A program made the translations under genes and the position numbers. From the NCBI GenBank assembly GCA_964017185.1, contig OZ024870.1, forward strand, positions 35,480,139-35,544,138: a DNA stretch of 64,000 bases. Direction: 5' to 3'. The notes beneath the pieces were generated by a model, which searched no databases, was not told where the DNA came from, and saw nothing but the letters and a program-made list of their open reading frames with translations. Of the stretch, positions 1 to 64,000 are shown piece by piece. Position 1 is the stretch's first letter. Each line of letters begins with the position of its first letter. The DNA comes from Rugalucina vietnamica (lineage: Eukaryota > Mollusca > Bivalvia > Lucinida > Lucinidae).

Positions 1-79
1 AAAACTTTGTAAGAATACAAGTCATCATTCTTATGTATATTAATTTGCTCATGAAGCAAGACATCTGATTAGACTCTTA

Positions 80-567
80 GGCTGCGGTCACATAGGAGTA
101 GACTATTCGGGTATACGGTGTACGTTTTTAAGGGCACGCGAATACTTGAAATCAAACATTATGATTTCCTTATACCGGATCACAAAGGAGGACACTATTC
201 GAAAAGTTCGTATCGGCGCGTATATGTGCGTATAGTATAGTACAGTGGGAATCGAACATGTTCGATTTTCGTATAGCGTATAGTGGTTTTGCTGGTCTGA
301 ATTTTGTATTTTACACGAGTTTTAGAGCGTTTTGCTAGAAAACTAAGTTAAAAAACAATTTTTGCATAATAAAAGCATATATTTGAATCCTCATGAATAT
401 GTAAAACACCGAATTTGCAACTTTTTACATACTCACGAAAAGAGCACACTGACAGCACGTGCTACTTCTATGTGAACCGCCGTGCCCGTATAGCGTATAG
501 CGAATACCGAATAGCGTATAGCGAATACCATATACCGTATACCGTATATTTCTATGTGAACGCAGCC
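80..567. mobile_element. PIF/Harbinger-type MITE, 488 bp
   Basis: The termini are inverted repeats: GGCTGCGGTCACATAG on the left and CTATGTGAACGCAGCC on the right. They are flanked by a 3-bp duplication TTA (77-79 and 568-570), the target preference of PIF/Harbinger elements. Both ends hold short GTATAC/GTATAGCG-type tandem motifs, and no transposase is encoded. The related block at about 1870-1900 reads through the same junction without the insertion (GTTATGGCAAATTT), which gives a natural empty site. The family name rests on TSD length and TIR style. Confidence 0.85.
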
Positions 568-960
568 TTATGGCAAATTTACCATTTGAATAACCAATAT
601 AATACCTAATGATATTGGTCAACTTGATGAATTTATCAGGTGTCTTTTTCAGCAGCTGACCAATTAAATTGGCAAATAAGTAATGTTCTCACTGATTATA
701 ATATACACACAATGTAATGAAACATAACAATAATTATTTTCTATCATTGTCAGCTCACCTGAGCAAAGTCTTGTTAGCTCACCTAATAAATTAGAAATGA
801 GCTTATTGAATATAAATAAATCCAGCCTCCAAGGAGCAATTTGTGCAACATTCTCTATATCAAATCGCTTTGCCCATGTAAAACGTATTGACGGGTTACA
901 TTATGAAAACATGCCCATGCAATATAAAGAGGCGGTTCCAACGAGTATGTATGTTTTGAA
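562..960 (+). repeat. Local direct duplication, copy 1
   Basis: About 340 bp of this stretch recurs in the same orientation at 1882-2230, with small indels and substitutions. Both copies contain the motif TCAGCTCACCTGAGCAAAG and an ATAAATAAATCCAGC segment. No coding potential is visible. It looks like a local duplication or two copies of a non-autonomous element. Confidence 0.75.
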
Positions 961-1592
961 TCAAAAATAAGAAAATTAGGTATACCCCTGCAAGCCCCAG
1001 GTTTTCTATATAAAAGTGGGGTTTAAGGGGGTATACATTTCACTTTGTTGTCGCTTAATAGATTATACAAGTCAAACTGAGTACCAAGAGACAACCAACA
1101 CAGCTGAGACAAACAAACACAGATGGAATCAATGTGCAACATTAGGTAATAAATACCTGTCTGGGAACAACTTTCTACAGACAGGTATTTGAATACTACA
1201 GCCGTAAATTGATGTCATCTGCGTTGGTTATTCTCCGTCATGTTGGTTGTCCTTGGATAACCAGCGCGCAAGTCCTCTTGTTAATTATTCTGAAATTTCA
1301 AGCTTGTAGCAATCTCCTGTTGTTGCACATTCAGGTTTGTTTCAGAACTGATAGTAAAACCTGAAGACAATTTTTTTCATGGTGTGACTCATAATACCTT
1401 GATTATGGGTCATTATCAGCTTTGCCTCTACACTAGGAAGACAGATTACACCATCAATTTGTAAGGCAGCAATTTAAATTTGAATGAATTTGAGAACATG
1501 GTTAGGAACTTCTTTTCTAACTTCCCCAGGTGGCAATCATGTTGACAATTGTGCTGGTCAAGACTAAAGTGAAACGGCAATAACAATAGGAG
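889..1592 (+). repeat. Long dispersed repeat, copy 1 (partner 9872-10548)
   Basis: About 700 bp, from a stretch near GGGTTACATTATGAAAAC to GTGAAACGGCAATAAC, is nearly identical to 9872-10548, differing by point changes and short indels. Inside are two smaller repeat modules: one with AGGTATACCCCTGCA that also occurs near 36220 and 60810, and an inverted-repeat module opening with GAGACAACCAACACAGC and closing with GTTGGTTGTCC (about 1085-1268). No ORF is supported. Confidence 0.8.
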
Positions 1593-1881
1593 GTGTGAAG
1601 AGATCATTGTCAAAGGGGAGAAAATTGCCTAATATCAAAAATATTACACCATGTAATACTTTCCATGATAACAATATACACCATGTATTGAAAAGCAGCA
1701 ATTTTGTCAATGTTCGCTCACCTGAGCAAATGCTTGTCAGCTCACCTGGGCTGAAGAGGCAAACATGGGCTTATGGAAGATGGATAAATCCAGTTGCATG
1801 TTGAAACCTTTTGTTTTCAGAAAACATTATAAGATTGCAAGTCATCATTCTCATGTATAATTTGCTTCATCTGATTGGACA

Positions 1882-2230
1882 GTGTTATGGCAAATTTACC
1901 ATTTGAATAGCCAATATAATACCCCATGATATTGTCCACTTGATGAAATACATCAGGTGTCTTTTTCAGCAGTTGACCAATTCATTGGCAAATAAGTATT
2001 GTTCCCACTGATTATTATATACACATAATGTAATGTAATGAAACAGAAATTTTCTATCATTGTCAGCTTACCTGAGCAAAGCCTTGTTAGCTCACCTGAG
2101 CTAAGCCTAATAAATTAGAAATGAGCTTATGGAGTATAAATAAATCCAGCATCCAAGGAGCAATTTTATGCAACATTGTCTGTATCAATTCGCTTTGCCC
2201 ATGTAAAAAGTATTGACGTGTTACAGTGTG
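1882..2230 (+). repeat. Local direct duplication, copy 2
   Basis: Partner of 562-960. Its left part preserves the site that the MITE at 80-567 occupies in the other copy. From here to about 2730 nothing else is recognisable; the short frames there show no family features. Confidence 0.7.
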
Positions 2231-2731
2231 CGCATTGTTTATTGACGACTGAATCACGTTATAACTGTTTAGTTAACGGAACACGAAACCAATATGACCT
2301 TTGCCACGACATGTTTATAGAATGGCATTATAGTTTGTTTTGTTTGCATTGACGTCCCAGTCAACGGGATGGACCCACCACTTCCTGTGGTTTAACCAAT
2401 ACTCCAGCGAGTGTCTTGCTCAAGGACACAATTGCATTTTCATTGCTTGCTACATTTCTGTTTTGTGTAGGGCTAATGACAATGAATTTCCTTACATTTT
2501 GTTCAAATCAAAAAAGAGCAGCTCTACATAGTAAGTGAACTTTTGAATTATCATGCACTTTTTTGGATTGTGCGGAAAAAAAAATCAATGCTTTTATATG
2601 ACTGATTTTATTTAGTTTATTTTATTTAGTTTACAACTGACTTCAAATAGTAAATTATCACTGGACAGTTTACTGCTAGAGCTTTGTTTTTACATAAAAC
2701 AGAAACAAATCAAACATTTTATTTTGCAGTT

Positions 2732-3730
2732 TCACAAATATCCACAGTGATTGAAAATTTTGCGGGAGACAGAGGAAGTAATTTTCTCCATAAGTCCATC
2801 ACAAATGGCCATTTCTGTCATTTCGTCACTATACTTCTCATGTTCACATAGATACTGTTTTAGTTGTCCAAAACAATACTCACAAGTGTTCAGTTGTGGG
2901 TGATAGGGTGGTTGGAATATTAGTTTGATATTTCTTACAGCGAGCATGGTTGTTAGACGCTGTTCAGTTTGTCGACCATGATGAAAACCACAGTTATCCA
3001 TGATAACCACGTCTCCATGATTGAGCTTTGATATACCACAAGGAAATGTAACTTCTAAAGCATCTGTAAAAAATCGTAGCAATTCCTGACCATTTGAAGG
3101 ACCTTCAAGGATATTGAAATAATCTATTCCTGAAACACTATGTAATAAATTTACCGTGTAAGTTGCATTTGATGCATAGCGTTGGACTTCTATTGCCCTA
3201 GTCCCTTTATAAGAATCTCCAAATTTACGTTTTCCACTGGACTTTATGACGGAACACTCATCGAAAAAATGCATAGTATTGCCATCTATGTCGGATATAA
3301 GATCAAGATATGCATCATACTTTGCTTGATTTGTTGGTGTTTGTGATTCTTTGGGCACAGATGTTATTTTTTTGTGGGAATATCCAAGTTCAGACAAACC
3401 TTTATGTATGTAGGTTCTTGAAGGCACAGTTTCAGGATCACATACACTGTCTTCAAGTAATTTATGTCTGATTTCTTTAAGGAAAATTGATGGCTTCTGC
3501 AGTTTATAGAGTTCAATTGCTTTCAGTGTGTCCAAATTTAGCTTTTTGCTTTCTTTAGGTTTTCTGATGGATGGTAATGCTTTATAGGTCCCAGTTTGAA
3601 GGTAGAATCCTACAATGTTTGAAACAGATGGGTGGCTTATTGACAGAGTTTCTGCAATTTCTCGATAACTTTGTCCCTGCTCATATAGACGAACCACTTG
3701 ATGTCTGGTTAAGTCTGGTATAGTGTTCAT
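2732..3730 (-). CDS. Tc1/mariner-IS630-like DDE transposase, intact
   Basis: An uninterrupted 332-residue ORF. The N-terminus carries a helix-turn-helix of the Tc1/IS630 type (QGQSYREIAETL, residues about 18-29). The catalytic core has FFDE (D157), VIMDNCGFHH (D245) and HPQLNTCEYCF (E284), so 38 residues separate the second and third acidic residues, within the DDE_3 spread. The enzyme would cut and rejoin element ends in the nucleus. I found no convincing terminal repeats immediately around it. A short GGATATCC-rich TIR element lies about 100 bp upstream of its start, but a link is inference. Length and frame suggest a young copy. Alternative: a domesticated DDE protein. Confidence 0.85.
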   Translation of the reverse strand: MNTIPDLTRHQVVRLYEQGQSYREIAETLSISHPSVSNIVGFYLQTGTYKALPSIRKPKESKKLNLDTLKAIELYKLQKPSIFLKEIRHKLLEDSVCDPETVPSRTYIHKGLSELGYSHKKITSVPKESQTPTNQAKYDAYLDLISDIDGNTMHFFDECSVIKSSGKRKFGDSYKGTRAIEVQRYASNATYTVNLLHSVSGIDYFNILEGPSNGQELLRFFTDALEVTFPCGISKLNHGDVVIMDNCGFHHGRQTEQRLTTMLAVRNIKLIFQPPYHPQLNTCEYCFGQLKQYLCEHEKYSDEMTEMAICDGLMEKITSSVSRKIFNHCGYL

Positions 3731-3834
3731 GTTCTTGGAAAGTTTCTACTTGACCTTCTACTTGTTTATTTGAGCACAAGAAAAGTCCAGAGAGCCTTTT
3801 GTATGAAATCTTTAGGGTGGACATTTGAAACTAT

Positions 3835-4330
3835 TTATTCCCTATTATAGGATATCCATAATTCATTTTAATCTGTAGGATATCCTAAATATGTTGGTTT
3901 TATTTATTTATTTTTTTTCTTATAATCCTACACATGAATAAAGTATATACTTATATAGAATTATGGATATCCTCAAGTGAGCTCCTATAATGAACTAGGG
4001 ATATCCTAAAAACAAATTATGAATATCCATGATGTTATGAATATTTTGAATTACAATATAATTTTGAGTGTTTACAGTAAGCATCATGGAGAATCCATAA
4101 TGTGTTTTAGGATGTATCCTAAATTCACCATTTTTAAGGATATCTAAAAACGATTTTAATGATATCCCCAAAACATTATGAATTTTAAGATATCCTAAAA
4201 TACATTTTAAATATATTTTAGGATATCCTTAAACACATTTATGGATATCTGAAAATACCTCTAAGGATATCATAAAATGATTTATGGATATCTTAAAATG
4301 AATCATGGAAATCTTAAATATAGGGAGTAA
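3835..4330. mobile_element. GGATATCC-rich MITE
   Basis: The ends are inverted copies: TTATTCCCTAT on the left and ATAGGGAGTAA on the right. Between them the palindromic motif GGATATCC, or one-base variants, recurs every 20-50 bp on both strands. It lies directly upstream of the transposase at 2732-3730. No target duplication could be fixed. Subterminal tandem binding motifs are typical of non-autonomous DNA transposons. Confidence 0.6.
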
Positions 4331-4555
4331 GTAGTAAAAATGCCTGTTTTGTTGATTCAAATTTGTCTAAATAGAGAAATTCAATTTATTATAAATTATA
4401 TACATCTAATCCTTTTCAAAAGCCTTTTAAAAAAGCTAATTATGAGTAAATACTGCCAACACCCTATCCCAGCACCCTATAGGTGGTTTGCCTGTATTAT
4501 ATAAGACAGAATGACCATTAGTCAGTGACATGATTGTTTCTTTGTACATATTTAT

Positions 4556-4770
4556 TTGAGCCACATCACGAGAAAACCACATTTTGCATATGCAAAAACA
4601 GAGGTGCAGATCAGCTTTGCAGTAATGACGCAGATCAGCACCTTGGTTTTCACTATACCAAAGGTACAATTCCTCTTCTTCTTCATGAAAAATTTCTGGT
4701 CTCTAGCCATCTTCTGTACTTGTACAGCTCAGTTGTACATAGTTGGTTTTCTCATGTAACAGCTCATTCT
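4556..4770. repeat. GAGAAAACC/GATCAGC dispersed repeat
   Basis: Begins GAGCCACATCACGAGAAAAC, then CAGAGGTGCAGATCAGC and a TTCTTCTTCATGAAAAATTTC stretch. The same mosaic recurs at about 9541-9800, 34116-34240, 36575-36690, 39600-39860, 43640-43860, 59365-59600 and 61655-61850 in both orientations. A short non-autonomous family; ends not resolved. Confidence 0.6.
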
Positions 4771-5294
4771 ATGAAATTCTATAAGTTTCGAATTGATTGG
4801 TGCTATAGGTGTTTGGCAAGAAAAGCTCATCAGGGCCATTACCAATCATGACAAAAGATTTTGTTAGCAAGGAAATTACCAGATTATCCCAGTCATGAGA
4901 CGATAAAGTCTGTTTTATGCTGATGCAAACCCAAAGGTGCAGACATTCTTGTACAGATGTACAATGCTGATATTTTTGCTTCAGATGTAGTTTAATACTC
5001 TTTAATTCCTAATGCCATTATTTAAACGCTTCTCAGGTCTTCCTCTGTGATCTTTAACATGGTCTTGTCGGCCATGCTGAAGAAAAATTTTGTCATGACC
5101 CCACTCATTTCCATTGTTGAACATGAGTGAATTCACTCACTAAATAAAAGGCAATAATTTCAAAAGTTTGGCAGTTCAGTGTTTCATCTCTATGTGCTTG
5201 TGATAAAAATTTCTATTTTGTGAGAACCAAAACGTAAAGATACCCTCAATAATTTACATTTTATTAAGCTGCAAGTGCAATAAAATAAATACAC

Positions 5295-5805
5295 TGGTTG
5301 TCCAGAGACAACCAATGCGGATGAAATCAAGTATCACTGACAGGAGTAAATACCTGTATGGGAACAATTTGCCATGGATCAGTCTGGTCCATGTCATAAG
5401 CCAATTTAGTTAACATTTCGTGTCAAACATTACATTTGTTTTTTGTTCCATGAACTTAACAGTTAAATGGAACGAATGAAGCTTTAAACTGTCACGGGGA
5501 TGCAGGAGGCAAACTATGATAATATTTGTTGAACATTACACAGAAATAGTAGTTATTCATTCGATGAAATGAAAACTGCTCTTTTTAGTGATAAAAAAAA
5601 AATCTGCGCTTTTCACTAACGAACTCTCCGCATTTTCATAAACAATTATCCGAGCTTTTGACATAGTCACTCATGCTTTCGCAACGCACCACTATGACTA
5701 TTATAAATTGTTCCCTCACAGGTATTTGCATCATGCATGATGATATTTATTTCATCTGCGTTGTTTTGGTAGCACTGGTTGTCTCTGGATAACCGGTGTA
5801 ACAAA
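5295..5805. mobile_element. TIR element upstream of the gene at 5936
   Basis: Starts GTTGTCCAGAGACAACCAAT and ends with the inverted form GGTTGTCTCTGGATAACC. Related shorter modules sit at 1085-1268 and 10040-10235. It ends 130 bp before the start codon of the intronless gene at 5936 and may supply part of its upstream region. Confidence 0.55.
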
Positions 5806-5935
5806 GTATTGAAAACAGTGCAATAGTAGATGACGTGTGTCTGTTTCACATAAGAGAATTTATCACAAATACCCTGAGATGAAAAATGCGTTATTTTTTA
5901 TTCAGTCTGCTTGCGTACTCTTAAATCTTGTGAAG

Positions 5936-7084
5936 ATGGATGACATTAGCATTCATGAATTTTTGATTCAACTGGGACCATCTTTTCTGGAATATGAAGA
6001 CGTGTTCAAGGCAAATGAATTTACAGATTGTAGTTTTTTGAAAGCAATGGACATAGAACGAGATCTTACTGAAATGTTCCGTGAAAAGAATGTTGCACTG
6101 CCACTCGGACATCGTCGGAAGTTAGAAGAAGCTCTTCGTAACCTTAGAACAGCTGGTCAACAGCAGGAAGAAACCTCAGATAATGCCTTAAAATTTGAAA
6201 ACATTGAAAAAAGACATAACTCAGACTTGAAGGAACTGTATGCTAAGAAACAATCTCTAGAAGTCAGAAAGAAAGAGCTGGATATGGAAGTTCCCATACC
6301 TCCACCTGTTGGTCCATACAAGAACATTACATGCTCTCTGTGCCATATTAGAGGCCACAGAGAATGTGGAAACCGGGGAAATTCTAATTGCAAACAAGGA
6401 CCCTGTCAGTCCTGGATAAACTGCGGACTCAAAAAACGACATAAAGAGCATGGACATGAACTTTCTCTTTTAAACGGTCAGATTATGAAACTAGATAAGG
6501 AAATAATGGAAAAGGAAACACAAAAACAAACTGATCAAGATTTTCACGAGAAAGTGTCTGCATCTTTCGTGTATGTCATGAAGTATAGACTAAAAAGAAT
6601 CGACCCTTTTCAATACCGTGATGTGAATAAACTGACAAAAGACTTATGCACACTCAAGACATTTTACGGAAATAAGATACCGAAACACAAAGAGGAAGAG
6701 GACTTTGTAGAGCTACCAAAGGCTCTTGGCATCATGAAACAGAAAAAATCAATGTCAACAGTTACTGCCGAAACATATTCTGATGAAGAGCCTCCTAAAA
6801 AGAAGCCAGCTTCATATGACTGGGAAATGCCTAACATGACTTATCAACCATATGCATATCCAAATTACCAACCTTATGTAGGACACTACAGCAGCTATGT
6901 GCCAGGGTATTATCCAGCAAATTCATTTCCAGCAAATTCATTTAATTTTGGATATCCAGGATATACAGGGGCTTCGTTCTACCCGCCCCTGCCTCCCACC
7001 CCTCCTCCATCTGCTTCACCACCACCCCCACCCCCACCACCTCCTCCAAGTTCTCCACCAAAGGGTAATGATGAACAGAATTAG
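5936..7084 (+). CDS. SAM-like / coiled-coil / Cys-His-rich / proline-tailed protein, intronless
   Basis: A 382-residue single-exon ORF. I take the ATG at 5936 because its context (aagATGG) is strong. The open frame extends upstream, but the frame's first codon is GTG and an earlier ATG at 5879 has a weaker setting. Residues 5-70 look like a SAM fold: FLIQLG, FKANEFTDCSFLKAMDI, then LPLGHRRKLEEALRNL. Residues 80-118 are a charged coiled coil. Residues 133-174 form a Cys/His cluster (C133, C136, H141, C144, C152, C157, C163, H169, H172, H174), a probable zinc-binding module. The C-terminus is Tyr/Pro-rich with a long polyproline run. I do not recognise a named gene. Absence of introns suggests a retrogene or element-associated family. 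Function is unassigned. Confidence 0.75.
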   Translation: MDDISIHEFLIQLGPSFLEYEDVFKANEFTDCSFLKAMDIERDLTEMFREKNVALPLGHRRKLEEALRNLRTAGQQQEETSDNALKFENIEKRHNSDLKELYAKKQSLEVRKKELDMEVPIPPPVGPYKNITCSLCHIRGHRECGNRGNSNCKQGPCQSWINCGLKKRHKEHGHELSLLNGQIMKLDKEIMEKETQKQTDQDFHEKVSASFVYVMKYRLKRIDPFQYRDVNKLTKDLCTLKTFYGNKIPKHKEEEDFVELPKALGIMKQKKSMSTVTAETYSDEEPPKKKPASYDWEMPNMTYQPYAYPNYQPYVGHYSSYVPGYYPANSFPANSFNFGYPGYTGASFYPPLPPTPPPSASPPPPPPPPPPSSPPKGNDEQN

Positions 7085-7273
7085 AATACCATGATACATT
7101 TACTTCCCGAAGACTTTGGAACTTTCTGTTGGAGGATTTGAAAACAGACTTGGAAGTTTAATCTCAGCGAGAGATTTTGTACAAAAAGTTTAATTTTTCA
7201 AAGACAATGGAAGTCGAGAAATTTTCACTCATATGTATTGAATTTTGTTTTTCTTTGAAGAATAGACTCAGTC

Positions 7274-7962
7274 TAAAGCAGCTATCTCACTGGAATGTGA
7301 CAACTGGAGACTATAGTTCGCAACTATTTCGTGACAAAGATTAACAATATAAAGGCAACTTTCAAATTGCAGTCTCATTGAATGGACATTTATGCAACAA
7401 TTTCGCGAATTTTGGCCTAATATTGTAAATATATCTTACGACTGTCATGCAATAGCCGTAAGACAGTCTCATACAACAGTAGTGGGACAGTTGTGAGAAT
7501 GTCTCGCGATGTTCTCATGGATTTAGCTTAGTTTCATTTTCACTTGTACGACAGTGACAAGACATTCGTGAGAGTGTCTCATGACCTTCGTACAAATGTT
7601 GCTTAGTTTTATTTTCTCGCCAGATAGTCGCATGTATTCTCAAAGACTTGTGCGACTGTCGTACAGCATTTGTATGAATCTCGCAAAATTTGCACATTGT
7701 AAGTGCACCACATTTCGTGGTGACAGGTTTGCGACACTCGCACTAACGTCACACGACAGTCACGCGATGGTCTTGCGACTGGTTCACCAATATTTTGGCA
7801 AATAAATTTGCATAAAATGTTTGAACATGTTCAAAACCTTTGTGACTTGTTCACAACACATGAACATTCTCGGGACACTCGCACGATGTCATGCAAAAGT
7901 TCTGCGGCTTAATTCGTGAAACAGTCTCCAGGAATTCACATGCCAGTGAGATCCTAGCTTTA
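7274..7962. mobile_element. Foldback/TIR element, 689 bp
   Basis: The left end TAAAGCAGCTATCTCACTGG is mirrored by the right end CCAGTGAGATCCTAGCTTTA, and the inverted similarity continues inward (TGTGACAACTGGAGACT against AGTCTCCAGGAATTCACA). The interior is full of CGACAGT/TCGCACGA-type motifs in both orientations. No ORF is supported. It follows the 3' flank of the gene at 5936-7084. Confidence 0.65.
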
Positions 7963-8100
7963 TATAGCTATAGTCATATTACATTATTGTAGAACTTAAC
8001 AATTCTTTGACACCTTACTTGACGTTCATTCTCAGGAAGAGGAATTTTGTTTTAATATGAAAAATAATTTCCAATGTCCAGAAAAGTCTGAGCTAGCACC

Positions 8101-8277
8101 ATTAGATTTAGATTTGATTTGATTTGATTTGATTAGATTAGATTAGATTAGATTAGATTAGATTAGATTAGATTAGATTAGATTAGATTAGATTAGATTA
8201 GATTAGATTAGATTTAGATTGGATTTAGATTAGATTAGATTAGATTAGATTAGATTAGATTAGATTAGATTAGAAAT
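8101..8277 (+). repeat. (GATTA)n microsatellite
   Basis: About 170 bp of the pentamer GATTA with a few GATTT interruptions. A shorter echo follows near 8340. The unit is not the animal telomere repeat TTAGGG. Confidence 0.95.
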
Positions 8278-8718
8278 TATATTCTGTATAAAGTTAATAG
8301 TTATTAGGAATTTGTAGAGAGTATGTATACAGGGTAGAATTAGGTTAGATTAGAAATTAGATAACATCAGCTTAGGAATAATAAAGAACAGTATTTCTCA
8401 AATAGTTTTTGAAATTTTGAGTTTCAAGAAAACAGAAACGTTATTGTGTTGCTTTCATATATATATCTACATCTACATGTAATATATGCTTAAAAAGCTA
8501 CAATGCTGTTGCAAGTTATTCTTTGTTTTAAGGTTTATTGGTTCATTTGACAATAAAGAATTCATGTCAAGAAGTGTTTCTCTAAGGAAAAATATCTCTT
8601 TCTCTTTACTGCTGATATAAGATTGACTATTCGATCATCATCTGTAAGGCCAGAGAAAATCGATTTTTAGATTCTCATTCCAACCTGCCCCTGTTTAAAA
8701 CCCTCCAAAATCATTATA

Positions 8719-8890
8719 ACTCACCTGAGCCGAAGGCTCAAAGTGAGTTTATAGTATAGGCATGATCCAGCGTCTGTCCGTTGTTGTCCATCGTTTGCTG
8801 TCCGCCATCCACAATTGCAAAGGTCTTCTTCTCTAAAACCGCTTGGCCGATCAAGTTGAAATTTTATTTGGAGCCTCAATGGGTAGGGGA
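8719..8890 (+). repeat. CTCACCTGAGCC repeat, end fragment
   Basis: Opens with the hairpin-forming CTCACCTGAGCCGAAGGCTC and continues into AAAACCGCTTGGCCGATCAA, the same layout as 52787-54185 and, inverted, 58470-59005. Only the end module is present. Confidence 0.6.
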
Positions 8891-9267
8891 AACCGAATCT
8901 TGGTCGTGTGATAAGTCAGAAGCCAGAAACACTCAGTAACTGACTAATCTCCCATGATTGACCTTATCGATTGACCTTACAGTGTAACCGTTTATAAATA
9001 AGCAGAGGAGCATCTTCTTGCTTTCACAGATTTACTGTTATAACTTTGAATGACACGCCCGTTCCTTTTGGTCAAATACATTCATTTCATTGACATTTAT
9101 AAACATAATTAAGTCTGAGACGTAAGTCTACTACTATCTCACAGAAATTGTACTTTTTGCAATGTTTATTTGGTATCAAAGGTGACAATGCAGGCCACTT
9201 AGAGGGATCATATAAACATTGCAGGTATTATAGACATGTTGGTATCCTTATACCCATTCATTGGTGG

Positions 9268-9445
9268 AGGGGAATGGCGCAGTGGTAGAATCCTAGGCTC
9301 TGGTCCGAGAGGTCCCAGGTTTGAGCCTAAACCAGGGCGCTGTTCAATGTGGCCTTGAGCAAGTCACATTTCCATAGCTCCTGAGGCATTGGTCCAAAAT
9401 TGCTTGACTCAGTTCATGTTAAGAAAATAAAGACTGCAATCAACA
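9268..9445 (+). mobile_element. tRNA-derived SINE
   Basis: GAATGGCGCAGTGGTAGAAT resembles a tRNA A box region and AGGTTTGAGCC a degraded B box. The body includes CCTTGAGCAAGTCACATT, a motif shared with the SINE at 40184-40390. It ends in an A-rich stretch near 9425. Confidence 0.65.
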
Positions 9446-9540
9446 TGATCAACAAATGCAAATCAAACAATATGTAAAGCTAGGAAGCTTGAAACTTTGA
9501 ATTTAAGTAGAAGAGGAAATGTACTATCTGAGTAGCGAAA

Positions 9541-9800
9541 ATAAAGGCACTTATATCAGCTGTGCAGTTACTGCACAGCTTATCTGAGCCTTTGTTTTTG
9601 CATAGGCAAAAATCTGGTTTTCTCATGGCACAGCTCATATATTGGTTGATCACATTAAGGCAGGATGACCATTAGTTACTGACATGATTGTTTCTTTGAG
9701 CCGCATTATGAGAAAACCTACGTTTGCATATGAGAAAAGTAGGATGCTTATTAGCACCTTTTGTTTTCGCTACATGGATAGAACAAGCTGACCATTTGAT
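9541..9800. repeat. GAGAAAACC/GATCAGC repeat, copy
   Basis: Two adjacent partial copies, including GAGCCGCATTATGAGAAAAC near 9707. Confidence 0.55.
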
Positions 9801-9871
9801 TTTCAAAGCCCTGACATTTGTCATACAACATAGCTTATCATGATCATCACCTTTGTTGTCGCTTTATTGAC

Positions 9872-10548
9872 CGGTTACATTATGAAAACATGCCCATGCA
9901 ATATAAAGAGGTTCCAACGAGTATGTATGTTTTGAATCAAAAATAAGAAAATTAGGTATACCCCTGCAAGCCCCAGGTTTTCTATATAAAAGTGGGGTTT
10001 AAGGGGTATACATTTTGTTGTCGCTTAATAGATTACACAAGTCAAACTGAGTACCAAGAGACAACCAACACAGCTGAGACAAACAAACACAGATGAAATC
10101 AATGCACAACATTAGGTAATAAATACCTGTATGGGAACAACTTTCCACAGACAGGTATTTGAATGCTATAGTCATAAATTGATTTAATCTGCGTTGGTTA
10201 TTCTCAGTCACGTTGGTTGTCTCTGGATAACCAGCACGCAAGTCCTAATAATTCTGAAATTTCAAGCTTGTAGCAATCTCCTGTTGTTGCACATTCAGGT
10301 TTGTTTCAGAACTGATAGTAAAACCTGAAGACAATTTTTTTCATGGTGTAACTCATAATACCTTGATTATGGGTCATTATCAGCTTTGCCCTCTACACTA
10401 GGAAGACAGATTACACCATCAATTTGTAAGGCAGCAATTTAGATTTGAATGAATTTGAGAACATGGTTAGGAACTTCTTTTCTAACTTCCCCAGGTGGCA
10501 ATCATGTTGACAATTGAGCTGGTCAAGACTAAAGTGAAACGGCAATAA
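9872..10548 (+). repeat. Long dispersed repeat, copy 2 (partner 889-1592)
   Basis: Near-identical second copy in the same orientation, 9 kb from the first. From here to 11020 nothing recognisable remains (AT-rich, no coherent ORF). Confidence 0.8.
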
Positions 10549-11032
10549 CTGTTTAAATGGGGAAATTCTAGCAAGCTGACTTCATATCAGTTTGTTATGC
10601 GAGTGAAAGCATTTCTGGTTGCTAAGGATCAGTTAAAAAGTTCTGTCATAGGTGTTACAACTTTATATTAATAGTATGATAGGCTGTTGTATTATTCAAC
10701 TGAAACTTGAAAGGGCTACATTTCTACTTTATAATGATACTAAAATCATACACAAAAGAAACACTTTAAATAATTCATCTTGAAAGACATCTGTCACCAC
10801 TGGCATGTTTTCTTGAAGTTATGAATTGTGTTGTATGTTTCATGTGTTATATAACTACCCATCTAGATTGAATGTTCTTTAACTGTATAGCGATAAATAA
10901 TGTTGAAAAGTAATGTGGCAGAAATTTATGCTATCATTAAAATTATCAATGAGTCGACTGTATAATTAATTGATATGTGACTTCATGAAAATATGTACCC
11001 CGTAACTTTTTCTTGTACCACTACTCCACTAG

Positions 11033-12471
11033 CAGGGCTGGGGTCGATTACACTGCAATGTAATCGATTAAATTACAGATTACATTGTCCAAAAAATGTA
11101 ATCGATTACAACTGATTACTTTAGATTTTGAATGTAATCGATTAAATTACAATTACTTTGACAAAGTTATCAGATTACTTTCGATTACTTTGGTAAGATG
11201 ACATTTAACATCTCTTCAAAATTGGTTTCTTTATTGCAAGTGTTTGCTTCTCACTGGTATTTTAGAAGGGAACAATAGCAACTCACTAAAAGTATCATTT
11301 GAACTCAATACTATTAATTTAGAATTGTCATATTATTTTCCTGGAAGCCCAACCAGACATGATTCGGCTAACCAGACAGTTCCAGATTTTAAACCAAGGT
11401 CCCACCAACACGACCTTAGTAATATTTTGGATAAACCATCACATATACAGTTCAACGAATTGTTAAGTTTTGTAATTCATTGAATGCTGAATTAGGATGA
11501 TAAATTCATATTAATATGAAGCTGCATTTAATGCATATTTTTTTGTTTCTAAAACACAGTCAGAAAGGAGGCATTTCATGGGTAAAACATTAAGCAGTGA
11601 CCAGAAATGGACAAAATTATAAACAAGCCCTTATCCTTGAAAACATAACTGCAAGAAGCTAAAACTTTGGTTAACTTCACTAACATGTCCCATTTGTAAA
11701 GAAAATGTAATTGTCTACTAATGCATACCTTGATTGTTAACAGTTTGTACATGTGTGGTCACAGGTAAATCTCCCATTTGTTTGGCTTAAATGCATAATC
11801 AAATTAATTCATCAGCATACAACAAAAGAAATTGTTCACACCCTGAACAACCTTTGTGTTCAATAGACCAACAAGCCAATTAAAGTGACACAGCTGTATA
11901 AACCTAATTAGTGCATTAGACTGAGCTTTATAAGAATCTTTAAGTTGTAAGCTGTTGAAATGCTCGAATGTGGATGCCTGTGACTGCTGTATTAAAATGA
12001 TTTGTAGCTTAGGATGTTAGATGTAAAATTTTCAGTGAATATGCAGTTTCCATTAGACTATTTTTATTTTCAAAAGGCATCAAAATGTATATCAAATAAG
12101 TTTGTGATGTTCATGGCATTTACAAAACATCCTTTGCCTATGCCATTGCAGACAAGAAAGACATATTTCGTGAATTATATTTTTTTTTTGGGGGGGGGGG
12201 GGGGGGGAGTGGGGTTTGGATTTTGCCCATATTCATGTATACCATTGATGCACATGAACATTTAGCATTGAAACAGTCAAAATCTATCTAATTGTAATCA
12301 GATGTAATCAGAATGTAATCATGATTACAAGCCATTTTTTCAATTGTAATTGATTAAATTAAATTACTTGTAATCAGAAAAATGGCTGATTACTGATTAC
12401 ACCTGATTACTTCAAAATCTGTAATCGATTACAGCTGATTATGATTACAAATAATGATTACCCCAGCCCTG
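11033..12471. mobile_element. hAT element, non-autonomous, 1,439 bp
   Basis: The ends CAGGGCTGGGGT and ACCCCAGCCCTG are perfect inverted repeats. They are flanked by an exact 8-bp duplication TCCACTAG (11025-11032 and 12472-12479), the hAT signature. Both subterminal regions carry many TGTAATCGATTACA-type palindromes, plausible transposase-binding sites. No transposase ORF survives. A poly-T/poly-G tract lies at about 12180-12207. Confidence 0.92.
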
Positions 12472-12576
12472 TCCACTAGACCATTATCTTAAATATCTTT
12501 ACTGGTATTTTTAAGATTTTACCTAAGAAAAAACTAAGACAAATAAATGAAATTGTTAAATGCAGTTTAAGCACTA

Positions 12577-13548
12577 TCTATCTATCTATCTATCTATCTT
12601 CCACTACTTCTTAACCTCATCAGAGGACTTCAGAAGGAATTCCGGTATACCAAGTGCTAAAGGGGGTTAGCTGAAATAAAAGAAAAGTGAAGTGGGTGAA
12701 ATGAGTTTGTACAATGAAAGAAGAGTGTTAGTATAGTTTAAAAGATAAAAAACAGAATCTGGTGATTAGGGAGACACATGCACCACCTGGCAAACAGCAT
12801 GATTGAACTGTGCCACGGTGGGGAGCATGACAATACTGATGGGTAAAGCCTTCCAATGTACTGAAGTTCTTGGAAAAAAGCTATACTTGCAGTAATTGGT
12901 AGAAGTGCTGATTTGTCTGTATGCCAGCGGGTGGATGAATTTGGACTGCCTGCGATTTGGTGTGAGATAGTCAGTTAGAGGGATTGCTACAAGATGTGAT
13001 CTTGTACAGCATGATCAGTCGGGTATCTATTCGCCTTTGGTCTAATGGACGCCAGGAAAGTTTATTGAGCATTTCAGTAACACTGGAGGTGGACCTGTAG
13101 TCATGGGTAGCCCACCTGGCCGATCTACGTTGAACAGATTCTTAGTATCTTTTTTATGTCAGTGTCGGTGTGGGGAGACCATACAGAGGAGGCGTATTCC
13201 AGCTGTGGTCTGACAAGTGTTTTGTAGGCTGTGGATTTGAGGTCTTGGTTATGAACTTTGATATTGCTTTTGAGAAAGCCCAGCGTTTAATTTGCTTTTT
13301 TAGTGATGTTATTTATGTGATTTCCCCAGCTGAGGTCTTCTGATATTGTGACCCCAAGGTACTTGGCAGCGGGTACACTTTCAAGTTCAGTGTTGTGTAG
13401 AAAGTATTTGGATGGAATGGGAGTCTTGAATCTGGTCACATGTAGGACCTGACATTTTGCTGGGTTAAAGTTCATATCCCAATCTTCTTCCCATTTCTCG
13501 AGTTTCAGGAGGTCTTCTTGAAGGATGTTTGCTTCTGAGAGTGAACTG
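12577..13548 (-). pseudogene. LINE remnant, 3' half
   Basis: Read on the - strand this is the C-terminal half of a non-LTR retrotransposon polyprotein. Legible pieces are FNPAKCQVLHVTR, AAKYLGVTISEDLSWGNHI and TLVRPQLEYASSVW, then a 3' tail ending in the (GATAGATA)n-type run at 12577-12600. Frames are broken. The reverse-transcriptase half continues at 14720-14962; the two were separated by the foldback at 13557-14711. Confidence 0.8.
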
Positions 13549-13556
13549 ATGCATAG

Positions 13557-14711
13557 GATTCCGGGACATCTCGGCCCATAACAAACTCGGCCCATGACAA
13601 ACTCGGCCCTTGACAAAATCGGCCCATGACAAACTCGGCCACTAAATCTAGGACCATACCAACTCGGCCCATGCCAACTCAGCCTCTATCTACTAGATAC
13701 TATGACAACCTCATTACTGAGTATAACAGGAAGTTGTAAACATTGATTTGATAGAAAATATCATTTTTAGTATTAGTATGTTTGAAGATGACACATATTA
13801 GCAACTTCAGGCTGTTTCCAAATCCCTATTGTCAATGAATTATGATTGGTATTAAGATTCGTAGCCTTAACAAATAATTTCAAGTACAATGTACGAGTGC
13901 AGAGTTTGTCATTACGCTGAGTTTATTATCGATGATGGGCATAGTTGAGAGAAAGAAAAAAGAAAGAAGGAAAGAATGAATGTGAGTATTATATGTAAAA
14001 GAAAGTCAGTCAATAACAAAATAATGATCATTGTCAATGTTTCGTCACACCTGTCCAGTAATTGGACAATGGCAGTATTTGTTTGGACGAAGAACTCAGT
14101 CAATTATAATAAACAAACAATTAGTGAACAAATCAATATAATTATCACAGTTCAGTCTACATGTAGGATATAAATTAAAAGATAATTGGTATACTTGCAT
14201 GACTTAAATTGTTAAAAAGATTTAATGGTAAAACAAATATTTATACCTTATCGTGTGTTCTTTGTTTTATTTTTACCCCTAAAAATAATAGAATAGATTC
14301 TAATAGAATCATGGTGAAAACTTAATTTTCTGTCATATTAAAGAGATAAGCCCACCAAAGTCTATAACGTTTTTGTCGGCTAAGTATTTTAGGAAACGCG
14401 ATTTTCAAACATTTCTGTATCTGGTCGTAATAGATTTATCAATACATGTAACTAACTTTTTAGACAAGACAAATTTTATCTAAAGTCAGACAGTATCCTA
14501 GGATATAAACAGTATAACATTAGCTATGTATAGCTATTTACCGACTATAACATACCCGTATATTCCTTTAATCATACTATAACATTCATATTTTATCAGC
14601 ATTATAAATAGAGGCTGAGTTTGTCATGGGCCGAGTTTGTATGGGCCGAGTTTGTTATGGGCCGAGTTTGTCATGGGCCGAGTTTGTTATGGGCCGAGTT
14701 GTCCAGTTACC
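13557..14711. mobile_element. Foldback element with 17-bp subrepeats, inserted in a LINE
   Basis: Each end holds several copies of a unit like GGCCCATGACAAACTC, inverted relative to each other (13565-13690 and 14610-14700). The outermost bases also match as an inverted pair (GATTCCGGGACATCTCGGCC against the complement of the right end GGGCCGAGTTGTCCAGTTAC). An exact 8-bp duplication ATGCATAG (13549-13556, 14712-14719) flanks it and lies in the LINE reverse-transcriptase frame. The 1.15-kb interior has no supported ORF. Confidence 0.88.
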
Positions 14712-14719
14712 ATGCATAG

Positions 14720-14962
14720 ATACATTGCTGTGTCGTCTGCGAAAAGTCTGACTCTTGACCTTACCTGTTCTGGAAGGTCATTAATGTAGGCTAAAAATAG
14801 GATTGGTCCGAGAACAGAGCCCTGCGGGACACCAGAGGAGACAGGGATGGGACTATATACTATGTCTAGATGCCAATACTTGTCCTTTGAATTTAAACTG
14901 TACTTTTCAAGTATAGCAAAACAAGCTGATTTGATTAAACATTTCTTTGCAAAATAAACCAA
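14720..14962 (-). pseudogene. LINE remnant, reverse-transcriptase core
   Basis: The - strand encodes [21 protein letters not shown] followed by [12 protein letters not shown], the palm motifs of LINE reverse transcriptase, including the catalytic FADD. The sequence upstream of VSSGVPQG does not look like RT, so the copy is probably 5'-truncated near 14860. It continues at 12577-13548 beyond the foldback. Confidence 0.82.
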
Positions 14963-15332
14963 TTAAATTCAACTATTTTTCAACTAATTCAACTATAAAT
15001 TAAACCTATTTTTGACCGGTTAGTACACGCTTGGCACTGAGGCTGTATGACACATTCGGAATGCTTTTGTGTAAACATGCATGGAGATTGTAAATAACAG
15101 CTGAAGATCTGAGTCTAGCCAGACCTCTATTTCCAATACTTTTTTCTACTTCTACTTGATACTCCCAGCAGCCGATACCTCATCACCAATGAAAATCCAA
15201 TGCCCCATGCTGTGATTGAACCAGGATCTCCAGCATGACAAGCAACCACTCTTAACCATGTCGCTAAAGAGCTAGCGAACAGTACCATTTGATCTATTTG
15301 AGTATCTTGAACATATAAAATGCGCTAAATTC

Positions 15333-15593
15333 TTACTCTTGGTCCAGCTTAGCCTCAGCCTTAGTTAAGGTGTTCAGCGTCTTCTCAGTCTCAAGCAATC
15401 TTTTTCTGATGTCTCTCACATTTTGCATCAAAAGATGAGGAGGCACAGAATCATTAGCGCTCATAGCTTTCCTGTCACGATTTAAGTTGCCCTCCACATG
15501 GAATCTCACTGCAGTGCTAACATGCTTCTCACTTGAATCACGCTTTGTTTTTCTTTCAATGGCTTGATCGATTGAAAAGACTTGCTGAGACAT
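15333..15593 (-). CDS. Small coiled-coil protein of unknown function
   Basis: An 86-residue ORF with purine at -3 of its ATG and an in-frame TGA 18 bases upstream (TGA CAC TTT GCC ATA GAC ATG), so this start is likely genuine. The second half (residues about 52-84, rich in K, R, E and L) has coiled-coil character. The last codons overlap a donor-like sequence (CAAGA|GTAAGAAT on the - strand), so it could be a first coding exon that splices onward. I do not recognise it. It lies between LINE remnants but does not resemble LINE protein. Confidence 0.5.
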   Translation of the reverse strand: MSQQVFSIDQAIERKTKRDSSEKHVSTAVRFHVEGNLNRDRKAMSANDSVPPHLLMQNVRDIRKRLLETEKTLNTLTKAEAKLDQE

Positions 15594-15964
15594 GTCTATG
15601 GCAAAGTGTCAGAAATTTAAAACAACAACATTCAACGTTGTACAGTTTTCAACAAAATTCTTCGAAGCAAACGCGTCTCTCGGTGGAAGAAAACAAGATT
15701 TTAGAATGTTTAGTTCGTATTTCAGGTGCTGTCAACGAATTGTAAGATAATGATTGCAAAGAAATAAGACAGAAAGTAGAAAATAAGAAAACCGCGTTTC
15801 TGTTTTGTTGACAGGTCAAGGTCGTTCAGAATGGTTCTAAAAGAAAAATCCGGGTCGTCTCGAGTCGACAGTCTCAAGACGTTTCTCCCCAAGACGCCCC
15901 CACCGCCAATAGTTTTTCTCCCCAGTCTGAATCTGAATCTGAATAGTTTACTGGTGAACAATAT

Positions 15965-16400
15965 TTTACTGCGGTCCTCCTTAACCTTCTTCTACAAGAT
16001 ACACTCCGGTACAGTGTCTCTTGATAAAGACAAATACCTGACCCCGGCACCCAATCTAAGGCATACTCGGGCATCACATGAATCACAATACACAAGACCA
16101 TTTGCCTATAGTGATGCCCTGAAAAATTCCTTTTTCCCCAGAACTATTCCGGTTTGGAATAGTCTCCCTTCCTCAGTGGTCCTATCTAAGACCATTGAGG
16201 AATTTAAGGCTTCTATTTAAATCATTAGCCCAGAGGCATGCGTTTTAGTATGCCTCTCATCTATATCTTGTAAATAGTTTTAATGGTCCACCCCAAATGT
16301 TTTATTTTCCCTTGACTAAATTCTAAATTTAGCCACCCACCCCACACCTGAGGTGATGATCAGAAATTGATCGACTCAGTATCAGAAGATAGATAGACAC
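15965..16400 (+). pseudogene. LINE 3' end, 5'-truncated copy
   Basis: The + strand reads SSLTFFYKIHSGTVSLDKDK and later FFPRTIPVWNSLPSSVV, the usual C-terminus of a jockey/CR1-like LINE polyprotein. A 3' UTR follows, ending in GATCAGAAATTGATCGACTC and an AGATAGATAG tail. It is closely related to 25108-25791. It abuts the - strand LINE at 16405-18960. Confidence 0.85.
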
Positions 16401-16404
16401 GCCA

Positions 16405-18960
16405 AATGACATTATTTCACCAGGGGGTTTGGATGGGGGAGAAATTAGTCCCTTGAACGCACGAGTGAAGCGAACTTGGACACAAAGTCATCATTTCAGC
16501 AGAGGAGATACTTTGCTAGCTGAAGGTACATGTATCTGAAAAGCCAAAGAGTGTTGATTTCTACAACGCCTATTCTTTGGGATAAGGTCATCTGTTGGTA
16601 TTTTGGCTTTACCCTTTAGACCTTTGTATAGCAATATAAGTCTGTTATTCTTCCTCCTTTTCTTAAGAGATTCCCATTTCAGTTGACCTAAAATGCCAGT
16701 TATGCTGCCAGTTTCAAAAACATAATTTTCCGTCACAAACCTTGCCGCACGATTTTGGACCTTTTCCAGTTCTTCCTGGAGGCCATGAGTGTGAGGGTCC
16801 CAAACTGAGCTTCCATATTCCAAGACCGGCCGCATCAGTCCTTTATAAGCTGCTTCTTTCACATCTTGGGGACAAGAATACAAATTTCTCCTCAAGAATC
16901 CGAGAGTTCTGTTAGCCTTTGTACAAAAATTGGAAATATGAGTATTCCATTTCAAATCATTTGTGATAGTTACACCCAGGTATTTTATGCTTTCAACGTT
17001 TTCCAGTACAGTGCCCTCAAGGGTGTAAGTTAGCCTGTATCTTACTAGACCGTTTATTCGTCAGCTGCATCATGTTGCATTTGACGGGTTGAAATCTCAT
17101 TCCCCATTTCCTAGCCCAACTGCCTAAACGATCAATGTCTCTCTGCAGTTTCAATGTATCCTCTTCATTCTTGATTTCACGATAGCAAACACAATCATCA
17201 GCAAAGAGTCTTATTTCAGACTCAATGTCTGCTGTGATGTCATTTATATACAAGGAAAACAGCAAGGGGCCGAGAACGGTGCCCTGAGGGACACCCGACA
17301 CAACTGCAGCCCAATCCGATTTAATATCATTAACCATTACCCTTTGTTGTCTGAAACAAAAGAAAGCATTTATCCAATTCAGTGTTGTTTCACCTATTCC
17401 ATAGCTAAACAATTTGCTTTTAAGGAGTTCATGGGGAGGAGTATCGAAAGCCTTTTTCAAAATCAAGTATAAAAGTGTCGACCTGGCCTTTTTGTCTAAG
17501 ATTTTTGCCCAGTCATTTATCACTGTAGTCAACTGAGTTTCCTATGCCATTTCCTAAATGCGTGTTGCCTGTCCGACAAGAGTTCATGTTCATCAAGATG
17601 GGCCATAATATTTGAGCATACAATATGTTCAAGAAGCTTACAAGGAATGTATGTCAAAGAAGCAGGGCGGTAATTGCGGGCAAGTGACCTGTCGCCTTTC
17701 TTTAACAGGGGGCAAATATTAGCAAGAGACCATTCTTTAGGAATTTCACCTGTATCAATTGACTGCTGGAAGAGATGGGCGAACACCGGACCTAATTCCA
17801 TAGCCAGTTCCTTTAGGACTCTGGGATGAAGCTCATCAGGCCCTAAGGCTTTAGACGGGTTTAGACCTTTGAGAAGTTTGGTCACCCCTTCCTTTGTGAC
17901 CACAATATCATGCATGAATGGGGCAGATCTATCCATAAGAGGGACCTGTTTGTATTCACTTTTAGTGAAAACATCCGAGAACTGACCATTAAATTCTTCC
18001 GCCTTCTCAAATTCGGATTGCACAATTCCACTTCCATTTCTCTTTTTCAACGGGGGAATACCTTGGGTATCTATTTTCTGGCTGTTTATGTACCTGTAAA
18101 AATCTCTAGGATTAGCCTTAACATCTCCTACCAAGTTGTTCACGTAAAGATCATGCTGCTTCCTGATATCAGCTTTGATATCTTTCCTTAAGAATTCAAA
18201 TTTAGATCTAAATTTTGCACTACCAGTCTTTTTAGCTTTTGCATGAGTTGCATTTTTTCTGCGAATCTTCCTTCTTATTTCAGGTGTTATACAAGGGACA
18301 GAGGAAACTGAGCGACTAGTTTTTGAGGGGATATGTTTATCTGCCGATTCCTGAATAAACGATGTAATGAGATTGAAATTTTCCTGGACCGACCGAGTAT
18401 CGTTGAAGTATCTTTCCTTTGCAAATTTAAGTGTTTCTGTTCTCATAGATTCATAATCACCTTTCTGATAACGATACACTTTTCTCATAGGTTTCTTTAT
18501 AGGGGAAATAGCAATTTTCAATGTGCCAGAAACAATGTCATGATCACTGAACTTATCTGGGGAATGAATGTCTACAAACTGACCAGGAAGAGAGGTCAAA
18601 ATTAAGCCCAAAGTATTTCTTTCTCTGGTGGGGAAATTGTCTAATTGTTCCAAACCATGGTCATTCATGATATCTATCAAGCTCTGACCCTCCGTCTGAC
18701 TCAATGATGACCCAGATTTGCTGAGTCTGTCCGGCCATACAATATCTCTAAAGTTAAAATCGCCTTAAACGTGACTTAAGGGGGGTTTGTTGCCTTTATT
18801 AATATTTTTGATTTTGTCAAGCTGTTCTCTAAATAAATTGCCAAACTTTTCCAGGGAATTCAATAAGTCATTTCCATTGTCCGAAACTGGTAAATGACCA
18901 TCGACAGGTGGTCGATACAAAATTACAGTACAATAATCTGGCTTTCGTCGCCGGTTTTAA
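16405..18960 (-). pseudogene. LINE (jockey/CR1-like) with endonuclease and RT, broken frames
   Basis: From high to low coordinate the - strand shows the C-terminal part of the apurinic-type endonuclease (GDFNFRDIVWPD near 18730-18770; FSDHDIVSG at about 18540), a linker, then RT: NPSKALGPDELHPRVL, ARNYRPASLTYIPCKLLEHI, SGVPQGTVLGPLLFSLYIND and RLFADDC, then MRPVLEYGSSVWDP near the C-terminus. Frames break near 17530 and 16960, and a stop lies upstream of GDFN. The 5' part of the endonuclease is missing. It would have nicked target DNA and reverse-transcribed its own RNA; this copy is dead. Confidence 0.9.
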
Positions 18961-19240
18961 AAGGGCTACTGATGAGGGTTCATTACCCGAAATTGCGCAA
19001 TATAGTCCATACTATCTCCCTTTGAATGTTCTTATTGCTTCCAAAGGATCAAACCTTTATATTTTATTTCTTATTTACAAAAAGTTTGACCCAAACTGAC
19101 TCTGAGTCATTGTCCAATTCTGTGAGGGGCATGTCCTTGTGCACAAGGACTAGGAATAACAGCTGGTTCATTGAGGTAAATATGTGGAATAATGATTGGA
19201 CGATATTGATTAATATGTTATTGAGGAAGCGCCGTAGCTC

Positions 19241-19990
19241 GGCTGAGGCTATCCGCACGACGGATGTGCCGATAACGCCGCTTATCCGCACGACGGTCGT
19301 GCCAATAAGCTGCGTTATCGGCCCGACCGTCGTGCGGATAGCCAATGCTACGGGTATTGGCTATCGGCACGACGGGAGTGTAAGATTTTCTTACAAGCTT
19401 ACGTTTGCATTAAACTGTTAATTTGTCATTAAATAAAATAATTGTGTGTTTAGCTATTGAAATACATTCGAAATTAACATTTTGTCAGTTATGAATTAGA
19501 AAACTACATGTAGTTTGATTTGATTATTCCAGCTGAGCTGATGTACATGTAAACTGAATCACAGTTGATTTCTAACAGCGGAGAGAAATATAACCATTGC
19601 AAATGCTTTTAATTGTGTTACTGAAATGTTTCCATACTCTATTGTTAAAATCAAAGGATGTTTATTCTTTTGGATTACCACATGCTTTATTTAGGTTACG
19701 ATAATTACCTTCTTATTTACGCATACGCATGGCTGAGTTTTACAGGTAAATTCACAGGTAAGCCACTTTCAGCAAAATAACAATTTTGTTAATTAAAAGG
19801 TAAAAAATTCCTGCATGTGTAATATTCTGTTTCAGTTTTGAAGCCAGTGTATAATATTTATCAACTTAAAATGTATCGATTTCTAAGCATGTTTAACATT
19901 TGGATATCCATTTCCCCGTCGTGCGGATAACGCCGTTTATCCGCACGACGGTCGTTATCGGCACGACCGTCGTGCGGATAGCCAGTGTCC
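19241..19990. mobile_element. GC-rich foldback element, copy 1 (inserted in a SINE head)
   Basis: Both ends carry inverted arrays of TATCCGCACGACGG / TCGTGCCGATAACGCCGC units, with outer ends GGCTGAGGCTATCC and GGATAGCCAGTGTCC. It appears to sit in the tRNA-like head of the SINE at 19991-20195: the left flank CGTAGCTC (19233-19240) nearly equals the right flank GGTAGCTC (19991-19998), a probable 8-bp duplication with one change. The interior (about 19390-19900) is the inverse of the interior of copy 2. No ORF. Confidence 0.85.
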
Positions 19991-20195
19991 GGTAGCTCAG
20001 TGGTTAGCGCACTGGCCTCTAGTGCTAGAGGTCCCGGGTTCAATCCCCGGCCGCGGCGAGGAAAATTCGGTATCCGAAATCGCTTCCCTTCGTGTCATTT
20101 GCAGGGATGACATGAATACAGTGCGCCGTCATTCGGATCGGGACGTATGACGTATCGGGACATATGATCGACTCAGTATATGAAGATAAACATAT
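19991..20195 (+). mobile_element. tRNA-derived SINE with LINE-matched 3' tail
   Basis: The head has A box GGTAGCTCAGTGGTTAGCGC and B box GGGTTCAATCC in tRNA spacing. Its first bases lie across the foldback at about 19229-19240. The body ends in ATGATCGACTCAGTATATGA plus AGAT, the same 3' end as the LINEs at 15965-16400 and 25108-25791. Known SINE/LINE pairs share 3' ends so that the SINE uses the LINE's enzyme; that is the likely relation here. Confidence 0.85.
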
Positions 20196-20524
20196 AGTGA
20201 ACTGGGGGCCCCCTGTGCAGGTTCAGTCATCCCCTGTGTTCCCTGTGCAGGTTATAAATCCCTACAAAGGTTCTATCCTCAGGCATGTAGGCTCATCCTG
20301 CAAATACACCGGAGTGTATTATGTACACCTTCCAAGAATAACCAGAAATTGATTGGTAGGAGTAACAAGAAAACAAACAAAACGATGCAATACCTGCTCT
20401 CTCACAAAGTCCTATGATGATTTTCTGGAAGTTCTCAGATGGCTAGCCTACCAACAAGGCAAGAGTTGATGGAGTTGAATCTCGGCGAGGTCTGGGTAAC
20501 CATCATGATGTTCTTGCTGCTTCC

Positions 20525-20671
20525 ATGGGCGGATCCAGAGGGGGGGGGGAACAGGGGATCCGAACCCCCCTGGAATTGCCAAATTATTAATTTTTGCCAT
20601 GTTGAAATTTTCCGTCAGACCCCTTCTGGGAATTTAGACAAACCCTGAGAAAATTTTCTGGATCCGCGCAT
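20525..20671. mobile_element. GGCGGATCCAGA MITE, copy 1
   Basis: About 147 bp bounded by GGGCGGATCCAGA and TCTGGATCCGCGCATG, with the same interior as 58318-58465 (GAATTGCCAAATTATTAATT). Hairpin-like GGGGG/CCCCC runs inside. Non-autonomous, family not fixed. Confidence 0.75.
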
Positions 20672-20747
20672 GGCTTCTCGTGCTCTTACGCCCTTCACAA
20701 AGAATTAAAATACCTGGAAAGTGCATCTACTTATCAAAGCGAGGGTC

Positions 20748-22470
20748 ACACGATTTGTCTGAATCACCAAAATCACCTGAATCACCACTGAAAACATAGT
20801 AGGTTATTTCCAGCAGAAGCTAACATGTAGACAATGCCCTTATACGGAAAATATGTTAATATGGCAACATGGTCTAGTTTAGTGGTCACGTTGAAGTTAC
20901 AAATTATGTTTGAAACGTATTATAAATGTCTTCCACAGTATGCTGCATATAGCAGTCACGCAGGTTTTATACAAAAAACATTTTCTGGCGACACGTAAAC
21001 AAGTGAATGGCTACCATTGCATTGTTTGCACACCAGCATAACAAATAAATAATTCATTAACTAGAATACCTAGCAAATATTTTAAACATATAAAACTGTA
21101 TATAAGCTTCCATTTACTAGAAAATTTTAAACAGATATGTTTTGAGTTTTGTCTTGGCGACGGTAACGAAGGTTTAAATATCGACACATTTTGATATGTA
21201 AAAACAACAAATCAGCAGACAGAAACCCCATTTTTACTGTGTTTGCCAAATTATAGGACACTAAGATCGTCTATTTTAGTTATTGTGTGTCAGAAAATAC
21301 CAAGAATGTGAGTTGGACCTACTTATTTGAAAATCAGTGATTACACGACTGTCTATCCCCACAAAAATCACCACTGAAATCACCAAAATTAACTTCAATA
21401 TAAGGAATTTGGACTTGAACTGTTGGTCTGGGATCTAAAGAGGCTATGCCAAACGTCTAGGATATATGTTTTCTCGATTATACATTGCACGTGCGTATAG
21501 CTTTAATTTGGTATCTTCAGGTCTGTCAGAAGAAATCACCGGACTCACCACTGAAATCAACTAAATAGTACCTAAATCATCAATGATTGGACTCAGTATT
21601 TCGTCCATGAATTTCTATAGATTTTATTTTCATATATTTGTATAATTCTTTTTATTGTTGTTGGAAAACAAGCTGTGCGTCTTAATATTCTTATTATTCA
21701 ATAATTGTAGTTTCAAATATCATAATTTTGGAATTGCTAATTGATTTAGGTCGTTAAAAATCATTACACAAGGCCATTTGTCTAAGAGCCCACGCCTAGG
21801 CAAATAAACTTTCGATCCGAACGCCAGTGCATTGCAAGCTAAACAAGTTGAGACATAAAAACTCATCACTCAGCCGCCCGTTGTCGAGAAAAGGGGAGAC
21901 AGAACAAAAATATCTGATGTTTATTCAATCCTTCTAAACTTTATGACACGCCTGCAATTATTGTAAATCAATGCAAATATGTGAAAAACACGAGTTTGCT
22001 TAGTTTATATACGCATAATCATATTAACAGCATACGAGCCTTCGCATCGTAAATAAAAATTAAAATTGAGATCCTTTAAGAACAGTGAACACATTAATGA
22101 GATAGGGGTTGTGCCATACCACGGTATTGCATATATCCTAAACATTTAAAATGGTAAAATGAAATACCAATTAAACTATTAGAGCCAGAAAAATTATATA
22201 TTTAGGGTGATTTTAGTGATTTCAGTGGTGATTCCGGTACTTGGTTTCACTGGCGATTGGTAGTCATCAAACTATCGTAATAAATCTATGTACAATCGGA
22301 AACATGTACATCATAGACATTCGAAATAGCTTAAATAGAAGCAAATCTAGCTATTAACGCCAGAAAATTTATATATTTGTGATGATTTTGGTAATTTCAG
22401 TGGTGATTCCGGTTATTCCGATGGTGATTTCGGTGATTTTGGTGATTCCGGCAGACCGTGATACCGGGTA
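20748..22470. mobile_element. ATCACC-rich foldback element
   Basis: The left end has GTCTGAATCACCAAAATCAC and the right end the inverted GGTGATTTTGGTGATTCCGG followed by CAGAC. ATCACC/GGTGAT motifs recur at 20760-20800, 21365-21395, 21530-21560, 22205-22250 and 22385-22450, switching strand between halves. The 1.7-kb interior shows no ORF. The target duplication is not resolved. Confidence 0.65.
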
Positions 22471-22675
22471 AAAGCTAAAGGTATACAGTTGAACAAATCA
22501 ACTCACATGTTTTCCATTAGAAAATAAGAATGATTTAATTGCACGCCGGTGGGTCGGGCGTCAGACTCTATGATGGCCCCGACTTAAAGCTATTCATTTT
22601 AGTTGGTTGGGGCCGGAGCTTCTTGTCTGTTGCTTGGCCCACCGGGGTCCAACTGATGTTTTTCTTTTGCTCCGT

Positions 22676-23200
22676 AGTTAGTAAGTTATTCGGCGCCCAG
22701 GGATCTCCATCGTCGGGCAGCTTACTGAATCTGTGAGTCCTGGTTTTTGATTCATCAGGATGTTTATCATGATTTTTTGTTTGTTCTTGATGATTCATTG
22801 ACTAGCTAGAGATTCACCACGAGGACCGAAGAACTAAATGTTATGAACCACTGCAGAAGCTGAGGGTGAGGTTACGGCCGTGTAAAATCGATTTAAGCCC
22901 GCCAGTAACTTTTTGTTACTGATCGTTCCAAGACGATACTTCTGTGGTGGTTCTTTATGTTTTATGTCTTGGTGTTTAATATTTTTGTGATGTTGGCGCC
23001 TTATGTATGTTTTCATATTTTTAGTTAAGTTAAGGTAACTGAGTGGCCACCTATTGGGGAAATAGCTGCTCATTCGGCTTACGAAATGTTTCCATGGTAT
23101 AGGTACCTGATTGTTAGTTTGGTTTTTTCCCACCTCGGGCTTTTAGAGTGGGAATCTTTTGCTGATTGCGCCTTTTCCTGATCTTTGCCTACTTGTACCT
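22676..23200 (-). mobile_element. 520-bp repeat family B, copy 1
   Basis: Begins AGTTAGTAAGTTATTCGGCG and ends GATCTTTGCCTACTTGTACC. It recurs at 26213-26732 and, truncated and inverted, at 36705-37035. On the - strand a short frame is conserved in all three copies ([13 protein letters not shown], then LLAGLNRFY), suggesting descent from a coding sequence. I cannot name the parent element. Confidence 0.7.
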
Positions 23201-24020
23201 TTTTACGAGTTTGTCTAATGCACTGGATTGGACAAAATAAAGGTAGCTGATCTCTAACGGTAAATATGTGACAACGCTCTAGGCCGACTGAATTCGACTT
23301 TAATATATTCTCCCTACTTGAACACATGGACTAGCCAGGGACAGTAGATTTTTCAGGGACCTGAAACTTCAGTACTGCTATTATAATTTTCCAATATATG
23401 CGTGACTTGGAGTCAGGCCAGGTTTTAGAATATGCCCAATAGGTATTTACATGGAGAATAAGTAAGAAAATATGTGTTTACAGTGTTCAGTTTCTACGAA
23501 CTACTCCTTCTTCTATATTGCATTTTCATTCAAGCAAAACATGTCATCTGTTTAAGCACATATTGGGCTGTTGTTTGATGTCAAGTTTGAATATATACAC
23601 CAAAAATTACTCCTAAGCCATCTGTATAAAAATGAAGAAAAATTGTTTTCTTCCGGAAGAAGTTTTTTGCCTCTTTTGTAACAGCCTTTTTATATAAAAG
23701 TATTCAGTCAATCTATTTGAATTTTATATCAAACAACACTGGGACAGTTTATCTTTAGAATGGTATATTTCTTTTTAAGTTATGTTCAGTATGCTTGTAA
23801 GAATATTTGTAAAACACAGGCAGTGTTTGGAATATTTTGCCTTATTTAATTGCATAGTAAATTATTGGAATACCTGTCAAGCCCAGTCCAGGTGACAAGA
23901 CACGCATATTCTATAAAATAGGGCTAGATTCAAATCACTAGTATTATAGATCACTGGACTAGCCGACCACGCCCAGATATGAATATTAAAGTTGCCGCCC
24001 ACACAGTGACCTATTTGTCC

Positions 24021-24938
24021 AATTCCGATTATCGGAAAAGATGGCGTGACGTCATCAGCCAGCATCCGGGTCACTCTCACGGGTACAAGTCAGTAATGGC
24101 GGCTTTATTAAAAGCCAATACACATTATATTTTATTTGCACAAATGACACAAAACGCCAAAATCTTTAAAAGTTTTGTTGTGTAATGAGGAAAGATTGTT
24201 TCCAGAATGCATATATTTTGAATTTGGAAGGAAAACATCGTGAATAGCGCAATATTTCCGTGTTTATTTATAGTTAAATATTTTGATTTTTCGACAAGCG
24301 CGGGCGGCTTTGATCTCTCGTTATTTAATATGCATCATATTTTAGGCACTTCAGTCTCAAATCAAATTGAAATTTTATGACAATCTTACACCGTAGAATT
24401 CTGTCATTTTGTAGGATCTGTTTTTGGAGGAGACATACTTACGATTTTAAATAACATACCACACATTGCTTGGATTTTAAAACTCGAACAACTTCAACGG
24501 CACGAATATTGTGCATTTCTATCTATTGTTATATTAAATTATCATAATTACAAAATTAAATCGTGAAATACGTATAAGCTGCCGTTAGATGAAAATAATT
24601 CTAGAAAAATGTGAGCTGAAATAAATAAGTGAATACATTGGATAAAGTTATCCAATTACTCTTTCTCTGTAGCTCCTTCAGTTTTCCGAATTTAAAACAA
24701 ACCTTGCCAGAATAATTTTTCAGACAGATGGCGGATAATTCTTTTTCAGTAGTTCTGATATTAAGTTAAATTTACTTTAGTTAATTCAGCTTTAATTTCA
24801 ACGTATATTTACAATTTAACACGCGTTTGCCCGCACAAATATGTGTATTAAGTCTGTGTATTTATCGACTCTGTACCCGTGAGTTCACAGGTAATCTTAT
24901 CGATGACGTCATCGCCATCTTTTCCGATAACCGCAATT
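24021..24938. mobile_element. TIR element with YY1/CRE-like ends, copy 1
   Basis: Ends are AATTCCGATTATCGGAAAAG and the near-inverse TTTTCCGATAACCGCAATT. Just inside each end lie AAGATGGCG and TGACGTCA. The related copy at 54311-55195 is in the opposite orientation. No ORF and no clear target duplication. Confidence 0.75.
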
Positions 24939-25107
24939 AACCGTTTATGCATTTATCGACTGGTTTCCAGCTTATTGAAAATCAATATTGGAAATACAGG
25001 TAACCAAAACAACCATGATAATCTAAGCTGGTAACTGGCCAATAATGCAAAAATCATACAAGTTGACTTAGGTATGGGAATGGGGTCAACATATTTCAGA
25101 AATTTCT

Positions 25108-25791
25108 TGTAAAGCAACTAAGACATTGAGTTTCCTTCGGCGCAATTTGGCTCTTGCACCTCGGCACACAAAGGAAGTTGCATACAAAACATTGGTTCGT
25201 CCTCAGCTTGAGTGTGCAGCTCCTATTTGGCATCCCTATAATGAAACTGAGAAAAAAAGGTGGAGAAAGTGCAGAAGACAGCAGCCAGGTGGGCCTGCAT
25301 GCGATGGCATAACAAGACTAGCGTTGACGATATGTTGGACGAACTCGAGTGGCCATCTCTGGAGGACCGCGGGGTGAAGTCTTCCTTAACTTTCTTTTAC
25401 AAGATTCACTCCGGTACAGTGTCTCTTGATAAAGATAGATATCTGACCCCAGCACCCACTTTAAGAAGTACCAGGGCATCTCATAATTCACAATACACAA
25501 GATACATGGCCTATAGTGATGCTCTGAAGAATTCTTTTTTCCCGAGAACTATCCCTTTATGGAATAGTTTTCCCTCTTCAGTGGTCTCATCAAAGACTGC
25601 TGAAGAATTTAAGGCTCTCATTTAGATCATGGGTTCAGAGGTATACGTTTTAGTATGCCTCTGTTTAGCTTCTTGTAAATAGTTTTAATGGCCCATCCAG
25701 AATGTTCTCCCCATTTTGCTAAATTCAAAATTTAGCACCCACCCAACACCTGAGATGATGATCAGAAGTTGATCGACTCAGTATATGAAGA
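25108..25791 (+). pseudogene. LINE 3' end with complete tail
   Basis: The + strand reads TLSFLRRNLALAPRHTKEV, TLVRPQLECAAPIWHPYNE, then after a frameshift near 25260 KTAARWACMRWHNKTSVDD and FFPRTIPLWNSFPSSVV to a stop at 25625. A 3' UTR follows, ending at GATCGACTCAGTATATGAAG. It is 5'-truncated. Its extreme 3' end was split by the foldback at 25792 and resumes at 28937. Confidence 0.88.
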
Positions 25792-27092
25792 TGACACTGG
25801 CTATCCGCACGACGGTCGTGCCGATAACGCCGCTTATCGGCACGACCGTCGTGCGGATAAGCGGCGTTATCGGCACGACAGGGAAATCGATATCCAAATG
25901 TTAAATTATGTTTAGAAATTGATACATTTTAAGTTGAAAAATATATTACACTGGCTTCAAAACTGAAACAGAATATTACACATGCAGGATTTTTTACTTT
26001 TTAATTAACAAAATTGTTACTTTGCTGAAATTGGTTTACCTGTAAATTTACCTGTAAAAATCAGTCATGCGTATGCGTAAATGAGAAAGTAATTATCGTT
26101 ACCTGAATAATAAAATTATGTGGTAATCCAAAAGAATAAACAGCCTTTGATTTTAACAATGGAGTATGGAAACATTTCAGTAACGCAATTAAAAAAATGC
26201 GGAGTTAGTAGGTTATTCGGCGCCCAGGGATCTCCATCGTCGGGCAGCTTACTCAGTCTGTGAGTCCTGGTTTTTGATTCATCAGGATGTTTATCATGAT
26301 TTATTTGTTTGTTCTTGATGATTCATTTACTAGTTAGAGATTCACCACGAGGACCGAATAACTAACTAAATGTTATGAACCACTGCAGAAGCTGAGGGTG
26401 AGGTTATGGCCATGTAAAACCGGTTTAAGCCCGCCAGTAACTTTGTGTTACTGATCGTTCCAAGTCGATACTTCTGTGGTGGTTCTTTTTGTTTTATGTC
26501 TTGGTGTATAAAACTTTTTTGTGCTGTTGGCGCCTTATGTATGTTTTCATATTTTTAGTTAAGTTAAGGTAACTGAGTGGCCACCTATTGGGAAAATAGC
26601 TGCTCATTCGGCTTACGATATGTTTCATGGTATAAGTACCTGATTGTTAGTTTGGTTTTTTCCCACCTCGGTTTTTAGAGTGGGAATCTTTTTCTGATTG
26701 CGCCTTTTCCTGATCTTTGCCTACTTGTTCCTATTGATTATATTTTTATACGCTGTTACAAATCTACTGTGATTCAGTTTACATCAGCTAGATTAATCAA
26801 GTCAAACTAGTTTTCTTATTCATGATTAACAAAATTGATAATTTTGAATGTATTTCAATAGCTAAACACATAATTAATTTATTTACTGACAAATTAAATG
26901 TTAAATGCATACGTAAGCTTGTTAGAAAATCTTATACTCCCGTCGTACCGATAGCCAATACCTGTAGCATTGGCTATCCCTGTAGCATTGGCTATCCGCA
27001 CGACAGTCGGGCCGATAACGCCACTTATCGGCACGACCGTCGTGCGGATAACGCCGCTTATCGGCACGACCGTCGTGCGGATAGCCTCAGCC
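25792..27092. mobile_element. GC-rich foldback element, copy 2, in a LINE tail
   Basis: Same family as 19241-19990, inverse orientation, with terminal TGACACTGGCTATCC and GGATAGCCTCAGCC. The left duplication is TATGAAGA (25784-25791). The right one begins TATGA at 27093 and is completed by ATGAAGA at 28937-28943 once the later insertion 27098-28936 and its own 4-bp duplication are removed. A family-B copy (26213-26732) interrupts the interior. Confidence 0.88.
26213..26732 (-). mobile_element. 520-bp repeat family B, copy 2
   Basis: Nested in the foldback. The interior of foldback copy 1 (read in reverse near 19590-19620) lacks it, so it inserted after the two foldbacks diverged. Confidence 0.7.
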
Positions 27093-27097
27093 TATGA

Positions 27098-27566
27098 GGA
27101 CAGAGACCAGTAAATGTAACGTTGCCTGTGATTGGCCCGAAGTGTGGGCAGATCTACCGCGGCAAATTTAAGATGTAACGCTACCTACCATTGGTCATAA
27201 ATGTGTATCTATCAAATGTCTTTTGTCACATGATAGTATAGTCGTTCTTGAATATTTTGCTATATATTTCTATTTAATCGGCTGCTGTTTGGCCATGCTA
27301 TGACCAAATTGCGGATGTAGTCATTTTTGAATAATTATTTTTTCATTGTTGAGCGATTTTGGGGTGTCCCTAAACAGCGAAAAGTACCGTCCTTGAATGC
27401 TGGCTAACCCCCTATTTTTTTGCTGCACTTGTACACGGCCTGGGGCGATCTCTCGTCTGCTGAATGTGTCGGGGTCCACTATAAGCTGTGAAGCCTAAGA
27501 TTGAGTCTTGTTTTGGGGCAAATTACAATGGGAGTCTATGGGAACGATAATTAGAGGTCTCTGCCC
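27098..27566 (+). repeat. Left 469-bp long direct repeat
   Basis: Identical to 28468-28936. Its ends form an 11-bp near-perfect inverted pair. Confidence 0.92.
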
Positions 27567-28467
27567 TAAAGAGAATATCACCTTCAGGCGTGCTCCCTGT
27601 TTCGACACTGAAATGAAACTGTGTTTTCAGGAACCAATACCCCCTTTGTATCTCTTCATGATTTCACATCTGAAGCCCAAGGCGGAACAGACAGAAACTG
27701 GCCATCCTCGAATTTTAAAATAGAAAAATTCACATAAAAACGCACATACAAACAGATCAATAAACAGACAACATAAAGATTTTTCCCAACAGAACAGCAC
27801 TGGAACTGTTATTTAAGAAATGACTTGGGTGCTTTAACGAAATTTACTGGACCAAACCTCGCCCATTGCATCAGTATTGGTTCCAAACACCTCTGGGAAG
27901 TCAACACGGTGCAGTTATGACCCCTATAATGTATAATGTAATCATTAATGATTTTCAAGTTTTTCACGTTCTCTGGTGTAATAAGGTTAAACTCACCATG
28001 ATAGTGCATCATAATGTTAAAATGAAAAGAACAATATACAAAACAGACAAACTGAAGGTCAAGGTCACAGCTTTTATCCGTTATTTTGTGAAGAATAGGT
28101 AATTTTGGTGCAAAAATCCAATTTTAAGTGTAGAATTGTGACTATCATAAAGGTCAAGGGTCAAAGGTCAAGGTCACTGAATTGCCTTATCTAACCTTTC
28201 CTGTCATAGTCTTTAACAAAACGATACCAGAATTGGTGAAGCGCCAATGCTTTGAATTAATTTAGTGGCTGTATCTTTACCATGTAGAGAGGCAAATTTG
28301 TCTTATTTTGGACTTATTGAAGTAGGGGGTCGGTTGACTTTTTGAATAGCTCCAAGACTATGATACGTTTAATCAAGCATCAAACAGCATCGTTGTTATT
28401 GTAAGAGCTCCCTTCATTGTATAATTGCAATATCTCGTCAAAATAAACGAAATAATGGGTGTCTTTA

Positions 28468-28936
28468 GGACAGAGACCAGTAAATGTAACGTTGCCTGTG
28501 ATTGGCCCGAAGTGTGGGCAGATCTACCGCGGCAAATTTAAGATGTAACGCTACCTACCATTGGTCATAAATGTGTATCTATCAAATGTCTTTTGTCACA
28601 TGATAGTATAGTCGTTCTTGAATATTTTGCTATATATTTCTATTTAATCGGCTGCTGTTTGGCCATGCTATGACCAAATTGCGGATGTAGTCATTTTTGA
28701 ATAATTATTTTTTCATTGTTGAGCGATTTTGGGGTGTCCCTAAACAGCGAAAAGTACCGTCCTTGAATGCTGGCTAACCCCCTATTTTTTTGCTGCACTT
28801 GTACACGGCCTGGGGCGATCTCTCGTCTGCTGAATGTGTCGGGGTCCACTATAAGCTGTGAAGCCTAAGATTGAGTCTTGTTTTGGGGCAAATTACAATG
28901 GGAGTCTATGGGAACGATAATTAGAGGTCTCTGCCC
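28468..28936 (+). repeat. Right 469-bp long direct repeat
   Basis: Second copy; its right flank ATGAAGATAGG resumes the LINE tail that was interrupted at 25791. Confidence 0.92.
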
Positions 28937-28943
28937 ATGAAGA

Positions 28944-30229
28944 TAGGTACAAGTTGACTAGAAACCGAAGACCGACTTGCCGAAACGACCCGGTCGGTTT
29001 TATCCATACACAGTCTAAAAACTAGTATAACTTCCTTTTCCGGTGCAAGTCAACCCCCAGCCGAAGCTACCTGATACTTGTCAAAAAATAGACCGTAAAT
29101 ACACAGAACATGGTGAGATTCATAAGCATTGGCTTGAGAAAACGTGTAGAGAAACATATCATGATAAAGTTTCTGGTGTACCGCTAGCTTGATGTTTCAG
29201 GAAATGTTTCGATTTTGACGGATATTTTGAGCGGTTGCTAAATTTCACGTGTGCTCACCATGTTAAATACTTGTTCCTTGCGACTTAAATCCCAAAATTC
29301 TTGCAAGATCAAACCTTATTTAGCAGAGCAGAGCATCACTGAATCAAAATGTTACAGTTTTGCTTATTTTCGCCATACGCAAGCGCTCCTGAGTAGATAT
29401 TACAAGCCATTTTTAAAATCTAAACTTTTTTCAAAAATTTTAACATCAGATAAAAATTCAATTTTTCCTGAAAATAATGGTGTTTGAATTATTAAAATCC
29501 ATTCATTATTAAGCGAGATATGCACCTTTGAACTTTACTACTATTCCGAAAACCATCTGTCAAAATCGATTGATTTTTACAGGTAAACCCAGTACACAAA
29601 TATGTGATCGCGTACATCGGTCATTGCACTATAATGGGAAATCCCGTGAACAGGTACTGACTTCTAGAGCAAAGCGCAGAAAAGCGCATGCGTCAATGTT
29701 GCCAAAATTAGTTTCTTTTTGTTGGGAAGGCCCAAATCTTTCGTTCTGCGCAGGTCCGAAGAGGTCCGATTCAAAACGAGGCGAGATACACGTGTTCAAA
29801 GTTCACCAATCTTTAGACTTCATTTAGTCATGTGATATATGAGAAATTGAAAAATGTTTTTTGATTGGATCATAGATGAGTCTCACCTGCGTCATATGGT
29901 CTAAAAATATTCAAAATTAGATCACTGGAAGATATTTTTAAATTAATTTTGCAAACACGACACAGCGGGTCAGCATAAAAATGGCGTCACGCTTTCGCTG
30001 TAAAGTTGAAACGATCTTCGAGTTTGACCTAATTTCATGACTGAATGCATCAATCAATGCTTATAAAAAATAGATGTAAATAAAGAAAAAAGATTCCGCT
30101 ACAAAACTAATGTTTTCTTTAAATTTTATCTCTTTTATTAGCTTTGTAATGAACGAGTTTTCTGAGCAAACTTTGCATGTTGACAGATAGGCCGGCCATT
30201 ATTGATCAATACCGTTGTCATTACTATCC
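28944..30229. other. No recognisable feature
   Basis: AT-rich sequence with a few isolated frames (78 and 99 codons) that show no motif, no plausible splice context and no repeat partner in the window. Confidence 0.6.
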
Positions 30230-30230
30230 T

Positions 30231-30277
30231 GAGGTATTGATCAGAAATTGATCGACTCAGTATCAGAAGATAGATAG
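30231..30277 (+). repeat. Isolated LINE/SINE 3' tail
   Basis: TGATCAGAAATTGATCGACT followed by CAGTATCAGAAGATAGATAG, matching the tail at 16360-16400 without upstream coding sequence: a severely 5'-truncated insertion. Confidence 0.8.
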
Positions 30278-30329
30278 CTCCCACAGGCTCTTGTAGTATT
30301 AAAATATACACCCACCCTTTCCATCTATG

Positions 30330-31152
30330 CAGACCTGTCAATTCTCCCGGATATCCCGTTATTCTAACGGTTTTGCCATGGACTAACGACCTCCCGTCCG
30401 ATTTCTATAGAAAACGCCAAACTAACGGATTTCGGGCTGTCTACCAGTTAACTTTAACATCCGAAACAAAAAAGAAAGCATATCCCGGTTTTTCCGTGTT
30501 TACACAAACAAAGTCAAGGTCATTGCACATTTCCGGTTGAGTTCGGGAATTTTCTATCGTTCCGATTTCTATTTTTAGCGTATTCGGCAATCTCCGTTCG
30601 CATTCAAAATCCTCCGGCGGTTCTCCGATCTATTTATAAGCATGATATCGGGAAATTCCGGTGAAAGATAAAACAAGCTTTGTGATTGGCCAATAACTTT
30701 TTTAGGTTGATTTCGGAACCAATCAGATTGCATGTAACTAATGATCGTCAGGAAAACTGAATATGGCCGCGCCCTTGGTAGAAATTTGTCGAAACTGATT
30801 TTTCGATCGAATTTCATCGGTTCTTCGCAGTTCTTGCATCATAGTCGTTATAGAAAATTGCACAAGCGAATTTTCCAAGCAAATTTTCAATACCCGAGGT
30901 ATGACACCGTCTCAATTATTCCTTATTTAAAGGTTTGTGTATCGGTGAATGCTAGCGGTATACTACCTTTGCCAATAACAAGTATTGTCTTTTTGAAAAG
31001 CTGGAAAAAAATCTCCCTCCTGAAGAAAAAATCTCCCTCCTTGAAATTTTACAGGTCCTAAAGTGCGTGCGTAAGTTGCATGCTTATTTCGTCAAAAAAT
31101 CACTGTTTTTCGCAATCTCCCTCTTAGAATTTTCAGGAGGTTGACAGGTCTG
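30330..31152. mobile_element. hAT MITE, 823 bp
   Basis: CAGACCTGTCAA at the left and TTGACAGGTCTG at the right are perfect inverted repeats, flanked by an exact 8-bp duplication CATCTATG (30322-30329, 31153-31160). No transposase. Confidence 0.93.
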
Positions 31153-31318
31153 CATCTATGACATAGTAAGGGCGGGGGTATATATTTTAGTGTTGCGTAT
31201 TGGAGGACTATCAATTATCGGAATTATCAGCTAATTATCAGAAATCCCAGTATTGCGCGTTTTCCTCCCCTTTTGAATGCTTTTAAATCTTTCTTTACCT
31301 TTCCTTTTTCTGTCTGAT

Positions 31319-33342
31319 CAGGGATTTTTTTGGGTGCCTCAGGGGCCGAAATTCGACCCCATTCCCAATTGAATTTAGGTGACTTTTTTCCCAATCTGAA
31401 AGAAAAAATTCCCAATCACAGCTGTAGCTAATTTTCAATGTTTCCCTATAATTTCTAAAAAATGAATAAAATTTTTTTCCTGTCAAAAGTTTAGCTATCC
31501 AAAAATTTTCACACCTCCGTTGCAATAATTATCCAAGTGTAAACCAACTATGTTGAACTAATCATCACCGATTGACACGACGTACAATACACACTGGCCT
31601 AGTTAAAGACGTCAGCTGTGCATGCGGTGAAATCAAAGACCAATTGCCTCATGATCAGACGTGTTTACACAATAAATTAGACATGAAATTACACTGCAGT
31701 ATTTATTATGCCACTTTCCAAAATTTAATTCCTGAAATCCAGGTAAATAAATTAATCTGATGCCTAGAGCAATGCATTGTGTGAGAGAAAATTTGAGTTG
31801 TCCGACAATTACATTTTCATTGAGATGCCAAACTTTGCATCACTACCGCTTTCTTTATTTAAACAGGGGGCATAACAAGATCAGTTTCATTGGTCATTCT
31901 GGAAAAAAACTATTTTTTTCTACAAACTATGTCACTAGAATGATCCTAGACACGTTGTAAACACTTCCTCATGATGTACCAGTGGTATAATTGTGGTCAA
32001 ATACCAATATTGATAGGGCTGCAGCGATATATCGAACACTCGAGTATTTGCGGTACGACGGCCGACGAACCAGCGTATCGTATCGCCACCTGCTTTTACA
32101 CAAGGTTCGCGAACCTCCTTAGAAAAGATTTCATGAAGAAAACTCTCCTTTTTTTTAAAGAAAACTGACATGTTTTGAGCAGAATTGCGTCTATAATTGT
32201 CCTATTATTTACGCAATGTTTCTAGGAAGCCATTCTAATAATAAATATATGTCGGAAAATCCAACTGTATGCATTCCTACTCGGCTGAACGGTGCACTGT
32301 AAAATCACGAGGAGCTGGAAACCAGACAAGCTAACGCGACCTTGGGATTAGCACGCCAAAGAAGCATGCTTTATTGGCTGATTTATTTTTTTTCCGATAT
32401 AGCGAGTGCTATACTGTACGGAATACACACCGAAAATAATGAAAATCCGACCAAATCGGTCCTAAAAACCTTGGACGCCAATTGTTTTTATGCGCAATTG
32501 TGTGCTCACAGCTCATTAATATTCATAAGTAGGCACTGGACAAAAAGTGCGGGAAATTTGGTGTGCATATTTGTGTACTGACATATTACACGCCTCAATA
32601 AACAATGTCAGAGGTGAAACTTAGCTGCATAATGCAGCCGTTTCAGCTGGCGATAATCATGTGAACTGATGCGTATAAGGATTATTTTTTGTAATTGCTA
32701 ATTTACGGGTAATTACAAAAGTTCACAGTATTGCAAACCGTATTGCGTATTGCTGTACCTGTATCGCGAACTGTATTGTATCGCCTCCTAGGTGGCAATA
32801 CGCAGCCCTAAATATTGATGAAAAAAAATTTTTTTTGAAGACAAAACATAGTGATGACCGTATTGTCCACATACAGTGCACCCCATGAATGGGAAAGTGT
32901 GCTATAATTAGACCCATCAGCCATGTGGCTTGGGGGGAAAAACCCGAGTAGAAACAATTTAACATAAAGATTGTTGTTGTGACTGACTTTAGAGATTTAT
33001 TTTATTTTTTATTTTTATTTTAATGGAAAAAGAAATCAAATAAGAAAGTTGAAATAGATCTTTGAAATGTGGTACACAACAAAGAGTTAGAAGAACAAAG
33101 CAGACAGTTGAATGGAATAACTGGTAAACAAACATTAAACTTTGTCAATGTTGACAATGAGTTTTTGGGACTCTTGTTTTAGCAAGGATTGGATAGTTAA
33201 CACTGAAAATGGCTGGGATCCTGTAGACCTTGTATTAACAAGGTGTATCATAAAATTTTCCCAACTTTGGGGTTTACGCCGCTAATTTTCCCAATCAGAA
33301 AGGCCCTAGGGCCCCTTCCCAAAAATGCCAAAAAAATCCCTG
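31319..33342. mobile_element. hAT-like element (CAGGGATTTTTTTGG ends) with nested hAT MITE
   Basis: The left end CAGGGATTTTTTTGGG and right end CCAAAAAAATCCCTG are inverted repeats, and the similarity continues inward (TTCCCAATCTGAAAG against CCCAATCAGAAAGG). A 5-bp direct repeat CTGAT flanks both sides. A younger MITE occupies 32014-32810. No ORF is supported in the rest. Confidence 0.7.
32014..32810. mobile_element. hAT MITE (TAGGGCTGC family), copy 1, 797 bp
   Basis: TAGGGCTGC...GCAGCCCTA termini with an exact 8-bp duplication AATATTGA (32006-32013, 32811-32818). It is nearly identical to 34407-35207, differing by a few bases and T-run lengths. Confidence 0.94.
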
Positions 33343-34115
33343 CTGATACTAACAGACGTTGCGCAGACCTGCCTAGAATGTCCGTGAGGGTTCCCATTTT
33401 CCCTCTGTTGAAGGTTTTTTACACCCAAAATTGTCTTGTACTCCAAAATTTGCAAAGCTTCTTATACAGGCCTATTCTTGGGGGATATGAAATTTTAAAA
33501 AGATAAGCCAGTATATCCTCAATTTCAAAACCCAGTGGGAACCCTGTAAGCTGGTGAAGTATTCTCAATTTGTCGTGTCACCAGTAGCACTGTGTACCGG
33601 TATATGGTTTCATCAGAAAACCGGTTGTTTACGTTCGATAGATATACCGTATCGAACGCTCCCGTATCGGTCAAAGTATTAAATCAGTAAAGCACATGCT
33701 AATAATGAGAAACTGAAGTCCGCACGGAACAAGCTTAAATGAAAGCTTTTAAGCATATATGAAAATGTGATGAGGCTGTAAAATATAGTGCACCATTATT
33801 TCTTTCGTTTGTGCAGAATTTATGCTCACCTGAAATTTGGCTTTGGCTCTCTTGCACTAGCTACATAGAATTTTCACTCATCCTTATTCAAATTCCACTT
33901 GTTAATAAGAGAGAAGGAGGTAAAAAAAGATTAATAAAAACTTTTATTTTATTATATCGCACAAAGTTGAATGACAATAATTGCCCTCAGTTCGACTGCT
34001 TCATTGGATATGAGTTTGAGAACCAGCAATTTTGGTTTCTGACCAGAACCAATACAAATTGGCCTGTACATTGACAGAAGCATTGGGGGAAGCATGAAAT
34101 TTTTTATTTAGGAAG

Positions 34116-34240
34116 AAGAGCGATTGTACTATCCATGTAGCGAAAACAAAGGCGCTAATCAGCTGCACAGCTAATCTGCTTCTTTGTTTTTGCTATACAT
34201 TTCATTGATTTTTTTATGCAGTGGCTCATATGCAAGATGG
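34116..34240. repeat. GAGAAAACC/GATCAGC repeat, copy
   Basis: Partial copy around GCGAAAACAAAGGCGCTAAT, just upstream of RPL5 exon 2. Confidence 0.5.
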
Positions 34241-34313
34241 TTTAGTCTAAACCAAATGATGGAATGCATTGGTCCATTGGAGGAACATAAAGATAAAAGT
34301 TTGTTTGTTTCAG

Positions 34314-34383
34314 GGGTTTGTGAAAGTTGTGAAGAATAAGCAGTACTTCAAGAGATTTCAAGTCAAGTTCAGAAGGAGGAGAG
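34314..34383 (+). CDS. RPL5: RPL5 exon 2
   Basis: Follows TTTGTTTGTTTCAG, encodes [19 protein letters not shown] and RRRR, and ends in phase 1 before GTAAATAG. The hAT MITE at 34407 begins 24 bases into the next intron. Confidence 0.95.
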
Positions 34384-37300
34384 GTAAATAGGGCAATGAT
34401 TTTGTATAGGGCTGCAGCGATATATCGAACACTCGAGTATTTGCGGTACGACGGCCGACGAACCAGCGTATCGTATCGCCACCTGCTTTTACACAAGGTT
34501 CGCGAACCTCCTTAGAAAAGATTTCATGAAGAAAACTCTCCTTTTTTTTTTTAAGAAAACTGACATGTTTTGAGCAGAATTGCGTCTATAATTGTCCTAT
34601 TATTTACGCAATGTTTCTAGGAAGCCATTCTAATAATAAATATATGTCGGAAAATCCAACTGTATGCATTCCTACTCGGCTGAACGGTGCACTGTAAAAT
34701 CACGAGGAGCTGGAAACCAGACAAGCTAACGCGACCTTGGGATTAGCACTCCAAAGAAGCATGCTTTATTGGCTGATTTATTTTTTTTTTCCGATATAGC
34801 GAGTGCTATACTGTACGGAATACACACCGAAAATAATGAAAATCCGACCAAATCGGTCCTAAAAACCTTGGACGCCAATTGTTTTTATGCGCAATTGTGT
34901 GCGCACAGCTCATTAATATTCATAAGTAGGCACTGGACAAAAAGTGCGGGAAATTTGGTGTGCATATTTGTGTACTGACATATTACACGCCTCAATAAAC
35001 AATGTCAAAGGTGAAACTTAGCTGCATAATGCAGCCGTTTCAGCTGGCGATAATCATGTGAACTGATGCGTATAAGGATTATTTTTTGTAAGTGCTAATT
35101 TACAGGTAATTACAAAAGTTCACCGTATTGCAAACCGTATTGCGTATTGCTGTACCTGTATCGCGAACTGTATTGTATCGCCTCCTAGGTGGCAATACGC
35201 AGCCCTAATTTTGTACCTTCCTATCTTGCTTCTTGCTGTTAGAAAATGGATGCAAAGTTATTTTAATTGGTGAGTGCCAAATTCAATGATATTGCAGATT
35301 TGTTTGTGAAGTAGTTGTATTAAAACTTGTTATAATGCAACAGGACCTATTGAAGTAGGGTCCAGCGAGACCAATGGTCATGGGGACTAATAAGGACAAA
35401 TAATTGCATTATTTTATTCACAGAGGGAAGAACAGATTACTATGCCAGAAAAAGACTTGTTATCCAAGAGAAAAACAAGTACAACACCCAGAAGTACAGG
35501 CTTATTGTTCGCTTCACAAACAAAGACATTATCTGCCAGGTATATATTTTCTGTCGAACACATCTTATCCAAAGTCGGATACATTTAACTGGTACTTTGT
35601 TCAGATATTAAACAATGCACCATTTAGGCATCTATGTGATTTATTCTATGGTTTGGGGGAAAACAGCACAAACCTGTTAGGCGGTTTGGTGAACAGGTTT
35701 GTACCAAAGTCAACCTGTCGTGGATCCTTTAGCCACAACAGCAGTGTTCGCCAAATCTGTCTGACCATCTGACATGTCAGACAAAAACTAGCCTCGGTCG
35801 GACAATAATTTTGCAGCACAGGACCGAATGTCCTGTGAAAAATTTGGCTGAGCACTTTTCCGACATATTCTTGGTCAGGTGAAAATTTGTTCGGTCAGAC
35901 AAACTGATAGAGTCTGTCTGACCAAAGGTCCTGTATTTGGCGAACACTGCAACAGCACCAATTATTATTCATTTATATTTCTGATGTCTTAGCTGTTGAA
36001 TGAGATGTAAAAATTTGAATCTACCATTACGAAAACTTGCCCATGCAATAATCAGAGATTTTTTAGCTTTATAAATGGAAAATTTTCAGCTGAAAATATT
36101 GATCTTTTTCTTATTTTTGCTTAAAACGTAGATTGTGGGTACTCATTAGAATCACCTTGCCGAGGTGGCTCTAACGAGTACCCGCAATCTATGTTTTGGA
36201 GCAGAAATGATAAAAATAGGTATACCCCTGCACAGTGCACACCCCAGTATTGCTGTATCAAAGTGGGGTTCAAGTGGGGTATACATTGCACGGACATGTT
36301 TTCGTGATGCATTTCTTTTTGTAGATAGCGTACACCAGAGTGGAGGGAGATGTGATCATGACAGCCGCCTATGCACATGAACTTCCTCGCTACGGTGTCA
36401 AGGTCGGGTTGACAAACTATGCTGCCGCTTACTGTACAGGATTGCTACTAGCCAGAAGAGTAAGTATCCAGAACCTTGCGATGGCTAAAAGTACTGAAAC
36501 CATATTAGCATGGAGTGAGAACAAAGAAAATTTTTTTAACTCAACGCCAGAAAATCTGTCTTCGGGTTTTCTGACATAACTTGGTCTATACAGTCACAGG
36601 AGAAATCTTGAAGCTTAGAATTTCAACTTAAAAAGAAGAGAGTTCGTACTATCCAAGAAGCAAAAACAAAGGTGCTGATCAGCCGCACAGGAGGTCAAGG
36701 TATTTAAAGGTACAAGTAGGCAAAGATCAGGAAAAGGCGCAATCAGAAAAAGATTCCCACTCCAAAAACCGAGGTGGGAAAAAACAAAACTAGCAATCGG
36801 GTACTTATACCATGAAAACATTTCGTAAGCCGAATGAGCAGCTATTTTCCCAATAGATGGCCACTCAGTTACCTTAACTAAAAACATGAAAACATTCATA
36901 AGGTGCCAACAGCACAAAAATATTTTAAACACCAAGACATAAAACAAAAAGAACCACCACAGAAGTATCGACTTGGAATGATCAGTAACACAAAGTTACT
37001 GGCGGGTTTAAATCGATTTTACATGGCCATAACAACAGGGGTTTTGCTAACTATCAACATGCCACTGGCCCGGAGGGCCAACTGGTTTCAGAATCTACTG
37101 GCCTTCTGAATTTTCAACTGGCCCAACTATTCTTTCCAGGTCGAAGTTATTTTGGATACAGAGGTCAGCACATTGCAAGACAAATATAGCTCAAACAAAT
37201 TACAATGATTTTCGTCTAAACAGTTGGCCTTAACAGCACATAAATTATTAGCACACAATACTTATGTAGCCCAGTCATTGCACAATTACAATTCAACAGC

Positions 37301-40300
37301 TTTCCAACACTGCATTGACAGTTGGTTAAACTATTTACATCACACTTGCACTTTCACTTTGAGAATAAGCAGCACCATTTCGAACAAACACTTTTTTTTT
37401 TCTGAAAAATTCAGCTGGCCCGGAGGACCAGCTGCACCACATTTGAACTGGCCCAAGACCAAAATTTATTGGCCAGGGCCAGTGGGCCCCCTCTTAAAAA
37501 AAGCCCTGTAACAAGGTATTTAAAACTGCTTTGAAGACAAAAAGCTCTCCATACTGATGGGTAAAACCCAGTACGTTGTGGCTAACAATATGGAAATAGG
37601 ATTGTTACCCTTGGATATTTTGAGGATTTTAGGCCATATTGATGGTTCCATCAGCTCTTAAGAAAGACTAGACAATCCAGGATTTGTGGATTGTGGGGAA
37701 AAGACGGGGTTAGAAATAAGCAGGTGCCCCCTTGCCTGCCAGGGGTTAAATTTGTTGGGGGCAACCTGACCTTAGTGGAAGGTTGCCCCAGGACAAGTTG
37801 AAATTCTCAGGGATCCCACTGCATTTTGAAACTGAGGGTATATTTGACCTTTTTCCTCATTTTTGTACCCCCAATGTATAGAACTATATAGAGACCCCCT
37901 TTAATTTTGGGGGTACAAGCCTAATTTTGGGGGTAAAAAACCCTCTGCAGAGGGTAAATGGGAATGCTGATTCTCCCAACAAGTTTTTGACCTGATAATT
38001 CTTAGTATTCGCAACAATGAAAATTGAATCATATCTTTGAAGTTAAGCAGTAATAATATTGTTACAGTAAAAACTATATAACATTTGCTATGGGGCAAGT
38101 TAAAAACTTGAGGGGCAAGTTCAAATTAATTCTAGATTGTCCCCCGGACAAGTTGTTTCCTGGGTCTTATTTCTAACACTGAAAAAGTACACATTGGCCA
38201 GTAAATATTGTCACTAAGTTGCCAGCCCAGAAGCTGTGGTTAAAACTAAAAGGTAGGCAAAGTTGGGTAATCGATTTTGAACATGGGGGACCGGGACTGG
38301 TATTGCTGACATTCCTGTGTTTCTTCTTCAACCAATAACATTTTGTCCTTTTATACCTGCAGTTACTTAAGAAGTTGAAGTTGGACGGTATCTATGAAGG
38401 TCAAAAGGAGGTCGATGGGGAACAGTACTGCGTTGAAGACGAAGACGGACAGCCCGGTGCATTCAGGTGCTACCTTGACGTTGGTCTCGTCAGAACCACG
38501 ACTGGCAACAGGGTGTTCGGGGCCATGAAGGGAGCTGCTGATGGAGGACTGGATATCCCACACAGGTGAAATATCTTGAATAAATCTTGACATCCATTTT
38601 GACCTTTTGTACATCTGTAGAGCACTCAACAGTATCCAGAAATTTGTATGGATTGTAGTACATGTACCAACATTTTGTAATTTAGGAAACTTAACCAGTT
38701 AACTTATGGCAGCCGATTAAGGGTATTTAATAGAGAATTAAGTGAAAGTGTATTATTCATAAACTGCTAATGATGGTTGCATAGTTCAGCTGAGAACAAT
38801 GCTGACAGTATTAACAATTTGCTGAAGCAGTTTGCCATACATTGCTCTCAATTGATATAATCAAAGTATAATAATTTTGATGTTTACTTTTATATAATAG
38901 TAAGAAAAAATATTCTCAAGTTTTTAAGTCAAAAGTTTCAAGCTTCTGCAGAGAAGCCTGTATTGCTTGCATTGCCTGTATTGCACTGGGCTTAAACCTG
39001 TTTGCTCTTTTCTCAGGTAAAATAATCAGGTCCTTTACATTACAATTACAGCACAAAGCGTTTCCCTGGCTACGACAGTGAGAGTGGAGAGTTCAGCGCG
39101 GAGGTTCACAGGAACCACATCTTTGGCAAACACGTCGGCGAGTACATGAAGAAACTACAGGAAGAAGATGATGAAGCCTACAAGAGACAGTTCTCACAGT
39201 TCATCAAGAATGGCGTCACAGGAGATAATGTAAGCTCTCGTAGTTGTAATATAGTTTTAGGTATTTGGTATGCCTAAAAGAGAAAGTCTCTCATTTCGCC
39301 AAGAATGGCATCACTGTAGATGATGTAAATTCTCATTGTTAAAAAATATAGTAAAAGAAGTTATGTTTGGCTGCTCAAGTCCTCTTTGCCATCTGGGCTT
39401 TTCAAATGGCATGTTTGTCAGCATGACATGTTGCCAACACTTCTATTTTAACCAAATGCATTGACCTGAAGTTAGGGAAGTACATGTGTTTGATGATAAG
39501 AGCCGTGATGGGAGAAAACCGGTCTTCAGGGTGACGCAAACCGACCTGTAGTACAGTCTCGGAAAAAGACTAGAAGCTTGAAATTTCGGATTTAATGAGA
39601 AGAGGGATTTTATGATCTTGTTTCGAAAACAAAGATGCTGATCAGCTTTACAGTTACTGCTTGCATAGGTAATAATCCGGTTTTCTCACAATGCGGCTCA
39701 TAGATGAACGAGTATTTTACATCGAATATTTCCACTATCTAGTCTTCTGTTAAATGAGCTTTGTCATGGGAAAACAGGATTTTTGCCTATAGTATGTGTA
39801 AACAAAGGCACAGATCAAATAATTTTCGCTACACAGCTAGTACAATACTTCCGCTACTTGTATGCAAAATTTCAAGCTGTTTGCCTTATCCTGTGAGTGT
39901 ATAGACGAGTTTGTTTGCGACCTGGTTGGAAACCCCAAAGCCGGGTTTTCTCACCAAGAAATTCTCGGGTCCTTGCACAAATAATGGTAGGTAGGATGAA
40001 AAGTTTGCCAACATGGAATGATGAGACTTGAACTCTCTCACTGAAGCAGAGATTGTCGACATCTAGTTCTCTGACCATGGTGGTGGTATAGTATCAGTCA
40101 GAATTTCAGATAGCATGAATTTCAGTAAGCATGCAGGTTTTCCACACAGTTGTTCACACCATGTATTTATACAATCCCTCCTCTTGTGCGATGGCGTAGT
40201 GGTAGAGCGTCTGACTCTTAATAGAGAGGTCCTGGGTTCGATCCCCACAGGCGTCACCGTGTTGTGTCCTTGAGCAAGACATATTAACTCCCTACAGTGT

Positions 40301-43300
40301 ACTGGTTAAACCCAGGAATCGTTGGCTTCATCCCAACATGACTGAAAAATGGTTGACTGAGACGTTAAGCCTCAATACAAACAAACAAAATCTTCGTAAG
40401 TTCCACATTTCAAGATTCAGGCACAACCTGTTCAGCATTCTGTTGAAAAAATAAGGCAGCAGGACTTATTGTGTTATTGATCTTTCTCTGTTTTCTGGCA
40501 TGGAGTGATGACAATTGAACTCTCTCACTGAAACATATTGTCGACACATAGTTCTCTGACCATGCCATTATAAATGGGTTATAGATTTTCAAACCACCAG
40601 GGGCCAGTTGTTCAAAACTTTATTACGTAAGCAAATACACTATCATTTTTTTGTTGATAAAATGTGAGAATCCTTTGCCATTTGTTGATAAAATGTGAGA
40701 ATCCTTTGCAAGGCAAAGGATTCTCACATTTTGTCAACAAAAAAAAAACAAAAAAACAAAAAAAAAACAAAAACAGTAATATTCATGTTTGAAATTTTGA
40801 CGAATCGTTAACTTTTAATGTCGCTTAATTTTGAACAACTTCACCCAGGCAGGTAAATGTCCAATTCATTTTGAAGTAAGACCCAAGGCTGGTCTTCACA
40901 TCTAGTACATTACTTTTATGAAGATTTGGTTTTGAAAATATTTCATGGCCATGCTTCCTCTTCTAATTCAAGAATATCCTTTATTATACCCCCCGCAAAA
41001 CGAAGTTTTAGGGGGGTATACTGTTTTCAGTCTGTCCGTAATTCCGTGATTCCGTCATTCCGTGATTCCGTCATTCCGTGATTCCGTCATTCCGTCAACA
41101 TTTTGACATCTTTGCTGAATAACTTAAGTAGTTTTTGCCCGATGTTCTTCAAATTTTCAACACACCTGCACCATTAGACAACACATGTGTGATATGAATT
41201 TAGGGGCCAAAGGGTCAGTTTTGCAAGAGTTATGGGACTTTTTAAACCTATACATAGAATGTTTGCCATAGTGCTAATAGTGCATACTTTGTGAAATCAA
41301 CTCCTCCTACAGCTTTCAATATTCTCTTTTGATACTTTGCAGATATGTGCCAGAGATATTGAAGATATGCATGAAGAAGTATTATGCTGAAAAAATGAAT
41401 TTTGACAAATTTACGGCATTTTGAACTTAGCCAATTTTCGATAATTGCCATATTCAATAATGGTTGGTAGTGCATAGTTTGTGAAATCAACTCCTCCTAG
41501 GGCTTTCATTATTTCTTTTCAATACTTTGCAGACATGTTCCACACATATTGAAGATGTGCATGAAGAATTATAATGCTGAAAAAATAATTTTTGACAAAT
41601 TTACAGCATTTTTTAACATAGCCATTTTTTGACCATTGCTTAAACAATAATGGTTGGTAGTGCATATTTTGTGAAATCAACTCCTCCTAGGGCTTTCAGT
41701 ATTTCTTTTCAATACTTTGCAGATATGTTCCACACATAATGAAGATGTGCATGAAGAATTATAATGCTGAAAAAACAATTTTTGACAAATTTACAGCATT
41801 TTTCAACATAGCCATTTTTTGACCATTGCTTATATACAATAATGATTGGTAGTTCATAGTTTGTGAAATCAACTCCTCCTAGGGCTTTCAGTATTTCTTT
41901 TCAATACTTTGCAGACATGTTCAACACATATTGAAGATGTGCATGAAGAATTACAATGCTGAAAAAATTATTTTTGACAAATTTACAGCATTTTTTAACA
42001 TAGCCATTTTTTGACCATTGCTTAAACAATAATGGTTGGTAGTGCATATTTTGTGAAATCAACTCCTCCTAGGGCTTTCAGTATTTCTTTTCAATACTTT
42101 GCAGATATGTTCCACACGTAATGAAGATGTGCATGAAGAATTATAATGCTGAAAAAATAATTTTTGACAAATTTACAGCATTTTTCAACATAGCCATTTT
42201 TTGACCATTACTTATATACAAAAATGGGTGGTAGTGCACATTTTGTGAAATCAACTCCTCCAAGGGCTTTCAGTATTTCTTTTTGATACTTTTCAGACAT
42301 GTTCCTCACATATTGAAGATGTGCATGAAGAATTATAATACTGAAAAAATAATTTTTGACAAATTTACAGCATTTTTTAACATAGCCATTTTTTGACCAT
42401 TGCTTTTATACAATGATGGTTTGTGAAATCAACTCCTCCTGGGGCTTTCAGTATTTCTTTTCAATACTTTGCAGACATGTTCCACACATATTGAAGATGT
42501 GCATGAATAATTATAATACTGAAAAAGTGATATTTGACAAATTTACATCATTTTTCAACATAGCCATTTCTTGACCATTGCTTATATACAATAATGGTTG
42601 GTAGTGCATACTTTGTGAAATCAACTCCTCCTAGGGCTTTCAATGTTTCTTTAAGATTCTTTGTAGATTTGTTCCAGATATATTTTAGATGTGCATGAAT
42701 AATTTTCATGCTGAAAATTTAATTTTTGACAAACTTACAGCTTTTATTTAACTTAGCCAATTTTTACCATTTCTCATGATAAACAATGATCATAGTGCAT
42801 ACAGTGAAATCAACCTCAAGCTTTCAATATATTCTTTTAATATCTTATAGATGTGACTGGCATACTGGGGATGTACATGAAGGATTATAATGCTGAAAAG
42901 ATATCTTTGACAAATTTTTTGCATGTTTGACTTAGGAAGTTATTGGCCAGCTTCAGATAATTTTGCGGGGGGTATACTGAAAGCCTTGCTTGCAGCCAAT
43001 TTCTAGTTGTTGATAAGTGTTGAATGAAATATATAGCACTAAACCAGGAGTTGGAGAGTGTGGTCAGGATAAATGTATCTTAATGATAACTCGACTGCAA
43101 GTCTATAATCAATGTGTACAAAAAGCTTGAAAATTTTTGATTTCGTTAAATGATAATTGATAGACAGATGATGATGATTGCATAGTTCAGCTGATCATTG
43201 ATGAATAGCTTGTCTTTCGCTCCTATCTGAATCTGTCTAATTAATGAGATTGCAGACAGTAAAACTAATAACATAAGTTGAATAAAAAGCCATTGTTATA

Positions 43301-44220
43301 TATCCTTAGTGATTTCTCCTTCAAGGCAAGAGTCTTGCGTTTGATCCTGTCTTTTCCAGTATTTTAGATGAGGCTGAACAGATCTCCATATACATTTAGC
43401 TCCTAGTGGGACATGAAATCTTGAACACTGCAACATTAACACACATTTCAGATTGAAGAGATGTACAAGAAGTGTCATGCCGCTATCCGAGCTGACCCAG
43501 AACCCAAGTCACGTGGTCCGAGAGAGGTCAAGGTCAAGAGGTAAGGTCAGAAGTCGGCAAACAACAATCATTAGTTGCCGACTGACAACAAAACCAGGAT
43601 GCTATGGGATAATCAACTAACCTACTGTACATATTTTTGAGCAACCATATGAGAAAAACCAACAATCTGGGTTTCCGACCAGGTGGACACAAACGGTCCT
43701 GTACAGTCACAGCTGTCTAGAAGCTTGAAATTTCGGATTGAAGAGGAATTGTACTATCTGTGTAGCGAAAACAAAGGCGGTGCACAGCTGATCAGCGTCT
43801 TTGTTTTCTCACATGCAGTTTGTTGTTTTCTCATGTGGTGGCTCATATTCTAGCACAGAAATCAGTTTATGATGACTGCATAGTTCAGCTGACAGTGATG
43901 TTGAAATATTCTTTCGCTCCTATCTGAGACTGCTTTCAAAAGTGCAAAACAATTTAATGTAGTAAAAATACAAAATTCTTGTCCTAAAACAGCTCAACAT
44001 ATCAGAATGTTTCAAGCTTGTACATTTGTTACATTTTAAATTTGAGGTTTATATTATGAACAGGATGCCTAACTGACAATGATATACAACTTAATATTGC
44101 TGTGATGGGTCTTTTTTGCCCCGTTCGATGCTTTTAAAGGTTCAAGTTCATTTCCAGAAGTAAGCACATTCTTACAGAAGTTGTTGTAGATGAAAGAATA
44201 AGTGCTGGGTTACTGTGAAC

Positions 44221-44251
<31 letters not shown>

Positions 44252-47200
44252 GGTGTTAAAAATGTGGTCAAGTAAAAAGAAAACAAAAATGAAAAGTCCA
44301 TGCTTCTTCAAAATGATGATGCATCATTGGCATTACTTGTAGATTTTAGATCATTTACTTTGATGATTGTAAAAGCTGTAGACAGTTGATGATGATTGCA
44401 TAGTTCAGCTGACTGTACTGATGAAAAATTATCTTTCGCTCCTATCTGAGACTGTCTACATCTAGAATAACAGGGTAGTATTATTACATGTATTAGCATC
44501 ATACCAAGTGTTTCACATTTACCATATGAGCCACTGCATAAGCAAATTATACACAAAGGTGAAGATCATGCCCCGAGGTTAGATCAAAATTTACAGCCCC
44601 TTTCACTCGAGTTTGCCGTTCTAGCATTTAGGTCAATCAAATTTGTTCACTCGAGTTTGCCGTTTGTTTGTCAATCAGGTAACTTTTTATTCTATTTTAG
44701 AACTGAAACATTGTCCCAGGTACCAGGTGTTCTTACACCAAAAGAAGACAAACTATGGGCAAAGTAACTGAATGGTTCTTTTATTCTTAATCTTTAAATT
44801 GGTTAGGGTGGCCAAACTTAAATTTCCTACTTTTCCACAATCCAAATCAATTGCAAATTGCTCTGGTCAACCCTGAAGAGAACCAACAAAAGGTGGCCAA
44901 ATCTGCTGATTTCGATTGTATACCAATCTAACTTGCTTTATAAATCAATCACCACATGAAAATTGTCAGGAAGATTATTTCTATGTTGGCAAGTTGATAG
45001 GGTAATCTCTTCGCTACTTTACAAAGAAGTCAACAGTTCATCAATGAATTTATATAGATTGTTTGCAATATTAGAAAGAACTTAGGTGTTATGTTGGCCA
45101 TACTTAGAGTTCCCCGGCTGTAAAATCTATTCAGCATTTATCTTTACATAATGTTGTCACCTCTTCTGATAAAAACATTGTTATTGTTTGGTTAAAGCAC
45201 ATTTTTATTTCAAAATTCTTTGCACAACATATACAATGCATATTAAGAACACACATTTATAACAGGATAGAGACAAAGCAGAATTTTATCAATTTAAGCA
45301 GTTACCTGATCAGTATCTAGATGGCAACAATTCCACATAGTAAGTAAAAATTTCGCTCGAGTTTGCCGTTTTAAAAGGACATTTAGTTTGAAACTGTCAT
45401 TCACATCAGGGCTATTCCAGTTGAACATAGGTACCCCGGAAAGACGGCACTTTAATAAACTTCTATCGTAGGGTCCTTCGTTGGTTAAAATACTTCTGTA
45501 TGTGGTGGGAGTTGGAGAAAAATTGCTTCTATAGGAGGTGGGGTATTTTTTCGTGTTGAAAATCGGTTCTAAGGTGTGATATTCAATGCAATGCATAGAA
45601 GCAAATTAAACAGACTAAAAACCTTTCATTCGCCCGATCCGACTTCGATTTTTTCCTGAGAGAGTGCTCTCTATCACGTTCGCGCGGTGGGGTATGAAAG
45701 CCCCTGCCGAGCCGAGCTGCCGAGCTTGCTATGCCGAGCCAGGTTTTTGACTAATTATTGCTTAAAGCTCGATATATTCATGGAAAATAATATACAGAAT
45801 GATATTTTATAACATTTGAATTGATTTTATATAATTGGGAATCGTTTACATAAACTCAGTTATGCTAATTTGCCAAATTTATTGGATTTGATAGAAAATC
45901 AAAGCTTTTGTACCAGTCAAATAGAAAAATGCCATCACATTTAGTTTTAAAATTAATCATGACGAACAAGATCTTAAGCATCTGTGCGATTTTATCTATT
46001 TCAACATATGAAAACATTCATTTTTGGTAGTTCGAGTTTTATTGGCGATTACAAGTCAAAAACCTGGCTCGGCAGGGTCTTTTTATACAGCTCGGCTCGG
46101 CAGGGGCTTTCATACCCCACCCGTTGGCGCTACAAGGTGACGAGTGCAAAAAAACTGAATCAGGAAATTGTCAGCGATCGAGGTTGTTTTTTGGCATTTT
46201 AAGCCTAGAAAAGGCATTTGAACTGGGATTTTGGTCAGAAATCACAATTACAGACCTGTTGAAAGCTAAAATGGCAGCTCATTGATGAATTTAATGATGT
46301 TTAGACACAAAACGTAGCGATATAGGACTTGTATCGCTCTCCCAAAGCAAGTATTAGCTTTTTGGAAAATGCAAAAAACAAACTCAGTGGCACACATTAC
46401 TGGAAAAAAAATAATCTCAGCATGATAACGGTTAAGAGTGACGTTACACATATAATTAATTGGATATAGCCCATTGTTGAAAATAGGCACAATAATCATG
46501 AAAGCTGATGAGATTCAAACACGCTTCCTTGTCCACATGGCTTGCTGATCAGGATGATAAAATGAAGATATATTTTCAAAAAATGGGTATTCAATCTTTA
46601 TAGTGAGAACATTATTTTAATGACTTTTGACAAAAATCACACAATACAGTTCCGTAAAACAGCAATCTGTTCCTAAAAAATTCCCTCTTAATTTACTTCT
46701 ATCCGTATTAAATTTTGCTTCTGTAGGAGGGTGTTTTATTGAAATGAACGGTTCTGTAGGTGGCTCAGTCGAGATGAAATTCACTTCTATAGGTGGAGGG
46801 TCAAAATTCAAAGTGCCTTCTTCCCCCCGTACTTATGTTTTACTGGAATAGCCCTCAGCAGATCAATCAATCCAGATGTCTTTGTGGACGACATGAAAAG
46901 AAACTCAGATCTTTGCAACACCTGGTCTTCTTGTGTGATGCAAATGCTCAAACGGCAAACTCGAGTGAAAGGGGCTGTATCCTGCTCATAAATGTTAAAA
47001 TGTCAACAAACTGTTGGCATTTTAAGATTTATTAGCAGGATAAATTAAATGCTTCGGCGTTCAAAGCCTTCAATATAAATATATTTTAGGCTATTTTGCT
47101 ATTTAGGAGCAGTTTAAATTTTAGTCTCAGCTAAGTTGAGCATGAAAAAAGTTTTATAACCACGGGGTCAGATATGAAGTACCGTTGTAGCCAATCAAAA

Positions 47201-47375
47201 AAAATTTTTTTTTCGTTTTTGCCACATTACAATACCCTACTGTCTAAACTTCCATATCATACATAAGCATATACATTTCAGATGGAACCGTGCTAAGATG
47301 TCGAAGGCCCAACGTGATGACCGTGTCAGACAGAAGAAGGCCTATGTGATGAAAAACCTCGAAGATGACGATTAG
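34314..47375 (+). CDS. RPL5: Ribosomal protein L5 (uL18), exons 2-8
   Basis: RPL5 is a large-subunit protein that binds 5S rRNA with RPL11. Seven coding exons join in phase: 34314-34383, 35424-35539, 36325-36459, 38363-38565, 39052-39229, 43452-43540, 47282-47375. Each is bounded by AG and GT. The spliced product starts [19 protein letters not shown] and includes [64 protein letters not shown] and the basic tail [14 protein letters not shown]. Exons 2-8 give 294 residues; with the initiator Met this is 295, against about 297 in vertebrates. As in vertebrates, the ATG should lie alone in an upstream exon 1, which I could not locate. Introns are bloated by transposons and host four snoRNAs. Confidence 0.97.
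34407..35207. mobile_element. hAT MITE (TAGGGCTGC family), copy 2, inside RPL5 intron 2
   Basis: An 801-bp near-identical twin of 32014-32810, in the same orientation, with its own exact 8-bp duplication ATTTTGTA (34399-34406, 35208-35215). The different target duplication shows an independent insertion rather than a segmental copy. Confidence 0.95.
35424..35539 (+). CDS. RPL5: RPL5 exon 3
   Basis: Completes a Glu codon, then [20 protein letters not shown] and [18 protein letters not shown], ending at GTATAT. Confidence 0.95.
36026..36313. mobile_element. Palindromic MITE in RPL5 intron 3
   Basis: TTACGAAAACTTGCCCATGC at the left is mirrored near 36310 by GCACGGACATGTTTTCGTG. Inside is a second inverted pair around GATTGTGGGTACTCATTAGA / GAGTACCCGCAATC. 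Relatives lie at 60755-61035 and within 889-1100 and 9872-10050. It ends 12 bases before exon 4. Confidence 0.7.
36325..36459 (+). CDS. RPL5: RPL5 exon 4
   Basis: 45 codons, [20 protein letters not shown] through [10 protein letters not shown], phase 0 at both ends; acceptor TTTTTGTAG, donor GTAAGT. Confidence 0.97.
36575..36690. repeat. GAGAAAACC/GATCAGC repeat, partial copy
   Basis: TTGAAGCTTAGAATTTCAAC followed by GCAAAAACAAAGGTGCTGAT. Confidence 0.5.
36705..37035 (+). mobile_element. 520-bp repeat family B, copy 3 (truncated)
   Basis: Reverse orientation relative to copies 1 and 2. It keeps [20 protein letters not shown] on the + strand and is cut off where the hAT at 37036 begins. Confidence 0.7.
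37036..37508. mobile_element. hAT-like MITE in RPL5 intron 4
   Basis: CAGGGGTTTT and AAAAAAAGCCCTG ends, flanked by TAACAA on both sides (37030-37035, 37509-37514). Internal CAACTGGCCC/GGCCAGTTG-type motifs repeat. Confidence 0.75.
38363..38565 (+). CDS. RPL5: RPL5 exon 5
   Basis: [17 protein letters not shown] through [11 protein letters not shown]; ends in phase 2 at GTGAAA. Confidence 0.97.
38761..38833 (+). ncRNA. Box C/D snoRNA, diverged SNORD80-like, RPL5 intron 5
   Basis: Terminal stem AAACTGCT/AGCAGTTT encloses box C ATGATGG, the guide GCATAGTTCAG before box D' CTGA, C' TGCTGA, and box D CTGA. The D' guide matches the other three copies, but the guide before box D (TATTAACAATTTG) is different, so it may have a new second target or none. 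Confidence 0.75.
39052..39229 (+). CDS. RPL5: RPL5 exon 6
   Basis: [14 protein letters not shown] through [10 protein letters not shown]; acceptor TACAATTACAG, donor GTAAGC. Confidence 0.97.
39600..39860. repeat. GAGAAAACC/GATCAGC repeat, copies in RPL5 intron 6
   Basis: Adjacent partial copies in opposite orientations around GCTGATCAGCTTTACAGTTA. Confidence 0.5.
40184..40390 (+). mobile_element. tRNA-derived SINE in RPL5 intron 6
   Basis: GATGGCGTAGTGGTAGAGCG (A box) and GGGTTCGATCCCC (B box) with a tRNA-like anticodon arm reading CTCTTAA. The body contains CCTTGAGCAAGACATATTAA, and the tail is (CAAA)n. Confidence 0.8.
40681..40741. repeat. Near-perfect 29-bp-arm hairpin in RPL5 intron 6
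   Basis: TTGATAAAATGTGAGAATCC is answered by GGATTCTCACATTTTGTCAA across a 3-base loop; one mismatch in 29 pairs. A direct extra copy of the left arm lies at 40648-40679 and an A-rich tract follows. Confidence 0.85.
40984..42987. mobile_element. 2-kb repeat element with about 190-bp tandem units, RPL5 intron 6
   Basis: Outer ends are ACCCCCCGCAAAACGAAG with GGGGGGTATACTG on the left and TTTTGCGGGGGGTATACTGA on the right. Inside, roughly eight or nine units repeat a pattern containing TGTGAAATCAACTCCTCC, CTTTGCAGACATGTTCC and ACAAATTTACAGCATTTT, most similar in the centre and decayed at the edges. A short TCCGTCATTCCGTGATTCCG array lies at 41038-41098. No ORF. Confidence 0.85.
43161..43239 (+). 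ncRNA. Box C/D snoRNA, SNORD80/snR60-like, RPL5 intron 6
   Basis: Stem TAGACAGA/TCTGTCTA, box C TGATGAT, D' CTGA after GCATAGTTCAG, C' TGATGA, box D CTGA after TCTTTCGCTCCTAT. By the fifth-base rule the D guide would direct 2'-O-methylation of a G in 28S AUAGGGGCGAAAGA, with one G-U pair. The D' guide points to an A in 28S GUGAACUAUGC. This is the target pair of vertebrate SNORD80 and yeast snR60. Targets are from memory of rRNA. Confidence 0.9.
43452..43540 (+). CDS. RPL5: RPL5 exon 7
   Basis: [18 protein letters not shown] through REVKVK, phase 2 end at GTAAGG. Confidence 0.96.
43640..43860. repeat. GAGAAAACC/GATCAGC repeat in RPL5 intron 7
   Basis: A fuller copy of this family: GCAACCATATGAGAAAAACC at one side and CTCATGTGGTGGCTCATATT at the other, giving an inverted-repeat outline around GCACAGCTGATCAGCG. 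Confidence 0.6.
43863..43932 (+). ncRNA. Box C/D snoRNA, SNORD80/snR60-like, RPL5 intron 7 (first)
   Basis: Box C ATGATGA, guide GCATAGTTCAG plus D' CTGA, C' TGATGT, guide TCTTTCGCTCCTAT plus box D CTGA. The terminal stem is short (CAGT/ACTG). Confidence 0.87.
44220..44249 (+). repeat. (CA)n microsatellite
   Basis: About 15 CA units in RPL5 intron 7. Confidence 0.95.
44377..44460 (+). ncRNA. Box C/D snoRNA, SNORD80/snR60-like, RPL5 intron 7 (second)
   Basis: Strong terminal stem TGTAGACAG/CTGTCTACA. Box C TGATGAT, D' CTGA, C' TGATGA, box D CTGA, and the same two guides as 43161-43239. It lies about 445 bp downstream of the third copy. Confidence 0.92.
45407..46855. mobile_element. hAT-like layer, CAGGGCTATTCCAG ends
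   Basis: CAGGGCTATTCCAGTTGAAC on the left against TACTGGAATAGCCCT on the right, with CTTCTATAGG/AGGTGG-type subterminal motifs at both sides. The flanking 8-mers do not match, so boundaries are less certain. Confidence 0.6.
45686..46121. mobile_element. 436-bp foldback with 9-bp target duplication
   Basis: GGTGGGGTATGAAAGCCCCT and AGGGGCTTTCATACCCCACC are perfect inverted ends. Flanks CGTTCGCGC (45677-45685) and CGTTGGCGC (46122-46130) are a 9-bp duplication with one change, a size seen in Mutator-like elements. GCCGAGC motifs repeat inside each arm. Confidence 0.82.
47282..47375 (+). CDS. RPL5: RPL5 exon 8 (terminal)
   Basis: Completes Arg, then [19 protein letters not shown] and a short acidic end (NLEDDD) with stop TAG. 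Confidence 0.97.
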
Positions 47376-47440
47376 AAGAACGGGAAACTCCCCCCAAATC
47401 ATGAACTTGCTCTTCAAATAGTGCTCAATGAAAATTGATT

Positions 47441-47446
47441 AATAAA
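47441..47446 (+). terminator. RPL5: RPL5 polyadenylation signal AATAAA
   Basis: AATAAA 66 bases after the RPL5 stop codon; a short 3' UTR is usual for ribosomal-protein mRNAs. Confidence 0.8.
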
Positions 47447-47449
47447 GTT

Positions 47450-48220
47450 CATGATAAAGAATTTTTTGTGCATTTTCTTTTTACAGGCCTTGTGAAAATT
47501 GCATTCCTACATGTATATGTTTTTGTGAGTGTAAGCCTGCGCAGAAGCATGTCTAATTTTTGCGAAGTCAGAACCCGAAGATCATACTCGTATCCATGTC
47601 CAGCACAATTCTTTAAGATTTGGTCATGAAATTTGTGCTGCCATCTTTCGTCTCAGTCGCAAGTGCTAGGTTAGATAGGTTATCCTATCATGCTAAGACT
47701 ACATCTGAAAATAAGGTCCAGGAATTGCTTAACATACTTAAAAACCTATTTCTATTGAGAGTCATTAGATAAGGGACTTGGCACTAGAAAACCTAGTGGC
47801 CTGACAATGACTTAGAATACAGGTAGGGGCCAAAAACAGGAAAAATCATTATTGATTGTAGATGGAGTCAGTTTTATTGCACAGGTTATCAGGAACCATA
47901 AAACCAATAAACAGTGGAACTACAGGTATTATCTTAAGGGTCCTACGGAGATGTGATAATCACCTCATTATGACAAGGATCATTAGGGGTCATTAACCGA
48001 ATAAACGGGTACCAATAGAAGGAGCCAAGTCTTTAAAATCAAAGACACCAGGTGGGAAAGAAAATACAAGACACCATGAAAATAAATTGACTAATTTCAA
48101 CACATTAAATGCCTAGTGCCTGCCTATCCTATAAGTTCACCTGCGAGCCTTCGACTCGGACGAGCTAATGAGTAATAACTAATATACATCACGCTAAAAG
48201 TTTAGCATATTCTACATTAA
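47450..48220. other. RPL5 downstream region, nothing recognised
   Basis: No coherent ORF or repeat partner was seen before the repeat that starts near 48215, apart from a TTCACCTGCGAGCCTTCGAC stretch near 48135 resembling the CTCACCTGAGCC family. Confidence 0.5.
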
Positions 48221-48234
48221 AAGAATCTGATGGG

Positions 48235-48360
48235 GTTGAGGCCAAGACAAGGAAATCTCGGGCAAGTTTTCAGATTATTCAAGTCTCATCCAAGGCTCTG
48301 CCGAGGATGAGACTCGAATAATCTGAAAACAAGCCTGAGATTTCCTTTTCGAGGCCTCAA
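48235..48360. repeat. Long imperfect hairpin of repeat C
   Basis: Arms of about 55-60 bases: AAGTTTTCAGATTATTCAAG with TCTCATCC against GGATGAGACTCGAATAATCT with GAAAAC, bounded by GGTTGAGGC/GCCTCAAC. The equivalent in copy 2 (57950-58120) is partly duplicated. Confidence 0.85.
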
Positions 48361-48626
48361 CACCATCATTGATTATTTTTCTCATCCATCACTTCAAACC
48401 ATTTTAACTCTGAATAGGCTTCATGTGCTGTTTTGGAAGCCATTTTGTTTTTACATGAAACAATATGCAAATTGATCAGTAAAAATAAAAAATAAAAAAA
48501 TTGTATATGCACTAACCTTTCAAAAACATTCAATCAGCATTTTGTTTTGTGCATAAAATTCTTAGCAAAATTAAATTTTGAGATTTTTATCAAAGCAGCA
48601 GATTACAATTACTCCTGTGAACTTCC

Positions 48627-49017
48627 AGTAGTAATGGGTGGCACTCTGGCGGGATTTTCTGAAAACTTCTGGCGGGATTTTTATGGCCACGCTTCAAATA
48701 AGCGTAGCGCTAGAAGCGTGGCCATAAAAATCCCGCCAGAAGTTTTCAGAAAATCCCGCCAGAGGTGCGCACCCTGGGTCTCAGTTTATGAACTAGCTAA
48801 GTTGCATGTAGGTAAGTATCCTTGAGTTAAGACAAGCCTGCACATCTGCTCATCTGCACATCAGCTCATCTGCACATTTGCACATCTACACATCTACACG
48901 CCTACACATCTTTAGAGACTATGAGATAACTGACATAGTCAAGTTTTTTCTGTAGGTAAGTTCCATTACGAAATTAAGAAAGGGCCTTTTTCCCCTCTTG
49001 TGTTCCTGGGTAGACTT
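48627..49017 (+). repeat. Left terminal inverted repeat of the Maverick-like element
   Basis: 391 bp, with internal hairpin 48644-48764 and a short CATCTGCACATCTGCT-type array (48836-48905). Frames running through it merely translate the repeat. Confidence 0.92.
48644..48764. repeat. Perfect hairpin inside left TIR
   Basis: Two 52-base arms (48644-48695, 48713-48764) pair perfectly across a 17-base loop that itself contains palindromic TAGCGCTA at its end. Arms include two copies of TCTGGCGGGATTTT. Confidence 0.95.
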
Positions 49018-49380
49018 CTCACGTTGTGACACTTGCTGGACTTGTCTGGGACAGTTGTGTGGGTATGTAGAAGTTTATGTTGCTATACAGCTGAATGCGT
49101 CTGAAGAGTGTGTTAGTCTTGTATCTCAAGACTTCAACTCTGTTAGAGTCATGACTCTATAGCTTGCTTAGAGGCTGTAAAGTGGTATGCGTTTCACTGT
49201 CTCAAAAGGCATAACTTTATAGCGTCTTCCTAATATATTGAGGCTTTTCAATGTTCTCGTATCTCGAGAACATTGATAAGCGTCAAAAACTCAGCTAGTT
49301 ATTGTCAAACTTAAAACCCTTTACTACTACCTCCTGAGAGGAGAAATGAAAACCCAAGACTAAATAACATTTTCAACATT

Positions 49381-49386
49381 TTTATT
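49381..49386 (-). terminator. Polyadenylation signal for the element's genes
   Basis: AATAAA on the - strand, 62 bases beyond the stop of the last ORF (49448). The 49018-49440 stretch otherwise holds no ORF. Confidence 0.55.
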
Positions 49387-49447
49387 TGTCCCGCTAACTA
49401 TGAATGCACGATGAAACAGAGGATTAGGACCGTCCCTCTGTTCTCGT

Positions 49448-50257
49448 TTACAAGCGTTTCCCCTGAATATAGCTACTCTTTGGTTTATTGTTAATACTGT
49501 TAATATGTGTTTTATGTGGCAACAATGATGTCTGTTCCTCGGCCACTTCGTAGCTTGGTGGGTCATAGTCATTCAGTTTCTTCTCAATCAAGAATTTTCG
49601 TTTCTTGATGGCATACAGTCTTGATTCGTCCTCTTCATAATCTTCTTCATCCCTCAATCGTTTAGCTGTTTCCTGTATTTTCTTGTTAACTGGATCTTTT
49701 CTAAGTGCAGCTGAGAGATCAGTCAGATACTTGTAGCGGGATACGAACTCTGACAGATACTTTGGTTTTAGTTCATCATATGCTATCTCTTCAGCCTCTT
49801 GTACGTCTTTGCCAGGATTTTCATGCAGCGCCTTTTCAACCGTTTCGTTGAAAATGTCTTGCATCTTATCTGTCGTTATGTTCATCAAAACATCCCATGG
49901 TTTTATTTTCTGAGGTTCCTCCTCCTCCTCCTCATCATCATCAATATCATCCTCATCCTCATCATTATCTTCTTCTTCATCATCATCATCTTCTTCTTCA
50001 TCTTCTTCTTCCTCATCTTCCTCACTTTCTTCAGTTTCATCCTCTTCTTCCTCATCGACTTCTACATCTTCAAGATCAGGTTTTCTGAAGATGTCTTTTC
50101 CATCGACCAGTGATCTTCTTTCAGACATAACACTTTCTTCATCACTGTCTAACATGTTAACCTCAGCACCTCTGCAGATACCACTGTCCTTGTGTCTTCT
50201 CAAATTGAATGATCTGGCAAATACTCGATCGCACTGATGGCACTGATATCGACCCAT
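49448..50257 (-). CDS. Virus-like gene 3: zinc-finger, acidic protein with PPSY motif
   Basis: 269 residues. The N-terminus has one finger, CHQCDRVFARSFNLRRH followed by a Cys (residues 6-28), C2HC by spacing. Residues about 60-115 are almost entirely D/E. A charged helical region follows (PWDVLMNITTDKMQDIFNE), then KKRKF and DPPSYEV near residue 235. PPxY motifs bind WW-domain ligases and occur in some viral structural proteins; relevance here is inference. It is the last of three same-strand genes, 47 bases after gene 2, with a TATA box at 50302-50309. I know no named homologue. Confidence 0.8.
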   Translation of the reverse strand: MGRYQCHQCDRVFARSFNLRRHKDSGICRGAEVNMLDSDEESVMSERRSLVDGKDIFRKPDLEDVEVDEEEEDETEESEEDEEEEDEEEDDDDEEEDNDEDEDDIDDDEEEEEEPQKIKPWDVLMNITTDKMQDIFNETVEKALHENPGKDVQEAEEIAYDELKPKYLSEFVSRYKYLTDLSAALRKDPVNKKIQETAKRLRDEEDYEEDESRLYAIKKRKFLIEKKLNDYDPPSYEVAEEQTSLLPHKTHINSINNKPKSSYIQGKRL

Positions 50258-50301
50258 AGCTGGTTAGTCGAAGAATACTGAGATTCATCCTGAGTCTGTC
50301 T

Positions 50302-50309
50302 CTTTTATA
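50302..50309 (-). promoter_or_regulatory. TATA box of gene 3
   Basis: TATAAAAG on the - strand, 45 bases before the ATG at 50257, overlapping the end of gene 2 (stop at 50305). Confidence 0.7.
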
Positions 50310-50619
50310 CCATCGCTGGAGTTGGTTTTGTTCTAGTTCTTCTCAGATTTGGTTTCTTTGTAATCCTCTGACGTTTAGCTGTTGATGTCTTCTTTTTCTC
50401 TGACAGTTCTTTTAACAGTTCAGCCCGACACACTCTGCAATACTTCGAAGGTCTGCCCTCTCTAAGCCTTTTACTCAAAGCTGTATTCAACCTTTTCATA
50501 AGGTTTCTGATCTGTGCATAACTTGCATGAGATCCACTCGGTTTCTGTGTCACAGGTGTTTTCTTAGATTCTTCCATAGCCTTGCAGGATTGTTTTGTCT
50601 GTTTTTCTAAAGAAGTCAT
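50305..50619 (-). CDS. Virus-like gene 2: small basic protein
   Basis: 104 residues, rich in Lys/Arg, especially the last 35 (KKKTSTAKRQRITKKPNLRR). Centre YAQIRNLMKRLNTALSKRLR is probably helical, followed by CRVC. Size and charge fit a DNA-binding or core-packaging protein, but no homologue is recognised. It lies 56 bases after gene 1 and has its own TATA box. The uninterrupted frame and clean spacing to both neighbours support a real gene. Confidence 0.75.
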   Translation of the reverse strand: MTSLEKQTKQSCKAMEESKKTPVTQKPSGSHASYAQIRNLMKRLNTALSKRLREGRPSKYCRVCRAELLKELSEKKKTSTAKRQRITKKPNLRRTRTKPTPAMV

Positions 50620-50667
50620 CTCTTAAGCGTTTTGTACAAAACTGATAATTAACAAACTCTTAGATTG

Positions 50668-50675
50668 TATTTATA
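50668..50675 (-). promoter_or_regulatory. TATA box of gene 2
   Basis: TATAAATA on the - strand immediately after the stop codon of gene 1, 49 bases before the ATG at 50619. Confidence 0.7.
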
Positions 50676-51518
50676 CTAGTTTTTCTTTCTACGAAAGTGT
50701 AATTTTAAAATCGTTTTGCCTGTTACAAAAGGAACAATCATACCATTTTCTGTTTTTAATGTAATGTGCACTTGGTCTACAATAGATTTTGAAACAGAAA
50801 CATAGTGCAGAGTTTTAAATTCTTTATAGAAGAAATATGAATCTGATTTACTTTGAAATGGAACAACTCGTAAAATAGGTGCTACAGTATCACCAATAAA
50901 AGTGAAACTTGCAATGTCAGAATAAACATAGAAGTTGCTAAAATTGTGATTCAACTTTGCATTGAACTTAAACACATTTTGCTCATTACCTATAGGCTTT
51001 TCGACAAATGATGAATCTAATCCTAAGATTTGAGCAAATGGTTTTGGGAATAAAAGCCTAACCAGCCTTTCGTTTTGGGCTGATATTTTGAAACGTTGAC
51101 TCAAATGATCATATGTCATAGTAATGTGAGCATTGAATTTTTTCAGTATGCCTTTTTCAAAGTTGTCAATGGAGTTCTGCATTTCTTCAGCTAGATATTC
51201 ATGTGACTCATAATTTCCAGTTGGAATTGTTAATTTGAAGTTATAGCAGCCATTTTTACTGCTACATATGTCTGTGATGTTTTGATTTCCAACTCTGCGT
51301 AAACTGGATTGGTCTAGGAAAGTCAAAAAGAAATAGTTGTTTTCTTCTGTTATATTGAGAACTTCAGATGGTGTTGCAATTTCAACCAAGGCAACCTCCC
51401 AGCTTTCCACGTCAATTTTAATAGGATGATCCAATCTTACAGTAAATTCAGACTGTTTATTTGATGGGAACATGTTCATAGAACTGTCACTTAGTAATGT
51501 AATGTAAAAATCCTTCAT
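50676..51518 (-). CDS. Virus-like gene 1: Maverick-associated conserved protein, candidate minor capsid
   Basis: 280 residues, intact. It opens MKDFYITLLSDSSMNMFPSN, has SWEVALVEIATPSEVLNI (residues about 39-56), a central LVRLLFPKPFAQILGLD, then FYVYSDIASFTFIGDT, APILRVVPF and ends in KTILKLHFRRKK. This pattern (FYxTLPS start, WEVxL, YVYSDI...GDT.APxLR, LHFRR end) I recall from uncharacterised proteins in animal Maverick clusters. Mostly beta-rich, about the size of a single jelly-roll minor capsid (penton) protein; that role is inference. It is first in the array and nearest the right TIR. Confidence 0.8.
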   Translation of the reverse strand: MKDFYITLLSDSSMNMFPSNKQSEFTVRLDHPIKIDVESWEVALVEIATPSEVLNITEENNYFFLTFLDQSSLRRVGNQNITDICSSKNGCYNFKLTIPTGNYESHEYLAEEMQNSIDNFEKGILKKFNAHITMTYDHLSQRFKISAQNERLVRLLFPKPFAQILGLDSSFVEKPIGNEQNVFKFNAKLNHNFSNFYVYSDIASFTFIGDTVAPILRVVPFQSKSDSYFFYKEFKTLHYVSVSKSIVDQVHITLKTENGMIVPFVTGKTILKLHFRRKKN

Positions 51519-51590
51519 GTCTGAAGAAGTACTGAATGTGTCAGTATTGAGTGAATGAATAATTCAGCTCTTGAAAATACTATCAGTTTA

Positions 51591-51597
51591 ATTTATA
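51591..51597 (-). promoter_or_regulatory. TATA box of gene 1
   Basis: TATAAAT on the - strand, 73 bases before the ATG at 51518, between the gene and the right TIR. The 51600-52085 stretch beyond it is AT-rich; one 71-codon + strand frame there has no recognisable feature. Confidence 0.65.
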
Positions 51598-52085
51598 ATG
51601 TGAAACACAAACTATTTAAATGCAAAACCTTTTGTCGATTTCCATTCATGCGTCGTTTTCAGAAAATTATCTACTTTCAGTTTTAGAATTTTCTGAAAAT
51701 GATAACCTACTTTTCTCAGAAAAACCAATACCAATAGTTCCCCTTGAACGTACAAATATATCAACTATGAAATTAACAAAACTTGAATTTTCTGTAAATA
51801 TTCAAGCAAAAATGTGTTTACTTATTTCTTTTTAATTAGAAAATGTGATATTTAAGTAAATTGTATTACATTCAATAAAATAATTGCAACACTTTTCTTA
51901 CTTTTGATATGAGAATGGATTTCCATATGCAAATTTCCATTCACAAATTTTAATCATCTATGAAAACTTCAGTTATATAAAGTTATAATGACCTATGCTT
52001 ATCTGTGAATAATAATAAAACAAATAGGCATTTTACTTGAAGTTTCTATGTTTGTGTAGATGTGGATACTAATGCAAAATCAAAT

Positions 52086-52532
52086 AAGTCTACCCAGGAA
52101 CACAAGAGGGGAAAAAGGCCCTTTCTTAATTTCGTAATGGAACTTACCTACAGAAAAAACTTGACTATGTCAGTTATCTCGTAGTCTCTAAAGATGTGTA
52201 GGCGTGTAGATGTGCAAATGTGCAGATGTGCAGATGAGCAGATGTGCAGATGAGCAGATGTGCAGATGAGCCGATGTGCAGATGAGCAGATGTGCAGATT
52301 AGCAGATGAGCAGATGTGCAGGCTTGTCTTAACTCAAGGATACTTACCTACATGCAACTTAGCTAGTTCATAAACTGAGACCCAGGGTGCGCACCTCTGG
52401 CGGGATTTTCTGAAAACTTCTGGCGGGATTTTTATGGCCACGCTTCTAGCGCTACGCTTATTTGAAGCGTGGCCATAAAAATCCCGCCAGAAGTTTTCAG
52501 AAAATCCCGCCAGAGTGCCACCCATTACTACT
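52086..52532 (-). repeat. Right terminal inverted repeat of the Maverick-like element
   Basis: 447 bp, complement of the left TIR with an expanded GTGCAGATGAGCAGAT array (52205-52320). Confidence 0.92.
52395..52515. repeat. Perfect hairpin inside right TIR
   Basis: Arms 52395-52446 and 52464-52515, identical in stem to the left hairpin; the loop is its complement, as expected for an inverted copy. Confidence 0.95.
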
Positions 52533-52786
52533 ACTTCCTGAAATTAACATCTACTAGTTTATTTTTTGTCACTGACAGTTAACAGCTGGCTTATCATTTC
52601 CTTATATGGAAGTACACATGAAGATGTACATTTCTATTGGCTAAACACAGAAATGATTGGCATTTTGAGACAGCTAAAATTTACAACTACTTGTACTGTG
52701 ACAGAAATATCTCGGACAGCCACACAAAGGGATATGCTTGTCTGATGGGTGAGAAACTATGCTAGAATTGAATGCCCGTAAATTAT

Positions 52787-54185
52787 TAGCTCACCTGAGC
52801 CGTTAGGCTCACAAGGTGAGCTTATAGGATGGCCATAATCCGTCGTCGTCGTCCACCATTTTCAAATATCATCTTCTCTGAAACCGCTTGGCCAATTAAA
52901 GCCAAATTTTATATGTAGCATCTATGGGAAGGGGGAACCAATGTGTTTATAAATAATCCAGGTTACATGACCAAGATGGCCGCCATGCCCATATATGGTA
53001 AAAACCCTTCAAAATTCTTCTTCTCCGGAACCACTGGACCGATTTCAACGAAACTTGGCATGAAGCATCGGGGGCTGGAGTACTACAATGTGTTTATAAA
53101 TTATGACCTTGACCTATTTTATGGCAAGGTCAACATAGGTCGCCGATGCATTTGAATGGGGAAAATTGTTAAAATGTTATTTGAAAGGCAAAACTTGCAG
53201 GAAATGGGCAAATGGACTGAAGGTAAGTAATTCTGAAAAAAAAAAATTGGACCACAGGGGTTGGTCTGCCCCCACCCCGGGGCAATATACATGTATATTA
53301 CAAAAATATTCAAAGATCTTCTTCTCTGAAACCGCTTGGCCAATCAAAGCCAAATTTTAAAGGGAAGCATCTATGGAAAGGGGGAATCAATGTGTTTATA
53401 AATAATCCAGGTCACATGATCAAGATGGCCACCATGCCCATATATGGTAAAAACCCTTCAAAAATCTTCTCCTGGACCAATGGACCGATTTCAACGAAAC
53501 TTGGCATGAAGCATCGGGGACTGAAGTACTACAATGTGTTTATAAATTATGACCTTTGGATGACCTTGACCTATTTTACGGCAAGGTCAACATAGGTCGC
53601 CAATGCATTTGAATGGGGAAAACCTTTAAAATGTCATTTAAAGTGAAAGTCTTGCAGAAAATGGGCAGTAGGACTGACTATTATGATTCTGGAAAAAATT
53701 GGACCCCAGGGGCATATTTGCCCCAACCCTGGGGCATTATACATGTATATTACCATACTATTCAAACATCTCTGAATGAAGATGGCCGCCATGCCCATAT
53801 ATGGTAAAAACCCTTCAAAAATCTTCTCCGGAACCGGTGGACCTATTTCAAAGAAACTTGGTGTGAAGCATCTATGGCTTAAGTACTACAATGTATACAT
53901 AAATCATGACCCTGTGATGACCTTGACCCAGTTTATGGCAAGGTTAACATGGGTTGACCATGCATTTAAATGGGGAAAATTGTTAAAATGTCATTTGAAG
54001 GGAAAAACCAGCAGGAAATTGGCAAATGGACAGAATATTGATTATTCTGAAAAAAAAAAAAAGAAGAAAATGGCCCAAGGGCTTCATCTGCCCCTGCACT
54101 GGGGTTAAATACCATAATATTCAAACATGTTTATTGGTATATGCAGTAGATCTCAGTTGAGCGTTTACAGGACCATTGGTCCTCT
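52787..54185 (+). repeat. CTCACCTGAGCC repeat with three tandem units
   Basis: Begins TAGCTCACCTGAGCCGTTAG and GCTCACAAGGTGAGCTTATA (terminal hairpin). Inside are three units of about 400-450 bp with CAAGATGGCCGCCATGCCCA, TATATGGTAAAAACCCTTCA and ACCGATTTCAACGAAACTTG. It ends near GACCATTGGTCCTCTTGTTT. The short + strand frames in it are translations of the repeat. Confidence 0.8.
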
Positions 54186-54310
54186 TGTTTGTAAACAACA
54201 AAAAAATTTGGATTGTCATAGCAAAGAGTAAATGAGAGATTTGTCTCGGCTAATATCAGATAATGTGTAGAAATTTGGGTGATGGTTTTCTTATGCATTA
54301 TTTTAATGAT

Positions 54311-55195
54311 AATTCCGCTTATCGGAAAAGATGGCGATGACGTCATCGATAACATTACATGTGAACTCACGGGTACAGAGTCAGTAAATACACATACTTA
54401 ATGCGAATATTTGTGCCGGAAAATGTGTCTTAAATTGTTAATATGCGTTGAAATCAAAGCTGAAATAACTAAAATGAATTTAACTTAATATTAGAACCAC
54501 TGAAAATGAATTATCCGCCATCTGTCTGTTTGGGCAAGGTTGTTTTAAACTCGGAAAACTGAATGAGCCTCTGAGAAAGAGTTACATGTAATTGGATAAC
54601 TTTGTCCAATTTATTCACGTATTATTTTCAGTTCACATTTTTCTAGATTTGTTTTTATCTAACCGCAGCTTATATTTCACGATTTTATTTGGTAATTACG
54701 ACACTTTAATAGAATAATAGATACAAATGTGCAATAACCGTGCCTTTGAAGTTGTTGTGAGCATGTGTGGTATGTTGTTTAAAATCTTAAATATGTATCC
54801 TCCAAAAACAGATACTACAAAACGACAGCAGAAATACAACGCCGTTAAATTGTCATATAAAATTTCAATGTAATATGAGACTGAAGGGCCTGAAATTGTT
54901 AATAACGAAAGATCAAAGCCGCCCGTGCTTGCCGAAAAATCAAAATATTTAGCTATAAATAAACACGGAAATATTGCACGATTCGAGATATTTTCCTTCC
55001 AAATTAAAACAATATACATTCTGGAAACAATCTTGCCTCATTACACAACAAAACTTTTAAAGCTTTGGGCCATTTGTGCAAATAAACCATACGTATATTG
55101 GATTTTAATAAAGCCGCCATTACTGATTTGTACCCGTGAGAGTGACCCGGATGCTGGCTGATGACGTCACGCCATCTTTTCCGATAATCGGAATT
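54311..55195. mobile_element. TIR element with YY1/CRE-like ends, copy 2
   Basis: AATTCCGCTTATCGGAAAAG at the left and TTTTCCGATAATCGGAATT at the right; inverse orientation to 24021-24938 and highly similar along its length. AAGATGGCG and TGACGTCA lie inside both ends. Confidence 0.78.
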
Positions 55196-55197
55196 AG

Positions 55198-56648
55198 TAG
55201 GGATGTCATTCGGTGTCAGATTTAAGGTTCGGATGTTCGGAAACAAACATCCGGATGGTTTGAACATTCACATTTTTTTTCAGATCAGGTCATAATATTA
55301 CATGTACATTAACATGTATGTGTTCCCTTGAAAGAACATTCATAATCAAGAGTTACTAAGCTTGGCGTTGTTTTCGTTGATGTGACGCAGAAACGAAACA
55401 CCATGCAATTTGGGAAAATTCATTTACATTCACAAAAGTAACAAACATCAAGGTAAAACAGCATTACTCAAAACTAACTCTATAATGCAAAAGTAAATAT
55501 GCCATAATCAAAAATCCACAAACATTTACCAAGTTCCCATTTTGTCAAACAGACGCGTCAGCAAAATTCAGTCACATTATACATGTAGAAAATCTTAGGG
55601 TGCGTTCCTTTACCGGAATGGACATAATTACCGGAATGGACTACCGGAATAGACATTATGCTATGGATTTGGGTGCTTTAAATGTATTTTATTTGCATAA
55701 AATGTACTTCTGTAGTCATGTGAGTAGTTTGCATCAGATAAAATTCGTCTCAGTATAGCAAATCTGACTTCCCAGGGTGGTTAGGGTAGCTCAGTGGTGG
55801 GGTCCTGGGTAGGGCCACTGTTCAGATGTTTCTTTTATTGAAATATATAGAGATCACCAGTGGTTGTTCTATAGCAAACATATGGATATATAGAAGTAGA
55901 AATGAGTAGAATGTGCTGGCACTGTGACGGGGACCTATATAACCATATATGAGCACCTGGCCTTGGCTACTCGACCGTACGGAACACAATTTAACTGAAC
56001 TAAAACCACGTGATTCTCGAACTAATCACCGTATGTAAATATTCTAGGAAAATTTGTCCTTAAAAACCAAAGAGAAGGTACTCAATGATACATATAAATG
56101 TCCATTCCGGTAGTCCATTCCGGTAATCAGGTCCATTCCGGTAAAGGAACGCACCGAAAATCTTATGGTATTCTGAATTTGTTTCCTCTTTGCATAAAAA
56201 CGGGTCAGCTTAAGAATCCACCTATTTGATTTTGTCAAATCAAGATCATAGTAAGCATACTTGTTTTGTTTAATCCTAAAACACGTTTGTTTCGCAGGGC
56301 GATGGTCTGTATAATTATTATTAAAATATTTTTAAAACTTTTGAAGTGTGAATCATATCGTTTTCAAAACGAAACAAAAGAGGCCAATTATCATCTTTAA
56401 TCCTTGCATTGTTTATTGCCGCTTCCCCTTGACTTGTATTGTCCCGTTTATCTGTTACACCTTAGTAACCTTTGACACTACATATTAAGCAAATCGTATT
56501 AAGTACCCTGTTTCTTATTCTGCTAAGTGATTTACCTAAATATTGGATACATTGACTTTTTTTAGCGAACATCCAGATGCTAAATTTTGATCTGAACTTT
56601 GGTACGGGATCCGAAGTTTGAATGTTCGGACTCCGGTTGACATCCCTA
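55198..56648. mobile_element. hAT-like element with TAGGGATGTCA ends
   Basis: TAGGGATGTCA and TTGACATCCCTA ends with inner TTCGGATGTTCGGA-type motifs on both sides. Flanks GGAATTAG and ATAATTAT share only AATTA, so the target duplication is decayed. It sits at the very end of the previous element and contains the insertion at 55598-56155. Confidence 0.65.
55598..56155. mobile_element. 558-bp TIR element with ACCGGAATGGAC subrepeats
   Basis: GGTGCGTTCCTTTACCGGAA and TTCCGGTAAAGGAACGCACC are perfect inverted ends, with three ACCGGAATGGAC-type units on each side. The flanking duplication GAAAATCTTA (55588-55597, 56156-56165) is 8-10 bp depending on where the end is set. Confidence 0.9.
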
Positions 56649-56649
56649 A

Positions 56650-57290
56650 TAATTATACTGGACAAATAAAGATAGGGATCAAACATCTAACACACAATTT
56701 CTTCAAGATTTCGAACTGCTGGTAAAACAAAGCAATTGTATCATCAAGGTAATTAATTTTGTAAGCTTTGTACACTTGAGGATCGAAACAATAGTCTCTG
56801 CATTCAACAAGACCAGGCTTTAAGTCGGACTACCCTTGAAATGAAAGTGGTATGAATTTCCCATAGAGAATTGATGGTGTGTAAGTTTGTTCGTGCAAAA
56901 CTTTTAAATTGACTAGAAATTTCCGATCTTTTTTAGCAGGCTGATCATAGAAATGATGAATCTTGATGCTTATCATGCAAATTCCTAAAATTTTCATGAA
57001 TTGGTAAAGTTGAAATTATTGTGGAATCAGTTTTAATGGACTTTTTTATCACTTTGGTTTTCAGTGTAGTGTGCTTTAAAGAACAGCTGTGCTTCAGTCA
57101 AATGATGCACAATTTCGAAATTGGTGGCATATGAAAGTGCGATTAAACTTCTAATCCAACACATAAAAGAAAACTTGATTAATTATCTATTGGCCCGAAA
57201 ATGCATCCTTAAAAGTTTGATCCTCAACTTAATTTGACCAGTATAGTATGTCTTAATTTTAAATTCTGCACTCCTGTGTCTTTTGTCTGT
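56650..57290. other. No recognisable feature
   Basis: AT-rich; a pyrimidine-rich tract and AG at its right end precede the candidate exon at 57295. Confidence 0.5.
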
Positions 57291-57294
57291 ACAG

Positions 57295-57384
57295 AATTCC
57301 TCCGATGTTAAGACAATGATGGAACAAAGATTAAGGAGATATCAAAAGCAGGCATTTCTGGAAAGGGCAAAAATGAACATATAA
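57295..57384 (+). CDS. Candidate terminal coding exon of an unknown gene
   Basis: Follows CTTTTGTCTGTACAG, a good acceptor, and in phase 0 reads NSSDVKTMMEQRLRRYQKQA then FLERAKMNI and a stop TAA. The charged helical peptide is unlike the surrounding AT-rich noise. No upstream exon was found, so the call rests on one acceptor and 29 codons. It could be chance. Confidence 0.3.
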   Translation, partial: NSSDVKTMMEQRLRRYQKQAFLERAKMNI

Positions 57385-57469
57385 CAAAATTATAAAGTTA
57401 CAGTTTGAAAACAAGTTTGTCTTCAGAGACTATACCTCACAGGACTGTAATTTTTTTATACCACAGTAT

Positions 57470-58150
57470 TATCTTTTCTCACCCACCAGACAAGCATATC
57501 CCTTTGTGTGCCTGTCTGAGATATTTCTGTCTCAGTACTAGTACAATTTTAGCTGTCTCAAAATGTCAATCATTTCTGTATTTAGCTAATGGAAATGTAC
57601 ACCTCATGCTTACTTCCATATAAGGAGTGATGAGCTAGGTGTCACCTGTCAGAGACAAAAATAGCCCAGCAGGTGTTAATTTCAAAAAGATATCAATAGT
57701 AATTGTAGTCTGCTGCTCTCATAAAAATCTAAAAATTTAATTTTGCCGGGAATTTTGTGATTAATACAAAATGATGATTTAATATTTTTGTAAGGTGAGT
57801 GCAAATACAAAATCATTTTTATTTGTTTCACTGGCTAATTTGCATATTGTTTATGTCCAAACAAAATGGCTGCCTGAACGGAACTTGAAGCCTATTCTGA
57901 GTCAAAATGTTTTAAAAGGTGGGAGAGAAAAATAATCAATGATGGTGTTGAAGCCTCAACAAGGAAATCTCAGGCTCGTTTTCAGATTATTCGAGTCTCA
58001 TCCTCGGCAGAGCCTCGGATGAGCTCGTTTTCAGATTATTCGAGTCTCATCCTCGGCAGAGCCTCGGATGAGACTTGAATAATCTGAAAACTTGCCGGAG
58101 ATTTCCTTGTCTCGGCCTCAACCCCATCATAGATTCTTTTAATCCATCAC
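57470..58150. repeat. Repeat C, copy 2 (empty site of the Maverick-like element)
   Basis: The complement matches 52760-52533 and then 48626-48215 without a break. At about 57685-57695 the two flanks meet (TTAATTTCAAAAAGATATC on the + strand), where copy 1 has ACTTCC plus the 3.9-kb insertion. The hairpin region at 57950-58120 is partly duplicated. Confidence 0.85.
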
Positions 58151-58317
58151 ACAAAAGATTAAGTAGTTCTGTTTTACAAAAACTTGAGTATTGGTTTGGA
58201 TATTTTTAAAGAATGTCGAAAATGACAATTTCAAAGCAGTAGCATTATCTGTTGGTCATGTGACCTTGACTATTTATATAAACTTTCATTCCCCCATCCC
58301 AAGGATACTACATATAA

Positions 58318-58465
58318 CATGGGCGGATCCAGAGGGGGGGACAGGGGGTCCGGACCCCCCCTGGAATTGCCAGATTATTAATTTTTGCCATGTTGAAATT
58401 TTCCGTCAGACCCCTCCTGGGAATTTGGACCCCCCCTGAGAAAATTTTCTGGATCTGTGCATGCT
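58318..58465. mobile_element. GGCGGATCCAGA MITE, copy 2
   Basis: Partner of 20525-20671; ends ATGGGCGGATCCAGAG and TTTTCTGGATCTGTGCATG. It interrupts the inverted CTCACCTGAGCC repeat. Confidence 0.75.
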
Positions 58466-58469
58466 ACAT

Positions 58470-59005
58470 ATAAAATTTGGCTTTGATTGGTCGAGTGGTT
58501 ACTGAGAAAATTAAGTTGTAAATGACACTTGGCCTTTAATACTCACAACACTTCATTAGCTCAACATGTCTGTATCTACCAACTTTCAGGTCACAGGCTA
58601 CAAAACTTTTCGAAAAATTCAATGTTTTCACTTTTTTCCATTGAAAAGCCTATGTAACCAAAATTGAGCTTGCCGTAAAATAGGTCAAGGTCAACCAAAG
58701 GTCATGATTTATAGAAACTATGATGGGCCAGAGTCCCAAATGCTACATACCAAGTTCTGTTGAAATCGGTCCACCGGTTCCAGAGAAGATTTTTTATGGT
58801 TTTTACCATATATGGGCATGGCGGCCATCTTGGTCATGTGACCTGGACCATTTATATAGACTTTCGTTCCCCTTCCTATGGATGCTCCACATGAAGTTTG
58901 GCTTTGATTGGCCAAGCGGTTTCAGAGAAGATCTTTGAAATTGTGTACAGACGCCGGACCATGGCCATCCTATAAGCTCACCTTGTGAGCCAAAGGCTCA
59001 GGTGA
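58470..59005 (-). repeat. CTCACCTGAGCC repeat, inverted copy
   Basis: Contains ATATATGGGCATGGCGGCCA and closes with the hairpin CTCACCTTGTGAGCCAAAGG CTCAGGTGAGC. Single unit rather than three. Confidence 0.75.
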
Positions 59006-59364
59006 GCTAATAACTGCTGACTTGGACACAGAAAAGGCCTGATTGTTTTCATTGTAACCTTGACATCGGATAGAGACGTTTTACACACTGTGATTTGCTT
59101 TTACAGTTTTAAGGTTGCCTACATAGCTAAATATACATCCTGAATGTATTTTTCTGGCACAAGTATGTGCACTAATTAGTATGTGCTTAAACTGCTTATG
59201 ATGTCTTGAAAAAGTATCGAATGTGTGCACTAATTTGAATGAATACAGTATTAATAAATCTAGGAGATAAACAAATGTGCCTATTGAACTGCATAAAGAT
59301 ACTTTGCAGGGTAATGGATGTATAGACTTGACAGAAATTTGCCCAGGTCATAAAAAGCAGCTTC

Positions 59365-59600
59365 GAATGAGCCGTATCATGAGAAAACCGAATTTTTGCC
59401 TATGTGAAAACAAAGACGCAGATCAGCTTCCAGCTTCATAGCAACTGCGAAGCTGATCAGCGCCATTGTTTTCGCTACTCGGAGAGTACAATCCCTTTTG
59501 TACTTATATCCAAAATTTCAAGCTTCTAGCCATCTTTTGTGACCATACATGCCTGTTTGTGTACCCCGAAGATCGGTTTTCTCGCGTCACAGCTCATTTA
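59365..59600. repeat. GAGAAAACC/GATCAGC repeat, copy
   Basis: GAGCCGTATCATGAGAAAAC to GGTTTTCTCGCGTCACAGCT, with inverted ends visible. Confidence 0.6.
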
Positions 59601-59796
59601 ACAGGAGGAAAAACACAACAGTACAAAATTCTAACTGGTGATTCACTTCATTTCTACATAAATACATTTTACATGATTCCCCTATCTTTGCCAAAAAACA
59701 AGGGCACAGATCAGCTATGCAATTATCATGACGCTGGTGCACAGCTTTGCTTCCCCAGATGCAAAAGGCAGGTTTCTTCATGAAACTTTCATGATC

Positions 59797-60461
59797 TTAA
59801 ATTTGTTCATCTTCTGAGCCAAATAAGCCCAATTTCTCATCTTTTGTCCTTTTAGCCTTGCCTCTCAGAATAGCCTCTTTGAACAAACTCAAGTAATATA
59901 ACTGTGCATCTTTGGAGTCATCATTGCCCGGGATAGGATAGGTGATCAAACGAGGGTCTGTGTTAGAGTCACATATTCCAATAGTTGGTATTAGTAACTT
60001 TGCATGATCAATTACACCCCTATGTTGCCTGAACGCATTGTTCAGTGTACAGAAAAAGATTCCTAAATCTGGTAACCTGGTCATTGTACCAAATGTTTTT
60101 GTCGAATCGGTGTAAAGACCACCCTTCCAGTAGCGGCAGTGGGCATATTCTCCAACCTCCTTGGCACTTCGTTCTACCCACGGCATCATTTGTTTGTTCC
60201 TACTGATAAACAGAATAATGCCCTTTTGGTAAGCAATATGAGCAGTAAAGTTCAGCGCATCTTGGAAGAGTGGTAAAGTTTGTTCTAGGTCTATGATATC
60301 AGAACCTAGCCGGGAACCAAAGAGGTACGGGGTCATGTATTTGTTTCGACAGCCGTGCGTGTGACCAAGATGAACATTATGTCTGAAGAGATCGTCCAGT
60401 GTGACCAGTTCCCGTACGTTGAAGTAGTCATGATGCTGGAGCGGATCTGTAGCATCCATTT
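59797..60461 (-). CDS. MRPS2: Mitochondrial ribosomal protein S2 (uS2m), last exon
   Basis: uS2m is a component of the mitochondrial small ribosomal subunit. The exon follows acceptor CTGTTTCAG on the - strand and encodes most of the mature domain: DYFNVRELVTLDDLF, HLGHTHGCRNKYMTPYLFGS, DIIDLEQTLPLFQDALNFTA, IAYQKGIILFISRNKQ, RLPDLGIFF and ITYPIPGNDDS, all typical of the S2 family. The first Met inside the exon (60459) is internal, because the previous exon joins in frame as ...KVE-E-MDATDP. It ends with a stop at 59797. No 3' signal was pinned down. Confidence 0.95.
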
Positions 60462-60754
60462 CTGAAACAGATTGATAACAATGATTTGATTGGTTTTATA
60501 AGAGTATTAGGTTTTTGCCACACTTTTGTCTATAGTTAAATCTAATATACATACCTGTACATACTTTTTGCTTACCTTTTTATACAATATGAAACAGTAC
60601 ACAATAGGAACAAAAGCCTAAAATATACAGACTTTCCGTCTTTTTATGACTATGATTCATACTATGTATTACTGAATAAGATTAACAACAATTATCTAAG
60701 CTGCTATGAAAGATTAGACTCAAAAGGTTTAAGTCCAGGCACAAGCTAGCCTAG

Positions 60755-61035
60755 GCTATATCATCGCGAAAACATGTCTATGTAATGTATACCCCCTTGA
60801 ACCCCACTTTTATATAGCAAAACTGGGGTATGCAGGGATATACCTATTTTTCTTAATTTTGCTCCAAAACATAGATTATGGGTACTCGTTAGAACCGCCT
60901 CACCGAGGTGTGTACCCACAATCTGTGTTTTGAGCAAAAATAATAAAACCCACCAAACTTTTCAGCTGAAAATTTTCAATTTTAACACCTGAAAAAATCT
61001 CTATATTGCATGGGCAATTTATCGTAATGTACTAG
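60755..61035. mobile_element. Palindromic MITE in MRPS2 intron
   Basis: Relative of 36026-36313: TATCATCGCGAAAACATGTC at one side and GCATGGGCAATTTATCGTAA at the other, with the inner pair GATTATGGGTACTCGTTAGA / GTACCCACAATCTG. Confidence 0.65.
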
Positions 61036-61503
61036 CATCAAATGCTTGCTAGAGGTTTGGAACTCTTCAAAACCTTTCGATCCACAGTCCCAAGCACAAC
61101 CCACTAAGCGATGAGGCTCCCCAGAAATCAGACTCTTCAAACCCAAGATTGATGCTATATAGAGATGACATCTGCAATGCCACCCACATTCTACGCCTCA
61201 TGATCAGACCAACGGGATTGTGTTTGTGACTGAACTGGATGGAAATCTTAACCCATTTATGAATTATGACAAATGGATTTTCCATTCATTATCAATTAGA
61301 TGAGTCCATTTTCAATTTTATGAAAATTATTCATAATTTTTATTACATTTTTCCATGAAATTTCTCAAAGCAAACAGAATAGCTCCAGATGGGACACAGC
61401 GTTTTGCAGCATCACATCTGGGGCTATATAATACTGTTTGCCAATGTCCCATAAATATGATGCCAGGCTTATATGAGTTAAGACTAGGTTCAAATAAACT
61501 TAC

Positions 61504-61593
61504 CTTCAACCTTTAGACTTGTACCTGTTGAAAAGTTCTTCTCACTATTTGAAATACATCTTGTCTGATTAATTGACAATCCACTCCTTTTTC
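61504..61593 (-). CDS. MRPS2: MRPS2 internal exon
   Basis: Ninety bases between acceptor GTGTTTTTCAG and donor GTAAGT on the - strand. In the phase set by the last exon it reads KRSGLSINQTRCISNSEKNF then STGTSLKVE without a stop and joins to MDATDPL. Low conservation is expected for this N-terminal part. The exon with the mitochondrial presequence must lie further upstream, possibly outside the window. Confidence 0.8.
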
Positions 61594-61654
61594 CTGAAAA
61601 ACACAGCAAACTTTCTCTGACACATAGATTTAGAATTTAATCATGTAGGAGCAC

Positions 61655-61850
61655 TATATATGAGCTGCGTGCGACACGAGAAAAACGATCTTCAGGATTT
61701 CTGACCAGGTCCAACACAAACCGCTCTGTGCAGCCACATAAGAAGGCTAGAAGCTTGAAATTTGGATTTAGGAAGAAGAGTTGTACTATCCGAACAGCCA
61801 ATATAAAGGCGTTGATCAGCTATGCAGTTATTGCAGCTTAACTTATCTTT
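61655..61850. repeat. GAGAAAACC/GATCAGC repeat, copy
   Basis: GCGACACGAGAAAAACGATC through GTTGATCAGCTATGCAGTTA, upstream of the MRPS2 internal exon. Confidence 0.5.
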
Positions 61851-61984
61851 TCTTTTAGACTGTATGATCCTCCACCCGATTGGAGCACCCGTGAACACTC
61901 CCGGTATAAAACTTTCTATATACAGTGCACACCAACACCAAAACTGAAGTTCTAAGCAATGCTCGTTGGAGAAGGCAGCCACTA

Positions 61985-62870
61985 TTCCCCTTTCTGTTGT
62001 TATCTAAGTCTTTTAACATGTATTTTGTAGAAGTAGTCTCTAGCAAGGTTTTCTAACTTTGAAATAACCGATTCTAAGTCTGTAAGTATGGTAAGTATAA
62101 AGTCTGGACACACAAGAACTTTCATTATATTGTCCCATTCAGCAAAATGAAGATTCCAGGTATGCAAGCCTGACTCTTGCACAATGATCTGTTTTAGCAA
62201 TCCCACAGAAGCAACTCTGTCCTCGTAGAATGCTGGACATCTACATAACGTGTCGTAAATCTTCCGGTTCCAGTTGACAGTGTGGACAGGTTGGGTCCAC
62301 TTTTCCATTGAAGATGTTACGATGAGCTTGTAGAGTGTATGTCCCCATGAGAATTCTGGCTTTGACGATACATCGTTTAACCTCTCTAACAGTTTCTATT
62401 CCTTTCCACACTGAGTGAACAGTACTGATCCGCAGGCTACGAGTCTGCAGATAACACAGGGACTTTTTAGACCTGATATCATTCACAAAATGCCTGGTCC
62501 AATATGAATTAATTGCCTTTGTGTACAGTGAAATTTGAGGTCACAATCTCACTGAGATTAGGGAGCTGGTATTTCGTCAACACTTGAGTTACCATATAAA
62601 AGAAACTATGCGGATTGTCAAAACTGCAGGCCAACTGTCTTTCAACAAGGTCTCTTAACCACTGATTTTCACTGTATATTATTCCGTACAATAAGAATTG
62701 TCTTTTTTCTATCTCTGCCTCTATTGGAAGGGCTCCCAACAACATATAAACTGCAGATGTAGCTGTTCTCTGGGGCAGAGACTGAAGATTCCTTAATGAC
62801 CGTAGGTGATACCTAGTGAACTGCTCTACCTGAGACTTTATATATTCTAAAAATAAAAGACACATTTTTT
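61985..62870 (-). pseudogene. LINE polyprotein C-terminal fragment
   Basis: The - strand pieces, from high coordinate, are SLPQRTATSAVYMLLGALPI with EAEIEKRQ, then a region ending CPHCQLEPEDLRHVM, then RCPAFYEDRVASVGLL. The Cys/His pattern (CxxC...H...C) is the zinc knuckle after RT in several LINE clades. At least two frame breaks (near 62490 and 62245). No RT core remains. It belongs to a different clade from the LINEs at 12-26 kb. Confidence 0.75.
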
Positions 62871-63010
62871 TCTGCTTCTAATAAAACTCTTTCACTTGGT
62901 CTTCTGATACTTCCAAATTTCCAGCGGAATATGGAAGACAAAAGAGGTCATATCTACTATAGATACTGCGACACCTTCATAACTGAGTATTATTGAGTAT
63001 CACTTGAGAT

Positions 63011-63050
63011 GATGATCAAAAATTGATCGACTCTATATGAAGATTATTCG
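63011..63050 (+). repeat. Isolated LINE/SINE 3' tail
   Basis: GATGATGATCAAAAATTGAT then CGACTCTATATGAAGAT, another truncated copy of the tail seen at 16360, 20165, 25760 and 30236. Confidence 0.75.
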
Positions 63051-63202
63051 CAGGATTGTGACTTTGTATTTATAAAAAGTCAATGTAAAGTTGCTCCACA
63101 GGCGCTTTAAGTTATGGCCATAAATCATAATAAGAGCTGTCGCAGGACAGCGTAGCTCGCCTGACTTGTGCTTTGCCACTACATCTGTTAAAATCTATGA
63201 CC

Positions 63203-64000
63203 CATGACCTTGACCTCAAGGTCACTCAGGTGGGTCATGATGGTACTGCGTAAAACTTCAGACCAATATCTAGCAACATGCAAAGTATCAACTCAATCCA
63301 TCAATACGGTCAAGAGATATAGACTTACAAAAACATTAACCAAAAACTTAAACACAAAATTTCTAAGTCTGTGACCTTGACCTCAAGGTCATCCAGGGTG
63401 GGTCATGATGGTACTGCGTAAAACTTCAGACCAACATCTAGCAACATGCAAAGTATCAACTCAATCCATCCATATGGTCAAGAGATATAGACTTACAAAA
63501 ACATTAACCAAAAACTTAAACACAAAATTTATAAGTCTGTGACCTTGACCTCAAGGTCACCCAGGGTGGGTCATGATGGTACTGCGTAAAACTTCAGACC
63601 AATATCTAGCAACATGCAAAGTATCAACTTGATCCATCAACATGGTCAAGAGACATAGACTTTTAAAAAACTTTAACCAAAAACTTAAACACAAAATTTC
63701 TAAGTCTGTGACCTTGACCTCAAGGTCACCCAGGGTGGATCATGATGGTACTGCGTAAAACTTCAGACCAATATCTAGCAACATGCAAAGTATCAACTTG
63801 ATCCATCAACATGGTCAAGAGATATAGACTTTTAAAAAACTTTAACCAAAAACTTAAACACAAAATTTCTAAGTCTGTGACCTTGACCTCAAGGTCATCC
63901 AGGGTGGGTCATGATGGTACTGCGTAAAACTTCAGACCAATATCTAGCAACATGCAAAGTATCAACTTGATCCATCAACATGGTCAAGAGATATAGACTT
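63203..64000 (+). repeat. 169-bp tandem repeat running off the window
   Basis: GTGACCTTGACCTCAAGGTC begins units at 63371, 63539, 63708 and 63877, with a first copy near 63203: a period of 168-169 bp and at least five units. Each unit holds TGACCTCAAGGTCA and CATGATGGTACTGCGTAAAA. Copies are highly alike. Confidence 0.95.

What the first reader, a model, noticed from the sequence alone, without database searches (positions are those of the whole stretch)
48627..52532. A streamlined 3.9-kb Maverick/Polinton-like element with three intact genes
The boundaries are exact: AGT...ACT ends, 6-bp duplication ACTTCC, TIRs of 391 and 447 bp. Yet it carries only three genes on one strand (280, 104 and 269 codons, gaps of 56 and 47 bases), all open. 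Full-length Mavericks are usually 15-20 kb with polymerase B and integrase. Keeping a candidate minor-capsid-like gene, a basic protein and a zinc-finger acidic protein while lacking replication genes would be unusual for a dead deletion derivative, where open frames decay. It may be a packaged satellite dependent on a larger relative.
Basis: partly seen in the sequence, partly recalled or inferred. Interest (0 to 1): 0.93.

Follow-up and report, generated by a model that had tools for sequence, protein, structure and literature searches.

The report
Polinton satellite with swappable terminal hairpins
A 3.9-kb mobile element in an animal genome carries its own virus vertex-protein gene plus two others, shares its ends with a complete 18.8-kb Polinton virus in the same genome, and appears to trade its hairpin-shaped tips with it, which is what a long-lived satellite of that virus would look like.

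Summary
In detail: ends, 6-bp duplication, TIRs and three open genes are as described. ORF1 is a Polinton penton by fold. The host genome (1.09 Gb) holds many copies, and complete Polintons (polymerase B, integrase, ATPase, penton; one is 18,814 bp) with the same terminal block. The small element is no recent deletion of these: the pentons are about 51% identical and fall into separate groups, and ORF2 and ORF3 were not found in the helper pieces read. Of 29 other copies examined (the best penton matches), 22 keep all three genes; variants shared between copies suggest purifying selection on ORF1, less surely on ORF2; it is not shown for ORF3. New: each element examined ends in a long palindrome whose stem varies between copies but agrees at both ends of one copy. 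Twenty stem types were seen, ten in both satellites and helpers; this element's hairpin is identical over 120 nt to one helper's. Three copies carry chimeric hairpins at both ends, and inverted dimers inserted as units point to copying around the hairpin. So satellite and helper shared one replicating pool. Helper dependence is well supported, packaging inferred. My literature searches found no such element.

The parts
48621..48626 (.). target site duplication ACTTCC, left
   Evidence: read directly
52533..52538 (.). target site duplication ACTTCC, right
   Evidence: read directly
48627..49017 (+). left terminal inverted repeat, 391 bp
52086..52532 (-). right terminal inverted repeat, 447 bp
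48636..48774 (+). left terminal hairpin; 52-nt perfect arms 48644-48695 / 48713-48764 around 17 nt; the stem type varies between copies and is shared with helpers
52385..52523 (-). right terminal hairpin, same sequence as the left one
48763..48834 (+). 72-bp TIR block identical to a helper's end (L057:48-119)
52325..52396 (-). the same 72-bp block in the right TIR
48838..48911 (+). 8-bp tandem array in the left TIR
52192..52321 (-). 8-bp tandem array in the right TIR, 56 bp longer
50676..51518 (-). [quoted passage not shown]
   Evidence: AlphaFold2 model pLDDT 87; mavirus penton 6g41 Foldseek E 1.3e-10, adenovirus penton bases, Sputnik; Tetraselmis viridis virus S1 protein E 2.5e-14
50305..50619 (-). 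ORF2, 104 aa, pI 10.9, basic, with a CxxC motif; fold not predicted
   Evidence: 28 homologs
49448..50257 (-). ORF3, 269 aa: C2H2 finger, acidic stretch, helical domain (about 120-229), tail with PPSY
   Evidence: Pfam zf-C2H2 4.8e-05, just under its cut-off; 85 homologs; model; PPxY in 40 of the 51 homologs (of 85) that keep KKRKFL
51592..51597 (-). TATA box of ORF1 (-79)
50670..50675 (-). TATA box of ORF2 (-56)
50304..50309 (-). TATA box of ORF3 (-52)
49381..49386 (-). AATAAA 62 bases after the ORF3 stop
49031..49453 (-). 3' region 89% identical to the helper's region after its protease gene
   Evidence: 454 columns, L052:6748-7201

Best explanation
This is a gene-carrying satellite of a Polinton. 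It has no polymerase, integrase, packaging ATPase, protease or major capsid gene, and is copied and inserted in trans by complete Polintons of the kind found in the same genome, whose machinery recognises the terminal block that both share. During replication the two kinds of genome lie in one pool. Their outermost ~200 bp (tip, hairpin, inner block) recombine, sometimes inside the hairpin loop; the new end is then copied onto the other end, presumably when the two TIRs of a displaced single strand anneal; and the molecule integrates with a 6-bp duplication. Now and then an end folds back on its hairpin and is copied round, which makes inverted dimers. The satellite keeps its own penton and two further proteins because they act mainly for it, most likely by changing the vertices or size of helper-built capsids and by condensing or choosing its DNA. 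Shown: shared ends, a shared hairpin pool, chimeric and homogenised ends, TSDs, inverted dimers inserted as units, multi-copy intact genes, constraint on ORF1. Inferred: mobilisation in trans by this helper, packaging, and the roles of the three proteins.
For: 139 penton matches in the genome, of which 34 at 45-52% identity (32 full-length, all open) and 105 of this family (my count). Helper gene set read in one copy: PolB 4.6e-48, rve 6.5e-13 + chromo, Pox_A32-like ATPase 3e-05, weak Peptidase_C5 0.0023. Another helper runs 18,814 bp between 228-bp TIRs that are 100% identical. 72 bp of TIR identical to a helper. Hairpin pool: 59 tips, 4 set aside, 55 in 20 stem types, 10 types in both kinds, kinds spread as at random (36 cross pairs, 37.6 expected); exact matches of 117-154 nt between 6 satellites and 10 helper ends, the window's hairpin matching helper L079 over 120 nt. 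Gene distance does not predict tip distance (23 copies, rho -0.15, p 0.88; L005 and the window 0.06% against 32%). Ends alike within an element (0.88-1.0, 11 elements), 0.68 on average between elements. Chimeric hairpins at both ends in 3 copies. Matching 6-bp TSDs in 8 of 9 other copies whose two ends were both resolved, of 20 looked at. Inverted dimers with TSDs. Intact: ORF1 26, ORF2 27, ORF3 25 of 29. Shared variants: N/S relative to neutral 0.39 (p 0.027) in ORF1 and 0.25 (p 0.019) in ORF2.
Against: No virion, transcript or extrachromosomal DNA was examined. With one copy of each inverted dimer dropped, ORF2 is no longer significant (0.29, p 0.060) while ORF1 is (0.29, p 0.008); the contrast between shared and single variants is weak (Fisher 0.20 and 0.036 for ORF1 and ORF2 with 30 copies, 0.054 and 0.12 with 28), and ORF3 shared variants are not significantly constrained (0.79 and 0.66). 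The 30 copies were the best penton matches, which favours intact ORF1. The helper has its own penton, so the use of a second is unexplained. Support for the small-element penton group is moderate (89/75, midpoint root). Many rows are broken or truncated. The helper's capsid gene is named by position and recalled likeness only (no match).
Confidence: 0.62

Rival explanations
1. It is mobilised by the Polinton as above, but its proteins do not serve its own packaging: the penton is a decoy that spoils helper capsids (a defective-interfering element, or one kept because it protects the host).
For: The penton is about 51% identical to the helper's, so mixed vertices are conceivable; constraint on ORF1 fits either use.
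Against: Benefit to the host would not by itself explain the many copies, nor why ORF2 and ORF3 travel with the penton.
Confidence: 0.17
2. It is an ordinary non-autonomous deletion derivative; the open frames are kept only because copies are young.
For: Longest matching stretches of other copies are 91-98% identical to the element, many fragments and stop-bearing copies exist, and the selection tests rest on few variants.
Against: The penton differs from the helper's by about half its residues and falls in another group; ORF2 and ORF3 are not in the helper pieces read; 5' non-coding DNA is more diverged than each ORF in 29 of 29 copies, although the 3' part exceeds ORF3 in only 14 of 25.
Confidence: 0.08
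3. It is one half of a split genome: some helpers lack a working penton and depend on the small element, so the dependence is mutual.
For: Some adintoviruses lack a detectable Penton and some have two (PMC11071296, passages).
Against: All 32 full-length helper-type pentons listed for this genome are open; a helper without a penton would however not appear in that search.
Confidence: 0.06
4. The shared hairpins arise by gene conversion among integrated chromosomal copies, not in a replicating pool.
For: Many similar dispersed copies are present.
Against: Conversion acts on one end at a time, yet both ends agree; three copies carry the same chimera at both ends, with matching TSDs in two and one base off in the third.
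Confidence: 0.07

Closest known systems
Polinton / Maverick (polintovirus)
   Same: AGT...ACT ends, 6-bp TSD, long TIRs, penton (PX) gene; terminal block shared with complete Polintons in the same genome
   Different: no PolB, integrase, ATPase, protease or major capsid gene; 3.9 kb; two genes not found in the helper pieces read
Tlr elements of Tetrahymena
   Same: once proposed as non-autonomous derivatives of Polintons (mentioned in PMC4028283, passage)
   Different: Tlr carry integrase, ATPase, major capsid and penton genes, and that paper argues against the proposal
Phage satellites such as P4 and PICIs (recalled, no call)
   Same: small, rely on a helper's structural genes, bring capsid-modifying genes of their own
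   Different: eukaryotic, protein-primed helper with retroviral-type integrase; capsid effect not shown here
Virophages (e.g. mavirus)
   Same: penton fold; helper-dependent life style (inferred here)
   Different: [quoted passage not shown] their helper is a giant virus
Adintoviruses
   Same: animal Polinton-like viruses with penton genes of variable number (PMC11071296, passages)
   Different: PolB and integrase typical; no penton-only 3.9-kb member in the passages seen
MITEs and other non-autonomous DNA transposons
   Same: use the ends of an autonomous partner
   Different: MITEs carry no genes; here three genes are kept
AAV / parvovirus terminal hairpins (recalled; AAV2 rolling-hairpin paper PMC11575299 seen as listing only)
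   Same: palindromic termini on a small helper-dependent genome; inverted dimers joined at a hairpin
   Different: here the hairpin lies 9 bp inside the end of an element whose helper has a protein-primed type of polymerase; no Rep gene

Membership tests
Polinton / Maverick | TIRs of several hundred bp and 5-6 bp TSD | tested here: met
   features as given in PMC12220804 (passages)
Polinton / Maverick | protein-primed PolB and RVE integrase | tested here: not met
   between the TIRs the coding strand has three ORFs of 100 aa or more; none matches PolB or rve
Polinton / Maverick | penton (PX) gene | tested here: met
   PX = penton in PMC4028283 (passages)
Polinton / Maverick | double jelly-roll major capsid, ATPase, protease | tested here: not met
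   absent from the element
Non-autonomous partner (satellite) of a Polinton | shares ends with an autonomous element in the same genome | tested here: met
Non-autonomous partner (satellite) of a Polinton | depends on the helper for replication and insertion | not testable with these tools
   inferred from missing genes and the shared terminal pool
Virus satellite in the strict sense | is encapsidated | not testable with these tools
   no virion data
Virophage | own MCP, ATPase and protease | tested here: not met
MITE | no coding capacity | tested here: not met
   three multi-copy, mostly intact genes

The most novel reading that the evidence does not exclude
An ancient lineage of animal-virus satellites that encode their own capsid vertex and travel in Polinton particles, with a shared, freely exchanged set of terminal hairpin types that works like an identity tag: satellite and helper draw from the same set, and a tag is rewritten on both ends of a genome before it integrates.
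Probability: 0.45. Interest if true: 0.93.

Novelty: new variant of a known kind. Interest (0 to 1): 0.86.

Why it matters
Whether animal Polintons are live viruses is argued mainly from gene content. A satellite lineage that kept a penton and swapped termini with complete Polintons is indirect evidence that the complete ones replicated as free linear genomes in shared cells, repeatedly. The hairpin types give a natural marker of which genomes met; the chimeric hairpins point to the loop as an exchange site; the inverted dimers show that ends are copied round. If the small element is packaged, it is a capsid-gene-bearing satellite of an endogenous animal virus, and its penton asks directly whether vertices set capsid size.
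Full report
OBSERVATION. Three genes of 280, 104 and 269 codons lie on the minus strand, 56 and 47 bases apart. Each has a TATA box 79, 56 or 52 bases before its start codon; shuffling the three upstream stretches gave all three at a rate of 0.0002. An AATAAA lies 62 bases after the last stop.

THE TERMINAL HAIRPIN. Each TIR holds a palindrome that begins 9 bases from the end: 52-nt perfect arms around 17 nt, extended by near-complementary flanks (48636-48774), folding at -78 kcal/mol against a mean of -20 for 200 shuffles. This was not in the finding.

COPIES. The host genome is 1.09 Gb in 47 contigs, unnamed; a bivalve is my guess, only because one relative lies on a MAG contig of a clam symbiont (P0018). 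One search was answered: 139 penton matches, a lower bound. By my count 34 have 45-52% identity (32 full-length, all without stops) and 105 belong to this family; of these 105 rows, 59 span at least 275 of 280 residues, and 37 of the 59 have no stop. I examined L003-L031, the 29 best copies other than the window's own: ORF1 is open (ATG, 278 residues or more) in 26, ORF2 in 27, ORF3 (261-290 residues) in 25, all three in 22 (counts mine). In the fetched set the commonest stop is codon 279, which removes two residues. L013/L014 and L027/L031 proved to be the halves of two inverted dimers (below), so the 29 copies are 27 insertions.

SELECTION. Against the window, 5' non-coding DNA differs by 5.5% on average, ORF1 by 0.9%, ORF2 1.4%, ORF3 2.5% (29 copies), 3' non-coding 2.7% (25 copies). 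The 5' part exceeds each ORF in 29 of 29 copies; the 3' part exceeds ORF1 in 23, ORF2 in 21 and ORF3 in only 14 of 25. With transitions weighted (1.94) and 30 copies, variants shared by two or more copies have N/S relative to neutral of 0.39 (12 N, 10 S, p 0.027) for ORF1, 0.25 (5, 7, p 0.019) for ORF2 and 0.79 (42, 16, p 0.25) for ORF3; singletons give 0.81, 1.15 and 0.67 (p 0.22, 0.70, 0.034). Without L014 and L031 the shared values are 0.29 (p 0.008), 0.29 (p 0.060) and 0.66 (p 0.12), and the shared-against-singleton contrast is not significant (Fisher 0.054, 0.12, 0.85). So constraint during propagation is supported for ORF1, suggested for ORF2 and not shown for ORF3. The copies were chosen by penton score, which biases ORF1.

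THE HELPER. Pieces of one 51%-type copy hold PolB (1,085 aa, Pfam 4.6e-48), an ATPase (Pox_A32 3e-05), an integrase with chromodomain (6.5e-13), a penton, a small basic protein, a 434-aa capsid candidate (by position and recalled likeness; no match) and an adenain-like protease (0.0023, under the cut-off). This copy (L052) is 97.6-99.4% identical to three others over the stretches compared; L055, the other one whose ORFs I listed, has an interrupted reading frame before the integrase. Another copy is bounded by 228-bp TIRs identical to each other, 18,814 bp from end to end, with a matching 6-bp duplication (TACCTG / CAGGTA, read). ORF2 and ORF3 gave no significant match in the helper pieces (best E 0.024 and 0.19). 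The small element shares with the helper the TIR block (72 bp, 100% in one copy) and 454 columns at 89% in the 3' region, while its penton is only about 51% identical.

AGE OF THE SPLIT. In a tree of 35 pentons (midpoint root) the window's falls with 15 others in one group (support 89/75) and the helper's with 15 others in a second (90/95). Matching contig lengths between the homolog lists (a proxy, compared by hand) gave 10 contigs with both a penton and an ORF3 relative; all ten pentons have 62-82% identity to ORF1. As only 24 of the 111 penton rows are at 55% or below, two would be expected among ten by chance, so this is weak taken alone; but one such contig is only 6,919 bp long. Read-through products join ORF2 and ORF3 in other lineages (P0142, P0216, P0218). 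The three-gene set is therefore probably old and present in several lineages.

HAIRPIN POOL. In other copies the hairpin sits at the same place but has another stem sequence, with a loop that is alike in most. Within an element the two ends agree (0.88-1.0 over the whole tip, 11 elements); between elements the mean from base 19 on is 0.68 (253 pairs). Arms pair with their own partner at 0.93 on average, with another copy's at 0.72 (13 of 506 swaps reach the own mean), shuffled 0.62. Gene distance does not predict tip distance (23 copies, rho -0.15, p 0.88); L005 and the window differ by 0.06% in ORF1 and ORF2 but by 32% in the tip. With 20 further helper ends (19 gave a tip) and 20 further satellite ends (13 gave a tip), 59 tips (36 satellite, 23 helper) were compared: four were set aside for unequal arms and 55 fell into 20 stem types. 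Ten types contain both kinds, and the kinds are spread over types as at random (36 cross pairs, 37.6 expected). Exact matches of 117-154 nt link 6 satellites with 10 helper ends; the window's hairpin equals that of helper L079 over 120 nt. Two of the helper ends (L062, L063) belong to one insertion. Inner-block indel variants occur in both kinds too, and the kinds part company after GAGTTAAGACA in the sequences listed, so the exchanged unit is about the outer 200 bp.

CHIMERAS. Three satellites (L086, L088, L096) have a left arm of one type and a right arm of another, joined in the loop. Their other ends, fetched separately (L102-L104), carry the same chimera (identical in one, with repeat-number and a few base differences in two); the flanking 6-mers match in two and differ by one base in the third. 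Assembly error or conversion of one end after insertion does not explain this; exchange before insertion followed by copying of one end onto the other does. Annealing of the TIRs of a displaced strand (panhandle) is the obvious route, known for adenovirus (a 1988 title seen in a reference list; otherwise recalled).

INVERTED DIMERS. Found on rechecking. At C5:69442333-69450557 (8,225 bp) two satellites stand head to head and share one hairpin, with the inner flank GTGCGCACCCTGGGTCTC on both sides and no terminal tip between them. The two outer ends carry identical hairpins of the window's type (127 nt), the junction hairpin is of another type, and the 6-mers outside match (GTCAGA / TCTGAC), so the dimer was inserted as a unit. 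At C3:78.795 Mb two satellites stand tail to tail: 1 kb across the junction is 98.9% identical to its own reverse complement, with 50 nt between the inner flanks; its outer duplication could not be tested. At C8:29445295-29463308 an 18,014-bp insertion of helper type has two right ends with identical tips, pentons facing apart about 4.6 kb from each end, a centre that is 97% self-complementary over 802 bp at exactly its midpoint, and a 6-bp duplication (GAAGGT / ACCTTC); the rest of its inside was not read. These are what copying round a folded-back end would leave. They show linear, end-copied forms before insertion; that the copy-back helper is close to normal genome length may mean a size limit, but is one case.

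CONCLUSION. Best reading: a helper-dependent satellite that has kept a penton and two partner genes and shares a replicating pool with complete Polintons. Mobilisation in trans is inferred from missing genes plus shared, exchanged ends. Packaging is a further inference: a constrained penton has little other use. Why a satellite should bring a vertex protein when the helper has one is open; control of capsid size or of DNA choice is my favoured answer.

NOVELTY. Phrase searches for non-autonomous or satellite Polintons gave nothing, and broader searches listed no such element. Bivalve transposon work finds Mavericks in all mollusc genomes analysed (PMC10294476, passages). An animal-virus survey notes adintoviruses without or with two pentons (PMC11071296, passages). 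An older proposal took Tlr elements for non-autonomous Polinton derivatives (PMC4028283, passage). I rate this a new variant of a known kind; the hairpin pool may deserve more.

Noticed in passing
48807-48817 +, 48951-48961 +, 52142-52152 -, 52342-52352 -: TGTAGGTAAGT, a 5' splice-donor-like motif, twice in each TIR pointing inward (0.01 expected in the whole window); the outer one lies in the block shared with the helper. A spliced leader from the TIR is conceivable.
   Followed up: no
48638-48644 and the matching place in all tips: A 7-mer just inside AGTAGTAATGG varies between copies (27 versions over 59 tips) and is not tied to the stem type.
   Followed up: partly
49238-49286: A short second palindrome (22-nt arms, 91%) in the 3' region; the helper has a similar one near L052:6915-6963.
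   Followed up: no
L108 and G000:C8:29445295-29463308: A copy-back helper insertion of 18,014 bp, two right halves joined head to head, with a 6-bp duplication.
   Followed up: partly
L001:159-1031: A Polinton-type penton on a 4.2-kb contig of a Rhodospirillales MAG (25% identity), probably eukaryotic contamination of the bin.
   Followed up: no
2732-3730 -: Open frame of a mariner/Tc1-like transposase (DDE_3, 332 aa).
   Followed up: no
17017-18704 -: A reverse transcriptase frame (2.1e-21) and a weakly endonuclease-like one (0.013), probably of a non-LTR element.
   Followed up: no
59797-60459 -: Ribosomal protein S2 match in one open frame of 220 aa; exon or retrocopy not resolved.
   Followed up: no
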